From Candidatus Borreliella tachyglossi (GTDB taxonomy: Bacteria > Spirochaetota > Spirochaetia > Borreliales > Borreliaceae): a DNA stretch of 64,000 nt. Positions 1 through 64,000 of this stretch are shown here, piece by piece; position 1 is the first letter of the stretch; every line of letters starts with the position of its first letter. Below the pieces are notes generated by a model. That model did not search any database. It worked only from the letters and a program-made list of their open reading frames with translations, and was not told where the DNA came from. The DNA lies in assembly GCF_003076595.1 (NCBI RefSeq), contig NZ_CP025785.1:190454-254453 (forward strand), read 5' to 3'. Position numbers and translations under genes: made by a program.

Positions 1-324
1 ATCTGGCCACTCAATGGCTATTATAGAAGACATATCTAAGAGTAACTCCATTCCACCAATCATTTCAAACTCATCTAAAATATTTAAACGATATAAATCA
101 ATATGATAAAATTTAAAATCTACAAACTCATAAACATTAATGATATTATAAGTTGGACTTGTAAAATAAGAAATCCCAAGACTTAAAGCCAAGCCTTTTA
201 AGAAAGTCGTCTTTCCAGATCCCAGCTCACCACAAAGAACAAATATCTTACTAATAGGTAAGGGATTAAAAAAAGATTTAGAAAAATCTATCATTTTATC
301 TTCTGTTTCAAAAGACAGTGTCAA
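1..324 (-). CDS. tsaE: TsaE, tRNA threonylcarbamoyladenosine biosynthesis ATPase (3' end outside window)
   Basis: TsaE is the ATPase that works with TsaB and TsaD to make the t6A modification at position 37 of ANN-decoding tRNAs. Reading the minus strand gives a Walker A loop, GELGSGKTTFLKGLA, then SPTYNIINVYE, the family signature HIDLYRL, and an Ile-Glu-Trp close to the window edge. This is the typical order for the roughly 140-residue family; about 108 residues are visible and the C-terminus is cut off. No ATG precedes the P-loop at a sensible distance except an internal one. The best start is TTG at 324, which forms a TTGA overlap with the stop of the upstream 86-residue gene and implies translational coupling. 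Identification is secure; the start codon is inferred. Confidence 0.9.
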   Translation of the reverse strand, partial: MTLSFETEDKMIDFSKSFFNPLPISKIFVLCGELGSGKTTFLKGLALSLGISYFTSPTYNIINVYEFVDFKFYHIDLYRLNILDEFEMIGGMELLLDMSSIIAIEWPD

Positions 325-581
325 GGAAGCTCACCGTTTATATCAAGCTCAATTATATGTCTCTTTATTGCAACCATTAAACTAAGAACAGGATAATCTA
401 GAGAATCCAAGAAATCAATAGTGATATGTTTCTCATCTAAAGGAGTTACCTCTATTGTAAATTTCAGCCTCTTAATCTCGCTGGAGCCTTTATATTCATA
501 AATAGCATCAGCAAAATATACATTCCTATAAAATATATGACTATCTTGCTTTTTAATATTATTAAGAGCAATAAATTTCAT
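321..581 (-). CDS. Hypothetical protein, 86 aa, upstream of tsaE
   Basis: This is a small soluble protein of unknown function. The ATG at 581 is preceded by AAGGA at a good distance, and the stop overlaps the TTG start of tsaE by four bases, so the two are probably one transcript and translationally coupled. The product has no signal peptide, membrane segment or motif that I recognise. It is rich in hydrophobic and charged residues with an alternating pattern suggesting beta strands. There is no basis for a function beyond co-expression with tsaE. Confidence 0.75.
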   Translation of the reverse strand: MKFIALNNIKKQDSHIFYRNVYFADAIYEYKGSSEIKRLKFTIEVTPLDEKHITIDFLDSLDYPVLSLMVAIKRHIIELDINGELP

Positions 582-784
582 AATAATATTCCTTTAAATA
601 AATCCCAAGAAGCCAACATAGAAATATTTTCATTCAGCGCTATTTTAAAAGATGGGATTTGCATCCTTAACTTTTGATTAGCCTTAAGCAATCATCCGTT
701 AAAAAAATATTTAAATCCCCAAATTTAGTGAGATGTCGCAAAAAATAACTCTAATCTCTATAATTAAACTTCCCAGGAATTTTT

Positions 785-1132
785 TTAATTCTTTAGCTCA
801 TAAACAATTTTCTTAAAAGTTTCAATATCTTCAATTGCCAAATTAGATAAAATTTTTCTATTAATCTTAATATTAGCCTTTTTTAAACCCTCAATAAACC
901 TTGAATAATTAATTCCCATACCCGTTAAAGAGGCAGAAATTCTTGTAATCCATAAACCTCTAAAATCTCTCTTTCGAGCCTTTCTATCTCTTGTAGCATA
1001 CATCATGCCTTTGCGAAGAGTATCTTTAGCCTTCTTATAGTTGCTTTTTTTAGTACCCCAAAACCCTTTAGTTTTCTTTAAAATTCTCTTTCGCCTCGCA
1101 ACATGAACTGCCCCATTCTTAACTCTAGCCAT
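785..1132 (-). CDS. rplT: 50S ribosomal protein L20
   Basis: L20 binds 23S rRNA early in assembly of the large subunit. The 115-residue product has the normal length. It has the basic N-terminal arm (MARVKNGAVHVARRKRILKK, then GFWGTKKSNYKKAKD) and the globular C-terminal part (RRDF-like block, then RISASLTGMGINYSRFIEGLKKA). The ATG follows GAGGAG. It is the last gene of the infC-rpmI-rplT operon, the usual order. In other bacteria L20 represses its own operon by binding the mRNA leader; no L20-like site was recognised here. Identification is certain. Confidence 0.98.
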   Translation of the reverse strand: MARVKNGAVHVARRKRILKKTKGFWGTKKSNYKKAKDTLRKGMMYATRDRKARKRDFRGLWITRISASLTGMGINYSRFIEGLKKANIKINRKILSNLAIEDIETFKKIVYELKN

Positions 1133-1161
1133 ATAATCTCCTCAGTCAAAAAATCAAATAC

Positions 1162-1362
1162 TTAAGCATAAGGCAATAAGGTTCTAATTCTCTTAACCTC
1201 AGAGCTTGAAAGCACACCTGATTTACCCAAGTCTCTTTTTCTCTTCGAAGACTTTTTTGTCAAGATATGTCTTAAATTCTGCTTCTTATACTTGACCTTA
1301 CCTTTCGAAGTAAAAGAATATCTCTTATTTGCACTTTTGCATGTCTTCATCTTATTTGACAT
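1162..1362 (-). CDS. rpmI: 50S ribosomal protein L35
   Basis: L35 is a small, very basic protein of the large ribosomal subunit. The 66-residue length matches the family. The sequence has the typical pattern of K-T-x-K-S-x-x-K-R near the N-terminus ([20 protein letters not shown]), a central [15 protein letters not shown] block, and a C-terminal segment ending in IRTLLPYA. The ATG is preceded by GAGGAG. It sits between infC (17 bases upstream) and rplT (29 bases downstream) on the same strand, so it belongs to the IF3-L35-L20 operon. L20 is expected to control it translationally through coupling, as in other bacteria; this is inference. Confidence 0.97.
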
Positions 1363-1379
1363 TCACATCTCCTCATCAT

Positions 1380-1940
1380 TCACTTCCTAGACTTAGGTGC
1401 AACAACCAAAAACATTGTCTTACCTTCCATCTTAGCTGGAGATTCTAAAGTATAATTAGTATCCCCTACTCTTTCAAGAATACTCTCTAAAATTCCATAT
1501 CCCAAATGCGTGTGCGCAAGTTCACGCCCCCTAAATCTAATCGTAACTTTCACCTTATTGCCTTCCTGGAGAAATCCTAAAATATTTCTAGACTTAAAAT
1601 CAAGATCATGCACATCTATTTTTGGCTGCATCCTAACTTCTTTAAGTTTAATTATTTTTTGATTTCTCTTCTGCTCCTTCTGGCGTTTTTCCTGATGAAA
1701 CTTATATTTCCCATAATCAATTATCTTGCAAACCGGAGGCAACACATTGGGAGAAACCTCAACCAAATCAAGCTCAACATCCCTAGCACGTCTAATAGCA
1801 TCTTCAATCGGCAAAACAGATTGAGTCCCATCGTCAAAAACAACCCTAACCTCACGAGCCTTAATCCTATGATTAATTTTCAATTCCTTATCACTTGATC
1901 TTGATCTATCCCGATCTCTATTGGAATTCCTATTTATCAT
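1380..1940 (-). CDS. infC: Translation initiation factor IF-3
   Basis: IF-3 keeps ribosomal subunits apart and checks the start codon and initiator tRNA. The 186-residue product has the two-domain plan. The N domain runs from about residue 22 ([19 protein letters not shown], then [18 protein letters not shown]). A basic linker ([26 protein letters not shown]) leads to the C domain ([21 protein letters not shown]). An Arg/Asp/Ser-rich N-terminal tail of about 20 residues precedes the conserved part. The reading frame has a TAG immediately before the ATG at 1940, so no longer start is possible in frame. This differs from the AUU start of enteric infC. A GAGGAG lies about 13 bases upstream, slightly far. 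Confidence 0.97.
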
Positions 1941-1981
1941 CTAAAAATATATACTCCTCAAACAATATTGCTTAATAATTA

Positions 1982-2010
1982 ATTTTAATATACCTTTATT
2001 AAAAAGTAAA
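1982..2010 (-). promoter_or_regulatory. Candidate sigma-70 promoter for infC-rpmI-rplT
   Basis: On the minus strand a TTTACT -35 box (2010-2005) and a TAAAAT -10 box (1987-1982) are separated by 17 bases, giving a leader of roughly 35 bases before the infC ATG. The region is so AT-rich that chance matches are common, so this is a prediction only. Confidence 0.4.
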
Positions 2011-2081
2011 TTAAAATACATATCTCTTTAAGTACAGCATCAAAAAGAATATTTCAAAACTTGGCATCAATCAAAACCCAA

Positions 2082-2110
2082 TTGATTAATGCGCAATTAA
2101 AAAGTAAAAT
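2082..2110 (+). promoter_or_regulatory. Candidate promoter just upstream of the 2120 membrane protein gene
   Basis: TTGATT (2082-2087) and TAAAAT (2105-2110) are spaced by exactly 17 bases. The -10 box ends only nine bases before the ATG at 2120, so transcription from it would begin two to four bases ahead of the start codon, giving a leaderless or nearly leaderless message. No Shine-Dalgarno sequence precedes that ATG. Confidence 0.4.
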
Positions 2111-2119
2111 TTATTTATT

Positions 2120-2782
2120 ATGAGTATATTTTTACTAATAAGTCTACCTTTAGTTTTAAAAATCTACATACTAACAAAACATCCTACGCTGAGAACAATT
2201 AACCAAAATTATATCTACTCAACAATAATATTATTTGCTATAACTATTTTTTCCTCACTATATCTAGCAGAAGAATTTATCTTATATAAAATCCTGGAAA
2301 TAAACTATACAACAAAATTAAGTCTAGCAACTTCGATATTCATCAAAGACCAAGTATATTACTATATTTTTCCATTATTAATCTTTACATTCTTTTTTAC
2401 ATTCAATCCAAATTCAATTCTTAAAAAAAATCCGATATTTTTAATATATTTCGCATTCGGAGTATTATTTGCTAAAAATTTAGAACTAATTATTGCAAAT
2501 AGCAAAGTCTTTGGTACCTACGAGTATATCAAAATACCACTTTTGCACATAACAGAATTGGTATGTACAGCAATCATATGTGAAAGAGGAATAAGCCTTT
2601 CTATAAAACAAAACATAAATGGGTATAAGATCATTTTTATTCCTATTTTGTTCTTAGAAATAATAATTACGCTTTTAAAAGTGCTAATTTTAATCAACAT
2701 GCAAATCTATGCTGTAATCGTACTAATTATAATTCTGGGAACTATAATTTTAAGCAAGAGAACTATTGGAACTGCCAAATAA
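2120..2782 (+). CDS. Hypothetical polytopic membrane protein, 220 aa
   Basis: The product is an inner-membrane protein of unknown function. About six hydrophobic segments can be seen: near residues 1-17, 33-52, 76-97, 103-120, 165-187 and 192-212, separated by short polar loops with a few charged residues. I recognise no catalytic or transport motif. The gene lacks a Shine-Dalgarno sequence, and a promoter-like pair of boxes ends just before the ATG. Its TAA stop overlaps the ATG of the next gene, a lipoprotein, by one base (TAATG), so the two are probably co-translated and may act together at the cell envelope. Confidence 0.8.
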   Translation: MSIFLLISLPLVLKIYILTKHPTLRTINQNYIYSTIILFAITIFSSLYLAEEFILYKILEINYTTKLSLATSIFIKDQVYYYIFPLLIFTFFFTFNPNSILKKNPIFLIYFAFGVLFAKNLELIIANSKVFGTYEYIKIPLLHITELVCTAIICERGISLSIKQNINGYKIIFIPILFLEIIITLLKVLILINMQIYAVIVLIIILGTIILSKRTIGTAK

Positions 2783-3522
2783 TGCTCAAGACAAAAAAAC
2801 CTTTTATTATCTTGAGCACCTTAATTTTATTGTTCAGTTGTCAAGAAAATAAAATTATAAATCAAAATTTTGACTACATAATAATTTTCTCAGATTCAAC
2901 GGAATATTTTTTCGAAATGAAAGCTACCCCATTTATAGAAGATAAAATACTATTTATCAACGAAAAAGATATTGGAATGATTAAAGATCATCTAAATAAT
3001 GCAAAAAAGATACTTTTAACATACAAATCAACTAATAAAATATTCAATGAAAAAAAAATAAGAGAAAAACTTTTTAATCTCTCTGACGTAAAATTCTCAT
3101 TGAAAAAAGCTATTGATTTTATATTAATCGACCCTTCAGTACACTTAACAACCTCACTCATAATGGCAGATAGCTCATTGAATAAAGAAGACTTGGAACA
3201 TTTGCAAAAACATGCAAATGAGATACATACAAGCATCACCATGATAGATAGTGAAAACATCCAGTACTTAAAAAATTTTATTACACCCAAAATAACAAGA
3301 GTCATTCTATTTTCAATGAAAAATAATCATACTTATTTAAAAAGATTCTCAGTCTCACCGTTTTTTAAAAAAATAGACTTCATATTGATTGGAAACATTA
3401 GAAAAGATTTAAAAGAAATTAATGCGAAATACGTAATAGGCATTAATGAATTAGACTTAATAGAAATAATAAAAAAAATTAATAAAAATTTTCACTATGA
3501 ATTCAACATCTATAAAAGATAA
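2782..3522 (+). CDS. Putative lipoprotein, 246 aa
   Basis: The N-terminus is a lipoprotein signal peptide: two lysines, a hydrophobic run (PFIILSTLILLFS) and Cys at residue 20 in an LLFSC lipobox of the loose spirochaetal type. The mature part is a lysine- and isoleucine-rich soluble domain. It contains repeated elements of the type DYIIIFSD, RVILFSMK and DFILIGNI that look like parallel beta strands, which suggests a periplasmic-binding-protein-like or Rossmann-like fold, though no family is recognised. The start overlaps the stop of the upstream membrane protein gene by one base. The protein is expected to be anchored in the inner or outer membrane. Function unknown. Confidence 0.85.
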   Translation: MLKTKKPFIILSTLILLFSCQENKIINQNFDYIIIFSDSTEYFFEMKATPFIEDKILFINEKDIGMIKDHLNNAKKILLTYKSTNKIFNEKKIREKLFNLSDVKFSLKKAIDFILIDPSVHLTTSLIMADSSLNKEDLEHLQKHANEIHTSITMIDSENIQYLKNFITPKITRVILFSMKNNHTYLKRFSVSPFFKKIDFILIGNIRKDLKEINAKYVIGINELDLIEIIKKINKNFHYEFNIYKR

Positions 3523-3582
3523 TACAAATCTGATACTCTAATACTATAAACAAAATTCAGTCTCATATTAAAAGGATTTTAT

Positions 3583-4230
3583 ATGATAAAAGGTTTAATA
3601 ATACTTCTAACGCTTATTAATATTTTCGTATTTGCACAAAATGAAAATGACCAAAAAATTGACAATCAAGAGCAAAAAGAACATATTCTTTCCAACATGG
3701 AAGATCCATTTGATTTTCATCTAAGATTTTTTACTGAAAGAATTAATCCTTTATTTGTTAGATTTAACAATAACAACCCTGCAACTCAACACAATAAATT
3801 TGTATTAGCACTTAAATATATCACATCTAGAAGTGACAGTGAAATCAATCTAGAACCATCTAATCCTATGGTAATACCAGGCATTATTAAAAATATATCT
3901 TTATGGGTAGACGGAAGAGAAACTAATACAGAAATTTGCGCAATACTAAAAGATTCATCAAGAACTTTTCACTCCATTCCCTTTAGAACAGAAGATGGAA
4001 GCTCTAAGCTTAATTTTCTTGGATGGAAAAAACTTACAGTAACAATACCAAGAAGTTTTGTACAAAAAACACATAAATTTAAAAAGGAGACTAGAGACTC
4101 AGAATTAGTGAAAATAAAAATAATACCCGAGCATAGAATAAATCATGAACCACAATACGTATACTTATCTAAACTTACGGCAATGATTGGTGAACAAGAG
4201 GTATCATTCACTTATGATGATAATTGGTAA
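3583..4230 (+). CDS. Secreted FlaA-like (flagellar filament outer layer family) protein
   Basis: A signal peptide (MIKGLIILLTLINIFVFAQ, cleavage near residue 19) is followed by about 195 residues. The centre resembles the core of spirochaetal FlaA sheath proteins: NISLWVDGRE..., then a strand with LKDSS, then KLNFLGWKKLTVTIP. The tail YVYLSKLTAMIGEQE matches the FlaA element in which a strand precedes the ligand-binding-like edge. This family comparison is from memory and is weak to moderate. The true filament sheath protein of Borrelia is encoded elsewhere, so this would be a shorter paralogue, possibly periplasmic and flagellum-associated. AAGGA precedes the ATG. The 3' end overlaps tatD, on the other strand, by 19 bases. 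Confidence 0.7.
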   Translation: MIKGLIILLTLINIFVFAQNENDQKIDNQEQKEHILSNMEDPFDFHLRFFTERINPLFVRFNNNNPATQHNKFVLALKYITSRSDSEINLEPSNPMVIPGIIKNISLWVDGRETNTEICAILKDSSRTFHSIPFRTEDGSSKLNFLGWKKLTVTIPRSFVQKTHKFKKETRDSELVKIKIIPEHRINHEPQYVYLSKLTAMIGEQEVSFTYDDNW

Positions 4231-5024
4231 ATTGAGTTTTTAAATAAATCTTTAAAGTTGTGATATAGTGTATCTGAAATACTTTCTGCATCACAACTTT
4301 TAATTTTTGCAATCTCAATACATATATACCCTAAAAAAAGAGGCGCATTTATTTTACCCCTTAAAGGAACTGGTGCCAAAAATGGACTGTCTGTCTCAAT
4401 TAAAATATCCTCAATACTGAGTTTCTTTAAAACTTCTCTTAAAGGTTCTGCATTTTTAAAGGTTAAATTACCAGCAAAAGATACCTTAAATCCATAATCA
4501 ATAAATTTCTTAGCATATTCATACGTACCAGAATAGCAATGAAGTATTCCTCTGCTCACAAAATTGGAAGATTTAATAATATCGTAAACATCCCCATAGG
4601 CCTCTCTTATATGCAAAATAACAGGTTTGTTATATCTGCTAGCCAAATCCAACTGAATATTTAAAGTTTCAATCTGTTCCTTTTTATTGTCTGCCTTAAA
4701 ATAATCAAGTCCAATCTCACCAACAGCAACAACATCTTCATTTGCCAAGATCGTCTCAAGCAATTCAAAATCATCCTTAAAAGCCTCATTTAAGGGATGA
4801 ATCCCAGCTGTGAGTGAAATATTAGAATAAGCATCTAAAAGTTGCTTCCTCTCATAAAAATCACTAGGATGCAACCCAACATCAAGAAAATAAGAAAATC
4901 CATTTCTCAAACATTCATTAATAACATAATGAACATCCACAGAATTCTTCTTAAGCTCATTAAAATGTACATGAGTATCTATTAACTTTTGTAAAAAAAT
5001 AGATCTTTCAAAATCAAGCTTCAT
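4212..5024 (-). CDS. tatD: TatD-family metal-dependent hydrolase (putative DNase)
   Basis: TatD proteins are TIM-barrel metal enzymes with exonuclease activity toward DNA ends. The 270-residue product has the HxH metal motif (LIDTHVHF), the metal glutamate in VGEIGLDY, histidines in PVILHIREA and GILHCYSGT, and the final aspartate in LIETDSPFLAP followed by the P-L-R-G-K-x-N signature. All expected ligands are present, so it should be active. The ATG at 5024 overlaps the stop of the upstream TPR gene in an ATGA arrangement, which suggests coupling. The 3' end runs 19 bases into the convergent FlaA-like gene. Confidence 0.95.
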   Translation of the reverse strand: MKLDFERSIFLQKLIDTHVHFNELKKNSVDVHYVINECLRNGFSYFLDVGLHPSDFYERKQLLDAYSNISLTAGIHPLNEAFKDDFELLETILANEDVVAVGEIGLDYFKADNKKEQIETLNIQLDLASRYNKPVILHIREAYGDVYDIIKSSNFVSRGILHCYSGTYEYAKKFIDYGFKVSFAGNLTFKNAEPLREVLKKLSIEDILIETDSPFLAPVPLRGKINAPLFLGYICIEIAKIKSCDAESISDTLYHNFKDLFKNSIYQLSS

Positions 5025-6163
5025 AAGTCCATTTTCTTTTTAAGTTCATTAATATAGTCAATAACAGTAACATTTTTCATCCCAAGTTGTAAGAATCTTG
5101 ATAAGATATCCACAGCATCTTCAATTTGCCCCAAAGCCTCGTAACACTCAGCCGCATTTACATATAATATAGAGTTTTTAGGATTTGTTTTTATCAAACT
5201 TTTAATAGCCATTATTGCATCTTCATACTGTCCCTGTTCTTTTTGAAGTAACGCAAGCCCAAGTATAGCGAACATATCAAAATCAACATCAAGAGCTTTT
5301 TTATAATAAATTTGTGAATTCTCATAATCTTTCAAGTATCGATATGCATCACCTACTCTTGTTAGAACCAAGTTATTCGTTGGATCCGTTTCAATTATTG
5401 CAAGCCAATATCTCAAGGCTTCATGATAATCTTTATTGCCTCTATAACAATCAGCAAGCCCAAAAATAGCATAAAAATTATTTGGTGAGATCTCTAAGGC
5501 TTTCCTAAAAAAATAAATGCCCTTACTAAATTCCTTTAATTTCCTATAACAATTCCCAATGGAAGTTAAAACACGAACATCAATCTTAGCCTGATTTATT
5601 TCATACATTTTAAGCCAATACTTCAAAGCTTCTTTATACTCTTTAAAATCATAATATAAATGCCCAATACCAACAAGTGCATAATCATTCTCCGGCGCAA
5701 GTTCTATTACTCTTAAATATGCTTGCCTTGATTTTTGAAAATTCCTTAACTTCCTATAAGAAGCAGCAACCCTTGTCAAAACCGTAATATTTCCAGGATC
5801 ATACTTTAAATACTCTTCCCATATATCCGTAGCCTTTTTATAATCATCTAAACTACGATAACAATCTCCTAACCCAAAGAGCGCATAATTATTAGTTGAA
5901 TGCCTAGAAAGGCATCTTTGATAATAAACTATAGCTTTATCAAAATTTCGTCTTTTCCTTTCAATGTCACCAAGTCCAACAAGAGCATAATTATTATCAT
6001 TATCCTTTTCTAAAATATCATTAAATAATGATTCAGCTTCAGAGAGTCTTTCCTCCTTTATTAACTGATATCCCCTTTTGGATTTCTCAGTAACATCAAG
6101 AAGTTCATTGTCAGAAATTTGTGAGATATCCCCAAAATCACTTAAAAATTTCTTCTCTAACAT
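5021..6163 (-). CDS. Tetratricopeptide repeat protein, 380 aa
   Basis: The protein is an almost continuous array of about nine to ten TPR units from residue 30 onward. Each has the W/L-G-Y-A-F-A-P pattern, with unusually well conserved turns such as NNYALFGLGDCYR, NFYAIFGLADCYR and NDYALVGIGHLYY. No signal peptide is present, so it is expected in the cytoplasm as a protein-binding scaffold. Alternate units resemble each other more than their neighbours. The ATG follows AAGGGG and the stop overlaps the tatD start. It diverges from prfA across a 301-base AT-rich gap. The partner proteins are unknown. Confidence 0.9.
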   Translation of the reverse strand: MLEKKFLSDFGDISQISDNELLDVTEKSKRGYQLIKEERLSEAESLFNDILEKDNDNNYALVGLGDIERKRRNFDKAIVYYQRCLSRHSTNNYALFGLGDCYRSLDDYKKATDIWEEYLKYDPGNITVLTRVAASYRKLRNFQKSRQAYLRVIELAPENDYALVGIGHLYYDFKEYKEALKYWLKMYEINQAKIDVRVLTSIGNCYRKLKEFSKGIYFFRKALEISPNNFYAIFGLADCYRGNKDYHEALRYWLAIIETDPTNNLVLTRVGDAYRYLKDYENSQIYYKKALDVDFDMFAILGLALLQKEQGQYEDAIMAIKSLIKTNPKNSILYVNAAECYEALGQIEDAVDILSRFLQLGMKNVTVIDYINELKKKMDL

Positions 6164-6464
6164 AAATACCCCTTTTTAAACTGGTTTATTAAAGACGTAA
6201 TTTATTTACTTCATATACGCTATTTAAAAAGCATATAAACCACATTCAGACTTAATAATAACAAGATATTAATAAATCTTTAATATCCAATCTTAATAAT
6301 ACATATTATATAAAAAACTAAAAAAAATATACTTAATTTCGCACTCTCAAGCTTATTTATTTAAATTACATATAAAGCTTATCTATATAAAATTTATGGC
6401 CAATGATAACAAAAAATTTAAAATTAGGATAAAATATTATTACCTTACTAGGAGAAAAATCAGA
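6164..6464. other. Intergenic region between the TPR gene and prfA
   Basis: This is a 301-base divergent spacer of extreme AT content. It must hold the promoters of both flanking transcripts, but the base composition gives many weak -10-like hexamers and I could not choose one. An AAGCTT appears twice, about 26 bases apart, near its right end. No RNA gene or further coding sequence was seen. Confidence 0.5.
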
Positions 6465-7538
6465 ATGTTTTTAAACAAACTAAGTCCAATTGAAAACAAA
6501 ATTAAAATACTCGAAGAGAAACTGCAGGACACAAATTTAATTAAAAATCAAAAAGAATATTCAAAAGTAGTAAAAGAATATAATTATTTAGAAAAAATTA
6601 AAGAAAAAAAAGACGAATATGAAAACATACTAAATCAAATCGATGAGAATAAAAAAATCTTTTCTGAGGAAGAAAACTTAGAAATGAAAGAACTAATAAA
6701 ACAAGAATTAACTAATTTAAATTCTAAAAAAGATGAGATTGAACATAAAATTAAGGTATCGCTTTTACCCCAAGATGAGAATGATAGCAAAAATATTATT
6801 ATTGAAATTAGAGCCGGAACCGGAGGCGAAGAGGCTGCACTTTTTGCCAATAATCTTTATGAAATGTACACAAAGTATGCTGAGAAGAAAAAATGGAAAA
6901 CAGAGCTTATCAACTTTAATGAAACGGAACTTGGAGGGTTTAAAGAAGTTAGCCTTGAGGTAAGAGGAAAAGATGTATTTAAAAAACTAAAATATGAAAG
7001 TGGAGTCCATAGAGTTCAAAGAGTTCCAATAACAGAATCTAATGGAAGGCTCCAAACCTCAGCCGCAACCGTTGCTGTACTTCCCGAAGTTGAAGATACT
7101 GATATTGCAATCAATGAAAAAGACTTAAGAATAGATGTTTACAGATCCTCTGGTGCGGGAGGACAGCATGTTAATACAACAGATTCTGCTGTTAGAATTA
7201 CGCATTTGCCTACAGGAATTGTGGTACAATGCCAAAATGAAAGAAGTCAGCACAAAAATAAAGATCAAGCAATGAAAATCTTAAGAGCTAGGCTTTACGA
7301 ATTTGAAGACATTAAAAAACAAGAACAACGCTCAAGTGACAGAAAGCAACAAGTAGGTTCAGGTGATAGATCTGAAAGAATTAGAACATATAATTTTCCA
7401 CAAAATAGAGTAACTGACCATAGGGCAAATATTAGTCTTTACAAACTAGAAGAAATTATGCAGGGTGATCTTGATCCTCTACTTGACACACTAGCCTTAG
7501 AATTTCAAGAGAGAGCATTAAAAAATAATCCAATATAA
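6465..7538 (+). CDS. prfA: Peptide chain release factor 1
   Basis: RF1 reads UAA and UAG stop codons and triggers peptide release. The 357-residue product (normal length) has a helical N-terminal domain, the stop-codon-reading P-x-T motif as Pro-Ile-Thr in [12 protein letters not shown], and the catalytic GGQ loop in [18 protein letters not shown]. The RF1-type region [15 protein letters not shown] follows. The frame is open for 23 codons upstream, but AGGAG lies nine bases before the ATG at 6465 and the product then begins [10 protein letters not shown] like other RF1s, so I chose this start. prmC, whose product methylates the GGQ glutamine, follows directly. Confidence 0.97.
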
Positions 7539-7547
7539 TCGCCTCCA

Positions 7548-8381
7548 ATGACAATAGCCGAAACAATAAGGGACTCAAAGCAATACAACTTAAGCACTCT
7601 TGAGATCTTATTACTTCTTGAAAAAATCTTAAAGACTCGGAAAGAACTAATTCTTGCAAATACAGATAAAAATTTAACAAAAAAAGCAGAATATGAATTC
7701 TTGAATCAAATCAATCATATAAAATCAGGCATCCCCTTACATTATATACTTGAATTAAAAGAATTTATGGGGATTAAATTTTACATAAACAAACATGTAC
7801 TAATTCCTAGAGCAGATACAGAATGTTTAGTAGAAGAAGCTTTAATTCAAATCAAAAAGAATAACTTAAATAAAATACTAGATTTATGCTGCGGAAGCGG
7901 CTGTATCGGTTTATCAATTGCACATTACCTACAGAAAAAAGTAATACTATCAGATATCTCTACTAAAGCTTTAAAAGTAGCATTAAAAAACACAAAAAGA
8001 CTAAAATTAGAAAATTGTATAGAAATACTACATTCAGATCTGTTAAAATATATCAATAAAGAGTTTGATCTAATAATTACCAATCCTCCTTACTTAACTA
8101 AAAATGAACTGAAAAAGAAGGAAAAACTAGAAAGAGAACCTAGAATAGCTCTTTTAGGGTTCGGGAAAGATGGGCTTGAAATTCCAAAGAAAATAATAAA
8201 ACAGGCAAAACACAAGCTCACCCAGAATGGACTCTTAATAATAGAATTAGCCCCTTGGCAAACAAAACTTCTAAAAAAGTTCGCAATCCAGGAAGGTTTT
8301 TCATATTTGAGAACTCTATATGATATTGAAAAAAGAGAGAGAGCATTAATGCTGAGGACAAATAATGATACAAGCCTATGA
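7548..8381 (+). CDS. prmC: PrmC, release-factor glutamine N5-methyltransferase
   Basis: PrmC (HemK) uses S-adenosylmethionine to methylate the glutamine of the GGQ motif in release factors. The 277-residue protein has the helical N-terminal substrate domain (GIPLHYILELKEFMGIKF, then VLIPRADTE). The Rossmann methyltransferase domain follows, with SAM loop ILDLCCGSGCIGLSIA and the substrate-binding tetrapeptide NPPY. It lies nine bases after prfA, its substrate gene, a very common pairing. Its 3' end overlaps the start of rsh by 17 bases. All key residues are intact. Confidence 0.96.
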   Translation: MTIAETIRDSKQYNLSTLEILLLLEKILKTRKELILANTDKNLTKKAEYEFLNQINHIKSGIPLHYILELKEFMGIKFYINKHVLIPRADTECLVEEALIQIKKNNLNKILDLCCGSGCIGLSIAHYLQKKVILSDISTKALKVALKNTKRLKLENCIEILHSDLLKYINKEFDLIITNPPYLTKNELKKKEKLEREPRIALLGFGKDGLEIPKKIIKQAKHKLTQNGLLIIELAPWQTKLLKKFAIQEGFSYLRTLYDIEKRERALMLRTNNDTSL

Positions 8382-10368
8382 GATTGCATACCTAATCAAA
8401 ATAAATGATCTTGAGAAGGTAAAAGCCATTTTCAGCAACATCATCAACAATACTTATAAAGATGAAATTCAAAAAAAATTAATATTTAAAGCTCTGGAAA
8501 TCTCAGAACAACTACATTACGGTCAATATAGAGAAAGTGGCGAACCATATGTAATCCATCCAATATTGGTTGCATTACTCTTAGCAAAATTCCAACTAGA
8601 TTTTAAGACAACAATAGCTGGCTTACTGCACGATGTACTTGAGGACACAAGCGTTGAAAAGACAGAAATAATTAAAGAATTTGATGAGGAGGTTTTAAGC
8701 CTAATTGATGGTGTAACAAAAATTCATGATCTACATAATAAAACAAGAACAATCAAAGAAGCAAATACTATTTCAAAAATGTTTTTTGCAATGACTCACG
8801 ATATTAGAATAATACTCATCAAGCTTACTGACAAATTACACAACATGTCAACCCTTACCCACTTGCCTAAAAACAGGAGAGAGAGAATCGCAAAAGATTG
8901 TCTTGCCACTTATGTCCCAATTGCGGAGCGACTTGGTATTTCGTCCCTTAAAACATACCTTGAAGACTTATCATTTAAATATCTTTATCCAAAAGAATAT
9001 AAAGAAATAAAAATTTTTCTAGCTGAGACAAAAATAGAAAGAGAAAAAAAATTATATAAGGGAAAATTGATAATAGAGAAGGAGCTTAAACAAATTGGGA
9101 TTGACGCTAAGATCAGCGTAAGATCAAAACATTTCTACTCAATCTTTAGAAAAATGAAAACAAGAACTAATAAGCTCTCACAAATCTTTGATACCTTGGG
9201 GATAAGAATAATTTGCAAACAACAAAAAGAATGCTATGAAATACTAGAAATTGTACACAAGGTTTGGAAGCCAATACCTGGAAGACTAAAAGACTACATA
9301 GCAATCCCTAAAGAAAACAAATATCAATCTATACATACTACTGTAAGAATACCTGAAGATAACCAATTAATCGAGATACAAATTAGAACAGAAGAAATGG
9401 ACAAAATTGCCAGATATGGTGTTGCTGCTCACTGGATCTATAAAGAACAAGTTGAATTAAGAGCTGATGATCTCTCATTTATTAATCGAATAAAAAAATG
9501 GCAACAAGAATCATTCAATAAAAATCAATATTCAATGAATGACATACACAAAGAACTCTTGAATACATTCATATATGTCTATACCCCAGAGGGTGAAATA
9601 ATAGAGCTCCCATTTGGCTCAAATGCAATTGACTTCGCATATACAATACATACAGATATTGGCGATCAAGCACTTTATGCACAAATTAATGGAAAGATTA
9701 GTGCACTCACAAAACCTTTAAAAAACGAACAAATTGTTGAAATATTTACCTCAACAGAGGCAAAACCTGATGTAATTTGGCTACACAGCGTTAGGACAAA
9801 AAAAGCACGCTCAAGAATTCGATCTTGGCTTAATAAAAACGACGATACCATATTTGTAGATAATAATATAATTGCATATCTTATTGGAGAGCATAAAGAG
9901 CAAAAAAGAATCTTCCGCCTTTTTAAATCTTTAACAAAATCTCAAATAAAAAGAATCACAATAGCCTCTGACTGCAATCCATCAACAGGGGAAGCCATTG
10001 TTGGCATAATACAAAAAGATGAAATAGTAGTTCATAAAGATAATTGCCAAGATACACTTTACTACAGGAAAAGCCATTTTATTGAGGTAGAATGGGAAGC
10101 AACACCAACAAGGAAAATATATCATATTGTAATATTCTTAAAAAATCTAAAAAGTCTTTTTTATTACCTAGACAATCTTTTTACATACTTTGATGCAAGA
10201 CTTATTAGTGAGAAAATAGAAGACTGCGGAAATGGACATGGAATAATCAATATAATTATCTCATCGAATGCAAAAAATGTATCAATGATACTCTCAGCCC
10301 TTAAAGAAAACCCTAACATACTCCAGATAATGCAAATAGAAGAAGACATTAAAAATTATGATCTTTAA
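8365..10368 (+). CDS. rsh: Bifunctional (p)ppGpp synthetase/hydrolase (RelA/SpoT homologue)
   Basis: This is the single Rel-type enzyme of Borrelia, making and degrading the stringent-response alarmone. Domains in order over 667 residues: the HD hydrolase (GEPYVIHPILVA, then GLLHDVLEDT and the downstream KLTDKLHNM); the synthetase (DTLGIRIICK, then RLKDYIAIPKENKYQSIHTTV and EIQIRTEEMDKIARYGVAAHW); TGS (YVYTPEGEIIELPFGSNAIDFAY); a zinc-finger/CC-type segment (SDCNPSTGEAIVGII, with cysteines); and a C-terminal ACT. Both catalytic sites look complete. In B. burgdorferi the orthologue controls persistence in the tick. It overlaps prmC by 17 bases at its start and the next gene by 11 bases at its end. 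Confidence 0.96.
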   Translation: MIQAYEIAYLIKINDLEKVKAIFSNIINNTYKDEIQKKLIFKALEISEQLHYGQYRESGEPYVIHPILVALLLAKFQLDFKTTIAGLLHDVLEDTSVEKTEIIKEFDEEVLSLIDGVTKIHDLHNKTRTIKEANTISKMFFAMTHDIRIILIKLTDKLHNMSTLTHLPKNRRERIAKDCLATYVPIAERLGISSLKTYLEDLSFKYLYPKEYKEIKIFLAETKIEREKKLYKGKLIIEKELKQIGIDAKISVRSKHFYSIFRKMKTRTNKLSQIFDTLGIRIICKQQKECYEILEIVHKVWKPIPGRLKDYIAIPKENKYQSIHTTVRIPEDNQLIEIQIRTEEMDKIARYGVAAHWIYKEQVELRADDLSFINRIKKWQQESFNKNQYSMNDIHKELLNTFIYVYTPEGEIIELPFGSNAIDFAYTIHTDIGDQALYAQINGKISALTKPLKNEQIVEIFTSTEAKPDVIWLHSVRTKKARSRIRSWLNKNDDTIFVDNNIIAYLIGEHKEQKRIFRLFKSLTKSQIKRITIASDCNPSTGEAIVGIIQKDEIVVHKDNCQDTLYYRKSHFIEVEWEATPTRKIYHIVIFLKNLKSLFYYLDNLFTYFDARLISEKIEDCGNGHGIINIIISSNAKNVSMILSALKENPNILQIMQIEEDIKNYDL

Positions 10369-12601
10369 GATATTGTTCCTAATCTTAGCCCATTCACTAA
10401 TTGCACAACAAATAAGTAAAGAAAATGAGATAGAGCCATGTAATGAAGAAATAAGAGAACATATTGCAATAATTAACGAACTTACAAACGTTGCAGAAAA
10501 AACAACAAGAATAGGAACTATTTATGATTACATAAAAAAATATTTCCTAAAAAACAAGATACAATATATAGAACATTCACTCCAAGAAATTGGATTTATT
10601 GGATATTCACAAAAAACAATCTACTCAAGGGTAAAAGGCATGGGCAAAACTAGTTACAACATTATTGTCCCAATAGAGATACAATATGATTTAAAAAATA
10701 ACCTTGCAATTGCAATTGTAATCACACTCCTCAATAACTTAAAAACACAAAAAATTGAAAATAGCTTAAACATTTATTTTATTGAGGATGATTCACACAA
10801 ACAAATATCAACAATAAGCAGTAGACTACTTCTCAATAACAATGTTCTTGAAAAAAATACAAGCACAATTTATTTAATGTTGAATGCAGATAAAGAAAAT
10901 AATCCAATAGAGTTCAAAAATCAATCAAACATAATAAACTCAAAAACAAACCTAAGCTTTTTAGAAATGCTCGTCAAAACATTCGAAAGTAATAAAGTAA
11001 ATTTTAATGTTTCAAAAATAAACGACAAGAATATAAATGAAATATACAATCTGTATTTAGAAGAAGAAATTCCTATCCTAATCATGAACAACAACAAAGA
11101 GATTTCACTGCTTAAATATTTTAAGCATAATAATCTTTGCGACATTTACAAATCAATTGAAAACATAATAAAAACTGAAAGAAATCTCCAAAACGAAAAT
11201 GACCTACACTATGTCATCATAAATACTCCATTTAAAAAGTGGATCATAAATGAAAGTACACTTCTCATACTAATATACGCTGTTTATAATTTAATTATAC
11301 TAATGTTCATTAGAAGATTTACAAAAGCTAGTATAATAATTAGAAAAGTTCAAGATAATTACTATAAAATAATAAGATTATTTTTCATATTATTCTTAAG
11401 CACATACATTTCAGTTCTCGTTACAAATAAAATATTCACAGAATATGAAAACTTCATAGACTATAGCATCATAAATCCGATATATCTAGTAAATTTTTTT
11501 CTAATATTATTCAACTTTAATCTTCTATCTTATTTCACATATAACTTTAAAATGTATCTCAACTTTAGAGAGCTTAAATACTTGGCAATAGCAATTTCCG
11601 GTATTGAGCTTATTATGCTACTGTACATTAAAATAGAATTTATTTTAATGATAATATTAAAAACGATATTAATATTATTTATTCCTAATAAAAAAAGATT
11701 TATAAAAAAAATTATAATAATTCTTATTTGGACAATAAATTTCATACTAATAACATCAATACAAACAACCTCACTTATTTCAAAACCAATTGCATTAAGT
11801 TATTTTATATCAATCTCACTCTTCTCACCTATACTTGTTAATATGATAGAGCATTTAAAAAATAAAACTACAATAATGAAGCAAGAATTTAAAAAATCTG
11901 AAAAGATTGAATCTATAATTTTTTTCTTAATAATCGCTATTCTGATAATATCAAACAATATGAGCTCAATTTCAACAATGAAAATAACTCAAATCATAAG
12001 CTTTCCAGAAAAAACTAATAAAATTAGCATAGAATACCTAAAAGAAAACAGAAACGCAATTCAAATAGCAACAAAAGACTTCAATTTAAACTTAGACAAA
12101 AACGAAAAACAAATATCTAGAGAAATTAAAATACAGAAAGACTTAATAAACATATCTTTTCAAAAAATAAATGTGGCTGAGAGAACTATCTATGGGATCA
12201 AGATTTCCACTAAAAATACTGCAAAACAAATTAATTTATTCCTAAAAAACGCATCTGAATTTATAATATATCAAAGCAATGTACCCTATAAAATCGCATC
12301 TAATAACGCAATATTCACAGTAAATAACATTAAATCAAATACAATAAACATCGCTTTTACAGTTAAGTCTCAAGAGGACATTAGGTATGATGCATTTGTT
12401 TATTTTGATACTAATAAAAATTATGTGAAGATATATGACAAGGGAACCAAAAAAGAAGATAAAAATATAAAAATAGATTATTCATACTCAATAAAGTACT
12501 CAGGAACACTCCCAAAAGCTGAAAAATATGATCGAAATGAGTTCTTCAAACTTCAAGATGATAGAGAAATTGAAAATTTAAAAAATTTAGATTTAGTCTA
12601 G
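10358..12601 (+). CDS. Large membrane protein, 747 aa, with possible degenerate M28 peptidase-like ectodomain
   Basis: A signal sequence (about residues 1-16) is followed by an extracytoplasmic domain of about 280 residues. About seven to eight hydrophobic helices come next, between residues 300 and 540, then a C-terminal domain of about 200 residues rich in beta-type sequence. The first domain has the spacing of an M28-type aminopeptidase (a strand YNIIVPIEIQYDL, a helix AIAIVITLLNNL, then LNIYFIEDDSH). However, the zinc-binding His and Asp residues are not where they should be, so any similarity would be structural only and is my inference. The gene starts inside rsh and its stop overlaps the convergent ddl stop by four bases. 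Confidence 0.75.
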   Translation: MIFKILFLILAHSLIAQQISKENEIEPCNEEIREHIAIINELTNVAEKTTRIGTIYDYIKKYFLKNKIQYIEHSLQEIGFIGYSQKTIYSRVKGMGKTSYNIIVPIEIQYDLKNNLAIAIVITLLNNLKTQKIENSLNIYFIEDDSHKQISTISSRLLLNNNVLEKNTSTIYLMLNADKENNPIEFKNQSNIINSKTNLSFLEMLVKTFESNKVNFNVSKINDKNINEIYNLYLEEEIPILIMNNNKEISLLKYFKHNNLCDIYKSIENIIKTERNLQNENDLHYVIINTPFKKWIINESTLLILIYAVYNLIILMFIRRFTKASIIIRKVQDNYYKIIRLFFILFLSTYISVLVTNKIFTEYENFIDYSIINPIYLVNFFLILFNFNLLSYFTYNFKMYLNFRELKYLAIAISGIELIMLLYIKIEFILMIILKTILILFIPNKKRFIKKIIIILIWTINFILITSIQTTSLISKPIALSYFISISLFSPILVNMIEHLKNKTTIMKQEFKKSEKIESIIFFLIIAILIISNNMSSISTMKITQIISFPEKTNKISIEYLKENRNAIQIATKDFNLNLDKNEKQISREIKIQKDLINISFQKINVAERTIYGIKISTKNTAKQINLFLKNASEFIIYQSNVPYKIASNNAIFTVNNIKSNTINIAFTVKSQEDIRYDAFVYFDTNKNYVKIYDKGTKKEDKNIKIDYSYSIKYSGTLPKAEKYDRNEFFKLQDDREIENLKNLDLV

Positions 12602-13692
12602 CCTCCCAACTGTTCAAAATCAATTCTTTTTTTTCTTTTTTCATAGCTTTGGAAAGCTAAAATTATTAACTTATCAACTAAAAATTCATAGTCAAGACCA
12701 TCATGTTCGCACATCTTAGAAAACATAGAAATATCTGTAAATCCTGGAATCGTATTTATCTCATTGATATAAATTAAATCAGTATCTTTTTCAACAAAAA
12801 AATCAATTCTTGCCATTCCCCTAAGTTCTAAATACTTATAAGTCAAGAATGCATATTCTTTAATGTCTAGCAAATACTTTGTATCAAGTTGAGCAGGAAT
12901 ATTAAAAATAATAGAATTTCCAGGAATAGTAGAATACTTAGCATCATAATCATAAAATATAAAATCCTGTATAACAATCTCACCTGGCGTAAATATTTTA
13001 ATCTGATCATTTCCAACAACAGAACATTCAATTTCTCTTACTTTAATGAACTTTTCTACAATAACCGTTAAATCATATTTAAAGGCTTCTTCAATACTCC
13101 TTTCAATCTGACTTTCGTTATGTACAATACTTATTCCAATTGAAGATCCCAATATAGCCGGCTTAACAATTAAAGGATACCCTAGGCTATCCTTTAATTG
13201 CCTTTTAACTCCATCTTTATCTAAAAGATACTCATATTTTCTAAATCCAATAAAGGGAACTACAGGCATATTGAAACTTTTAAGCAAAAGCTTGCAAAAA
13301 TACTTATTACTAGAAATAGCGCTCCCTAAAATACCAGACCCAACACAAGGAATATCCATTATTTTTAAAAGACCTTGAATAGAACCATCTTCACCTGTTC
13401 TCCCATGAACAATTGGAAATACAACATCAATTTTAAGATCTCTATCATTTACAAATATTCCACCACCAGGAATTAAACTAATAATAGAAGAACTATCTCT
13501 CTTAATTAATTTAGGATCATCAGGAACAAAGTCTAGTAAATACCAAATTCCAGTATTCTTATCGATAAAACATGAAAACACTTTATATTTATCTAGCTTC
13601 ATAAGAGCTAAATAAACCCCATAAGCAGATTTGCAAGAAATTTCATGTTCAAAGGAAACCCCACCAAATACTAACATAAGATTTTTCTTCAT
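12598..13692 (-). CDS. ddl: D-alanine--D-alanine ligase
   Basis: Ddl joins two D-alanines to make the terminal dipeptide of peptidoglycan precursors. The 364-residue product has the N-terminal GGVSFEHEIS motif, the ATP-grasp core (PLIVKPAILGSSIGIS with the K-x-x-x-x-G-S-S-x-G loop, then EKFIKVREIECSVVGN), and the metal and substrate residues in GMARIDFF and YINEINTIPGFT. GGAG lies eight bases before the ATG. It follows murE with a four-base gap on the same strand, a typical wall-precursor operon. Nothing suggests it is not functional. Confidence 0.96.
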   Translation of the reverse strand: MKKNLMLVFGGVSFEHEISCKSAYGVYLALMKLDKYKVFSCFIDKNTGIWYLLDFVPDDPKLIKRDSSSIISLIPGGGIFVNDRDLKIDVVFPIVHGRTGEDGSIQGLLKIMDIPCVGSGILGSAISSNKYFCKLLLKSFNMPVVPFIGFRKYEYLLDKDGVKRQLKDSLGYPLIVKPAILGSSIGISIVHNESQIERSIEEAFKYDLTVIVEKFIKVREIECSVVGNDQIKIFTPGEIVIQDFIFYDYDAKYSTIPGNSIIFNIPAQLDTKYLLDIKEYAFLTYKYLELRGMARIDFFVEKDTDLIYINEINTIPGFTDISMFSKMCEHDGLDYEFLVDKLIILAFQSYEKRKKRIDFEQLGG

Positions 13693-13696
13693 GAAA

Positions 13697-15220
13697 TTAA
13701 CTCCTATTTTTTAAGCTTAAAATAATATCTTCAAGGACAGCTTTTTCATCCCAAAAAATACTTCTATCTTTATATATTATTGAACTTTCATGCCCCTTTC
13801 CAAGAGTAACCACCAAATCATCAGAGTGTGCAATATTTATTGCTTTTTCAATCGCACTCTTCCTATCAGGAATGAAAAATAGATCTTCATTTAATGTTTT
13901 TCCTGAAATTCCTTCTGCAATGTCTTTAATTATTTGCATGCTATCCTCACCTCTTGGATCCTCATCACAAAGTATTATTATATCTGAATACCTATTCGCA
14001 ATCTCTCCTTGCCATCTTCTCTTAGAAACATCTCTTTCTCCAGCAGACCCAAAAACAGCAATTAACCTATTCCTTGAAAGTCGCCTAAACATAGGAAAAA
14101 GCTTACGAAAAGACCCAGGTGTGTGAGCATAATCAATTATGATCGAAAAATTCTGACCAAAATTAATATCTTGCATTCGCCCGTAAAGACTTTCAATATC
14201 CACAAACTTATCAATAAGTTCTCTAATACCAATGCTCGTCATTTGACTAACAACAATTAAAGCCGCCATAACATTTTCAACATTAAAACTACCAGTCAAA
14301 TTAACTTTAGCATAATATTTAATACCCCTATAATAAAATTCAAACTCAGTATGAGCCGTTTGTTCATTAATCTTACTTACAAAAAAATCGGCACTTTTAT
14401 CCTTTAAACTATATGTATAAGCTCTATCAATAGCATGTAAAAAGACAGAAGAATTCTTGTCATCAATATTAATAACACCAAAACCATTATTAGCATCAGT
14501 TGAATAGAAGAGGTTAAGTTTAGCATCCAAGTAATTTTGAACCGTACCATGAAATTCAAGATGCTCATGACTAATATTAGTTAAAACAGCAACATAGTAT
14601 CTAAGATCAATGAGTCTTGCTGTTCTAGCATCAAGACCATGAGATGTTGATTCAACAATAGCATACTGAACATTATTATCTACCATTTTACTAAGCAATA
14701 AGTGAATTTCTGTTGATTCTGGAGTTGACTGCCTGTACGGATTTTTAATTAGATTCCCGCTACCATCGTCAAAGAACACAGTAGAAATAAAGCCAACCTT
14801 AACACCACCCACAGATTTTAAAAGGGTATAGATATAGAAACAAACAGAACTCTTACCGTCAGTTCCTGTAACTCCAATAATCTTAATCTTTTCTGAAGGC
14901 TTATTATAAAAAATATTAGAAAAATTTGACATGAATCTTCTTATGTTACAAGCATCAACTTTAATATATGTCACATTAGGATCATAAAAATCAAGATTAT
15001 CAGTATGAATAATCACATTGCTACCCTTCTGAATTGCTGACTTAATAAATCTTTGACCCTCAAAATGGAGTCCCGGAAGAGCAAAAAATACAAAACTAGA
15101 TAAAATACATCGTGAATCATATGCAAGTCCCAATATTTCTACATCACAAGATCCTCTAATTTCCTTTACTATACTCTTATCTAACTTAAACAAAATATTA
15201 CTAAGTTTTTTCCTATTCAT
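13697..15220 (-). CDS. murE: MurE, UDP-MurNAc-tripeptide ligase
   Basis: MurE adds the third, cross-linking amino acid to UDP-MurNAc-L-Ala-D-Glu. The 507-residue protein shows the Mur ligase order: the N-terminal UMAG-binding domain, the ATP loop GVTGTDGKSSV (usually TGTNGKTT), the STPES and SHGL motifs, ISHEHLEFHGT, and the C-terminal domain with GSAGERDVSKRRWQGEIA. The amino-acid-selecting loop reads CDEDPRGED, close to the DNPR/DDPR class. Borrelia peptidoglycan contains L-ornithine at this position, so ornithine is the expected substrate. Upstream lies a 217-base gap shared with tRNA-Cys. Confidence 0.95.
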   Translation of the reverse strand: MNRKKLSNILFKLDKSIVKEIRGSCDVEILGLAYDSRCILSSFVFFALPGLHFEGQRFIKSAIQKGSNVIIHTDNLDFYDPNVTYIKVDACNIRRFMSNFSNIFYNKPSEKIKIIGVTGTDGKSSVCFYIYTLLKSVGGVKVGFISTVFFDDGSGNLIKNPYRQSTPESTEIHLLLSKMVDNNVQYAIVESTSHGLDARTARLIDLRYYVAVLTNISHEHLEFHGTVQNYLDAKLNLFYSTDANNGFGVINIDDKNSSVFLHAIDRAYTYSLKDKSADFFVSKINEQTAHTEFEFYYRGIKYYAKVNLTGSFNVENVMAALIVVSQMTSIGIRELIDKFVDIESLYGRMQDINFGQNFSIIIDYAHTPGSFRKLFPMFRRLSRNRLIAVFGSAGERDVSKRRWQGEIANRYSDIIILCDEDPRGEDSMQIIKDIAEGISGKTLNEDLFFIPDRKSAIEKAINIAHSDDLVVTLGKGHESSIIYKDRSIFWDEKAVLEDIILSLKNRS

Positions 15221-15388
15221 ATCTCTAAATTGTACAAAACTAACTTTTATTTTTGTAGAAATTATTATTTAATATTTATTTACTCTCTTTTTTAATTTAA
15301 AATCTAGTTTCTTAGAAATTATTATTAAATATTCTTTTCAGGCCGCAACTCTTGCTAAAAATGCTATATATAAGACTTACAAATATTG

Positions 15389-15417
15389 TTTACAATTCAA
15401 TCATTTTTTAATAAACT
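15389..15417 (+). promoter_or_regulatory. Candidate promoter for tRNA-Cys
   Basis: TTTACA (15389-15394) and TAAACT (15412-15417) have a 17-base spacer, with the -10 box ending 20 bases before the mature tRNA. The position is right for a short 5' leader removed by RNase P. Confidence 0.5.
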
Positions 15418-15437
15418 AACTAATGTTTAGTTAATGT

Positions 15438-15510
15438 GGCGCTGTACCCAAGTGGCTAAGGGAGAAGTCTGCAAAACTTTGATTCGCCGGTTCGATTCCG
15501 GTCAGCGCCT
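15438..15510 (+). tRNA. tRNA-Cys (anticodon GCA)
   Basis: The acceptor stem GGCGCTG pairs perfectly with CAGCGCC, with U as discriminator base, which is the standard identity element for cysteine tRNA. The anticodon loop CTGCAAA carries GCA. The T arm is GCCGG-TTCGATT-CCGGT. CCA is not encoded. It is a single gene between murE (divergent) and tlyC, with its own candidate promoter. Confidence 0.95.
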
Positions 15511-15584
15511 TAACATTAAGTAAAGCTAATGCTATTTCTTTTAACAAAAGGGCATATGTTTTACAGATAAACTAAAAAATAACT

Positions 15585-16826
15585 ATGTTAGAGTTAATAA
15601 TAATAGCAATATTTATAATACTCTCAGCAATTTTTTCCGCATCAGAGACAGCTTATACTTCATTAAGCTTAATTCAACTTCAAGATATAAAGAAAAAAGG
15701 AAAACTTGGAGTAGTTGTATACCACTTATCCCAAAATCCATCAAAACTTGTCACAACCATTCTTATTGGAAACAATATCGCTAATATAGCAGCCAGTGCC
15801 CTTACAACAAAATTTGTTCTTGATAAATACGGAAACAATGCACTTGCTTTATCAACGGGAATCGTAACAATAGTAGTACTTATATTTGCTGAGATATTTC
15901 CTAAGCAAATAGCAATTCTAAATAATGAAAGCATAGCTTTATCAACTTCAATATTACTAAAGACATTGACAATCATATTTACACCCGTAATATATGTTAT
16001 TAATGGAATAGTTAGAATTCTACTAAGTTTATCTAAAATAAAAACAAGTCAAAAAATGACCAAAGACAGCATAAGAAATATGTTATCTTTGGCTGAAAAT
16101 TTAGGAATCTTAGAAAACGATGACAGAATATTCATGCAAAAAATGTTAAATATAGGCGAGGTTAGAGCATCTGAAGTTATGACTCACCGGACAGAAGTAT
16201 TCTCACTCTCAAGCACATCAAAGCTAAAAGATAAAATTAAATTAATTAAAAAAGAAGGATACTCCAGAATTCCTGTATACAAGGGTCAAAACCGAGAACA
16301 AATAATAGGAATTTTAATAGCTAAAGACCTAATTGAAATAAACAGAAAAGAACTTGATAAAAGCATTATTAAATTTGTAAAACCCGCTGTTTTTGTACAG
16401 CAAAACAAAAGGATAAAAGATATACTAGACATTATGAGACAAAGGCAAAAAATAATGGCTATTGTTATTGACGAGTACGGAGGATTTTCAGGCATACTTA
16501 CAATAGAAGATATAATAGAGAAAATCTTTGGCGCAATATTTGATGAATATGACTTAGAAGAAGAAAAGCAATTTATTATTAAAAAAGATGAAAATACGTA
16601 TCTAATACTCGGAGAAACCACATTTGATGAGATTGAAGAAACAGTTGGAATAAAAATTCAACACGAAGATTACATAAATACAATTGGAGGATACATAATG
16701 GATTTACTTGATAAAATACCCAAAGGTGGTGAACAAGTTAACACAGAACATGGCGAATATTTAATAGAGGAAGTTCAGAATCACAAAATAAGAAAAATAA
16801 CCTTTAAAAAGCTTGAAAAGGAGTAA
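15585..16826 (+). CDS. tlyC: TlyC/CorC-family membrane protein (DUF21 plus CBS domains)
   Basis: The family is annotated as haemolysin C or magnesium/cobalt efflux protein. The evidence for ion transport in the CNNM/CorC group is better than that for haemolysis. The 413-residue protein has an N-terminal DUF21 domain (ILSAIFSASETAYTSLS, then TTILIGNNIANIAASALTT; about four helices to residue 145). Two CBS domains follow (VMTHRTEVFSLS...GYSRIPVYKG; IMRQRQKIMAIVIDEYGGFSGILTIEDIIE). A C-terminal CorC/HlyC domain (YLILGETTFDEIEE...GGYIMDLLDKIPKGGE) closes it. No strong ribosome-binding site precedes the ATG. Confidence 0.93.
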   Translation: MLELIIIAIFIILSAIFSASETAYTSLSLIQLQDIKKKGKLGVVVYHLSQNPSKLVTTILIGNNIANIAASALTTKFVLDKYGNNALALSTGIVTIVVLIFAEIFPKQIAILNNESIALSTSILLKTLTIIFTPVIYVINGIVRILLSLSKIKTSQKMTKDSIRNMLSLAENLGILENDDRIFMQKMLNIGEVRASEVMTHRTEVFSLSSTSKLKDKIKLIKKEGYSRIPVYKGQNREQIIGILIAKDLIEINRKELDKSIIKFVKPAVFVQQNKRIKDILDIMRQRQKIMAIVIDEYGGFSGILTIEDIIEKIFGAIFDEYDLEEEKQFIIKKDENTYLILGETTFDEIEETVGIKIQHEDYINTIGGYIMDLLDKIPKGGEQVNTEHGEYLIEEVQNHKIRKITFKKLEKE

Positions 16827-16828
16827 AA

Positions 16829-17038
16829 ATGAATAAACATATTCAGACTATGATTCTTTGCTTTTCAAAACCCAAGCTAAATACAAAGTGTCTTTTCAGA
16901 AAAATAACAATATTCGCCTCAATTAAACAAAAATTTAACAAGACTAATTCTTACTTTAATATTAAAAACCTCACTCTTGATTTTATACTAAAACCCAAGG
17001 AAGATAAATCTAGAATTCTTTTAGGCATAATAAAATGA
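16829..17038 (+). CDS. Possible small basic protein, 69 aa, between tlyC and hflK
   Basis: The reading frame starts two bases after the tlyC stop and fills the gap to hflK almost completely. AAGGAG overlaps the end of tlyC and stands five bases before the ATG, a strong ribosome-binding site. The predicted product is lysine- and phenylalanine-rich, pI clearly basic, with no signal peptide, membrane helix or known motif, and I recognise no family. Real translation is suggested by the binding site and the position, but the composition is close to what random AT-rich DNA would give. Confidence 0.35.
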   Translation: MNKHIQTMILCFSKPKLNTKCLFRKITIFASIKQKFNKTNSYFNIKNLTLDFILKPKEDKSRILLGIIK

Positions 17039-17054
17039 TAAAAAGGAAGGAAAA

Positions 17055-17984
17055 ATGGTTAACATTTTAAAATTTTTCAATAAAACATATGAATATGCAA
17101 TAATCCTAATTGTACTAGTAATAGTAACAATAATAATCATTTCAAATGTTTTTATAGTTGGTCCATCTGACGAGGCACTTGTTCTTCGTCTCGGCAAACT
17201 CAATAGAACACTTGAATCGGGAATACATATAAAAATTCCATTAATTGAAGAAAAATTCATTGTACCAGTGAAGATAGTACAAGAAGTTAAATTTGGGTTT
17301 AATACAAACAACGGCGGAAGAATTAATTCAGGTGAAGATGAGGGGACAATTATTACTGGAGATTTAAACGTAATTAATGTTGAGTGGCTAGTACAATACA
17401 AAATAAGTGACCCCTATTCTTTCATGTTCAAAGTACAAGATCCAGAAGAAACTATAAAGGATATTGCAAAATCATCAATGAACAGGTTAATTGGTGATAA
17501 TACTATCTTTGAGATAATTAATGATAATAGAGTTGGTGTTACAGAAGGTGTCAAAACCTCTATGAATGAAATTATTCAAACATATAACTTAGGAATCGAT
17601 ATCGTGCAAGTACAGATCAGAAATGCCATGCCACCTAAGGGGAAAGTTTATGAGGCATTTGAAGATGTTAACATTGCAATCCAAGATAAAAATAAGTTTA
17701 TCAATGAAGGAAAGAAAGAATTCAATCAGATAGTCCCAAAAATTAGGGGAGAAGCACTTAAAGTGATAGAAGAAGCTAAGGGATATAAAGAAAGCAGAAT
17801 CAATAGTGCATTAGCTGAGACTGAAATTTTTAACGCAATTTTAAACGCATACATTAAAAACCCAGAAATTACAAGAGAAAGAATCTACAACGAGGCAATG
17901 AAGGAAATCCTTGAGAGTAAAGATAATATTGAAATAATTGATAAGAACTTAAAAAACTTCTTACCATTTAAGGAGGTAAAATAA
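17055..17984 (+). CDS. hflK: HflK, membrane protease modulator
   Basis: HflK is an SPFH/prohibitin-family protein that forms a large membrane ring with HflC around the FtsH protease. The 309-residue product has one N-terminal membrane helix (about residues 16-38), the SPFH domain starting VGPSDEALVLRLGKLNRTLESGIHIKIPLIE, and a long helical C-terminal part. AAGGAAGG stands before the ATG. hflC follows with no gap: the TAA is directly followed by ATG, indicating a tightly co-expressed pair. The periplasmic side is the expected location of the SPFH domain. Confidence 0.94.
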   Translation: MVNILKFFNKTYEYAIILIVLVIVTIIIISNVFIVGPSDEALVLRLGKLNRTLESGIHIKIPLIEEKFIVPVKIVQEVKFGFNTNNGGRINSGEDEGTIITGDLNVINVEWLVQYKISDPYSFMFKVQDPEETIKDIAKSSMNRLIGDNTIFEIINDNRVGVTEGVKTSMNEIIQTYNLGIDIVQVQIRNAMPPKGKVYEAFEDVNIAIQDKNKFINEGKKEFNQIVPKIRGEALKVIEEAKGYKESRINSALAETEIFNAILNAYIKNPEITRERIYNEAMKEILESKDNIEIIDKNLKNFLPFKEVK

Positions 17985-18956
17985 ATGAATCATATAATCA
18001 AATTTTTCTTATCTATTGCTAAGATCTTAGCCTTCACATTAATATTTGGATTAATATCAATATCTATAATGGAACCAATCTATATCCTAAAAGAAAATGA
18101 AATTTCAATCACCACAAGACTTGGAAAAATCGAAAGGACTGAAAACACAGCGGGTCTTAAATACAAAATTCCATTTATTGAACAAGCACAAATATTTCCC
18201 AAAATCATAATTAGATGGGATGGCGTACCTCAAAGAATTCCAACAGGCGGAGAAGAGAAGCAATTAATCTGGATAGACACTACTGCTAGATGGAAAATTG
18301 CAGACATCAATAAATTCTATACAGCAATCAAAACAATGGACAGAGCTTACATAAGAATTGATGCAGCTATTGAACCCGCTGTTAGAGGTGTCATTGCTAA
18401 GTACCCTTTGCTTGAAATGGTTAGAAGCTCAAATGACCCAATTCAACGTCTATCTGGCGGGATCTTGACACCACAAGAAGCTAAAAATAACACAACCTAT
18501 CAGATTACAAAAGGTCGAAAAATCATTGAAACCGAAATAATTGAAGTTGCAAATAAAAACACAAAAGATATTGGAATTGAAATTGTCGATGTTCTTATTA
18601 GAAAAATTAGTTATGACCCAAGTTTAATTGATTCCGTACACAATAGAATGATTTCAGAAAGACAACAAATTGCAGAAGAACAAAGAAGTATAGGTATTGC
18701 TGAGAAAACAGAAATTCTTGGTAGCATTGAAAAAGAAAAGTTAAAGCTATTAAGTGAGGCAAAAGCTGACGCGGCTAAGATTAAAGCTGAAGGCGATAGT
18801 GAAGCCGCAAAAATTTATTCAAATGCTTATGGAAAGAATGTTGAATTTTACAGATTCTGGCAAGCACTAGAGAGTTACAAGACAGCACTTAAAGATAAAC
18901 GGAAAATATTCTCAACAGATATGGATTTCTTCAGGTACCTTCATAACAGGAAATAA
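17985..18956 (+). CDS. hflC: HflC, membrane protease modulator
   Basis: HflC is the partner of HflK in the FtsH-controlling complex. The 323-residue protein has an N-terminal membrane helix (about residues 12-34), then LKENEISITTRLGKIERTENTAGLKYKIPFIEQ, the start of the SPFH domain. DTTARWKIAD and the alanine/glutamate-rich coiled region (EAKADAAKIKAEGDSEAAKIYSNAYG) typical of HflC follow. The C-terminal YRFWQALESYKTAL block is also an HflC marker. The start abuts the hflK stop. All parts look complete. Confidence 0.95.
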   Translation: MNHIIKFFLSIAKILAFTLIFGLISISIMEPIYILKENEISITTRLGKIERTENTAGLKYKIPFIEQAQIFPKIIIRWDGVPQRIPTGGEEKQLIWIDTTARWKIADINKFYTAIKTMDRAYIRIDAAIEPAVRGVIAKYPLLEMVRSSNDPIQRLSGGILTPQEAKNNTTYQITKGRKIIETEIIEVANKNTKDIGIEIVDVLIRKISYDPSLIDSVHNRMISERQQIAEEQRSIGIAEKTEILGSIEKEKLKLLSEAKADAAKIKAEGDSEAAKIYSNAYGKNVEFYRFWQALESYKTALKDKRKIFSTDMDFFRYLHNRK

Positions 18957-19065
18957 AAACAAAAAATGTAAGGGCACTTACTATAAAAATTAACAAAAAC
19001 CTATTTAAAAAAATATTAAATACACAAACATTTAAAAAGAAACTCACTAAACAGGAGCAAACATA

Positions 19066-19464
19066 ATGCATGTTTATAAAAATAAACGAATGATTAAATA
19101 CTTAATGAGCATTTCACTTGCTATTCTAGTAATACTATCGATACTTCTCTTCTTTAATATAACGACAATAAACGCTCCACAAACTCTCAATAGTAGAGTC
19201 AAAAAATTATTCCTAACAAGGATAGCACACAAGAAAGGAAAAAGTGCAAATGATTACTCAATAGAAAGCTTTTACTCAATATTTAAAGACACTCAAGGCA
19301 ATGAGATCGCCAAAGATGATAAGCTCTTTAGTGAAAAAGTTGCAAAAGTTGATGCATTAATTACTTACTATTATAAAGCTGACACTATAAACACTAATAT
19401 GCACTCAGCCTTTGTAAGCTATGATGTAAAGAGAAATGAAATAAAATTTATCCACTCTGAATAA
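19066..19464 (+). CDS. Hypothetical membrane-anchored protein, 132 aa
   Basis: The product has a basic start, one hydrophobic segment (about residues 11-30, YLMSISLAILVILSILLFF) and a soluble part of about 100 residues that probably faces the periplasm. AGGAG precedes the ATG at a good distance, although an internal Met at residue 9 would also give a sensible membrane anchor. The soluble part contains mixed helix and strand but no family that I recognise. It sits 109 bases after hflC on the same strand, so it may share the hflKC transcript, and it converges on the HAD phosphatase gene. Confidence 0.75.
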   Translation: MHVYKNKRMIKYLMSISLAILVILSILLFFNITTINAPQTLNSRVKKLFLTRIAHKKGKSANDYSIESFYSIFKDTQGNEIAKDDKLFSEKVAKVDALITYYYKADTINTNMHSAFVSYDVKRNEIKFIHSE

Positions 19465-19481
19465 CAATTCTAAAAATAAAA

Positions 19482-20321
19482 TTATTTAAAGTTACTCAAT
19501 ATATACTTCAACACAGCATCATTATAATGATAATCTATTATCTCACAAGCCTTACTCTTAAGCTCATCGATACCATTTTGGGGCGTAACTTTATGAATTT
19601 CATTTTCGTTAAAAACAGAAATATCATTATCAGAATCTCCAAAATAAATAATATCTTTGTAAGAGATAGATAAATAATTGGCCAAAAATTTAATGCCATT
19701 GATTTTCTCAGCATGAATACTTTGAACTTCAATAACACTTATTTTGTCATCAAATTCTATTCGTGCATACTTAGAAATCTTAAGTTCAGGATAATTTTCC
19801 ATACTCAAATAAATCTCGTCAATCTCTTCTCGGAAACCAATAATAGTAGCAGATAGCGCACTATATACAGAGATATCATTTAATTTATTTATTTTAATAA
19901 TATTCGTATAGCATAAAGCTTGCTTCAACGTAATATACCAATGTTCTAAGAAATTATTAACACCATCATAAACAGTAAAAACCTCTCCATCATGTATTAC
20001 TTTAAAAAATACAGAAAAGTTTCTTTCCTTAAAATAAGAATAAACACTTCCAAGATAATCCCACTCTATATCCTCCACATAAAGAGGCTCTTTCTGATCA
20101 ATAGCTGCAACATAAGCACCATCATGACTAATTAAAGGAATTTTAAAATCAAATCCTCTTAATGGTGATCTCATAAGATAAAAATCTCTACCTGTTGCAA
20201 CTGTAAAGTTAAAGTCTTCTCGTTTTAAGAGTTCTTTTAAATTATACTTAGAAAAATCTGACAAAGCTCCTTTTCTATCAAATAATGTACCATCCAAATC
20301 CGTAATAAAAATCTTATTCAA
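19482..20321 (-). CDS. HAD-superfamily hydrolase, Cof type (IIB)
   Basis: This is a probable sugar-phosphate or nucleotide phosphatase. Motif I is FITDLDGTLFD with both catalytic aspartates, motif II is a threonine in FTVATGRDF, the lysine of motif III lies in the HAEKINGIKFLA region, and motif IV is IIYFGDSDNDISVF. The cap domain lies between residues of about 85 and 190, as expected for subclass IIB. The 279-residue length is typical. The start is TTG at 20321, with GAGG eight bases upstream; no better in-frame start exists. The substrate cannot be deduced. It is the first of two such enzymes in the window. Confidence 0.9.
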   Translation of the reverse strand: MNKIFITDLDGTLFDRKGALSDFSKYNLKELLKREDFNFTVATGRDFYLMRSPLRGFDFKIPLISHDGAYVAAIDQKEPLYVEDIEWDYLGSVYSYFKERNFSVFFKVIHDGEVFTVYDGVNNFLEHWYITLKQALCYTNIIKINKLNDISVYSALSATIIGFREEIDEIYLSMENYPELKISKYARIEFDDKISVIEVQSIHAEKINGIKFLANYLSISYKDIIYFGDSDNDISVFNENEIHKVTPQNGIDELKSKACEIIDYHYNDAVLKYILSNFK

Positions 20322-20459
20322 ATCAATTTCCTCTATAAAACCTATACAAACTTAAGTATACAACTTTAAATACAAAAAATAGTAGCTAATATCTGTAAAC
20401 ATTATCATTGACAAAAAAAACTGTTTATGGAAAAATTATATTGCTACAAAGTAAAATAA

Positions 20460-20532
20460 GCCGCTGTAGCTCAGTTGGTAGAGCATAGGACTGAAAATCC
20501 TTGTGTCAGGAGTTCGATTCTCCTCGGCGGCA
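20460..20532 (+). tRNA. tRNA-Phe (anticodon GAA)
   Basis: The acceptor arm GCCGCTG pairs with CGGCGGC (one T-G wobble), followed by the discriminator A. The D arm GCTC...GAGC, the anticodon loop CTGAAAA and the T arm AGGAG-TTCGATT-CTCCT are all intact. CCA is not encoded. A TATATT lies at 20437-20442 at the right distance for a -10 box, but no good -35 box is spaced to match it. A decayed copy follows 168 bases downstream. Confidence 0.96.
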
Positions 20533-20627
20533 TTTGATAAATATTTTGTTTATGTAGCGTACCCTAAATTTAAAGAGATTAAGAATGCACTTGAAGTCTC
20601 CACTGTTAAGAAGATATATAATTAAAT

Positions 20628-20700
20628 GTTGCTGTAGTTCAGTTGGTAGATTATAGGACTGAAAATCCTTGTGTCAGGAGTTCGATTCTCTTCGGAAAGA
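20628..20700 (+). pseudogene. Decayed tandem copy of tRNA-Phe
   Basis: Aligned without gaps to the intact gene 168 bases upstream, this copy keeps the whole anticodon arm (GAA) and T loop, and the T stem still pairs with one G-T. The D stem (GTTC/GATT) has a mismatch and a wobble, and the acceptor stem (GTTGCTG/CGGAAAG) has at least two mismatches. Most changes are G or C to A or T. It probably cannot be charged or processed normally. It lies in the leader of the gene that starts at 20738. The 3' flanks of the two copies also look alike (ATATTTT-G/A-TTTA), which points to a tandem duplication. Confidence 0.8.
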
Positions 20701-20737
20701 ATAATTAATATTTTATTTAACTTTAAGAGGGCTCAAA

Positions 20738-22282
20738 GTGATTCTCAAGGAAATAAAAAAGATAGAAGACTTAACCGAAAGGGATATTATTTTCTCCAAT
20801 ATTGGAAATTTGTCTAAGTTAAGTGTCAAAGTTAATGAAAAGATAATTAAAGCTTTAAATAAAGGAAATGTTTCATATATACCTGTCATAAATAATCATG
20901 AAAATATTCCACATGAAGAGCTAATAAATACAATTAATGAAGAACTTCTAAACAATGAAATAAATTCTTTAAAAGAAGATCTAGCAAAAGCCTTAAAAGA
21001 TATATATCAACCATTTTCAGAAAAAGATAAAATATTTACAGTTACTGGAAGAAAAACATTAATCAATTTAAATACACTAATGGAAGAAGAGCCTGATACC
21101 ATTTACTTTAAAGAAATAATTGAGGGTAGTTTTAAGATTTTACCCACACATAAAATAATATCTATTCAAAAGCTACTACTAGAAATATATAATTATTTCG
21201 ATTTCCAAAAAATTAGAAATAAAGAAACTCTTTACGACACTAACACCATCCAAAAACTACATTTGCACTCACTGAGAAGAGATTATGAATTTCTTAGAGG
21301 AAAAGTAAAAACAGAAGGCGATTCCATATTGCTACATGCAATTGACACCGCAATCTACTTTTTAATAACGATTGCACATTTAAATAAAGAAAGAGCGACA
21401 AAAGATGCTCCTCGCTCAACATCTAAGTTTTTTATTGACAAAGGTCACTACACAGAATTCACAGAATTCTTCTATGATACTGACATTATCCTGCAAGCCG
21501 CACTTGGGGTACTACTGCACCCAATCGGGCTCATGCATATTACAATATTACAAGACATAAGAGACAAGATTAGTCTTAAAGGTAAAGATATAGAAGAAAA
21601 ACATAAGATTAAAATAGAAAAATTAGAGAAAAGTATTAATGTTTCTAAAAATCTATTCAAAATGAGAGAAGATATTTCTGCTATTACCAAAATGATAATA
21701 AACGACCAAAAAAACTATCTTAATATAAAAAACCATTCAGATACAAAAGTGAAAAAATTTACTCATGAACTCATTAGAATATTTTGTATAATAGATACTT
21801 ATGATGAAATGGTCAATCCGATCATAATAAAAGAACCTGTTAATGCCTTAGAGACTATCAAATTTTTAACCAAAAACAGTGGAAAATACTATTGGGATAA
21901 AGAAAATCCAAGTGAACACTTAAAAAACAAAAAATTTGATATAGAAATATTAAAACAATTCCTAAAAGTACTTGCACCATTTGACTATGGAGAAATACTA
22001 AATGCATACTCAAAAGATAGCAATGAACTGTTATTTAAAGCGGTCGTTTTCGAATACAAAATAGGTATTACTCCTATTTTATCCTTAATAAAAAGCAAAG
22101 ATAAAACCTATAAGGTTGGAGACATACTAATAAACCTTGAATCCAAAGAAATCACTATCAAAGGATCCAATGGAGAAGTCAAGAGAAACCCATTAAAAAA
22201 TATTGACAGATTTGAATTAAGGCGTCATATAGAAGAACTTAGAAGTTATGAATTTGAACTTTTTGCCTCTGCTAAAGATTAG
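20738..22282 (+). CDS. Degenerate HD-GYP-like domain protein, 514 aa
   Basis: The start is a GTG with AGAGGG seven bases upstream. The first 190 residues are of unknown type. From residue 200 the sequence follows the plan of HD-GYP phosphodiesterases: a helix starting at His200, then AALGVLLHPIG at residues 255-264 where a normal enzyme has LLHDIGK, so the metal-binding Asp is Pro262. NDQKNYLN at 322-329 stands where HHE and the GYP motif belong. RIFCIIDTYDEM at about 347-358 matches the final Asp motif. The fold seems kept but the metal site is lost, so a non-catalytic, perhaps regulatory, role is inferred. The 3' end overlaps rsmD by four bases. Confidence 0.7.
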   Translation: MILKEIKKIEDLTERDIIFSNIGNLSKLSVKVNEKIIKALNKGNVSYIPVINNHENIPHEELINTINEELLNNEINSLKEDLAKALKDIYQPFSEKDKIFTVTGRKTLINLNTLMEEEPDTIYFKEIIEGSFKILPTHKIISIQKLLLEIYNYFDFQKIRNKETLYDTNTIQKLHLHSLRRDYEFLRGKVKTEGDSILLHAIDTAIYFLITIAHLNKERATKDAPRSTSKFFIDKGHYTEFTEFFYDTDIILQAALGVLLHPIGLMHITILQDIRDKISLKGKDIEEKHKIKIEKLEKSINVSKNLFKMREDISAITKMIINDQKNYLNIKNHSDTKVKKFTHELIRIFCIIDTYDEMVNPIIIKEPVNALETIKFLTKNSGKYYWDKENPSEHLKNKKFDIEILKQFLKVLAPFDYGEILNAYSKDSNELLFKAVVFEYKIGITPILSLIKSKDKTYKVGDILINLESKEITIKGSNGEVKRNPLKNIDRFELRRHIEELRSYEFELFASAKD

Positions 22283-22836
22283 TCTCTATTATACACACAG
22301 GACTTAACCTTGAAAAAATCCAGTCTTGAACCCCCATATCTTCTAAGATCATATTTAAAGAGTCTTGAAATATTTTCACTCAAATTTTCCTTAAAAGGAC
22401 AATGAATAATAACTTTTACGCACTTTTTTAAATTTTCATTTTCTGAGACTAATTTAAGCAAATTTTCTTTAAAAGGATAATTAAAAGGTGGATCAAGATA
22501 AATAAAGTCATAACAAAGATCACTCTTTTTAAGAAAAAATTCAGCCTTTGTGAAAAAAATTTTATAAGATTCACTCACAAACTCAAAATTCCTAATCAAA
22601 GCATTTCTAGAAGCCTTATTGCAATCAACAAGATGCGCAAGATTAGCTCCCCTACTTAGAGCCTCAAGAGACATTATCCCTGTACCTGCGAACACATCAA
22701 GAAAACTTGAACCTACAATCTGATCAAAAAGAATAGAAAAAAATGCTTCTCTAACAACAGCCATCACAGGACGTACACTGCCAGTCCTAGTAAAAGCAAC
22801 CCTTCGTCCCTTATACTTACCTGCACTTATATGCAT
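22279..22836 (-). CDS. rsmD: RsmD, 16S rRNA (guanine-966-N2)-methyltransferase
   Basis: RsmD methylates G966 of 16S rRNA late in small-subunit assembly. The 185-residue protein starts MHISAGKYKGRRV, like other family members, and has the phosphate-contacting RPVMAVVREAFFSIL segment, the SAM loop FLDVFAGTGIMSLEALSRGA and the catalytic motif DPPF. A TTG lies three codons upstream, but the ATG at 22836 gives the conserved N-terminus and is preferred. It diverges from galU and converges on the HD-GYP-like gene with a four-base overlap. Confidence 0.93.
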   Translation of the reverse strand: MHISAGKYKGRRVAFTRTGSVRPVMAVVREAFFSILFDQIVGSSFLDVFAGTGIMSLEALSRGANLAHLVDCNKASRNALIRNFEFVSESYKIFFTKAEFFLKKSDLCYDFIYLDPPFNYPFKENLLKLVSENENLKKCVKVIIHCPFKENLSENISRLFKYDLRRYGGSRLDFFKVKSCVYNRD

Positions 22837-22891
22837 AAGGCTCAATTTTAAATCATTTTAAAATAATATTAAATATTTAAAACACAAATTT

Positions 22892-22900
22892 TGATATAAT
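22892..22900 (+). promoter_or_regulatory. Candidate extended -10 promoter for galU
   Basis: TGATATAAT is a full extended -10 element (TGN followed by TATAAT at 22895-22900), 23 bases before the galU ATG. No good -35 box is at the usual distance, which extended -10 promoters do not require. Confidence 0.5.
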
Positions 22901-22922
22901 TTTGTTTTAAGAGAGACAAAAT

Positions 22923-23753
22923 ATGAAAGGTATTATCTTAGCAGCTGGATATGGAACAAGATTCTTACCCATAACAAAAACCATTCCAAAGGAAATGCTA
23001 CCAATTCTAAACAGACCATCAATTGATTATATTATTGAAGAATTTATTATCTCTGGAATAAAAGAAATACTAATAATAACCTCAAGAAGAAAGGAAGCTT
23101 TGGATAATTATTTTGACAGAGACGTTGAACTAGAGGCCATATTTACAAAAGAATGCCGACAAGATCTGCTAGAAAAAGTTAAGCTTAAAGATATTAATAT
23201 CAGTTTTATAAGGCAAAATGAAATGCTGGGAACAGGTCATGCCTTACTTCACGCAAAGCCCTGGATAGGCGCTGAGAATACAATAGTTGCATATCCTGAT
23301 GATTTACATATTGGAGATCCGCCATTAACAGTGCAATTAATAGAACTACATAAAAAAACTGGAAAAAATATATTATCCGTTCTTGAAAATCCTAAGAACA
23401 TCAACAGATATGGCGTAATAGAACTAGATATAGACAATACTCATGTCAAAGACATTACAGAGAAACCAGAGATTGGAAAAGAACCAAGCAATAAAGCATC
23501 TATTGGCAGATTTTTATATACTTATGAATTTTTTAAATACTTAGAAGAGGGATTTAAATTACATAAGCAAGGAGAATACCACCATATTTACGCCTTAAAA
23601 AAACTGATGTCTGAACGCAAAGTATTATACAAAACAATAGAAGGCGAAAGACTTGACACAGGTGATATAGAAGGTTACCTAGAAGCAATAATAAAAATTG
23701 CAAAAAGAGATGAAAAATTATTACAAATAATCAAAGATTCAATTAGAGGTTAA
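22923..23753 (+). CDS. galU: UTP--glucose-1-phosphate uridylyltransferase
   Basis: GalU makes UDP-glucose from UTP and glucose-1-phosphate, the sugar donor for the galactolipids and glucosylated lipids that Borrelia carries on its surface. The 276-residue protein has the nucleotidyltransferase start ILAAGYGTRFLPITKTIPKEMLPI, the GTGHALLHAK segment, AYPDDLHIG with the metal aspartate, and ENPKNINRYGVIE followed by EKP, all in family positions. A ribosome-binding AGAGAG precedes the ATG. The stop is directly followed by the ATG of the next gene. Confidence 0.96.
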   Translation: MKGIILAAGYGTRFLPITKTIPKEMLPILNRPSIDYIIEEFIISGIKEILIITSRRKEALDNYFDRDVELEAIFTKECRQDLLEKVKLKDINISFIRQNEMLGTGHALLHAKPWIGAENTIVAYPDDLHIGDPPLTVQLIELHKKTGKNILSVLENPKNINRYGVIELDIDNTHVKDITEKPEIGKEPSNKASIGRFLYTYEFFKYLEEGFKLHKQGEYHHIYALKKLMSERKVLYKTIEGERLDTGDIEGYLEAIIKIAKRDEKLLQIIKDSIRG

Positions 23754-25466
23754 ATGAAAATAGTAACAAAACATCAAGAGTTTTACGATTCTCTGCTCAT
23801 ATTAAAAAGGTATATAAACAAAAATATAGAAGAAAAAATGTTAAGATATAATATCTCATCAAAGCTTTATAAACTAAGTGAAGAAGAAATTAAAACCCTT
23901 ATAAAAATAAGTAAAGATTATGAGCTCCAAAAAAATCAAATAAAAATAACACTTGAAGAATATTATTATGAAGCAACTCAACACGAAAAAATTAAAAACT
24001 GGATACTAGAAATAATTAGAGAAAAAAATTTATTACAAGTAAAAAAAGAGACTAATTTCATTAGTAAAAGACTTGGAATAACATATAAAATAAAATCTAC
24101 CAACTTTCTAAAATTAATTGATATACAAAACAATCTTAAATACACTAGAGATAAAAAAGAACTATATAAACAGCTAATATTAAATTTTTCTAGCAACTTA
24201 AAAATAGAAAATCTAGACCCAACAATAGATATATTATTAGCTGTAAGGAATAGAAATAAGGAAGAAATTAAAAACATACTAAAACATACCCAATCATTTC
24301 AAAGACTCTTCAAATCAAGTTTAACAAAAAAAGAAAGTAGAATAATTAAGATTAAAAAATTGCTTATTTTAATATACTGGCCAGTAGGGTGTCTATCTAG
24401 ATCACTTTTTAATAAAATTCTAACCAAAAATTACAGATACATAATAGATGAAGTCCTCACCTTAAAGTATGATGAGATTCTAAGATACATCTGTACAATA
24501 AAAAATTTAAGCCTTAATGAAATTTTTTATAAAGGATCAAATAAAAACATTAATTTTAACTACTTTTTCAACGACTTTACAAAATACACCCCAAAATATT
24601 TTCAAAATACCCTAAAGGCTTATCTGTCTTCATTTATGAAAATTGCAACAAAAGAATATCTACAATGGTTTTTTAAAGATAAAGTACCAAATGAATGGGA
24701 AAATTTCATCTTTGCAATTGAATACATTGCAAAGCACATGCTACTAAACTTAAATGACAAAATAGAAGATATCATTATCTCAAAATTTAAAGCAGAAGAA
24801 TTCTTTGCATCTTTTGAAAAAACGAATTTTAACCCATATGAAAGTTCGAACATATTTCAAAACAGATACATAAGAGGGGTATTCCTGCAAAATGTGCTTA
24901 ATTATATAAAAGACAACACAGAAAAAATAGATACTTATGGATGGATTGCATTTTACATTTATGCAGATGCAGATGCTAAGGCCGAATTCTCAGAAGACAT
25001 AAAAGAATTTTTTAAGAGCAAAAATTTTGAAATTCAAAACCAAATACTTGTATATTTTCTCTCCTTTTACCCAAAAATCGATAAACGACATTTTGAATTC
25101 ATATCAGAGGTAATACTTTACCTTGATGAGAGTAAAATTACCATACCTAAAGAAATCATAAAAATGCAAAAAACAAGCTCAAACGACTTAAACTACTGTT
25201 GCTCATATATTTTCATTAAGTCATTAATTTTGAGAGCAAGAGTACTTAAAATCCTACACAACAATATCAAACCAGATCTAATGCTAAAACTAGAAGAATT
25301 TATAGATGTATCATTACTACCTGCCATATGCTATATTGCTTATTACTCTAATCCAGATAGATTAAAAGAAGATAAAGCAATATCCCCCAAGCAAAAAGAA
25401 GACATACTGAAATTCATTACATTTTTAACTAAAGATCAAAATAAATTTATTTCACAAACACTGTGA
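23754..25466 (+). CDS. Hypothetical protein, 570 aa, directly downstream of galU
   Basis: The ATG immediately follows the galU stop with no spacer, so translation is probably coupled. The product is long, lysine-, isoleucine- and asparagine-rich and appears all-helical, with no signal peptide, no membrane segment and no motif that I recognise. A short DADADAK element lies near residue 403. It ends in a stop codon that lies inside a nine-base-pair inverted repeat. Orthologues are expected in all Borrelia from the gene order, but I cannot offer a function. A large cytoplasmic scaffold-type protein is a guess from composition only. Confidence 0.75.
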   Translation: MKIVTKHQEFYDSLLILKRYINKNIEEKMLRYNISSKLYKLSEEEIKTLIKISKDYELQKNQIKITLEEYYYEATQHEKIKNWILEIIREKNLLQVKKETNFISKRLGITYKIKSTNFLKLIDIQNNLKYTRDKKELYKQLILNFSSNLKIENLDPTIDILLAVRNRNKEEIKNILKHTQSFQRLFKSSLTKKESRIIKIKKLLILIYWPVGCLSRSLFNKILTKNYRYIIDEVLTLKYDEILRYICTIKNLSLNEIFYKGSNKNINFNYFFNDFTKYTPKYFQNTLKAYLSSFMKIATKEYLQWFFKDKVPNEWENFIFAIEYIAKHMLLNLNDKIEDIIISKFKAEEFFASFEKTNFNPYESSNIFQNRYIRGVFLQNVLNYIKDNTEKIDTYGWIAFYIYADADAKAEFSEDIKEFFKSKNFEIQNQILVYFLSFYPKIDKRHFEFISEVILYLDESKITIPKEIIKMQKTSSNDLNYCCSYIFIKSLILRARVLKILHNNIKPDLMLKLEEFIDVSLLPAICYIAYYSNPDRLKEDKAISPKQKEDILKFITFLTKDQNKFISQTL

Positions 25467-25470
25467 AATA
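25448..25470. repeat. Inverted repeat spanning a stop codon
   Basis: TATTTCACA (25448-25456) and TGTGAAATA (25462-25470) are exact reverse complements with a five-base loop and include the TGA stop of the 570-residue gene. There is no T-tract after it, so an intrinsic terminator is unlikely. An mRNA 3'-end hairpin or a protein-binding site is possible. Confidence 0.5.
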
Positions 25471-25515
25471 TAGCAATATTTACTCTAAAGTAATAAAATG
25501 TTAATAATAAAAGAT

Positions 25516-26394
25516 ATGAAAACAAATTTATTACTGTTTAAAAATTTAATAATCTTTACCTTATTTTTAGTTCTATTATTTAATTCAAATTTAATATATT
25601 CTCAAAGATTAATAAGAATTGGTCAAGAAGAGATAAAAATCAAAAACTATTCAAAGGCAATAAAAACCCTCAGTGAGGCTATTCAGAAATATCCAAAGGT
25701 ACAAAACGGATATTACTTTTTAGCAATAGCTTATAGAGAAAATAACCAATTAACAGAATCAGAAGGTGCTCTGCTTGATGGAATTGCAATAGGAGGCGAT
25801 ATTGATTATAAGTTATATTTTGAACTTGGAAATATAATGTTTAAACGAGGTGAGGGGTATTATAATCTAGCAATCAAATATTATTCCAATTCAATTAAAA
25901 ATATGCCCAATTACGACAAATCACTACTTAACAGAGCAAATTCTTACGTTGAACAGGGTAAAGTGAATTTTAAGGAAAAAGATTACAAGAGTGCTTGGGA
26001 TTCATATACTATGGCAATCCATGATTATTCACAATTTATTACACTAAGATACGAGACTGATAAAAAAGATGATATTCTATATATGATTGATCTTTTACGA
26101 AATAAAAAGGCAGACCTTGAAGAGCTTGACAAAAGTCTTAAGACAAGAAGTAATCACATTCCTATAGAACAGAAAGGCAATGAAAAAACAAAAGATAACA
26201 AAGAGAAGAAAGACGATGAGGAGCATAAAGATCATCAAGATGAGAATAAAAACAACGAAGATCAAAAGGATAATAAAGAGCATGAAGATAAAAAAACAAT
26301 GCTTAAAGAAGGGTTTGAAGATAATTTAAAAACAGATTCTTTAATTGAGCTAGAAAAAATTAATTGGCAAGAGGAGTTGAACATAGATGAATAA
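25516..26394 (+). CDS. Exported TPR protein with highly charged tail, 292 aa
   Basis: A signal peptide (MKTNLLLFKNLIIFTLFLVLLFNSNLIYS) precedes about four TPR-type units (residues 35-190). The tail of about 90 residues is made almost only of Lys, Asp, Glu, His, Asn and Gln in irregular repeats (such as KDNKEKKDDEEHKDHQDE). An ATG six codons earlier, at 25498, is also open but puts an Asp in the signal peptide's basic end, so I prefer 25516; neither has a strong ribosome-binding site. The protein should act outside the cytoplasm. Its 3' end overlaps the Lmp1-like gene by eight bases, and both carry TPRs, so they may work together. Confidence 0.8.
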   Translation: MKTNLLLFKNLIIFTLFLVLLFNSNLIYSQRLIRIGQEEIKIKNYSKAIKTLSEAIQKYPKVQNGYYFLAIAYRENNQLTESEGALLDGIAIGGDIDYKLYFELGNIMFKRGEGYYNLAIKYYSNSIKNMPNYDKSLLNRANSYVEQGKVNFKEKDYKSAWDSYTMAIHDYSQFITLRYETDKKDDILYMIDLLRNKKADLEELDKSLKTRSNHIPIEQKGNEKTKDNKEKKDDEEHKDHQDENKNNEDQKDNKEHEDKKTMLKEGFEDNLKTDSLIELEKINWQEELNIDE

Positions 26395-28759
26395 AGGAAG
26401 AAGCTTATCTATACTATTAATTTTAATATTTATACTTATTTCTTCATTTGTGGGTCTTGGTTACTTCATATATAAAGATCGATTAAACAAAAATAACCAA
26501 GAAATAATGTTAAACGAGGTAAAAAACAGTGTTATGGATAGAAACTATAAAAAAGCCTATTCAATAACAAAAATGCTAAAAGAAAATTATCCACAAAACG
26601 CAGATATTGCTATGCTTGAGTCTACTTTATCAGAACTTGCCAATAACAGTCCTTTTGAATCAAAAGATTTACAAAGAGACATTGCTAATCAAATATTAGA
26701 TAAAATAAAAGGAAGAGAAAAATCAATACCTATTAACAATGAAAATTCTGAAATTGCTTTCAATAATAGATACATCAAAAACACTACAACAATAGAAAAC
26801 TATGCTGATAGACAAAACGATTCTGGTATTGAAGACGCAGACATTCTAGAATTTAAGCAAAGTAAAGTACCTGAGAATCTAGGTTATAACAAAAATAAAA
26901 TAGACAACAAACAAGAATCAAATTTAAATAACAATGAATCTATTAATAATCAAAAAAATTTATTTAACTTAAGAAAACTAAAAGATAACCTAACCAAAGA
27001 ACTCAATAGTAGTGGAAACTCCCATGTAGACAATCAAAAAAAAGTGATAATGGAACACAAAAAAAATGAAGATAAACTCACAGAAAAGAATACAAATAAT
27101 TCTAAGACAAAGGAAATCAAACAAATTGAAAGACCTAAAGAACAACCTACTACTTTAAAACTAAAACCGTCAGTCCAAATCAAACAAACAACTCCCAAAA
27201 ATATTCCTTCTAAACCACAAGATCAAATCACTGGGAAAATAGAGAGACCTTATAGCTACTCTATAAAGAAAGAACTATATGAAATATTAGATAACATTAA
27301 TACTGGGAATCCTTCTATTGGAAAAGCAAGACTTAATGAGATGATTAAAAAAGGATTAAGCGATAAATTCAATAAAGTAAATGCTTTGATTGACAGTTTA
27401 AAAAATCAAGAAGCCGCCCGACTCTTACTTAAACTAATAAAACAAAATGTTGAGTCTAAACTAGTTAGCATACAAAAAGCTCCTTTAAAAAAGGAGCTTT
27501 TTAAGCAAGATCAACCTAAGCAGGAAATCTCTCAGGTAAAAGATCATTCATTAGACAGTAAAATACAAACAAAGGATGTGTCCCAACCCGCTGTAAACCA
27601 TTTTAGGCAAACTTCAACGGATTTAAAATCCCTTAAAATGCTAGCATTAGCTAATGAGGAAAAACAAGACTTACAAAAGGCTGAAGAAATTTATGAAGAA
27701 ATTGCAAGCATGACAAAAACTGCAGAAGATTACTACAGAGTTGGAATAATTAAATTTAAACTTAAAAAACACGAAGAATCAATAAAAGCATTCAATGAGA
27801 CAACATTACTTAATCCAAAGCACAAAAAGGCGTATACGAATAAAGGAACAGCTTTAATAATATTAAATAAACCCAAGGAAGCGGTTGAAGCGTTCCAAAA
27901 GGCAATTGCAATCGACCAAAATTATGATACTGCCTACTACAAAAAAGGAATAGCAGAGGAAAAAAATAATGATGATCAAAATGCTTTTTTAAGTTTTAAA
28001 AAAGCTCACGATATTACAAAAAATCCTCTCTACGCTCTAAAGACAGGAATTAGTGCAAACCATATTGGCGACTTTCAAAACGGTGAAAAATATTTAAATA
28101 TGGCAAGCTCTCTGATAAAAGAAAAAATCGATATTATATTTTATAATCTATCAATATCAAAATTTGAGAACGATGACCTTACTGAAGCACTCAAGATCAT
28201 CGACAAAGCTCTTAGTATAAATCCAGAAAAATCTGAATATCTATATTTAAAAGCATCCATTTGCCTGACTAAAGGAAACTACAATGATGCAATATTACTC
28301 TACAATACTGTAATCTTAAAAAATCCTGAAAATATTACAGCTCACATAAATTTAGCAAAAGCATATGAAAAGTTAGGAAACGAATTAAAAGCAATTGAAA
28401 CCCTTGAAAAAATTAGCAATACAGATCATGTACTAGTATTAAACAATCTTGGAATACTTTATAAAACCCAAAAAAACTACCAAAAAGCAATAAATATTTT
28501 TCAAAAAGCAGAAAAAAACTTAAGCCTTGAAGCAAAATACAATCTTGCAACTACCTTTTTTGCTATCAAAGATAACAAAAGAGCAATGGAAAAATTCAAA
28601 GAATATATCAAACTAGATCCAAATAATCCAGAAGCTCTTCATGCACTAGGCATAATAGAGTATAATGAGAACGGCAATGATAAAGTACTTAAAGAATTGA
28701 TCAAAAAATTTCCTAATTATGACAAAAATAAAACAATAATCAAGATAATAGGATCATGA
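26387..28759 (+). CDS. lmp1: Lmp1-like surface-located membrane protein with C-terminal TPR domain, 790 aa
   Basis: Position (before mutL) and layout match Lmp1 (BB0210), a virulence-associated outer-surface protein in B. burgdorferi. An N-terminal hydrophobic anchor (about residues 8-29) is followed by a low-complexity Asn/Lys/Gln/Glu-rich stretch (about 30-400). About ten TPR units then fill residues 405-790 (for example [26 protein letters not shown] and [23 protein letters not shown], taken in parts). The Lyme protein is about 1,100 residues with a block of tandem repeats in the middle. No such repeats are visible here, which accounts for the shorter length. A perfect hairpin lies inside the gene at 27474-27502. 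The stop overlaps the mutL ATG. Confidence 0.85.
27474..27502. repeat. Perfect terminator-like hairpin inside the lmp1 coding sequence
   Basis: The arms AAAAAGCTCCTTT and AAAGGAGCTTTTT are exact reverse complements of 13 bases with a three-base AAA loop. With its central GCTCC/GGAGC stem, preceding A-run and following T-run, it has the form of a bidirectional intrinsic terminator. It lies in frame within codons of about 363-372, at the junction between the low-complexity half and the TPR half of Lmp1. Whether it terminates transcription cannot be told from the sequence. Confidence 0.7.
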
Positions 28760-30597
28760 ATAAAATAAAATTTTTAGATAAAAGCTTAGTACAAAAAATA
28801 GCAGCAGGCGAAGCCATAGATAGGCCTTGTTCTATTTTAAGAGAATTACTTGACAACTCTATAGATTCTGGTGCAGATAAAATCGAAATTTTTCTTGAGG
28901 AAGGCGGCATTCGCAGAATATTAATAACGGATAATGGCAGTGGCATAAGCCAAGCAGACTTAAAGATATGCTATCTACCTCACACTACCTCAAAAATAAA
29001 TGCAGAACAAGACCTTGAAAAAATAAAAACACTAGGATTTAGAGGTGAAGCTCTCTCAAGTATTGCCATTTGTTCGAACCTCGTAATAACCAGTTCAACT
29101 ACAGGTGAAGAAAGCTATCAAATTGAAGTTGAAAATGGAATTGAAAAATATTTTAAAAAACAATCCCCAATAAATGGAACAATAGTAGATGTTACAAACC
29201 TATTTCACAACTTTCCAGCAAGAAAAAGATTCTTAAAAAAAGATTCCGTTGAAACAAAAATGTGTTTAAAAGTTTTTGAAGATAAAGCCGTTGCTCATCC
29301 TGAGATTGACTTCAAGCTAAGCATAAATAATGAACTGAGAAAAGTCTACTTCAAAGAAAGACTAATAGATAGAGTCCAAAGCGTGTATGGCGAGGTAATA
29401 GAAAACAACAAATTTGGGAAAATAGAGGCAGAATATGAACATGTCAAAATGAAAATATTTTTTGCCCCGCCCAATTTTTCAAGAAAAGACAGAAGAAACA
29501 TAAAAATATTTGTCAACAAAAGACCTGTTGAAGAAAAAATCCTATCTGAGGCAATAATAGATGGCCATAGTAGAATATTAACCAATAGAAATTTTCCAAT
29601 ATGTTATCTGTTTCTAGAAATAGAACCTAAATACATTGATTTTAATATACATCCTCAAAAAAAAGAAGTAAGATTTTTTAACTTACCATTTCTACCAAAA
29701 CAAATTTCAAACAACATTAATAGGTTCTTTGACAGAGAACAAAAAGATATTTTACAAGACTATCACAACATAATAATAAAAAGACAATTAACAAATGATA
29801 TGCATCTATTACAACCCGAAATTGAATCACAAAACTCAGATTTTCAAGCTTACGAAATCACGCAAAATGAAGAATTAATCTTAGAAAAACCTCAAAGTAA
29901 CCAAATAACAAACATAATAGAAGACAAGATAAAATTTGAAAGCCACAATTTAACTCAAAAAGATAAACCTTCATTTAAAACCTACATCCAAGATATTTTT
30001 CTCAAAACTTCCACAATGCTAAATGCAATCAACAAACCAAAAGAAGAAGAACCTAAATTTAGATATATAGGTCAAATATTTTCTGAATTTTTAATAGCAG
30101 AAAAGGATAACGAAGTTTATTTCATAGACCAACACGCACTGCATGAAAAAATCATATATAAGAGCCTTCAAACTACAAAAAAAACTATCCAAAACCTTTT
30201 AATACCAATTGAATTTGACGTAGATTGTGAAGATGCAAACAGAATACTAGAAAGCGAACTGGAAGAATATAAAAAAATAGATATTGTAGTTACAAAAATA
30301 AAAGAACAAAGTTACCAACTTGAATCAATTCCCAATATTTGTAATAAGTATGAAAATGTTATAATTAAATTTTTAAAAACAAGAAAGAGTAAAACAATTA
30401 ATTCCCTAGAGGCTGATTTATACGCGAATCTCGCTTGCAGGCAGGCTATTAAGAGAAATGACATTATAAGCTCTGAATTCAGTAAATTTTTAATAAATGA
30501 ACTTTTTAATCTAAACTTAAAATATTGTCCTCACGGAAGAAAAATTTACTATAAAATATCTAAATTTGATCTTGAAAAAAGTGTCGACAGAAAATAG
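28756..30597 (+). CDS. mutL: DNA mismatch repair protein MutL
   Basis: MutL couples mismatch recognition by MutS to strand removal. The 613-residue protein has the GHKL ATPase motifs ([33 protein letters not shown]) and a short linker. The C-terminal dimerisation domain carries endonuclease-type motifs: [18 protein letters not shown] and CPHGRKIYY. In the first of these the last glutamate of the usual DQHA-x2-E-x4-E pattern is a lysine. Borrelia lacks MutH, so a nicking MutL would make sense. The ATG overlaps the lmp1 stop as ATGA. Confidence 0.95.
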
Positions 30598-30617
30598 AAT
30601 AATCATAGAAGCTGTTT

Positions 30618-31664
30618 ATGATAAAAGATCTTAAATCTAAAATTCAAAAATTAACCTTAGAGAAAGATAAAACCTTAGTTGAACTCGGGAAGATGCTTAA
30701 AAATAGCAATGTAATAGAACTTAAAAAATTGGCGTCTTACACCTCTTTAAAACTAATTGAAAAAGAACTATCTCAGCTTAAAGTAAACTTAACTAGATCA
30801 GAAGATAATGAAAATAAACTTAAAGAATTACACAAAAACCTTAAAGAATACACGATAAGTAAAAAAATTACTCTTAAAATATATAAATCCAAGCTTATAA
30901 GAATAGCTGAGGCAATCATAAACAACTACCCAAATAATCTGAAACCAATTCTAGAATACAAAATGAACTTTACTAAATCAATGCTTGAAAAGCATAAGTA
31001 TAAAATTACGAAAACAATAGATAATGAAAAAATCGATTTCTTCAAAAAGTTGATCAAAAATATTAAGATCATGCTAAAGGCCATTATAAATAAAATATAC
31101 ATAGGTAAAGTAGCAAAAGAATTCGAGAAAAGAATATTAAAAGAATATTCATCCTCAGAAAATTTAGAAAAATTAGTCAATGAATTTGTAGAAAACACAG
31201 ATCTAAATAAAGAACTTATTGAAGAATTTAGATTAATGAATGAAACTCATTCAAGCATCATAAAGATAAATAATGATATCAAAGAAACAAAAAATCAAAG
31301 CATAAAAGACAAAATTAATAACAAGCATAAGATAGAGAATGACATTAACCTTGTTCAAACAAATAAAGACGAGATTTTAAAAAGAATCGCCGAAGAATTT
31401 ATTGAAATGTCAAAAACAGATAAGGGATTAAGCAAAATTGGCACAATTGGTTCATTGCTACAAACAATAGAAAATCTAAATCAACAAATATCAAAACTAA
31501 ATGAAGATTTAATAAAAACAATCAAAATAGAAGAAATTGCAACAATTCAAGCCAAAATGCAACAACTCATAAAAAATAAAGAATCAATCGAGAATAAATT
31601 AAATGAATTAAATTCAAAAATAGGAATATTACAAAATGAGATTGACGAGCTTGACAATAAATAA
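30618..31664 (+). CDS. Coiled-coil protein, 348 aa
   Basis: The product is lysine-, glutamate-, leucine- and isoleucine-rich with heptad-like spacing over most of its length (clear from about residue 1 to 90 and 215 to 348, for example the run IENLNQQISKLNEDL). No signal peptide is present; a weakly hydrophobic stretch near residue 145 (IKIMLKAIINKIYIGK) is too charged for a clear membrane helix. I recognise no domain. The gene follows mutL by 20 bases, and its last codons contain the -35 box of the promoter for the tRNA downstream. A structural or scaffold role is all that can be suggested. Confidence 0.75.
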   Translation: MIKDLKSKIQKLTLEKDKTLVELGKMLKNSNVIELKKLASYTSLKLIEKELSQLKVNLTRSEDNENKLKELHKNLKEYTISKKITLKIYKSKLIRIAEAIINNYPNNLKPILEYKMNFTKSMLEKHKYKITKTIDNEKIDFFKKLIKNIKIMLKAIINKIYIGKVAKEFEKRILKEYSSSENLEKLVNEFVENTDLNKELIEEFRLMNETHSSIIKINNDIKETKNQSIKDKINNKHKIENDINLVQTNKDEILKRIAEEFIEMSKTDKGLSKIGTIGSLLQTIENLNQQISKLNEDLIKTIKIEEIATIQAKMQQLIKNKESIENKLNELNSKIGILQNEIDELDNK

Positions 31665-31678
31665 AAAATAAATATAAT
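31651..31678 (+). promoter_or_regulatory. Near-consensus sigma-70 promoter for the CAT-anticodon tRNA
   Basis: A perfect TTGACA (31651-31656) and a perfect TATAAT (31673-31678) are 16 bases apart. The -35 box lies in the last codons of the coiled-coil gene. Transcription would begin near 31685, about 70 bases before the tRNA. It is the best promoter match in the window. Confidence 0.75.
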
Positions 31679-31754
31679 GACTTAAAGTATGGGGAAATCC
31701 TAATTGAAATAGAAAATATTTAATCACTTTTTGGATTTCTGACTATCCTTTATG

Positions 31755-31828
31755 GGGCCCATAGCTCAGTTGGTTAGAGCACCCGACTCATAATCGGTAG
31801 GTCCCAGGTTCAAGTCCTGGTGGGCCCA
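31755..31828 (+). tRNA. tRNA with CAT anticodon (tRNA-Ile2 or elongator tRNA-Met)
   Basis: The acceptor stem GGGCCCA pairs perfectly with TGGGCCC, with A as discriminator. The D arm is GCTC-AGTTGGTTA-GAGC, the anticodon loop is CTCATAA and the T arm is CCAGG-TTCAAGT-CCTGG. It is not an initiator, because the first acceptor pair is a normal G-C and the stem lacks the three G-C pairs of fMet. C4-G69, C5-G68, C6-G67 and G30-C40 match determinants read by the lysidine synthase TilS, which favours tRNA-Ile decoding AUA. Elongator Met remains possible. Confidence 0.9.
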
Positions 31829-31830
31829 AA

Positions 31831-32466
31831 TTAATTTAATTTAAAGAACAGGTTGGAATTCTTTCCTATGTAATAAACTCCTATGTAAGTATCTAGGGTG
31901 TCTTCTAGTTGAACATCTAGCATGTCTTCAAGCTTCACTACCGAATCTGAAAAATTAATTTCATCTTTAGGAGTCTTAAGCAAATACACTTTATTACCAC
32001 TAATCTCATTTAGCTTAATCATACCTCTAGAACCATACACACATTCATGAATCAAAGCCAATTCTTCCTTTGATAGATTCAAATTCATAACAATCTCTTT
32101 ATTATATATTCTCATTCCAGAATCAAAAAGATGCACGTGTGCTACAAAATTTTCAAAAGTCTTATCAGCAATATTAAACATTAAATCCTTGCAATAAAGA
32201 ATATCCTTGCCAAGAACAGAATCAATGAACGAAGATGTATATTTACCCTTAGCAACTTCAATAAATTCTTTACTATCTATGTTTTCAATAGCCAATTTAA
32301 TTATATCTTTAGAATGCGTTACTCTAATAGCAAAATCAAAAGTCATAAAATAATCAAAACTATCCTTATAGAAGTAATAGTTAATAACATAATCAAGTTC
32401 CTTTATCTCAGGATAATTTATCTCACAAGAACACAGAACAATAAAGAATAATAATAAGTACTTCAG
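31831..32466 (-). CDS. Putative lipoprotein, 211 aa, probably starting at CTG inside the efp stop
   Basis: The first ATG in this frame, at 32346, gives a 171-residue protein with no export signal. The frame is open for 40 more codons, and they encode a short lipoprotein signal peptide, KYLLLFFIVLCSC, then EINYPEIKELD. An in-frame TAA lies three codons before this region, so the only start giving the full signal is CTG at 32466, which forms a CTGA overlap with the efp stop like the ATGA, GTGA and TTGA overlaps seen elsewhere in this window. The rest has no recognised domain. A sequencing error or another start such as ATT cannot be ruled out. The gene ends just beside the tRNA on the other strand. 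Confidence 0.65.
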   Translation of the reverse strand: MKYLLLFFIVLCSCEINYPEIKELDYVINYYFYKDSFDYFMTFDFAIRVTHSKDIIKLAIENIDSKEFIEVAKGKYTSSFIDSVLGKDILYCKDLMFNIADKTFENFVAHVHLFDSGMRIYNKEIVMNLNLSKEELALIHECVYGSRGMIKLNEISGNKVYLLKTPKDEINFSDSVVKLEDMLDVQLEDTLDTYIGVYYIGKNSNLFFKLN

Positions 32467-33041
32467 TCTTTAACTCTTTCGGCATATTCTTTTGTTTCAG
32501 AATTAATCAATATTTTATCTCCAACATTAATAAAAAGAGGTGCCTTTACTACAAAACCTGTATGAAGAGTAACATTTTTCATAGCATTAGTTACAGTATC
32601 TCCTTTTACAGCAACTTCAGCATCTACAACTTTAAATGCAATTTTTGGAGGTAATTTAATATCAATAACTTCATCACCCCACTTAATCAGAGGATAAACT
32701 TCTGCTTCTTGCACAAAGGGAATCTTATCCTCAAGATTTGAAATTTCCCTCAGGTTAACATTGAATTGCTCATAAGTTTCTAAATCCATAAAAATAAGAT
32801 TATCACCCTCCCTATAGAGATATTGAGAGCTTACTTCTAAAACCTCAATTTCTTCTGCGGTATCCGCACCTTTCAAAGTTTCCTTAATAACAGACCTATT
32901 CTTAAGATTTTTAAGCTTCAATCTTACAATTGAACCCCCTCTGCCTGTTTTCGAAAATTCTCGTTCAAGAACAATATGTGGTATGCCTTTAAAAAGCAAA
33001 AAATGACCTTTTTCAATGTCTCCAGACTTAATTGTACCCAT
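32463..33041 (-). CDS. efp: Translation elongation factor P
   Basis: EF-P rescues ribosomes stalled at polyproline stretches. The 192-residue protein has the KOW-like N domain (GDIEKGHFLLFKGIPHIVLERE) and the two OB domains (the second starting near residue 130, LPPKIAFKVVDAEVAVKGDTVTNAMKNVTLHTG). The loop that reaches the peptidyl-transferase centre reads KTGRGGS, with arginine at residue 34 where the enteric protein has the beta-lysylated lysine. The ATG is at 33041. The stop overlaps the probable CTG start of the lipoprotein gene, and pstS diverges from the other side. Confidence 0.96.
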   Translation of the reverse strand: MGTIKSGDIEKGHFLLFKGIPHIVLEREFSKTGRGGSIVRLKLKNLKNRSVIKETLKGADTAEEIEVLEVSSQYLYREGDNLIFMDLETYEQFNVNLREISNLEDKIPFVQEAEVYPLIKWGDEVIDIKLPPKIAFKVVDAEVAVKGDTVTNAMKNVTLHTGFVVKAPLFINVGDKILINSETKEYAERVKD

Positions 33042-33109
33042 CTAATAACCTCATCAATTTCTAATGTGCATAATAATTTATATCAAAAAATCAAAATATT
33101 TACTATTCA

Positions 33110-33140
33110 TTGACTTATCTAGAATTGATGATATTATAAT
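33110..33140 (+). promoter_or_regulatory. Candidate promoter for pstSCAB
   Basis: TTGACT (33110-33115) and a perfect TATAAT (33135-33140) stand 19 bases apart, slightly longer than ideal. The start of transcription would fall about 16 bases before the pstS ATG, just ahead of the ribosome-binding site. No PhoB-type box was recognised. Confidence 0.45.
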
Positions 33141-33162
33141 AGGTATAAAAGGAGTTAATTTG

Positions 33163-34017
33163 ATGAGAGCAATCAAGATAATATTTATTGTTTCATTAGT
33201 CTTTTTATTTAGCAATTGTACAATCAAAAGTAATGAAGATATTATTCCGATTGGCGGATCTACTACAGCCAGCTCTATTATGGATGAGTTAATTTTAAGA
33301 TATCAAAAAATAAATGACAAAATTAAAGTAACTTATGATGCTCAAGGCAGTAGCGTTGGCATTAAAGGATTATTTGATGGTATTTACAAAATGGCAATCT
33401 CATCAAGAGATGCAACCGAGGAGGAACTCGCTAAGGGAGCAAAAATCACAGTAATCGCCCACGATGCTTTAATATTCATTACAAGTCCTGATGTTAGAAT
33501 TACAAATATCACAGAACATGATTTGGCAAAGATACTTAATGGAAGTATCCAAAACTGGAAACAAATTGGTGGATCTGATGCCAGAATTAACTTCATAAAC
33601 CGAGATTCATCATCCGGTTCCTATTCATCCGTTAAAGAACTCGTTCTTGAAAAAATACTAAAATCTCCTGAAGAAGCTCAATTTAGGCAGGATAGTATTG
33701 TGGTGAAATCTAATGGAGAAGTTATTGAGAAAGTAAGTCTTACACCAAATTCAATTGGCTATATTAGTTTTGGCTACGCAAGAGGGGCAATGGAAAAAGG
33801 TCTAGATACACTCTCAATAAACAGCATCTACCCTACAAAAGAAACAATCACACAGAATAAATATAATATAAAAAGAAGTCTGATAACAATTACAACCAGT
33901 ATGTCCGAGAATAAAAATACACTTGACTTTATTGAATTTGTGCTAGGTCCAAATGGGCAAGATATTGTTGAAGAACAAGGATTCATAGGAATTACAAACA
34001 CCACTAAACGTAACTAA
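33163..34017 (+). CDS. pstS: PstS, phosphate-binding lipoprotein of the ABC transporter
   Basis: PstS captures phosphate for the PstCAB transporter. The N-terminus is a lipoprotein signal peptide with lipobox LFSNC at about residues 15-19. The first phosphate loop is IPIGGSTTASS, the second lobe has the arginine-serine loop NRDSSSGSYSSVKE, and SIGYISFGYARG follows near residue 200. The frame is open for 33 codons further upstream, but AAGGAG precedes the ATG at 33163 and only this start gives a proper signal peptide. At 284 residues it is within the family range. The operon continues with pstC, pstA and pstB. Confidence 0.95.
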   Translation: MRAIKIIFIVSLVFLFSNCTIKSNEDIIPIGGSTTASSIMDELILRYQKINDKIKVTYDAQGSSVGIKGLFDGIYKMAISSRDATEEELAKGAKITVIAHDALIFITSPDVRITNITEHDLAKILNGSIQNWKQIGGSDARINFINRDSSSGSYSSVKELVLEKILKSPEEAQFRQDSIVVKSNGEVIEKVSLTPNSIGYISFGYARGAMEKGLDTLSINSIYPTKETITQNKYNIKRSLITITTSMSENKNTLDFIEFVLGPNGQDIVEEQGFIGITNTTKRN

Positions 34018-34095
34018 AACGTGGTATTGACTAATAATGAAGTTAGGTAATAAACTTAGCAAGGTTAAAATTCTATAGAGGAATTCTTTGACAGA

Positions 34096-35004
34096 ATGGA
34101 GTTAAATTTAAAAACAAAAAGAAATATTGTTAAATTAGTTTTCAATTGCTTCATTATTGCATCTGCAATAATTAGTGCTTTGTCAATATTATTATTAGTC
34201 TTCTTTATCGTGAGCAATGGAATAGCACCATTTTTACACAATAGAATTAAAATTTCTAATTTTTTATTTAGTATAAACTGGGATCCTACTAGTAACTTAC
34301 AAAAATCTTATGGCATTTTATCTTTCATTATAAACTCAGTTTTAACAACATTTTTCTCTGTATTACTTGCATTACCAATCGGACTTGGATTTGCAATTTA
34401 TTTGTTTGAAAAAGCTAAAGGAATTTATCAAAAAATACTACAAACTACAATAGAACTCTTAGCGGGAATTCCAAGCGTAGTATATGGATTTTTTGGAAGT
34501 ACGTTTATAGCTACACTAATAAAGAATACTTTCAAGCGCGAAGATAACTTAGGATATAATCTAATAAGCTCCGTAATAGTGCTGAGCCTAATGATACTCC
34601 CAACAATAATTAGTGTCTCACACACATCGCTTAAAGCTGTCCCAAAATCATATAAACTAGCATCTGTTGCATTAGCTGCAACAGACTGGCAGACAATATA
34701 TAAAGTAATGATTCCTTCCGCTGGAAGAGGAATCTTAGCAGGAGTAATATTGGCGATTGGAAGAGCTATTGGTGAAACAATAGCCGTTTTAATGGTTGGT
34801 GGTGGATCTCCTCTATTTATAAAAAATGTATTTTCACCTATTAGAACCCTAACAATAAACATCGCAATAGATATGGGGTATGCATCTGGCACCCACAGAG
34901 AAGCCTTATTCTCTACAGCTCTGGTATTGTTAGTATCAGTCATAATAACGACTTCGATTAAGCACTTTATTCTATCTTCATCTAGAAGGTTAAAAATAAA
35001 GTGA
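34096..35004 (+). CDS. pstC: PstC, phosphate ABC transporter permease
   Basis: PstC is one of the two membrane subunits of the phosphate importer. The 302-residue protein has six hydrophobic segments. Its ABC-contacting EAA-type loop (SLKAVPKSYKLASVALAATDWQ, taken in parts) and the permease signature (AIGRAIGETIAVLMVGG) are intact. A typical N-terminal helix is followed by the periplasmic NFLFSINWDPT segment. The gene lies 78 bases after pstS. Its TGA stop overlaps the GTG start of pstA as GTGA, so the two permease subunits are translationally coupled. Confidence 0.95.
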   Translation: MELNLKTKRNIVKLVFNCFIIASAIISALSILLLVFFIVSNGIAPFLHNRIKISNFLFSINWDPTSNLQKSYGILSFIINSVLTTFFSVLLALPIGLGFAIYLFEKAKGIYQKILQTTIELLAGIPSVVYGFFGSTFIATLIKNTFKREDNLGYNLISSVIVLSLMILPTIISVSHTSLKAVPKSYKLASVALAATDWQTIYKVMIPSAGRGILAGVILAIGRAIGETIAVLMVGGGSPLFIKNVFSPIRTLTINIAIDMGYASGTHREALFSTALVLLVSVIITTSIKHFILSSSRRLKIK

Positions 35005-36542
35005 ATACAGTTCAAATAAACAAACTGTTAAATAGTATCTCATTTTTCATAATAAAATTAATTGCTTATTCTTTAATAGCATTATTATCTTTTCTAATAT
35101 CTTACATAATATATAATTCACTATTCTTTACTAGTAAAAAACAAACACTATTTTTAAATGAAACAAAACATTTTCTACCATTTGAATTTCAGGGGAAAAG
35201 AATAAAAATTGCCTTTATTATTAATAAGAGTATAAATATAGATGAACTTACTACTCAAGATATATACAATATCTACAACAATAAAATTTCACATTGGGGA
35301 AGCATATCAGATCAAGTGATTGATATAATCCCCGTTGCAAGTTTGAAATCAAATTTTTCTAGTAAAATTATACTCACAACTTTTATAAAGAATAATGAAT
35401 TTAATAACAGATATATAAGAATTGAAAATTCAAATGAAGAGATAATAAACACTGTAAATAACACATCAGGCGCTATTGGCTACCTAACAAAAGAAGAACT
35501 TGCAAATTTAGATTTTAAAAAATATCCAGAGATTAAATCTCTAAAAATCAAATCAATGTCCATTTTAGTAGGCAAAAAAACACTGCAAAGAAGTGAAAAT
35601 GAAATAATTAATACACTCAGTCTCAATAACATTGAACAGCTACTCATAGGCAAAAAAGATTGGAATGACTTAATATTTAAAAAAATTAAACCAAATATTA
35701 TCAATTACTCAGATTACAACCTGAATGCAATAAAAGAAGTAGAAGACCAAGAGGGCACAATTGCAGTTGTGCCCTGGCATTCTTTCTATAAAAGTAATGC
35801 ACCTTTTCTTAAATTATATTACATAAAAAAAAGCATGCCTTTAAACCTAAATTTCATATTATCTACCCCAAGAAATTCCGGTGCTTATGGAGGTATCTCT
35901 TACTTAATACTTAACACCTTCTATGTTATATTATTAACGGCAATAATCTCAATTTCAATAGGAATTGGAACAGGAATCATGCTTGCAGAATATACTTCAA
36001 ACAAAATATTTTATAAAACAATATCTATGAGCGTTGACATTTTATCATCAATTCCTGCAATTATTTTTGGGCTCTTTGGGCTTATGCTTTTTGTTCCAAT
36101 TTTTGGAATGGGCATACTTTCTGGAGCCATAACAAGTTCTTTGATGATACTGCCAATGATTATCAAAACAACTGAGGAAGCATTCAAATCAATTCCTAAA
36201 TCATACAAATACGCTTCAGCTGCTCTGGGTGCAAATAAAACAGAAACTATAATTAAAATTTTATTGCCCTCTTCTATCCCAGGCATCTTAGTAGGAATCG
36301 TATTGGCGATAGGGCGTGCACTTGGTGAGACAGCTGTACTCCTTTTTACAATGGGAACAAATTTAGGCCTTGCAAGCACTCTAAATGAGCCTGCAAGAAG
36401 TTTAACTGTGCATTTATTATTATTATTTCAAGAAGGACATCTAGACAAAGGTTTTGGAACAGCATCTATACTTATAATAATGATACTTTTAATCAATTTA
36501 ATATCAAAATTTCTAATCAATAAATTATATAGGATAAAATAA
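35001..36542 (+). CDS. pstA: PstA, phosphate permease with inserted PstS-like domain, 513 aa
   Basis: The C-terminal 225 residues are a normal PstA permease core: STPRNSGAYGGI, five helices, the EAA-type loop AFKSIPKSYKYASAALGANK and AIGRALGETAVLL. The first helix is at residues 15-42, as usual. Between them lie about 240 extra residues resembling phosphate-binding proteins: LTTQDIYNIYNNKISHWGSI (81-101) and SGAIGYLTKEEL (about 156-167) match PstS segments in the same operon. A second, weaker copy follows (MSILVGKKTL, IEQLLIGKKDW, GTIAVVPW; about 186-260). Family members are usually about 280 residues. The phosphate-binding Arg and Ser-Gly-Ser of PstS are not kept. GTG start. Confidence 0.92.
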   Translation: MNTVQINKLLNSISFFIIKLIAYSLIALLSFLISYIIYNSLFFTSKKQTLFLNETKHFLPFEFQGKRIKIAFIINKSINIDELTTQDIYNIYNNKISHWGSISDQVIDIIPVASLKSNFSSKIILTTFIKNNEFNNRYIRIENSNEEIINTVNNTSGAIGYLTKEELANLDFKKYPEIKSLKIKSMSILVGKKTLQRSENEIINTLSLNNIEQLLIGKKDWNDLIFKKIKPNIINYSDYNLNAIKEVEDQEGTIAVVPWHSFYKSNAPFLKLYYIKKSMPLNLNFILSTPRNSGAYGGISYLILNTFYVILLTAIISISIGIGTGIMLAEYTSNKIFYKTISMSVDILSSIPAIIFGLFGLMLFVPIFGMGILSGAITSSLMILPMIIKTTEEAFKSIPKSYKYASAALGANKTETIIKILLPSSIPGILVGIVLAIGRALGETAVLLFTMGTNLGLASTLNEPARSLTVHLLLLFQEGHLDKGFGTASILIIMILLINLISKFLINKLYRIK

Positions 36543-37307
36543 ATGAGTCAAGATAAAGCAATCATTAAAACAGAAAACCTAAATTTGTTTTATACAGATT
36601 TTAAAGCATTAAATAACATCAATATATCTATCTTAAGAAATAGTATCACAGCCTTAATAGGTCCATCGGGTTGTGGAAAATCAACATTCCTTAGGACACT
36701 TAATAGAATGAATGATCTTGTGGAAGGCGTTAAAATAGAAGGAAAAGTAATATATGAAGGAAAGAGCATTTACTCAAATAATTTTGATGTTCTTGAGCTT
36801 AGAAGAAGAATTGGAATGGTTTTTCAAACCCCCAATCCCTTCTTAATGTCGGTTTATGACAACATAAGCTATGGTCCTAAAATTCATGGAATTAAAGACA
36901 AAAAAAAGCTCGATGAAGTAGTTGAGAAATCTCTAATAAAATCTGCACTCTGGAATGAAGTTAAAGATAAACTTAATAGAAATGCCTTAAGTCTTTCAGG
37001 AGGGCAACAACAAAGACTTTGCATTGCAAGAACGCTTGCAATTGAACCAAATGTAATATTAATGGACGAACCCACTTCCGCTCTTGACCCAATCTCAACA
37101 GGGAAAATCGAAGAGTTAATAATCAATTTAAAAGAAAGCTATACGATTATTATCGTAACTCATAATATGCAACAAGCTGGACGAATATCTGATAGAACTG
37201 CATTCTTCCTTAACGGATATATTGAAGAAGAAAGCCCAACAGATGAACTATTCTTCAATCCTAAAAATATTAAGACCGAAGAATATATCACTGGAAAATT
37301 TGGTTAA
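36543..37307 (+). CDS. pstB: PstB, phosphate ABC transporter ATPase
   Basis: PstB hydrolyses ATP to drive phosphate import through PstCA. The 254-residue protein has Walker [10 protein letters not shown], the PstB-type [11 protein letters not shown] segment, the signature [16 protein letters not shown], Walker [14 protein letters not shown] and the switch histidine in IVTHNMQQA. The ATG follows the pstA stop with no gap. The stop codon lies in a perfect 12-base palindrome shared with the convergent gufA gene. No PhoU gene follows, unlike many pst operons. Confidence 0.97.
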
Positions 37308-38129
37308 TTAACCTAAAGAAACATCAAGGAACATCATTAAAGTAAATCCAATAACTCCAAATATGGTTGGAACCTTATTGTCCATATCTTTCCTCTTAGA
37401 TTCAGGTATTAATTGCTCAATTGACACATAAATCATTGCTCCTGCAGAGAAAGATAACGCAAAGGGTAAAATTCTAGTAAAAGTATAAACTGCATAAGCT
37501 CCTAGAATTCCTCCAAAAATTTCTACCAAACCTGACATCTGCCCATAATTAAAACATTTCCATAAAGGAACATTCCCTCTTCTTAAAGGCAAAGAAATAG
37601 CCGCACCTTCTGGCATATTTTGAATACCAATTCCTAATGTAAGCACCATAGCTCCAACCAAAGTATGAATATCAGGAGAAGACGCTAGAGCGCCAAAAGC
37701 AACACCAACAGCAAGCCCTTCCGGAAAATTATGTAAAGTAACAGCCGTAAAGAGCAAGAAATCCTTTTTTCCATGCTTTGTTAAATCTTCATCAATAAAT
37801 GTAAGCTTATCAAGATCTGGTACAAATACATCCACAATATATATAAAAAATGCCCCCAAAAGAAATCCAAAAACTGCTGGTACCCATGTAACATACCCAA
37901 GCTCTTCTGCGATCTGTATTGCTGGCTGAATAAGTGAAAAAAAACTAGCAGCAATCATAATCCCTGCTGAAAATCCAAGCATAGCATCCATTATCTTATT
38001 ATTTACCCTTCTGAAAAAAAAGACTGCTGCCGCTCCAAAAGCTGTAGTAAGCCATGTAAAAGTAGAACCTAAAAATCCTAAAAAAACAGGGTGCATAGTC
38101 ACTAAAGAATCCCCCAAATGTTGAAACAT
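37308..38129 (-). CDS. gufA: ZIP-family metal transporter (GufA type)
   Basis: ZIP transporters bring divalent metals into the cell; GufA-type members carry zinc, manganese or iron. The 273-residue protein has eight hydrophobic helices. The signature metal-site helices are HNFPEGLAVGVAFG and, later, NMPEGAAISLPL, with the histidine, asparagine, proline and glutamate pattern expected. Borrelia is known to depend on manganese rather than iron, but the metal preference cannot be read from the sequence. GGAGG stands before the ATG. The gene converges on pstB with zero bases between the stops. Confidence 0.93.
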   Translation of the reverse strand: MFQHLGDSLVTMHPVFLGFLGSTFTWLTTAFGAAAVFFFRRVNNKIMDAMLGFSAGIMIAASFFSLIQPAIQIAEELGYVTWVPAVFGFLLGAFFIYIVDVFVPDLDKLTFIDEDLTKHGKKDFLLFTAVTLHNFPEGLAVGVAFGALASSPDIHTLVGAMVLTLGIGIQNMPEGAAISLPLRRGNVPLWKCFNYGQMSGLVEIFGGILGAYAVYTFTRILPFALSFSAGAMIYVSIEQLIPESKRKDMDNKVPTIFGVIGFTLMMFLDVSLG

Positions 38130-38183
38130 AAATTATCCTCCTAAATTTATTAATATCAATTAAAAATTACTATTCATTAATTA

Positions 38184-39965
38184 TTAATCAGTTAAAATTG
38201 CTTTTATTCTTCTTATACCTGAAGAAGAAGCTTGTTCTTTCTGTATCTTAAAAGTACCCAACTCACTAGTATTCCTAACATGAGGACCACCACAAACTTC
38301 AATGGAAAAACCATCTATTTCATAAACACTTACAATATCATCATATCTTTCACCAAAGAGAGCCATAGCACCCTTAGCCATGGCTTCATCTAGGTTCATT
38401 ATAGATTTCTCCACAGATAATTTACTTTTTATTTGAGAATTAACAATACTCTCAACTTTTCGTATCTCATCCTCTGTCATTTTACGAGGATGGCTAAAAT
38501 CAAATCTTAACCTTTCCGCAGTAATATTGCTGCCTCTCTGCCTTACATGTTCACCCAATACTAATTGAAGTGCCTTATGAAGCAAATGAGTGGCTGTATG
38601 CAATTTAGTAGTTTCATACGTAGAATCAGCAAGTCCCCCCTTGAAAATTTTATCACCTCCCTTCTTAGAAATTTCTTGATGCTTTCTAAAGTGATCCTCA
38701 AAGCTTATTTTATCTACACTAAAACCATGCTCAGATGCCAATTCTTCTGTTATCTCATAAGGAAATCCATAAGTATCATAAAGCTTAAAAGAAATCTCAC
38801 CAGGGATTACTTTTGATGATAGCTTTTGAATTAACCTAATAAATTCTTGTTCACCGTGACGCAAAGTTTTAAAAAATTTTTCTTCTTCTACATTTAATTC
38901 CGTCTTAATAAAATCCCTCTTTTCTGTTAATTCTTTATAAAAAGATTTATAAATCTCTTCAACAGAATCAACAAGGTCTGCTAAAAAATGAGATTCTATA
39001 CCAAGTTTTTTTGCATACCTAATAGCTCGCCTAATTATTCTTCTTAAAACATAACCTTGTCCTATATTAGAAGGAAGAACTGCTAAATTATCAGCTAAAA
39101 TAAAACAACTTGCCTTAATATGATCAGCAATTATTCGAATAGCTCTATCATCCGCTAAATCTTGTCCATAAATTTTACCAGCTATTTTTTCTATTTTATC
39201 AATTATTGGCTTAAATGCATCTGTATCATAAACTGAAGATTTTCCTTGCAAAAATGTAATTGTCCTCTCAATTCCCATTCCAGTATCCACGCATTTACGA
39301 TTAAGTTCTTCATAATTCCCATACTCATCCTTTCTGTATTGCATGAAAACATTATTCCAAATCTCAAAATATTTACCACAAGAGCATGTAATGTCACATT
39401 CTACAGAACATTTCTCTCTTCCAATATCAACAAATATTTCAGTATCTGGTCCACAAGGCCCCACATTTCCAACAGGTCCCCAAAAATTATGCTCTCTTGA
39501 CAGATAAAATATTCTATCACTAGGAATGCCAAGACTCTTCCATACACTAGCTGTCTCGTCATCCCGTGGAATACCCTCCTCACCTTCAAAAACACTAACA
39601 TAAAGTCTATCTTTTGAAATATTCAAGTAACTAGGCGAAGTTAAAAACTCAAAACTATACTTTACAGAAAGCTCTTTAAAATAACCACCAAGAGACCAAT
39701 TTCCAAGCATTTCAAAAAAAGTTAAATGCCTAAGATCGCCAACCTCATCAATATCACCTGTTCTTAAACATTTCTGAACATCAACTAATATATTTCCAGA
39801 TGGATGTACTTCGCCAAGAAGATAAGGAACAAGAGGTTGCATTCCGGCTGTATTAAAAAGTACTGTAGAATCATTATCAGGAATTAAAGACTTACCCGAA
39901 ATTTCACAATGCCCCTTACTCTTAAAAAATTCTATATACCGTTTGCGTAGCTCATCAAGTTTCAC
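38184..39965 (-). CDS. alaS: Alanyl-tRNA synthetase, short form without C-Ala domain
   Basis: AlaRS charges tRNA-Ala. The 593-residue protein has the class II catalytic domain (FFKSKGHCEISGKSLIP, then STVLFNTAGMQPLVPYL and GVRHLTFFEMLGNWS-like block), the tRNA-recognition part, and the editing domain with the HTATHLLHKAL and CGGPHVRNTSELG zinc motifs. It stops soon after this (IKAILTD), so the oligomerisation/C-Ala domain of the usual 870-residue enzyme is absent. I recall the same for other Borrelia. The start is GTG at 39965, overlapping the fliG1 TAG stop by one base, with GAGGAG eight bases upstream. Confidence 0.96.
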   Translation of the reverse strand: MKLDELRKRYIEFFKSKGHCEISGKSLIPDNDSTVLFNTAGMQPLVPYLLGEVHPSGNILVDVQKCLRTGDIDEVGDLRHLTFFEMLGNWSLGGYFKELSVKYSFEFLTSPSYLNISKDRLYVSVFEGEEGIPRDDETASVWKSLGIPSDRIFYLSREHNFWGPVGNVGPCGPDTEIFVDIGREKCSVECDITCSCGKYFEIWNNVFMQYRKDEYGNYEELNRKCVDTGMGIERTITFLQGKSSVYDTDAFKPIIDKIEKIAGKIYGQDLADDRAIRIIADHIKASCFILADNLAVLPSNIGQGYVLRRIIRRAIRYAKKLGIESHFLADLVDSVEEIYKSFYKELTEKRDFIKTELNVEEEKFFKTLRHGEQEFIRLIQKLSSKVIPGEISFKLYDTYGFPYEITEELASEHGFSVDKISFEDHFRKHQEISKKGGDKIFKGGLADSTYETTKLHTATHLLHKALQLVLGEHVRQRGSNITAERLRFDFSHPRKMTEDEIRKVESIVNSQIKSKLSVEKSIMNLDEAMAKGAMALFGERYDDIVSVYEIDGFSIEVCGGPHVRNTSELGTFKIQKEQASSSGIRRIKAILTD

Positions 39966-41182
39966 TAAATAAACTCCTCATTCTTTCTATATATTATCAA
40001 TTCACCCTTCAAAGTTAGATCTTTAATATAACTAACAAAGGATGTAGTCATTGTCTTGATATCCTTTTTTCTTATTCTTTTCAAAAAGATCTCTTCTTCT
40101 AAAATAATCTCTTTACGTCTTCTTGAAACATTAGCAAGAATTTTATTTCTAATCTCATCACTCTTATCTTTAATCATAATTGCAATATTGTTATCTGTAA
40201 ATTCTCTTAAAACATTATGCATGTCATTATCTGTAATTCTAAGTATCACGTCAATGTCAAATATTTTCTCTTTAATCTCACTGTCTTTCACAGGGTCAAA
40301 AGCTTTCATGTCAATCTTACTTAAAAGATTTTTCTCATCCTCAGAATCCATATAACTTAAAATATCAACAAGTATCTTAGAACCATCAAGTTTCTCAGTC
40401 TTAAGTTTACCCTGCATTTTAAACCTACTCTTAAGTCTTTCAGAGATAGTCTCAACCATACCCATATTTAACTGCTTTGGCCTAGCGAGTTCTTTAATAA
40501 ATTGTTTTTTAGTAGTCTCTTCTAGCATAGAAAAAATATATCTTTTCTGCTCTTTGTTTAAATAACTAAATATTATCAGAAGCGTTTTCACATTTTCAGT
40601 TCTAATTAAAGCCCAAAGTTGCTCATGCTCAATACCAGATAAATAGTCAAAAGGCAAAAATGGATCAACTCCTGTAACCTTTTTATAAATCTCTTTTGCC
40701 TTTGATTTACTTAAAGACTTATTTAATAACTCATAAGTAAAATTATCATCAATCTTTAAACTTTTTTTCTCACTTCTTACCAACTCTTCAAACTCTTGAA
40801 TAATTCGTTTTTTGTCATCAGGAGTAATATATTTAATTTTTGCAATTTCTCTAGTAATAGCTATTATATCAGTATCATCAAGCTCAGCCATAATTTTTGC
40901 CGATTTTTCAAGACCAAGAGCTAAAAAATATTTTGCTATTTTTGAGACCTTACTCTCTTTACGAATAAATCCTGGCTTCCCTATTACACTTCCAGAAGAA
41001 CTTAATTCACTGGAAGACCCTCTTTTACCTCTCCTAATAAGATTGATCCAAGATTTAAGCATTGAGCCTTGTATCTCAGCATCAGAAAAATTATTATCTA
41101 AATTTATTCTCTCAACATTCTTAAATGCTTTAACCCCTAAATTTTTCGCACTTTGATATTTGGAAAGTCTAGGATCCTGCAT
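39965..41182 (-). CDS. fliG1: FliG1, flagellar motor switch protein paralogue
   Basis: FliG links the rotor to the torque-generating stators. Borrelia has two: FliG2 is the main rotor protein, and this one (BB0221 type) was reported to act at only one cell pole. The 405-residue protein has the middle domain motif EHEQLWALI (EHPQ in other FliGs) and the C-terminal charged-ridge domain (DVILRITDNDMHNVLREFTDNN and FLKRIRKKD, in parts). The first 130 residues are a divergent N-terminal region. The start is ATG at 41182, with GAGGGGG upstream. The frame is open further, but that would run deeper into pgl. It overlaps pgl by 14 bases. Confidence 0.92.
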   Translation of the reverse strand: MQDPRLSKYQSAKNLGVKAFKNVERINLDNNFSDAEIQGSMLKSWINLIRRGKRGSSSELSSSGSVIGKPGFIRKESKVSKIAKYFLALGLEKSAKIMAELDDTDIIAITREIAKIKYITPDDKKRIIQEFEELVRSEKKSLKIDDNFTYELLNKSLSKSKAKEIYKKVTGVDPFLPFDYLSGIEHEQLWALIRTENVKTLLIIFSYLNKEQKRYIFSMLEETTKKQFIKELARPKQLNMGMVETISERLKSRFKMQGKLKTEKLDGSKILVDILSYMDSEDEKNLLSKIDMKAFDPVKDSEIKEKIFDIDVILRITDNDMHNVLREFTDNNIAIMIKDKSDEIRNKILANVSRRRKEIILEEEIFLKRIRKKDIKTMTTSFVSYIKDLTLKGELIIYRKNEEFI

Positions 41183-41873
41183 AGACCCCCTCAATATTTG
41201 TAAGAACCAATAAACGCGAATGCTCCTCAAAAATCTTGACTGGACATTCCTTCAAAGATATTTTTGCATTTAAAAAATTTTCTAAAGCACCTTTTTTTTC
41301 ATGACCCATAAATAACAACACAAAGGCCTTAGACAAAAGTAATGATTTAGGAGTTAAACTAATTCTCTTAACCGGAAGCTTTGGGGAATCATACTCATAC
41401 TGATACCCCTCCATCTCAGAAAATAAAAGCTTTCTTGAAGGAAAAAGCGACGCAACATGCCCATCATCACCAACAGACAAAATGCTAAGGTCTAATCTTG
41501 TAAATCTAGAATTGAATTCAACATTATAATTATGAATAGCAGATGCTTCATCAAACTCATTGTAAATAAATGGATGTAAATTAGAACTACGAACTAAATT
41601 CTTTTCTACCATTTTCGAAAAAAATCCTTCACTTAAAAGCTTAAAATTACTATCATTGCTATCAAGATCAACACAACGCTCATCCACCAAAAAAAAATGA
41701 GATTTTTTAAGAGAATAATTATGTTCATCAAAGACATTTAGAAACGAAATAATATTACGACCACCACAAATCCCAATACTAGTAAAATCATCTTGATTGA
41801 TATTGTTTGAAAAAAAATCAAAAAATCTTCCCTTTAAATCACTCTCTTTATTAGAATATAAAAATTCCATCAT
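41169..41873 (-). CDS. pgl: 6-phosphogluconolactonase
   Basis: Pgl hydrolyses 6-phosphogluconolactone in the oxidative pentose phosphate pathway, which supplies NADPH. The 234-residue protein has the SIGICGGR region, the FLVDERCVDLDSNDSNF motif, the catalytic VGDDGHVASLFP block and RISLTPKSL near the C-terminus. These match family positions. The 3' end lies under the start of fliG1, and a SIMPL-domain gene precedes it by 18 bases on the same strand, so the set reads SIMPL-pgl-fliG1-alaS. Confidence 0.93.
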   Translation of the reverse strand: MMEFLYSNKESDLKGRFFDFFSNNINQDDFTSIGICGGRNIISFLNVFDEHNYSLKKSHFFLVDERCVDLDSNDSNFKLLSEGFFSKMVEKNLVRSSNLHPFIYNEFDEASAIHNYNVEFNSRFTRLDLSILSVGDDGHVASLFPSRKLLFSEMEGYQYEYDSPKLPVKRISLTPKSLLLSKAFVLLFMGHEKKGALENFLNAKISLKECPVKIFEEHSRLLVLTNIEGVYAGS

Positions 41874-41891
41874 TCTTCCTTACAAATAAAC

Positions 41892-42584
41892 TCAATTTAG
41901 GTAATAAGAAACTGTAGTAACTACCCTTAATATTTTCTTCGAATAAAGTTCATGACTTTCTGCACCTCTATCAACTGGCAGAAATTCAAAATACCCTTGA
42001 TTTGCATTTTTAATTTTTCCCAAAACAGCACCTGAATTATTTGCAAACTCTAAAGCTGCCAATTTAGCATTTTTAATCGAATCTGCTAACATTTTGGGTT
42101 TAACCTCATTGATCTTATCAAAATAATAATATGGGCCACCATGGCTAGTCAAAAGTACTCCCTTATTGTAGAGTTTAATAATGTTTTTACTTACTTGTTC
42201 CATCTTATCAATATCTCTAGTATAAACATTTAAAGAAGCATATGCATTATATTTGTAAATAGACCCCTCATAATTTCCAATACTAAAATTCATAGACCCA
42301 ATCTTTATATCATCCTCATTAAATCCATAACTAACAAAAAAATCTCTTACTGCCAAAAAACTTGCATTATTTAATTTATTAATCTCATCTACAGTATTTC
42401 CAACTGATTCATATTTCAAAGTCCAACTTGAAGAGTTTGAAATAACTTCCCTCTCACTTAAACCCTTAACAGTAATGTAATTTTCATTTTTAGTCCCGAT
42501 GTTCCTTATGCCACCCGATATTATAAAGGCTGATCCTAAAAAAATTAATGATGACAAAAAAACCAATCCCCTACTTTCCAACAT
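41892..42584 (-). CDS. SIMPL-domain (DUF541) exported protein
   Basis: SIMPL/DUF541 proteins are periplasmic or outer-membrane-associated proteins, some linked to oxidative stress defence, with no clear enzymatic role. The 230-residue product has an N-terminal hydrophobic signal or anchor (about residues 7-24). The family start ITVKGLSEREVISNSSSWTL follows, and then the segment NASFLAVRDFFVSYGFNEDDIKIG with conserved spacing. A later part AKLAALEFANNSGAVLGKI also fits. GGAG precedes the ATG. It is first in the run that leads to pgl, fliG1 and alaS. Confidence 0.88.
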   Translation of the reverse strand: MLESRGLVFLSSLIFLGSAFIISGGIRNIGTKNENYITVKGLSEREVISNSSSWTLKYESVGNTVDEINKLNNASFLAVRDFFVSYGFNEDDIKIGSMNFSIGNYEGSIYKYNAYASLNVYTRDIDKMEQVSKNIIKLYNKGVLLTSHGGPYYYFDKINEVKPKMLADSIKNAKLAALEFANNSGAVLGKIKNANQGYFEFLPVDRGAESHELYSKKILRVVTTVSYYLN

Positions 42585-42654
42585 AAATTCTGTCTCCTAC
42601 CTTTTTAGAAATATAAATTGTTAAATTAAACAATTTATTTTAACATATTATGTA

Positions 42655-43662
42655 ATGTTAATAAACCGAAAAATATCAATAGCACCAATGGTAGACATTA
42701 CTGATGAGCACTTTAGATATCTAATAAGATTATTATCAAAAAAAGTTACCCTATATACCCCTATGATTTCTGCCAAGTCAATTATCATGGGAAATTTAAG
42801 CAAGGTTGTAAAGCAAACATCTACGGATTCTCCAATTGCAATTCAAATAGCAACAAACTGTGAAAATGACGCCGCAAGATCCATAGAAATTCTTGAAAAC
42901 AAATTTAATTTTGATGAATATAATCTTAATGTAGGTTGTCCTTCATCTCGAGTTCAAAATGCAAATTATGGCGCCTGCCTAATGCAAGCTCCAATGAAAA
43001 TAGGGAAAATATTGCAAGCTATGCAAAAAAACACAAACAAACCTGTTTCAATCAAGCATAGAATAGGAATAAGAGATAATGAAAAAGAACATGGTAAGGA
43101 AAACTACGTAGAACTCAAACAATTTGTAGAAAAAATTGTAGCATTTGAGATAAAAAATTTTACTGTTCATGCACGAGTAGCAATACTTAATGGCTACTCA
43201 CCTAAGCATAACAGAAATATTCCAAAACTTAGACATGAATTCGTATACAAATTGAAACAAGAGCATAAAAATCTATTTATTGAAACAAATGGAGGGATCG
43301 ATAGTATTGAGAACATAAAGCACCATCTAATTTATGTAGATTCTGTAATGATTGGAAGGGCCGCAGCAGAAAATCCATACTTTATTGCGACAGCCTCAAG
43401 AGATTTCTTGGAAGAAAAAGAAAAAATTCCAACAAGAGAAGAAGTATTATTTAAAATGGCAGATTATATTAAAGAATACACTGAATACCTTTCAATTAAT
43501 ACAGTACTAAAGCACATAATGGGGATAGTATTTGCTAAGGAAGGTGCTTGTAAATTTCGACAAGCCTTAACAGCTCCTTTTTCTAAAAATTTTAAAAATC
43601 ACGAAATACTCTTAAAGGCAATTGAAAGCTTAAAAGCAAACACTTTACAATCTAACTCTTAG
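42655..43662 (+). CDS. dusA: tRNA-dihydrouridine synthase, DusA type
   Basis: Dus enzymes are FMN-dependent reductases that make dihydrouridine in the tRNA D loop. The 335-residue protein starts [17 protein letters not shown]. It carries the FMN and catalytic block [21 protein letters not shown] with the active-site cysteine, KHRIGIRD, the DusA-specific [19 protein letters not shown], and [11 protein letters not shown] followed by [11 protein letters not shown]. No ribosome-binding site is visible before the ATG at 42655. The 3' end overlaps the convergent serS by 11 bases. Confidence 0.94.
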
Positions 43663-44926
43663 GGGATATATAGTCAAAGCCTGTGTACTTAACCAAATTC
43701 TTAGGTATGCAAACTCCTCCTTGCTCATCCTGGAAATTCTCAAGTATAGCAATAATAGCTCTTGTTGTAGCTATAGCCGTTCCATTGACCATATGAGCAA
43801 ATTTACTCTGACCATCCTCCTTATATCGAATTTTAAGACGCCTTGACTGATAATCTGTACAATTTGAAGTTGAAGTAACCTCTCCATATTCCCCCTTATC
43901 CCCTCTGCCCGGCATCCACGCCTCAATATCATACTTCCTGTAAGCTGGTGCACCAAGATCGAAAGAACAAACATTTAAAACTCTATAAGGAATCTCAAGT
44001 TCGCTAAAAATCTCCTCTTCTAATGCTAAAAACTCATTATGAATGACTTCAGATTCTTCACTCCTACAAAAACAAAACATTTCAACCTTACTAAATTGAT
44101 GCACTCTATAAAGACCCTTAGAAAATTGCCCAGCTGCCCCGGCCTCTTTCCTAAAGCAATGAGAAACCCCTGCCATTCTTATTGGAGACTTAAGCTCGAG
44201 TATCGTATTATAATAATATCCACCAAGAGTAATCTCAGCTGTTCCAACAAGATACTTGTCTGTATCCTCAATTTTATAAATATTACTCTCATTGCCACGC
44301 GGATTAAATCCAATCCCATCAACTATAAATTCCCTTGCAACATCAGGTGTGATGAATACATCAAAGCCCTTAAGCTTAAGCTTAGCTAAAGCAAAGTTAA
44401 TCAACGCAAACTCTAAAAAGACAGCCTCATTCTTAAGATAATAAAACTTATTACCGCTAACCTCACGTGCCCTCTCAAAATCGAAAAGATCTAATTTAAT
44501 TCCAATCTCTAAATGATCCTTTGGCTTAAAATCAAACGTTGGAATAACACCTGAAACTTTCATTAAAATATTTCCATCTTCACTATCGCTAACAGGTGTA
44601 TCAGGAGCCGAAATGTTTGGAACTTTCTTGTGTTCAATCAAAAGCTTACATGTTATATTCTCCAATTTCTCTTCTAAGACTGAAATTTTCAACTTCAACT
44701 CTTTGCCATTCTCTATTAAAGAACGCCTCAGACAATCATCAATTTTCCTCTTCATAGCATTAGCATTTTCATTCTTTGCTGCATTCAGTTCGCCAATCCT
44801 AGTAACAAGTTTTCTGCGCTCATCATCAAGGTCAATTAAAAGATCAATATCCAATTTTAAACCCCTGTCTTTAATATTTTTACGAACAAGATCTAAATTA
44901 TCTCTTATAAACTTTAAATCAAGCAT
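43652..44926 (-). CDS. serS: Seryl-tRNA synthetase
   Basis: SerRS charges tRNA-Ser. The 424-residue protein has the N-terminal two-helix arm that grips the tRNA variable loop (about residues 30-105, with the typical E-L-x-x-x-R-R-K-L region), motif 1, motif 2 ([26 protein letters not shown]), the serine-specific block [19 protein letters not shown], and motif 3 ([17 protein letters not shown]). GGGAG precedes the ATG. Normal length; no anomaly. Confidence 0.97.
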
Positions 44927-45072
44927 TGAATAACTCCCAAAATAGACTTTAACTAAAAACTAATTAAATCCAAACAAAATTATATAAAAACAAGTTATAT
45001 TAGTTAGTATAAGAAGTATTATATAATATTTTAGAATACTCCTAAAATATCTTTAAAAGGAAAAATTGCTTT

Positions 45073-45774
45073 ATGATAAAATCATCGACAATCCAAAAAG
45101 TTTTTATGTTAATATCTTTATCAGTGGTTTTTATAGGCTGTACAAAAAAAACGACAAAAATCAATTTTAATGACATTGATACAAGCTACAACGAAAAAGA
45201 TGGGCTCATTATTGAATCAATCGTTGCTAAAGAAGAATCCGAATCCTTCACATACAAAATTAGAATACCTAAAATAGTAAATAGCAGAACAGAAAACAAT
45301 AATCTTAAAGAATTCAATGACGAGATACGGGATTATGCAGATAGCATAGTCAACAATTTAAACGGTTTAGTTCAAAATCCCAAAAAAGATTTAAAAAAGG
45401 CAATCTTAAATATAGACTATGAAATATATCATGGATACAATATCTATACATTAATAATAACTGCAACTCAAGAAATAAACGACACATCTATCACAAACTA
45501 TAGAAGTTATTATATTAGAGATAATGGAAATTACATCTACAACATAGAGGAAATAATTAAAGTAGAGGAAGCATTTCCTTATTTTACTCAAAGAATTAAA
45601 GAAAAAACACAACCAAACAAGTTGCTTTTTGATTTACAACAAGCAGTAATTTACTTTGAGAATAAAAGAGTTGTCATAAAATTTCCGCCTTATGTATTCA
45701 ATTTAGATGACACAGAGTATACTGAAAATATATTTGAATTTAATGAAGAGGAAGTAAAAAAATACATAAAATAA
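45073..45774 (+). CDS. Putative lipoprotein, 233 aa, RsiV/DUF3298-like
   Basis: The signal peptide (MIKSSTIQKVFMLISLSVVFIGC) ends in the lipobox VFIGC, Cys at residue 23. The mature part has the layout of DUF4163/DUF3298 proteins, extracellular domains found in RsiV and PdaC: an N-terminal IRIPKIV strand, a helix LKEFNDEIRDYADSIVNNL, then strands around YEIYHGYNIYTLIITATQ and SYYIRDNGNYIYNIEEII. This match is from memory and moderate. AAAGG precedes the ATG. The gene lies 18 bases before the M16 peptidase gene on the same strand, so both are likely on one transcript. Confidence 0.8.
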   Translation: MIKSSTIQKVFMLISLSVVFIGCTKKTTKINFNDIDTSYNEKDGLIIESIVAKEESESFTYKIRIPKIVNSRTENNNLKEFNDEIRDYADSIVNNLNGLVQNPKKDLKKAILNIDYEIYHGYNIYTLIITATQEINDTSITNYRSYYIRDNGNYIYNIEEIIKVEEAFPYFTQRIKEKTQPNKLLFDLQQAVIYFENKRVVIKFPPYVFNLDDTEYTENIFEFNEEEVKKYIK

Positions 45775-45792
45775 AGGTAAAATAAATCGAGA

Positions 45793-48714
45793 ATGAAGAG
45801 AAAAAAAATTTTCAGCTTAGTTTCAAAAACTTATCTAGAAGAGTACGATGCTCAAGGATGTTATTTTCAACATGAGAGTGGCCTAGAAATCTTCGAGATG
45901 AAAAGTAATTCATTTAAAGAAAATGCTTTTGGAATATCATTCAAAACAATTCCATTAAATAATACTGGAGTTGCTCATATCCTAGAGCACACAATTTTTT
46001 GTGGTTCAAACAAATATAAAATAAAAGATCCTTTTCTTTATTTAATGAAAGGAAGCCTTAGCACTTTCTTAAATGCAATGACATTCCCAGATAAGACTCT
46101 CTATCCGGCAGCATCTACAATACAGAAAGACTATTTTAACTTATTTAAAATATATGCCGATGCTGTTTTTAATCCATTACTCAAAAAAGAAGCTTTCATG
46201 CAGGAAGGTTATAATATAAATCCAAATAACTTCAAACCATCTGGCATTGTTTTAAATGAAATGAAAGGTAATTATTCTAGCAAAAATTCTTTAATCAATG
46301 AGATTGCTATCAGTTCTCTCTTTTATGAGGGAACATACCAATACGACTCTGGGGGCAATCCTATAAACATCATTGACCTTACATATGAAGAATTTATTGA
46401 ATTTTACAACAAACATTATACACTTGAAAACTGCAAAATATTTTTATTTGGAAATATCGACACTGATAAAAATCTCAATTTTATTGAAAAATATATAATA
46501 AGACCATACAAAAAAGAAAAATTCTATATTAATTATAATATAGAAAAAGCTCAAAGATGGAATAAGGGAAAATTATTAACTTATTGTATTCCAAAAGAAA
46601 CTGAAAATACACTTGGTGTATACGCAATAAATTGGTTATGTGCTGATATCGTAAACATTAAGGACAACATTGGACTTGAAATTTTGTCCGAAATTCTCCT
46701 AGACGATTCTTGTCAATTCACTATCAATATGCTAAAAAGCGAAATTGGCGATGGAATAGCTGACATTAGTGGCATCAACACAGACATAAAGGAATGTGTA
46801 TTCTCATTTGGATTGCAAAATGTAATACCAGGAAAAGTGGAAGAATTTAAAAATATGGTTTTCAGGGAACTTAAAAGTCTTTTTAAAATGAAAATTCCAA
46901 AAGAACTAATACAAGGTATTCTCTTCGGCTATGAATTTGCATTAAAAGAAGAAAAAGGACAAGGGTTGCCTATTTCCTTGATGATTAAAAGTCTTAAAGG
47001 ATGGCTACATGGATTGCATCCAGCCGAAACTTTACAAATTAATCATTATCTAGATGAGATTAAAATCAAATTAGAAAAAGGAGAACCTTACTTTGAAAAT
47101 CTAATAAAAAAATATCTACTAAATAACAATCATTACACTCTAATCAACTTTATTCCATCAGATGCAACTCTTAAAGAAATGGAAGAGATAATAGAAAAGA
47201 AATTAATGGATAGAGAAATTGAAATTAAGAAAAATCCAGAAAAACTTACAGAGTTTGTGAAAGATTACAATCAATTTAAAGACTATCAAAAAAGGAATGA
47301 CCTCAAATCCGACATTGCCAAACTTCCCATACTTAAAATAGAAGACTTGCCAAAAAAGGTAGAAAAAAGTTTAGAGCTTAATGAAATTCCTGAACTTAGA
47401 GCACACTCATTTGAGATTATAAAAAATAATAACATTTTCAATGTACATTTATTTTTTAAATTGAATTTTCTAGGAAAAGAAGATTTCATACATCTCTCTT
47501 TACTAAAAAGAACTATTCAAGATTTATCCACTAAGAATTATTCCTATGTAGACTTAAATAATAAAATCCAAAATACTTTGGGACAACTAAATATATATGA
47601 AAGTTATGAAGAAGATATTCATGGCAACATAATAAATTTATTTAATATCAGCTTCAAATCATTTAACCATAAAATTCAAGAATCATTTACACTAATCAAA
47701 GAAATTTTAATGAATATTAATTTTCATGATTACGATAGGCTTAAAGAGGTAGTCTTAAGTCTAAAAAATGATTTTAAAGCAATCTTAATTCCTAAAGGTC
47801 ACACCTTTGCATTAACAAGATCAGAATCAAAACTAAGCCTAGGTAAATACCTAAGAGAACTCCAACTTGGAGTTACAGGAAGAGAATTCTGGCAGAAAGT
47901 CAAAACAGACACAGAATCTTTAAAAGAACTGGCTTTCAATTTAGAAAACTTGAAAAACAAAATTATATTTAAAGATAATTTTTCATCCCTAATCATAGGA
48001 AATACCAATGACGTAATTAAAAAATTAGAAGGTGAATTATTTATATTAAGAGAAAATTTAATCGAAAAGAATTATATAAATACCTTATCTGCGACACAAC
48101 CATTAAATGAGTCACTAAAAGAAATAATTATTATTCCATCAAAAACATCTTTTAATTCTATGAGCTTCTTAAGTTATAAAATAACGGATGAAAATTATCC
48201 AAAAATAAATTTCTTAGCACATATATTAAAGAGTGGAATTTTCTGGGAAAAAATACGCGTTATGGGTGGAGCTTACGGAGCATTTGCATCCATCACAAAT
48301 GGAATATTTTCTTTCTCGTCATATAGAGATCCGAATCTTGTAAAAACATATCAGGCTTTTGAGAAATCTTTAGAAGAATTATCCAAGAATGACAAAATCA
48401 AAAACGAAGAGCTCTACACATATTTAGTAGGAGTAATCGGACACAGTACTAATGTAAAAACTAAATCCACAGAAGCACTTGAAAGCTATAAGAGAAAAAT
48501 GCTAAACATTAGTGACGAGCTAAGACAACAAATTAGGAATTCTTACTTTAAAATAACAATCAAAGATATTAGAGATATATCTGAACAGGTATTAAATCAA
48601 ATCAAGAGCAAACATAGCATAACTTCTCTCGTCAATAACGAAACTTACCAAGATGAAAAAGAAAAACTAGAAGAACTCATTGGAAAAAAATACAAAGTAA
48701 AGAAAATATATTAA
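45793..48714 (+). CDS. M16C-family zinc metallopeptidase (presequence protease type)
   Basis: Large single-chain M16C peptidases degrade peptides within an enclosed chamber. The 973-residue protein has the inverted zinc motif HxxEH as HILEH in VAHILEHTIFCGSNKY near residue 60, and the third ligand glutamate in the conserved helix about 75 residues later. The two M16 halves are joined by a helical hinge, and the typical RVMGGAYGAFA segment lies in the C-terminal half (about residue 820). No signal peptide was seen, so it is probably cytoplasmic. It converges on rpmE with 12 bases between. Confidence 0.93.
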   Translation: MKRKKIFSLVSKTYLEEYDAQGCYFQHESGLEIFEMKSNSFKENAFGISFKTIPLNNTGVAHILEHTIFCGSNKYKIKDPFLYLMKGSLSTFLNAMTFPDKTLYPAASTIQKDYFNLFKIYADAVFNPLLKKEAFMQEGYNINPNNFKPSGIVLNEMKGNYSSKNSLINEIAISSLFYEGTYQYDSGGNPINIIDLTYEEFIEFYNKHYTLENCKIFLFGNIDTDKNLNFIEKYIIRPYKKEKFYINYNIEKAQRWNKGKLLTYCIPKETENTLGVYAINWLCADIVNIKDNIGLEILSEILLDDSCQFTINMLKSEIGDGIADISGINTDIKECVFSFGLQNVIPGKVEEFKNMVFRELKSLFKMKIPKELIQGILFGYEFALKEEKGQGLPISLMIKSLKGWLHGLHPAETLQINHYLDEIKIKLEKGEPYFENLIKKYLLNNNHYTLINFIPSDATLKEMEEIIEKKLMDREIEIKKNPEKLTEFVKDYNQFKDYQKRNDLKSDIAKLPILKIEDLPKKVEKSLELNEIPELRAHSFEIIKNNNIFNVHLFFKLNFLGKEDFIHLSLLKRTIQDLSTKNYSYVDLNNKIQNTLGQLNIYESYEEDIHGNIINLFNISFKSFNHKIQESFTLIKEILMNINFHDYDRLKEVVLSLKNDFKAILIPKGHTFALTRSESKLSLGKYLRELQLGVTGREFWQKVKTDTESLKELAFNLENLKNKIIFKDNFSSLIIGNTNDVIKKLEGELFILRENLIEKNYINTLSATQPLNESLKEIIIIPSKTSFNSMSFLSYKITDENYPKINFLAHILKSGIFWEKIRVMGGAYGAFASITNGIFSFSSYRDPNLVKTYQAFEKSLEELSKNDKIKNEELYTYLVGVIGHSTNVKTKSTEALESYKRKMLNISDELRQQIRNSYFKITIKDIRDISEQVLNQIKSKHSITSLVNNETYQDEKEKLEELIGKKYKVKKIY

Positions 48715-48726
48715 ATCTATAAATCT

Positions 48727-48972
48727 CTAAACTTTTTTATATTTTTTGTTAAATTTGTCAATTCTACCTGCTGCATCAACAAATTTTTGCTGACCTGTAT
48801 AAAAAGGATGTGACTTACTCGTAATCTCAACAGTAACTAATGGATATTCCTTATTATCACTATATTTAATGATCTCTTTTGAAGTTAGAGTAGATCGGGT
48901 TAAAAACATTGCACCATTAGACCCATCTTTAAATACTACTAAATTACTTTTAGGGTGTATATTTTTTTTCAT
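48727..48972 (-). CDS. rpmE: 50S ribosomal protein L31, type B (zinc-independent)
   Basis: L31 bridges the ribosomal subunits. The 81-residue product begins [16 protein letters not shown] and has the [29 protein letters not shown] block of type B proteins (read in two parts); it has no cysteines, so no zinc is bound. The frame is open for 14 codons upstream, but GAGAGG stands at the right distance for the ATG at 48972, which also gives the family N-terminus. rho lies 59 bases upstream on the same strand. Confidence 0.96.
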
Positions 48973-49031
48973 AAAGCCTCTCTTAACCTGATTAAAGTTT
49001 AATTTAAATTTCAAACAAAGTCAATTTTTGA

Positions 49032-50576
49032 TTAATCCCCATTACTCATGGTTTTCAGGAAAATCTCATTATTTTTACTCTTCTTCATCTTTTCAACCAA
49101 AGCCTCAACACCTTCATAGTCATCCACCCCGCTCAAAATCTTTCTAATAAGCAAAATCTTAGATCGCTCCTCTTCATTTAAGAGTAGCTCTTCTTTTCTT
49201 GTACCTGACTTCTTAATATTAATGGCAGGAAAAAGTCTTCTATCTGCCAAACTCCTGTCAAGAATTAACTCCATATTTCCAGTACTCTTAAATTCTTCAA
49301 AAATTACCTCATCCATCTTACTCCCAGTGTCAACTAAAGCCGTAGCTATAATAGTAAGACTCCCGCCCTCTTCAATATTTCTAGCAGATCCAAAAAACCT
49401 TTTTGGCTTATGCAAAGCATTAGAGTCCACTCCTCCAGAGAGTATCTTACCAGAAGTCGGCATAGTCTGATTATAAGCTCTTGCAAGTCTTGTAATAGAA
49501 TCTAAAAGAATAACAACATCTTTTTTATTTTCAACAAGTCTTTTGGCCTTCTCAATAACCATCTCTGCAACCTGCACATGTCTGCTAGCTTGCTCATCAA
49601 AATTAGATGCAATAACCTCACCCTTAACGCCACGAATCATGTCAGTGACCTCTTCTGGTCTCTCATCAATGAGTAAAATCATTAAAATAATATCTGGATA
49701 ATTAGTAGTTATTGCATTGGCTATTTTTTGAAGTAAAGTGGTCTTTCCAGCCTTTGGAGGTGACACTATTAAAGCTCTCTGTCCCTTCCCAATAGGAGAG
49801 AAAAGATTAATCAGCCTTGTAGAAATATTACAATTTTCATATTCAAGATTCAGCTTTGAAATAGGATACAAAGGCGTCAAGTTATCAAAAGGAATCCTAT
49901 TTTGTGCAAATGTAGGATCTTGATCATTAATGCTCTTAATCTTAACCATTGCAAAAAATCTCTCACCATCTCGTGGGGATCTAATTTGCCCATATAAAAT
50001 ATCACCTGTCCTCAGATTAAACAGTCTAATCTGAGATGGTGACACATAAACATCATTCCCGCCTGAGAGATAAGAATTAGATGCTGTACGCAAAAATCCA
50101 TACCCATCACTTAAAACATCAAGAACCCCAGTAAATAAAACGCTAATATTATACTCAGTTAATATTTTAACAAGTAAAAATATTAACTCTGTCTTTTTCA
50201 TTGTTACTGCAATAGTATGATTAGTACCAAGACCTTCAACAACTTTTCTAACTTCAGTAATTGGTTTATCATAAAGGCTGTCAATAGCTATATAATCCTT
50301 ACCGTCTAAAAAATTAATAATATTACCCTGTTCAAGCGTTTTAATGTTACTCTCTAAATCCGAACTAGATATATCATAATCAAAATCTGATGAAACACCA
50401 TTAGTTGTTATTAATTTACCAGAATCAAAATTTTTAGATCCACTAGAAGCAGGCTCTTTTTTAGTCACAACTTTAACTATCTTTTTCTTACAATTATCCT
50501 CAATTTTTAACTCTTTAGAAGAATTAAAACGCTTCATTTCATCCTCTAAATCAAATTCCTCACATTTTTTATCCAT
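49032..50576 (-). CDS. rho: Transcription termination factor Rho
   Basis: Rho is the hexameric RNA helicase that ends untranslated transcripts. The 514-residue protein has an N-terminal polar extension of about 90 residues, longer than in E. coli and low in conserved features. The RNA-binding OB domain follows ([15 protein letters not shown], then [20 protein letters not shown], read in two parts). The ATPase core has Walker [12 protein letters not shown], Walker [17 protein letters not shown], the Q/R loops, and [21 protein letters not shown]. The ATG follows AGGGGAG. The run continues to rpmE. Confidence 0.97.
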
Positions 50577-50675
50577 AATCTCCCCTAGAAAATAAATTTT
50601 TTAAGAAGGGTATTTTTATAAAAAGTAATATTTTAATATCTAACCACTAACACTAAAACCAAATGTAACGCTAAT

Positions 50676-51083
50676 TCATTGAAATGTATCTTTTATTTGT
50701 GAAACTGTAAAAGAAAATAAATCTATACTCTCATTAGATTTAATCATTTCACACTTACCATCAAAGACTATATTATCATTAATAAATATTTTTTTTGTCT
50801 TAACATCCCCATATATCTTACAACCACTATTTAAATAAACTTTATTGCTGGCATTAACATTTCCCTTCAAAACTCCCTCAATTATTAATGTATCACAAGT
50901 CACAACATCTGTAATAACTTTACTGTTTTTTCCTATAAAAAGTATTCCACTGGTTGAATATATCTCACCCTCAAAAGACGAATCAAGATACAAAGCACCT
51001 TCAAACTTTAGCTTTCCTCTGAAAATTAAGCTTGCGTCTAACTTGCAATCCCACTTATAAGCATCTCTAATATCAACAGGCAT
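50676..51083 (-). CDS. Bactofilin-family cytoskeletal protein
   Basis: Bactofilins polymerise without nucleotides into filaments that position cell-wall or envelope machinery. The 135-residue product is a right-handed beta-helix type: repeating short strands such as LKFEGALYLDSSFEGEI, LFIGKNSKVITDVV, LIIEGVLKGNV and VYLNSGCKIYGDV, with turns at Gly and Asn spaced about 17-18 residues apart. The ATG overlaps the hbb stop by one base (TAATG). A gap of 99 bases separates it from rho. In spirochaetes a role in cell-body shape is plausible; that is inference. Confidence 0.88.
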   Translation of the reverse strand: MPVDIRDAYKWDCKLDASLIFRGKLKFEGALYLDSSFEGEIYSTSGILFIGKNSKVITDVVTCDTLIIEGVLKGNVNASNKVYLNSGCKIYGDVKTKKIFINDNIVFDGKCEMIKSNESIDLFSFTVSQIKDTFQ

Positions 51084-51412
51084 TAACTACCCTTAATATT
51101 CCATACTCGCTCTTTTAAATCCTTCCCCGGACGAAAATAAGCTACATAATGATCATCAACTTTCACATACTCACCTGTTTGCGGATTACGAGCATTCTGG
51201 CGACCTTTTCTTTTCCTGACTTCAAATGTACCAAAAGATCTAAACTCTATAACGTTATTAATACAAAGGCTATTCTTAAGCTCCTCAAAAAAAGCATCAA
51301 CTACAAGTCTTATATATTTTTTCTCTAATTTTTCATTATTATTTTTAATATTCAAAGATATTTGGTCAACAATATCTGACTTGGTAATTTTGGGTCTTTT
51401 TGGAAAAGACAT
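51083..51412 (-). CDS. hbb: Hbb, HU/IHF-like DNA-bending protein
   Basis: Hbb is the only HU-family protein of Borrelia and bends DNA strongly. The 109-residue product has the HU helices ([14 protein letters not shown], then [28 protein letters not shown]) and the beta-arm [33 protein letters not shown] (in parts), with the intercalating proline in the NPQTG turn. There is a short N-terminal extension of about 10 residues compared with E. coli HU. AAGGA precedes the ATG. It lies 11 bases after rpsT and overlaps the bactofilin start. Confidence 0.96.
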
Positions 51413-51423
51413 ATACTAATTCC

Positions 51424-51681
51424 TTATTTTAATAATAAAATACTCAAACTTGATTTCTTACGCGCAGCTTTATTCCGATGAATTATTCTTTTCCTAGCAG
51501 CAGTATCTAATTTTTTTGAAACAAACTTGAAAAATTCCAAAGCTTCCTCTCTCCTCCCATCTCTTACCATACCAATACAACGCTTCTCGATCGTTCTCAA
51601 CTCACTCTTAATACTTATATTTCTCAAATTCCTCTTTAAATTTTGCCTAGCTCTCTTTGATGCTGATGGATTATTCCCCAA
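51424..51681 (-). CDS. rpsT: 30S ribosomal protein S20
   Basis: S20 helps fold 16S rRNA. The 85-residue product is basic and helical (GNNPSASKRARQNLKRNLRN, later AARKRIIHRNKAARKKS), as expected. The start codon is TTG, with AAGGAG five bases upstream. In E. coli rpsT also starts with UUG, and this weak start is needed for its autoregulation. The gene heads a run leading to hbb and bactofilin, with its own candidate promoter. Confidence 0.96.
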   Translation of the reverse strand: MGNNPSASKRARQNLKRNLRNISIKSELRTIEKRCIGMVRDGRREEALEFFKFVSKKLDTAARKRIIHRNKAARKKSSLSILLLK

Positions 51682-51718
51682 ACTAAACTCCTTAATACAC
51701 CTAACATATTAATAACTA

Positions 51719-51747
51719 AATATATCAACTAATTTAAATATAGTCAA
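51719..51747 (-). promoter_or_regulatory. Candidate promoter for rpsT-hbb
   Basis: On the minus strand TTGACT (51747-51742) and TATATT (51724-51719) are spaced by exactly 17 bases. Transcription would start near 51712, about 30 bases before the rpsT TTG start. Confidence 0.6.
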
Positions 51748-51754
51748 TCATAAA

Positions 51755-52579
51755 TTAGGTTAGTCTATTACAATATCTATCAACATAGGCAAAAGCTTTT
51801 TGCATTGAATAAGACATTCTGTGATCACTAATATATATCTTCTTTCCTTTTCCCTGGTGATTATAAACAAAAGATAAATAATCATCATCTATATCTACTT
51901 TGGAACTATTGACAAGCACATTGTCAAAAAATTTATAAAAGTATTCTCTCTTAGAAAATAATTTTCTCTCACAAATAGAATCTTCTCTAAACTCATAAAA
52001 AACAACCAAATTCTTCATACCCAGAACCTCACATATTAAAGCCTTAATATCAATCAACAAAATAAGCAGAAATATTATTATATTATCAAACGAGACATAA
52101 TAAATAAATAAACTACTTAAAATTCGAAATAAAAGCATTGTTACATAACTTCCCGATACGTAATACCTTTTTGGAAACTCCTGAACCTTTACAATAAATA
52201 AATCAGCCCTGATGGCTTTAAGTTTCCTGAAAAACCCAACTAAATAGTCTTTCCTTAAAAAACAAACCTTTACTTTTTGCATATTATTTAAAGTCAAGAT
52301 TAACATATTATCTAATAATCTCTTTTCAATCCACAAAATGTCATCAAAACTAAAATTAAGCTTGGAATAAAATTTTTTATAAAAAATCTTATTTCCTTTA
52401 AAATCAATTTCATAAAAATACTTTAAATAAGAAACTATCACAAAAACATTTATCAACATCAAAAAAAGTACAAAAATACCAAAAATATCTCTATATAGCA
52501 ACATATAAAATATAGAAAAAATCATATTGAGGATAAAAATAAAAATTAATCTGACTGTATAAAAGAAAAATTCACCCAT
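51755..52579 (-). CDS. Hypothetical membrane protein, 274 aa, with PH-like domains
   Basis: Two pairs of hydrophobic helices (about residues 7-26 with 28-53, and 147-163 with 165-188) each precede a soluble stretch of strand-rich sequence. The soluble stretches are about 65-125 and 195-274. Both soluble parts have the pattern of bacterial PH-like domains, for example FKGNKIFYKKFYSKLNFSF and FREDSICERKLFSKREY. This is a fold-level impression, not a family match. The start is ATG at 52579 and ychF lies 15 bases upstream on the same strand, so the two may share a transcript. Function unknown. Confidence 0.75.
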   Translation of the reverse strand: MGEFFFYTVRLIFIFILNMIFSIFYMLLYRDIFGIFVLFLMLINVFVIVSYLKYFYEIDFKGNKIFYKKFYSKLNFSFDDILWIEKRLLDNMLILTLNNMQKVKVCFLRKDYLVGFFRKLKAIRADLFIVKVQEFPKRYYVSGSYVTMLLFRILSSLFIYYVSFDNIIIFLLILLIDIKALICEVLGMKNLVVFYEFREDSICERKLFSKREYFYKFFDNVLVNSSKVDIDDDYLSFVYNHQGKGKKIYISDHRMSYSMQKAFAYVDRYCNRLT

Positions 52580-52594
52580 ATTGATGATTATGAC

Positions 52595-53701
52595 TTAAAC
52601 ATTAAATTTAAAGAAAATTATGTCACCGTCTTTTACCAAGTAGTCTTTTCCTTCAAGCCTAAGCCTCCCCTTCTCCTTTAAACCCTGCACACCTTGCAAT
52701 TCAACTAAATCATCAAATGAATACACTTCAGCTTTAATAAAACCTCTCTGAAAATCACTGTGAATTATACCAGCAGCTTCAGGTGCTCTCATTCCATCCA
52801 TAAAAGTCCAAGCTCGAACTTCCTGCACTCCTGCAGTAAAATAAGTCCTCAGACCCAAAGTATAATAAGTTTTTTGTATTAAATTACTAAGACCACTAGT
52901 CTTTATTCCAAGAGAGTCCAGCATCTCCATTCGATCATCACAATCCTCAATCTCTGCAAGTTCCGCCTCAAGCTTAGCACACAGAATTAAATAGTCATTA
53001 CCTTCTCTTAAAGCAATATCCTTTACAATATCTGTATACTTATTACCACAAAGAGAATCCTCATCGACATTACAAACATATATAACCTTTTTAATAGTTA
53101 AAAGATTTAAAGACCTAATAAACTGATGTCCAAATTCATCAAACTCATATTCAATTGCCGGTTTAACATCCATCAAGTGCTTCTCAAGGCTTTTAAGCAT
53201 TAAAACAATCATCCTTGAGTTCTCACTAACCTTCTTGTCAGCACTCTTCATATTTTTTTCATATTTTAAGATGTTTTTTTTCACAGTATCAAGATCTGCA
53301 AGACAAAGCTCTGTATTAATTGTGCTTATATCCCTCTCTGGGTTTACATCTCCATCAACATGAATAACTGCTCTATCTTTAAAACACCTAACAACATGCA
53401 CAATAACAGATACTTCACGAATATTTGCCAAAAACTTATTACCAAGTCCTTCGCCTCTAGAAGCACCCTTAACAAGGCCCGCGATATCAACAAATTCCAT
53501 TACGGCCGGTATAGTTTTTTTAGGAACAATTAAATTCGTAATTTTTGAAAGTCTCTCATCAGGTATTTCTACTACCCCTATATTTGGCTCAATAGTACAA
53601 AAAGGATAATTAGCAATTTCCGATTTTGATGCAGTCAAGGATGAAAACAAAGTAGATTTGCCCACGTTGGGCAACCCCACTATTCCCGCATTAAGTGCCA
53701 T
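52595..53701 (-). CDS. ychF: YchF/OLA1-family ribosome-associated GTPase/ATPase
   Basis: YchF binds ribosomes and hydrolyses ATP in preference to GTP; it influences stress responses in other bacteria. The 368-residue protein has the P-loop GLPNVGKSTLFSSLT, switch and G3 region FVDIAGLVKGASRGEGLGN, the N-x-D/E variant near YVCNVDED, and a C-terminal TGS domain (TYFTAGVQEVRAWT, GIIHSDFQRGFIKAEV). A TTG two codons upstream is also open, but GGAG is eight bases before the ATG at 53701, which gives the usual MALNAGIVG. Confidence 0.96.
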   Translation of the reverse strand: MALNAGIVGLPNVGKSTLFSSLTASKSEIANYPFCTIEPNIGVVEIPDERLSKITNLIVPKKTIPAVMEFVDIAGLVKGASRGEGLGNKFLANIREVSVIVHVVRCFKDRAVIHVDGDVNPERDISTINTELCLADLDTVKKNILKYEKNMKSADKKVSENSRMIVLMLKSLEKHLMDVKPAIEYEFDEFGHQFIRSLNLLTIKKVIYVCNVDEDSLCGNKYTDIVKDIALREGNDYLILCAKLEAELAEIEDCDDRMEMLDSLGIKTSGLSNLIQKTYYTLGLRTYFTAGVQEVRAWTFMDGMRAPEAAGIIHSDFQRGFIKAEVYSFDDLVELQGVQGLKEKGRLRLEGKDYLVKDGDIIFFKFNV

Positions 53702-53736
53702 AAACAAAACTCCACAGGTAAAATATAGCCTAAAAT

Positions 53737-55743
53737 CTAATTAACAAAATATGCAAATTCGCCTCTCCCTGTCTGCTGATTAAAATTTACCTCAACAGAA
53801 AGATTGAAGTACCCATTAGGATCCTGAGGACCTGGATAATCATATTCAAGTAAATAAGTCCCTGTCTTTTGTTCCATCATTAAGTCATAAACCTTAGACA
53901 CTCCTTCATAAGATGAAAAAGGAATAACAGCACCACCAGTCTCATTTACTAAATACTGTAATTTAGGATCAACAGGATTATTTCCAAACAATATTAAATA
54001 AAATCTAATATCGTTGTTCTTGTAATAACTTAAAATAGTGTCTGTAGAATACCTGTCAAAAGCCGAACGACTTAAAGCTCCATTACTAAAATAAAGTACA
54101 GATCTTTTTGAACTTCTTGACATAAGCTCAGAACCAGCAAGCTTAAGACTAATATCAGTCTTAACATAAGTTGAATCATAATTTCCAAGAGAATTTGTCT
54201 TATTAATAGTGTCAACTATGCTCTCAATATTATCTATTAAAGGCACACTTGTTGCGTTAACAAAGCTAAATCTCTTATTATTGCTAGCCTTAACAAGAGT
54301 ATTTACACTCATAATCTGCTCTGCTTCATAATTTTTCATAGCAAAAGATTTATCAAAAACAATTGCAATATCCATATCATTAGAAGTATTTACATCATAA
54401 ACAACCTTAGGTTTAACTATGTAATATTCTTCATTGGCAATTGCAAAATTTTCACTCTTAAGACCTATGATCGGCAGACCACTCCTACTACTAACATTAA
54501 GTTCAACATAAATCTTAGGACCCCCAACTCTATTTACTCGTCTCACATCGACACTTAGACTGTCATAAATACTAATATCACTCTTATAAACTGAAATCTT
54601 AGCATTATCAAAATCTGAAACAATCATTTGATTATTGACATCAAGAATTGAAGACGAAATTTTTGAATCAATATTATCTGACTTTAAAAGCTTAACAAGC
54701 GTTTTACCTAAAACGCTGTACCTATAAACTCCATGCCTTGAAGATATAATAATACTATTGCCTGTAAAATCACTACTAAGACCCTCTATTTCTTCAATAG
54801 AAGTCTGGACAGAATATAAATGATTACCACTAGTATCAAACACCTCAATAGAATTCTTAAGAGTATCGGCAACATAAATATTTCCATTTAAATATGTAAT
54901 ACCTGTAGGTCCTAAGAGTCCCATATATCCAACTGTTTTAACGCCAAAATGTAAAATAAAATTACCCTCAACATCAAACTTACTTATTCGCTTATTTCCC
55001 CATTCACTAACATAAATATAATCTCTATCATCAACAGTCATATACTGAGGGGCAAGTAATTCGCCAGCTCCCGTTCCCTTTTTGCCAATTGAACCTCTTT
55101 TAATGCCTAGAGCCTTGTCATAAATGCCAATCCCATCGCTTGAATAAAGTGTCACATAAAGTAACCCCCCAAGCTCAATTACATCATAAGGCGATTTTAA
55201 ATAATTAATTCCATCCTTCACTAAAACATTAATATTATTGTTAGCATCAAAATGCAATATCTCATTTCCCACAAAATTAACAGCGTAGTATCCACCATAT
55301 TTATCGGCTTTCAAAGATGTAATCTGATACCCATCCGGTCTTCTATAAATAGAATTATCAAGAGAAGCCACTCGAATAAGTCTTTCAACATCCAGTTCAT
55401 TACTTAAGAATATACCTCTTCTCTGTTCAATCGTAGAGATTAACTGTCTAAGATATGAAACCTTATAACCCTGAGATTCTAAATTTCGCCACTCCATCAA
55501 AGCTTCTTCAATATATCCTAACCTATAATAAACATTACCTATCCAAAAATGATAATCGAGATTGCTTGGGTCAAAACTTAAAACCTTCTTAAGGGATAAT
55601 AAAGCATCATCATAGAACCCGTTATTGTAAGAATTAAGAGCCCATTTAAATTCTTCCTTAGCATCTTTATTTGTAACTATCCCCTGAGAACTTAAAATAA
55701 ATGCACTCCCAAAAAGCAAAACAATTACATTAAAAATTAACAT
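53737..55743 (-). CDS. Exported TPR, beta-propeller and von Willebrand A domain protein, 668 aa
   Basis: The likely start at 55743 gives a signal peptide (MLIFNVIVLLFGSAFILSS); the frame is open 26 codons further, but that start would bury it. Next come two TPR units (about residues 28-95), an NHL-type beta-propeller (about 130-370; for example GTGAGELLAPQYMTVDDRDYIYVSEWGNKRISKFD, in parts), a linking strand domain, and a C-terminal vWA domain. The vWA starts DMDIAIVFDKSFAM, where the metal motif D-x-S keeps Asp and Ser. The combination suggests a periplasmic or surface scaffold for protein binding. Ligand unknown. Confidence 0.85.
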   Translation of the reverse strand: MLIFNVIVLLFGSAFILSSQGIVTNKDAKEEFKWALNSYNNGFYDDALLSLKKVLSFDPSNLDYHFWIGNVYYRLGYIEEALMEWRNLESQGYKVSYLRQLISTIEQRRGIFLSNELDVERLIRVASLDNSIYRRPDGYQITSLKADKYGGYYAVNFVGNEILHFDANNNINVLVKDGINYLKSPYDVIELGGLLYVTLYSSDGIGIYDKALGIKRGSIGKKGTGAGELLAPQYMTVDDRDYIYVSEWGNKRISKFDVEGNFILHFGVKTVGYMGLLGPTGITYLNGNIYVADTLKNSIEVFDTSGNHLYSVQTSIEEIEGLSSDFTGNSIIISSRHGVYRYSVLGKTLVKLLKSDNIDSKISSSILDVNNQMIVSDFDNAKISVYKSDISIYDSLSVDVRRVNRVGGPKIYVELNVSSRSGLPIIGLKSENFAIANEEYYIVKPKVVYDVNTSNDMDIAIVFDKSFAMKNYEAEQIMSVNTLVKASNNKRFSFVNATSVPLIDNIESIVDTINKTNSLGNYDSTYVKTDISLKLAGSELMSRSSKRSVLYFSNGALSRSAFDRYSTDTILSYYKNNDIRFYLILFGNNPVDPKLQYLVNETGGAVIPFSSYEGVSKVYDLMMEQKTGTYLLEYDYPGPQDPNGYFNLSVEVNFNQQTGRGEFAYFVN

Positions 55744-55883
55744 AATTTTTCTTATCTCTAAGCAAATACCATACACGCTTAGTACTATTACAAAAACCAT
55801 ATTATATATTATACTATGCAATGTTGCATATTAACACCTGAATTACTATGTAATATATTGCTATACAATAAAGAAGAGGAAAA

Positions 55884-57458
55884 ATGAAAACAAGATATTT
55901 TTGGCTAGCTGCATTCTCTGGAATCCTTACAACTCTGGCAATTTCAAACGAAATAAACAACATAGGATATTCAACTGTTGGTTTGGTTGCATATATACCA
56001 CTTTTTATTGCATTAATTAAGACAAAAGACAAAAACACTCTAATTGGTCTAACAGTCTTTTATTTTTTAATAGCTAACAGCTTACAAAATTTTTGGCTTG
56101 CATTCTTTCATTCATTCGGAATATTTACATTCCTCGGAGAAGTACTAGGATATGTCCCGTATTCTTTGGCTTTAGGATACTTACTCTATTATGCCTTAAA
56201 AGCTTTCAAAAATAAAATACTAACCTTAGCTATACTTTTTACATTTTATGACTACTCCAAGTCAATTGGCTTCCCAGCATATCCTTGGGGATTCTCAGCA
56301 TTTATGGTTCATAATTTTAATGACCTCATACAAGTAGCTGACATTTTTGGAGTCTTTTTTGTATCCTTTGTTGTTTACTTTTTCAACGCAGGACTTGCAA
56401 ATTTTTTCATAGAACAAAGCAAAATAAATACATTAAGTACATTATTATCTATATTATTAATAAGCTTCTCTTTTACTTACGGAATCGTTAAAAAAATAGA
56501 AATAAATCCAATCTTAAATAAAGAAATAGACACGCTAAATATTGCAGCAATTCAACTTAATATTGACCCTTGGTTGCCTGGAAATCATAAAGAAGGAATT
56601 AAAAGATCACTTAAACTTACAAAACAAGCTCTACAAGAAAATCCAAACACAGAGCTTGTACTCTGGAGTGAGGGGGTGTTAACCTTTCCATTTGATTCTT
56701 ACATAAACCATATTTATCATAACTCAGAATTACTTAAATTATACGATGCGATACATGAGCTAATCGTTGAAAGCAAAGCTCACTTTGTTATCGGATCACC
56801 TTCCAATGCAGATGAAAAGCTAGGAATACATCACAATTCAGTTTATGCAATAAAACCTAATCTTCATATAGAAAATATATATTCTAAAATATTTTTAGTT
56901 CCATTTGCAGAAAAGGTACCATTTTACAACCATGAATTTATAAGAGAATTTTTCTTTAAAAACTTTGGGATTGTGGGACAAATTAACGGAAACAAACTTG
57001 AAATATTCAAACTAAAGAAATTCAATGCAGGTCTCCTAATATGCTATGATGACGCGTTTCCCGATCTTGCAAGGGCTTATAAAAAACAAGGTGCAAATCT
57101 ACTGTTAAATTTCTCAAATGATTCTTGGTCAAAGACAAATTCATCAGAATGGCAACACTTTGTAGTAGCAAAATTTAGAAGCATAGAAAATGGCATTAAA
57201 ACCATTAGAGCCACAAACTCTGGAATAACTACCGTAATAAATGAATATGGAGAGAATCCCCAAACCTTAGAAACATTTAAAGAAGAATATCTGATATCAA
57301 AAATAAAATTGTCTCCAATATTTACAACACTTTATGAATACATTGGAGACTTATTTATATACGCTCTAGCAATAGCAATCGTAATAATGGCATTAAGATT
57401 TTACTTTATTGAAGAGAGTATCCATTTATCACCTTGCTGTGCAAAACCTAAAGTCTGA
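55884..57458 (+). CDS. lnt: Apolipoprotein N-acyltransferase
   Basis: Lnt adds the third acyl chain to lipoproteins, a central step in an organism with many surface lipoproteins. The 524-residue protein has about eight hydrophobic helices in the first 210 residues and a nitrilase-type domain after them. The catalytic glutamate is in LVLWSEGVL, the lysine in YSKIFLVPFAEKVPF and the cysteine in LLICYDDAFPDLAR, the expected E-K-C triad. GAGG precedes the ATG. The last 58 bases overlap the end of the convergent BB0238-like gene. Confidence 0.95.
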   Translation: MKTRYFWLAAFSGILTTLAISNEINNIGYSTVGLVAYIPLFIALIKTKDKNTLIGLTVFYFLIANSLQNFWLAFFHSFGIFTFLGEVLGYVPYSLALGYLLYYALKAFKNKILTLAILFTFYDYSKSIGFPAYPWGFSAFMVHNFNDLIQVADIFGVFFVSFVVYFFNAGLANFFIEQSKINTLSTLLSILLISFSFTYGIVKKIEINPILNKEIDTLNIAAIQLNIDPWLPGNHKEGIKRSLKLTKQALQENPNTELVLWSEGVLTFPFDSYINHIYHNSELLKLYDAIHELIVESKAHFVIGSPSNADEKLGIHHNSVYAIKPNLHIENIYSKIFLVPFAEKVPFYNHEFIREFFFKNFGIVGQINGNKLEIFKLKKFNAGLLICYDDAFPDLARAYKKQGANLLLNFSNDSWSKTNSSEWQHFVVAKFRSIENGIKTIRATNSGITTVINEYGENPQTLETFKEEYLISKIKLSPIFTTLYEYIGDLFIYALAIAIVIMALRFYFIEESIHLSPCCAKPKV

Positions 57459-58174
57459 ACACCCCCACTCCAAAATGGAATACCTTTAGTAACATTATTT
57501 TTCTTAGTCTTAACTTGAACATTATAAGAAGCATCTTTACCCTTTACAATCTTTAAAGATCTTAGGTCATAAAAATCATCAACTGAAAGGTAATCTAAAT
57601 CATCCTTATTAACACCTCCCGAAGCTCTCTTTAAACCTGCAATAAAGCTATCCCTAGATTCAACCTTTTCTGAAATTTTAACCTCATCGGCCATAATAGA
57701 ATTAAGCAATCCAAGATTTTGTAAAACAAGCGCCCTTGCAAATTTATTAAATTGAAATTTAACTGCTTGTTCTTTATGCCTTTCTCTCTCCCTCTCGGCA
57801 ATATACCTTATTTTAGGAGCATTTGTTATCTCATTGATCTCAATTATATCATGAGCTATCCCTGGAATATCATCAAGTCTAATATCCTCAAGCGCAAGGG
57901 ATCTGGTCTCACCATCCTCCCCTAAGCTCATTTTAGAATCAATTTCTTCTATAGCCACCTTAAGATCAATTTCTTCTCTCAATCTCGGATAAATTTCTAA
58001 AGCCTTTTTTTGAAAATTTTTACCCTTAGCAACCTTGCCAACATCAATGTATCTCTGCCCAACCTCATGATAAAAAATAGCAAGTTCCTTTTGTTTATCA
58101 TCAATTACAGAGCTACTTGCAAACAAATTTACAAAAGCCAAATAAAAATTTAAAAATACTACTAATTTCCTCAT
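57401..58174 (-). CDS. BB0238-like exported protein, 257 aa
   Basis: The ATG at 58174 with GGAGG five bases upstream gives a clean signal peptide (MRKLVVFLNFYLAFVNLFASS); the frame is open 14 codons further. A TPR-like helical pair (about residues 28-60, ELAIFYHEVGQRYIDVGKVAKGKNFQKKALEIYP in parts) and a charged helix lead to a C-terminal domain of strands ending in GDKWILSSIK, like an NTF2/SnoaL fold. From gene order this matches BB0238 of B. burgdorferi, reported as infection-related and a partner of BB0323. The 3' end overlaps lnt by 58 bases. Confidence 0.82.
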   Translation of the reverse strand: MRKLVVFLNFYLAFVNLFASSSVIDDKQKELAIFYHEVGQRYIDVGKVAKGKNFQKKALEIYPRLREEIDLKVAIEEIDSKMSLGEDGETRSLALEDIRLDDIPGIAHDIIEINEITNAPKIRYIAERERERHKEQAVKFQFNKFARALVLQNLGLLNSIMADEVKISEKVESRDSFIAGLKRASGGVNKDDLDYLSVDDFYDLRSLKIVKGKDASYNVQVKTKKNNVTKGIPFWSGGVQTLGFAQQGDKWILSSIK

Positions 58175-58231
58175 GCCAACCTCCAAAAAACCTTCCCAAA
58201 AAATAAACATAAGCATTAAGTCGTAAATTAA

Positions 58232-58837
58232 TTATATTACAAGTTTATCCTTAATTAAAGATATGAGCTTACTTTTGTTATCATCATCGAAAATATTTAT
58301 ACGATCGTATTCAACTTTCACCTTAGGAGACAAATTATAATTATCATACCAACTTAGATACCTCTGATTTAACCCTTCAAGATACTCTCTAGGGATCCCT
58401 GTCTCAAAATTTCTATTTCTATTCTCAATTCGACGCTCAACCTCTTCAATACTACAATCAAGATAAATCATTAATATAGGTCTCTGAGAATGCTCCAACA
58501 TATTATCAAGTAAATTAATATATATTCTATATTCATCCTCAGAAATATATCCACCATCATTTAAAAGAGTAGCAAAGACACGATCCCCATAAATAGATCT
58601 ATCAAGTATGCCTCGTTTAGCTCTAAAAATGCTCTTTATAAGCTTAAATCTTTCATTTAGAAAATTAATCTGAACTGGAAAAGCCCACCTAGACTTATCT
58701 TTATAAAATTTATCTAATATAGACAACGTAAATTCATCGCTCAGCTCACTGTAAAAAGGAATATCAAGCTCCTTAGACAGAATATTTCCAAGAGTAGTTT
58801 TTCCTACCCCAATTAAACCCTCAATTATAATCACCAA
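58232..58837 (-). CDS. dck: Deoxynucleoside kinase
   Basis: Deoxynucleoside kinases salvage deoxynucleosides by 5'-phosphorylation, useful to an organism that cannot make purines de novo. The product of about 201 residues has the P-loop IEGLIGVGKTTLG, the substrate site DRSIYGDRVFA and the lid region RRIENRNRNFETG. GGAGG stands five bases before TTG at 58837 and eight before the following GTG. The TTG at 58849 overlaps the ribosome-binding site and is unlikely. The gene precedes the BB0238-like gene with 57 bases between. Confidence 0.92.
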   Translation of the reverse strand: MVIIIEGLIGVGKTTLGNILSKELDIPFYSELSDEFTLSILDKFYKDKSRWAFPVQINFLNERFKLIKSIFRAKRGILDRSIYGDRVFATLLNDGGYISEDEYRIYINLLDNMLEHSQRPILMIYLDCSIEEVERRIENRNRNFETGIPREYLEGLNQRYLSWYDNYNLSPKVKVEYDRINIFDDDNKSKLISLIKDKLVI

Positions 58838-59058
58838 ATTTACCTCCAAAATTCATAAGCAATACTCATAATAGTTAAAAGCTAAAATTATTTAAACACC
58901 TAAAATATAAAATAGCAACCAACAAAAGCTCTTAAAAAAGAATCAAATATTATTGTATTTGGAATTTCTTTAAATCATTGACATTATTTACAATAAAAAA
59001 TAATATGTCTAATATAAGATGCTCTATATATTGTGGTGCTAAGCTTGGGAGAATATTA

Positions 59059-59910
59059 ATGAATATCAAAGCCGTAGTAACCGATTTAAATGGTACACTA
59101 TTACTACCTAGTGGTACAATGGGGAGCTTTACAAAACAAGTCATTAATCAACTCATCAGGGAAGGAAAAAAGTTTTTCATTGCCACAGGGAGAAGCAAAA
59201 ACGAAATAAAAGAATTAATCACAAGCTTCCATCTACACGAAACAAACTATATAACTCTTAATGGAGGAAGAGTTTACGACTATAATTGGCAAGAACTCAT
59301 AAGTTATGATCTTGCACCTTTAATCGCAGAAGATATATTATCGGGCAAAAAATCTAGATACAAAGACTTTATTCATTGCATATATAAAATAGAAAATCAA
59401 GAAGACAAACTCTACGTAGATATGCACGATTTGCACAAAATTAACGCAGAAGACAATCTTATTGATAAATCAAATAGAAAATTCGAAAATATAGAAATAT
59501 TTGCAGACTACAATAACATTGCTGCCATAATAATAGGTAATCGAGAAGATAAACTATTAGAATATGAAAATTCCCTGCTACAAAAACACAAATGTAATAT
59601 CAACACTTTTCTCTCAAATCCCACAACTCTTGAAATAGTAGATATTGGAGCCTCAAAGGGAAAGGCACTAAAAGCAGCAACAAACCAATATAAAATAGAA
59701 TTAAACGAAATTATTGCATTTGGGAATGGGTTTAATGACCTTGATATGTTAAGCACATCTGGAAAAGGTGTTATGACAGAGAATGCAAATGAAAGATTAA
59801 AAAAAGCACTTCCTAACATTGAAATCATTGCTCCGAGCTGGAATGAATCTGTTGCTCACTATATAAACAATAATATTTTATTAAATCCAATTAAGATTTC
59901 AGAAAGTTAA
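59059..59910 (+). CDS. HAD-superfamily hydrolase, Cof type (IIB), upstream of glpF
   Basis: A second sugar-phosphatase-like enzyme. It has motif I AVVTDLNGTLL (the residue after the second catalytic position is Asn, as DLNGT rather than DLDGT), the threonine of FIATGRS, the lysine in the SKGKALKAA region and motif IV AFGNGFNDLDML. The usual motif I is DxDGT, with the second Asp acting as general acid; here it is Asn, which may lower or alter activity. GGGAG precedes the ATG at 59059; an open stretch upstream lacks this. It ends 40 bases before glpF on the same strand, so both may be co-transcribed. Confidence 0.88.
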   Translation: MNIKAVVTDLNGTLLLPSGTMGSFTKQVINQLIREGKKFFIATGRSKNEIKELITSFHLHETNYITLNGGRVYDYNWQELISYDLAPLIAEDILSGKKSRYKDFIHCIYKIENQEDKLYVDMHDLHKINAEDNLIDKSNRKFENIEIFADYNNIAAIIIGNREDKLLEYENSLLQKHKCNINTFLSNPTTLEIVDIGASKGKALKAATNQYKIELNEIIAFGNGFNDLDMLSTSGKGVMTENANERLKKALPNIEIIAPSWNESVAHYINNNILLNPIKISES

Positions 59911-59950
59911 TTTTAAGTTAGACTTTATATAAATCTAAGGAGGTTAAAAT

Positions 59951-60718
59951 ATGGTTTATACACGATTTAAAGAATTTACTTCAGAATTTTTAGGCACATT
60001 TATTCTTCTTGCACTTGGAACAGGTTCTGTAGCAATGGCAACCCTATTCCCATCAAGTCCAACTGTAGCAGGAGAAATAATAAAGGGAGGCTATACAAAT
60101 ATAGTATTTGGCTGGGGTTTAGCTGTAACATTTGGGGTTTACACAGCTGCAAGAATTAGTGGTGCCCACCTAAATCCTGCTATTAGCATTGGACTAGCTG
60201 CTACTGGAAAATTCCCGATGCCAAAACTTTTCCACTACATTGTAGCACAAATACTTGGAGCATTTACTGGTGCTTTAATGACACTAGTGGTATTCTACCC
60301 TAAATGGATAGAAATAGATCCTACACTTGAAGCTACTCAAGGAATTTTATCAACTTTCCCTGCCGTTCCTGGCTTCTTACCTGGATTTATTGATCAAATA
60401 TTTGGAACATTCTTATTGATGTTTTTAGTTCTAGTTGTTGGGAAATTTGTAAAAGAAGGTGCTGACAATCCATTCTTTCCTTTCATCATTGGAGCAATAG
60501 TGTTAGCTATTGGAATAAGTTTTGGAGGAATGAATGGCTATGCTATTAATCCAGCAAGGGATTTTGGACCAAGATTAGTACTACTGATGGCAGGTTTTAA
60601 AAATCACGGTTTTGATGACCTTAACGTATTCATTATCCCTATATTAGGTCCAATAATTGGCGCCATTTTAGGTGCTATGGTCTACGGATTTACTTTAGAA
60701 GATAAAGAAAAATCCTAA
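59951..60718 (+). CDS. glpF: Glycerol uptake facilitator GlpF
   Basis: GlpF is an aquaglyceroporin letting glycerol diffuse in. The 255-residue protein has six membrane helices and the two half-helix NPA motifs (GAHLNPAISIGLA and AINPARDFGPR), with the aspartate after the second NPA that marks glycerol channels. AAGGAGG precedes the ATG. It is followed by glpK after 54 bases. In B. burgdorferi this operon is needed for growth in the tick and has a long leader; here the HAD gene lies only 40 bases upstream. Confidence 0.97.
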   Translation: MVYTRFKEFTSEFLGTFILLALGTGSVAMATLFPSSPTVAGEIIKGGYTNIVFGWGLAVTFGVYTAARISGAHLNPAISIGLAATGKFPMPKLFHYIVAQILGAFTGALMTLVVFYPKWIEIDPTLEATQGILSTFPAVPGFLPGFIDQIFGTFLLMFLVLVVGKFVKEGADNPFFPFIIGAIVLAIGISFGGMNGYAINPARDFGPRLVLLMAGFKNHGFDDLNVFIIPILGPIIGAILGAMVYGFTLEDKEKS

Positions 60719-60772
60719 GTATAATCTACATAACATTAGTTATACAAATAATATAAAGAAGGAGAAAATATT

Positions 60773-62263
60773 ATGAAATACATCCTATCTATTGACCAAG
60801 GTACAACTAGCTCAAGAGCAATAGTATTTGACAAGAATGCAAACATAAAAGGACTCGCACAAAAAGAATTTACACAAATCTACCCAAAACCAAGTTGGGT
60901 TGAGCATGACCCCAACGAGATATGGGGATCCCAACTAGGAGTTATGGCAGAAGCTTTAGCAAACGCAAGGGCTTTTCCCAATGAAATTGCAGCAATTGGA
61001 ATTACAAACCAAAGAGAAACCACAATTGTTTGGGACAGAAGCACGGGTCAACCAATTTATAATGCAATAGTCTGGCAAGACAGAAGGACGTCATCAATTT
61101 GCGATGAACTTAAAGCAGAAGGAAAAGATAAAATTATCTTACAAAAAACAGGTCTTGTATTAGATGCTTACTTTAGTGGTACAAAAATAAAATGGATACT
61201 AGACAATGTTGCAGGAGCAAGAGATCGAGCTGAAAAGGGGGAGTTGTGTTTTGGCACAGTAGATACCTGGATAATCTGGAACCTCACTAAAGGCAAACTA
61301 CATATTACAGATTATTCTAATGCATCAAGAACTCTACTTTTAAATATTAAAACACTTAAATGGGATGAAGAGCTGCTTACAATTCTAGGCATACCAAAAG
61401 CAATTTTACCTGACCTTAAACAAAGCTCTGAAGTGTATGGCAAAACTGACCCCTCCATGTTTGGAAAAGAGATTATTATTTCAGGAATTGCAGGAGATCA
61501 ATTTGCAGCGACATTCGGACAAGCATGCCTTAAAAAAGGAATGGCTAAGAACACCTACGGAACAGGGTGCTTTGCTACTGTTAACATCGGAAAAGAAGCT
61601 GTTATTAATGATAAAAACCTTTTAACTTCAATTGCATGGGGAAGAAAAAATTCAGTAACTTATGTTCTTGAAGGGAGCGTTTTCATTGGAGGGGCTGTAA
61701 TTCAATGGTTAAGAGATGGTCTAGAACTATTCAGGAAAAGTTCTGATGCAGAAGCGCTTGCAGCGTCAGTAGATAACAATGGAGGGATTTATTTCGTGCC
61801 AGCATTTGTAGGACTTGGGGCACCTCATTGGGATTCTTACGCCAGAGGCACAATTGTTGGACTCACAAGAGGATCCACAAAAGCACACCTTACAAGAGCG
61901 GCTCTTGAAAGTATTGCACTGCAAAGTTTTGATGTATTAACCGCAATGAAAAACTCTATTGAAGATCTTGAAATACATGAAGTAAGAGTTGATGGAGGTG
62001 CTAGTCAAAATAACTTACTCATGCAATTTCAAGCTGATATTTTACAATGTAATGTTGTCAGACCAAAAATTACAGAAACAACTGCTCTTGGTGCTGCTTA
62101 TTTGGCAGGGCTTGCTGTAGGGTATTGGGAAAGTGCTGAAGAGATCACAAATCTTTGGCAATCAGATAAAATCTTTGAGCCTTTGATGGAAAAAAGCAAA
62201 AGAGAAGATTTGCTCTATAATTGGGACAAGGCCATTAGTAGAGCAAAAGCCTGGATTAAATAA
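60773..62263 (+). CDS. glpK: Glycerol kinase
   Basis: GlpK phosphorylates incoming glycerol to glycerol-3-phosphate. The 496-residue FGGY-family protein starts [16 protein letters not shown] and shows [11 protein letters not shown], the substrate block [23 protein letters not shown] and the ATP-binding [17 protein letters not shown] region. All family residues I can check are present and the length is normal. AAGGAG precedes the ATG. It works with GlpF upstream; GlpT downstream brings in the same product, G3P, ready-made. Confidence 0.98.
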
Positions 62264-62274
62264 CATTTAATTTA

Positions 62275-62325
62275 ACTAGTCTGTCAATAATTTGTTCAGA
62301 CTAGTAGGTTTAATTTCTATAGAAA
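62275..62325. repeat. Two dyads between glpK and glpT
   Basis: ACTAGTCTG (62275-62283) is the exact reverse complement of CAGACTAGT (62297-62305), with a 13-base loop. Ten bases later comes a perfect palindrome of 14 bases, ATTTCTATAGAAAT (62313-62326). Neither is followed by a T-run. They fill most of the 91-base gap and could be operator sites or mRNA hairpins that set glpT expression apart from glpFK. Confidence 0.55.
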
Positions 62326-62354
62326 TATCAATAAACATAATGGAGATATAAAGT

Positions 62355-63728
62355 ATGAAAAGGTTGTTTAATTTTCTCAGTCCAGCACCACACATAAAGA
62401 GAGTGGATAAAGAATCAGAGGATTCACTATACAAAAGATTAAGGCTGCAAGTATTTATTTCAATATTCATTGGATATGCCGGATTTTATTTAACGAGAAA
62501 GATTTTCTCATTTGCTATGCCAGAGCTTGAAAAAGAAGGTTTTGGAAAAGGTCAACTAGGCATAATTCTATCTGGCGTTTCAATTGCATATGGATTCTCT
62601 AAATTTATTATGGGCAATGTCTCAGACCGAAGCAATCCTAGATATTTCCTATCACTAGGATTGCTTTTAACAGCGGTGATTACCATTACATTTGGATTAT
62701 TTCCATGGAACTTAATTGATACCACAACGGCCGTAGTATTAATGTTCATTTTAATGTTCTCAAACGGATGGGTACAGGGCATGGGATGGCCTGCATGTGG
62801 GCGGACTATGGTTCACTGGTGGTCAACAAAAGAGAGGGGGATAACGGTCGCAACCTGGAATGTAGCTCACAATACAGGAGCAGCCTTTTCAGGGATAATA
62901 TCATCTTGGGCTTTACTCCACTTTAATGAATGGCAAGCTGTACTTTATGTTCCAGCAGGTCTGGTGGTAGGAATTGCAATATTCGTCATGCTTACCCTAA
63001 GAGATACACCTCAATCTGTAGGACTACCTCCAATTGAAGAGTACAAAAACGATTATCCTGAAGATTACACACAAAGTGCAGAAAAAGAGCTTAATGCAAA
63101 AGATATATTCATAAAATATGTTTTCAATAACAAGCTACTATGGTATATAGCCATTGCTAATGTCTTTGTATACTTTATCAGATACGGCATTCTGGACTGG
63201 GCACCCACATATCTCTCGCAAGTAAAGCATTTTTCCATCAAAGATTCCGGATGGGCCTATTCCCTTTATGAGTTCTCAGCCATTCCTGGAACAATACTTT
63301 GTGGATGGATATCTGACAAAGTTTTTAAAGGAAGAAGAACAGAGACTGGAATACTATTCATGGCTGCTACTCTTATTACGGTAATTATCTATTGGCAACT
63401 TCCAGAAAATACTCCAACGCTTACAACTCTTCTTTTAGCAATAATAGGATTCTTAATTTACGGTCCTGTTATGCTCATTGGCCTTCATGCTCTTGATCTT
63501 GCTCCAAAAAAGGCTGCAGGTACTGCCGCAGGATTTACAGGACTATTTGGATACATAGGAGGATCTGTTGCTGCTAGTGCCATTACAGGTTTTGTATTGC
63601 AATACTTTAATTGGGATACCTATTTTTATCTACTAATTAGTTCATGCATACTTGCAATAATATTTATAAGCCTAACATTTAGGCAAGAGAAGAGAATGAA
63701 TGGTAATAGTAATAATAAAAGAACATAG
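62355..63728 (+). CDS. glpT: GlpT, glycerol-3-phosphate transporter
   Basis: GlpT is a 12-helix major-facilitator antiporter that imports glycerol-3-phosphate in exchange for phosphate. The 457-residue protein is very close to the enteric GlpT that I remember: the start has PAPHIKR, followed by SKFIMGNVSDRSNPR, GMGWPACGRTMVHWWS, RDTPQSVGLPPIEEYKNDYP, NKLLWYIAIANVFVY, RYGILDW and APKKAAGTAAGFTGLFGY. The substrate-binding Arg and His residues in helices 1 and 7 regions are kept. GGAG precedes the ATG. Present in relapsing-fever Borrelia and absent in the Lyme group. glpQ follows after 68 bases. Confidence 0.97.
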   Translation: MKRLFNFLSPAPHIKRVDKESEDSLYKRLRLQVFISIFIGYAGFYLTRKIFSFAMPELEKEGFGKGQLGIILSGVSIAYGFSKFIMGNVSDRSNPRYFLSLGLLLTAVITITFGLFPWNLIDTTTAVVLMFILMFSNGWVQGMGWPACGRTMVHWWSTKERGITVATWNVAHNTGAAFSGIISSWALLHFNEWQAVLYVPAGLVVGIAIFVMLTLRDTPQSVGLPPIEEYKNDYPEDYTQSAEKELNAKDIFIKYVFNNKLLWYIAIANVFVYFIRYGILDWAPTYLSQVKHFSIKDSGWAYSLYEFSAIPGTILCGWISDKVFKGRRTETGILFMAATLITVIIYWQLPENTPTLTTLLLAIIGFLIYGPVMLIGLHALDLAPKKAAGTAAGFTGLFGYIGGSVAASAITGFVLQYFNWDTYFYLLISSCILAIIFISLTFRQEKRMNGNSNNKRT

Positions 63729-63796
63729 TCATTATGTCGAATAAAAGGCTAGAGGTTAAAGAGTGCATAGTTTAGTACTAATAAAGAGGTTACAAA

Positions 63797-64000
63797 ATGA
63801 AATTAATAAAACAATTATTAATGGTTGCAATGAATACACTTTTTGTTCTTTCCTGCGGGAATGAACAAATAAGCATAAATAAACCATCACCACTAGTTAT
63901 AGCTCACAGAGGTGCTAGTGGATATTTACCAGAACATACTTTAGAAGCTAAAGCATATGCTCATGCTCTAGGGGCTCACTACTTAGAGCAAGATATCGTT
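63797..64000 (+). CDS. glpQ: GlpQ, glycerophosphodiester phosphodiesterase (5' part only)
   Basis: GlpQ hydrolyses glycerophosphodiesters to glycerol-3-phosphate and an alcohol; it is the standard serological marker for relapsing fever. Sixty-eight residues are visible before the window ends. A signal peptide ends in FVLSC with a lipid-attachment cysteine at residue 20, so the protein is a lipoprotein. The catalytic domain starts at VIAHRGASGYLPEHTLEA, with the active-site His-Arg and the metal glutamate, and continues to LEQDIV. GAGG precedes the ATG. With GlpT upstream it forms a pathway for host phospholipid breakdown products. Confidence 0.96.
   Translation, partial: MKLIKQLLMVAMNTLFVLSCGNEQISINKPSPLVIAHRGASGYLPEHTLEAKAYAHALGAHYLEQDIV

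Follow-up and report, generated by a model that had tools for sequence, protein, structure and literature searches.

A putative lipoprotein gene of Candidatus Borreliella tachyglossi that probably starts at a CTG codon overlapping the efp stop

The window, which is the whole 64,000-nucleotide stretch of Candidatus Borreliella tachyglossi DNA analyzed here, carries efp and, immediately downstream on the same strand, a gene for a putative lipoprotein. The features of this locus are as follows.

31755-31828, strand opposite to the lipoprotein gene: tRNA-Met, downstream of the lipoprotein gene.
31831..32466, minus strand: lipoprotein gene, an orthologue of BB0213, open for 211 codons plus TAA when read from CTG, with orthologues in the same place in 36 of 36 Borreliaceae genomes.
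32344..32346, minus strand: ATG at codon 41, the first standard start in frame, not accepted as the start of the gene (fold cut, weak Shine-Dalgarno [SD] pairing of -1.3).
32425..32427, minus strand: lipobox Cys, residue 14, invariant in 14 aligned orthologues.
32428..32466, minus strand: predicted signal peptide, (L/M)KYLLLFFIVLCS, 13 residues, aligning with the signal peptides of orthologues, which end in ...CSC or ...FSC.
32463..33041, minus strand: efp, elongation factor P, 192 aa (TIGR00038, 194.8 bits against a cutoff of 185.8).
32464..32466, minus strand: proposed CTG start, overlapping the efp stop as CTGA, the sole near-cognate codon upstream of the hydrophobic core.
32470..32472, minus strand: in-frame TAA in the sequence, closing the lipoprotein frame upstream.
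32474..32480, minus strand: GAAAGAG, a Shine-Dalgarno-like motif with a 7-nt spacer to the CTG (-4.2 kcal/mol against the 16S tail).
32483..32485, minus strand: ancestral ATG start within efp, out of frame here, in frame in every examined relative.

On the minus strand, efp ends in ...GTT AAA GAC TGA, and the lipoprotein frame crosses this junction as TAA AGA CTG AAG TAC TTA TTA TTA TTC TTT ATT GTT CTG TGT TCT TGT. Between the in-frame TAA and codon 41, the lipoprotein frame was directly observed to hold no ATG, GTG, or TTG; the first of these, ATG 32346, lies 40 codons after CTG 32466. The CTG is the sole ATG, GTG, TTG, or CTG between the TAA and the hydrophobic core of KYLLLFFIVLCSC, and is the only plausible start for the whole signal, in line with the initial annotation. 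The same annotation had the CTG overlap the efp TGA by three bases. In fact, two bases are common to both codons, and the overlap between the genes is 4 nt (CTGA). Across 800 kb of the chromosome, stop/start couplings comprise 32 ATGA, 13 TTGA, 9 GTGA, and 4 CTGA. Within the window, the expected couplings of ATG and GTG starts to upstream stops were found elsewhere (two ATGA, one GTGA), but the TTGA coupling that had also been claimed was looked for there and not seen.

Translated from the CTG, the gene displays the features of a lipoprotein signal: a charged n-region (M-K), the core YLLLFFIVL, and the lipobox LCSC. With the Cys at residue 14, the signal peptide has the 13 residues originally attributed to it. 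Lipobox-type signals of this genome span 13-30 residues; this one has the minimum length, and signals of 13-14 residues do occur there. The product is a putative lipoprotein that would be lipidated at Cys14. Its sequence matched no Pfam or NCBIfam family and no PDB sequence, and its predicted structure had no fold match below E 0.001. In the predicted fold (mean pLDDT 74.5), strand 1 (mature residues 7-19) lies wholly within the codons hidden by a start at codon 41. Translation from ATG 32346 would also cut into the fold, because this codon lies inside predicted strand 2.

Conservation of the hidden codons was assessed in related genomes. The lipoprotein gene is found downstream of efp, on the same strand, in 36 of 36 Borreliaceae genomes, with 52-75% identity between the window protein and those of the 35 others and homology over the whole mature protein. 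Between relatives and the window, the section from Cys14 to Met41 has a mean identity of 75%, against 61% for the rest of the lipoprotein, and its comparison with the nearest relative gives a dN of 0.05 and a dS of 0.67. Because the gene is present in all 36 genomes and Cys14-Met41 is under purifying selection, the 40 upstream codons are, on this comparative evidence, real coding sequence. The initial annotation was therefore right that a conserved lipoprotein signal peptide is missed when the first ATG is taken; the 40 codons, which might have proved unconserved or broken by stops, are conserved across relatives.

The initiation signals were compared by their SD energies against the 16S tail found in this genome, for which 593 gene starts have a median of -4.5 kcal/mol and random positions a value of -0.8 kcal/mol. 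CTG starts are generally weak. The observed pairing at CTG 32466 (-4.2 kcal/mol, 7-nt spacer) is near the gene-start median, and the rival starts have weaker values (-0.9 at the upstream ATG 32485, -1.3 at ATG 32346). The purine-rich motif before the CTG also occurs in relatives. Because it is encoded by efp in these genomes too, it would have been available before the frame change described below.

In all examined relatives, the efp 3' end contains an ATG in phase with the lipoprotein frame (e.g., AAT ATG CTG AAA GAG TTA AAG ACT AAA ATA...), located 19 nt, or seven codons, upstream of the CTG position. The codon aligned with the window's CTG is AAA, AAC, AAT, or similar. The initial annotation anticipated an ATG, TTG, or GTG at this codon in orthologues, which did not hold: a start codon at the position of CTG 32466 was sought in the orthologues and found in no other genome. 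The distance from the lipoprotein frame to the efp stop is identical modulo 3 in all examined genomes except the window, where a net +1 nt (modulo 3) is directly observed from the efp stop to the lipobox. ATG 32485 is retained in the window but is out of frame because of this net +1 nt, and it opens a 20-codon frame ending at 32423. Its presence proves little, since it is generated by the efp Tyr-Ala codons; the relatives have no other usable start. In addition, efp stops at TGA in the window and at TAA in most relatives. Given the frame change and the TGA stop, the CTG reading is therefore specific to this genome. A CTG can arise here without selection, as the codon before the TGA stop is GAC and TGA ends 18% of long genes in this genome. 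So either the CTG is a lineage-specific replacement, or else the indel reflects a fault of the assembly or a new lesion.

Of the rivals to a CTG start, the strongest is an assembly or sequencing error, by which the true genome would have ATG 32485 in frame and the CTG would be the artefact of a one-base miscall. This idea draws on the in-frame ATG of every relative and on a shift unique to one assembly; moreover, the ATG frame in the window still reads MPKELKTEV..., near the relatives' MLKELKTK(I/V). To gauge the accuracy of the genome, 800 kb of the chromosome were compared with the nearest relative over about 700 gene pairs. Six genes had pieces in different frames: three of these hits come from spurious extensions at the upstream end, and the remaining three genes each carry several lesions; among the other genes of this comparison, an isolated single-base frame break was not found. 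Because of this result, the assembly looks accurate. The stretch from the efp stop to the lipobox, furthermore, has no homopolymer longer than 3, and the assembly was built from Illumina reads only (PMC10481545), in which isolated indels are rare outside homopolymers. The ATG frame is also unique in encoding Pro at codon 2, a position that is Leu or Gln in relatives. We consider such an error unlikely, though it deserves more weight than the explanations that follow.

Several further observations were made on this genome. It contains smc, which is absent from five related genomes; under the clade markers of PMC10481545, this is indicative of Candidatus B. tachyglossi. Of two plasmid DNA queries against PLSDB, one had no match and the other only matches at 60-80% identity. 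parA is disrupted by an internal stop codon and a break in frame, and parB looks degenerate (G000:C1:463368-464897). Several lesions mark a DNA methylase gene and a second gene as pseudogenes (G000:C1:56780-58211 and 566085-567444). Lastly, a gene at 25498-26394 of the window aligns to the nearest relative over its first part only, with 298 aa here versus 442 aa in G016 and a differing 3' part.

A second alternative is a real and recent loss of function, in which the frame break silenced secretion of the lipoprotein while the open reading frame has yet to decay. The family's start codon is indeed gone, and other genes of this genome, such as parA, parB, and a methylase, have decayed. Nevertheless, the 211 codons hold no further lesion, keep about 75% identity to the nearest relative, and have a low dN/dS, and a usable CTG with a normal SD is at hand, which makes this loss rather improbable. 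Less credible still, and in our view very improbable, is a start at the old ATG 32485 followed by a +1 ribosomal slip before 32425 into the lipoprotein frame. In its favour, the window still has this ATG, and neither frame contains a stop between about 32470 and 32425; against this, inspection by eye revealed no recognised slippery element with a stimulator, the SD at this ATG is weak, and the codon is kept by efp in any case. Finally, a start at ATG 32346, the first standard one in frame and the one that a gene caller would annotate for a 171-aa cytoplasmic protein, is rejected with hardly any doubt by conservation and the predicted fold, as it would lose 40 codons whose part from Cys14 is the more conserved section, together with strand 1, and has a weak SD.

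Other genes with non-standard starts were sought by scanning 695 gene pairs of this genome and its nearest relative for protein sequence conserved ahead of the first standard start codon. Besides the window gene, the scan returned rnmV, nanE, lepA, and a gene for a DUF192 lipoprotein. The two that carry CTG lie outside the window.

G000:C1:677475-678002 (L234), minus strand: rnmV, with the next standard start 41 codons downstream in this genome.
G000:C1:722093-722533 (L206), plus strand: DUF192 lipoprotein gene, overlapping the upstream stop as CTGA in G016.

For rnmV (ribonuclease M5; TIGR00334, 161.6 bits), codon 1 is CTG in 17 of 17 Borrelia, 15 of which have an in-frame stop one codon upstream, and the same codon is TTG in 13 of 13 examined Borreliella. 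The DUF192 lipoprotein (PF02643) starts with CTG in 13, TTG in 4, and ATG in 1 of 18 Borrelia; in four reptile-clade genomes, including this one, there is no standard start upstream of the CTG or in the first seven codons. ATG or TTG at the same codon of orthologues is thus found for these two genes, unlike for the window gene. CTG makes up 3.1% of Leu codons in this genome. As a control, 52 other Leu-conserved columns of four genes had a mean of 2.5% CTG and a maximum of 22%, and no column was all NTG. Non-NTG starts persist as well, with lepA starting at ATT in 30 of 30 Borreliaceae examined (G000:C1:about 87353, minus strand) and nanE at ATT or ATC in 27 of 30 (G000:C1:702822, plus strand), each with a strong SD. 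The SD energies are -5.9 for the rnmV CTG, -8.5 for the DUF192 CTG, -11.6 for the lepA ATT, and -11.4 for the nanE ATT (kcal/mol). Judged by codon conservation, CTG serves as a conserved start in at least two further genes of the genus, rnmV and the DUF192 lipoprotein gene, and it appears to be fixed in the genus for at least rnmV. An AUU start of B. burgdorferi lepA was proposed in 2007 (PMC1780047), and we found no report of CUG starts in Borrelia in the open-access literature. Two further loci were observed: at G000:C1:368742-369482, KHINKIRNS precedes the first standard start and is conserved between G000 and G016, perhaps marking a further non-standard start, and near G016:C1 449355, a large gene (1475 aligned residues) has a signal-peptide region without a standard start, where G000 has ATG.

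Taken together, we regard a CTG start coupled to efp termination as the best reading of the window gene, and as a reasonably probable one. A small indel (net +1 nt) in the stretch coding for the signal peptide would have put the family ATG 32485 out of frame. Ribosomes finishing efp may then reinitiate at the overlapping CTG 32466, or 30S subunits may bind at the GAAAGAG site. Initiation at the CTG would give M-KYLLLFFIVLCS-C..., a 13-residue lipoprotein signal with lipidation at Cys14, and would thereby preserve the open reading frame. Counting against this reading, a start at the CTG position occurs in no other genome, the indel is seen in a single assembly, and the CTG is explicable without selection. 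However, because CTG is conserved as the start of at least two further genes in the genus, translation from the CTG of the window gene is probably real and not just a quirk of the gene model. A broader proposal, to which we give about an even chance, is that CUG (and AUU) are ordinary, evolutionarily fixed starts for Borrelia ribosomes at several chromosomal genes, a tolerance that would let the window gene survive by moving its start to a stop-derived CUG, giving a snapshot of start-codon replacement.

These starts matter for annotation. Gene callers restricted to ATG, GTG, and TTG cut the window protein to a cytoplasmic fragment and hide the lipoprotein; in Borrelia, this restriction also shortens rnmV (by 41 codons in this genome) and the DUF192 lipoprotein. 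That rnmV has CTG in 17 of 17 species and TTG at the corresponding codon of the sister genus argues strongly, on comparative grounds, for fixed CUG initiation in bacteria. Genes of the rnmV type would be clean test cases for how spirochaetes set initiation fidelity, and the window gene would be a case of start-site replacement following a frame change.

Among known systems, the window gene resembles B. burgdorferi BB0213, a putative lipoprotein, in its efp neighbour, protein family, and lipobox region. It differs in that the examined Borreliella start at an in-frame ATG inside efp, whereas the window carries this ATG out of frame. Studies of B. burgdorferi describe co-transcription of bb0213 with efp and a 3' end inside the bb0213 ORF whose level rises with spermidine (PMC10319736); the gene was also among those recovered when expression was screened in vivo (PMC3757035), and its induction is seen in mouse skin (PMC4510351). 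Similar to the window gene, genes with AUU starts, namely, infC and a second gene of E. coli and lepA of B. burgdorferi (cited in PMC1780047), can be read solely from a codon other than ATG, GTG, or TTG. However, their codon is AUU rather than CUG, and the lepA ATT is conserved across species, whereas the window CTG is lineage specific. Bacterial initiation at CUG is also known from Salmonella, where CUG-initiated N-terminal proteoforms were found by Ribo-RET (PMC11005335); these are alternative proteoforms of genes with standard starts, in contrast to the window gene, for which the CUG would be the only start. Finally, rnmV and the DUF192 lipoprotein gene share a CTG start with the window gene in the same genome, and the DUF192 product is likewise a lipoprotein, with a CTGA overlap in G016. 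Their CTG is conserved across species and interchangeable with TTG or ATG, unlike that of the window gene.
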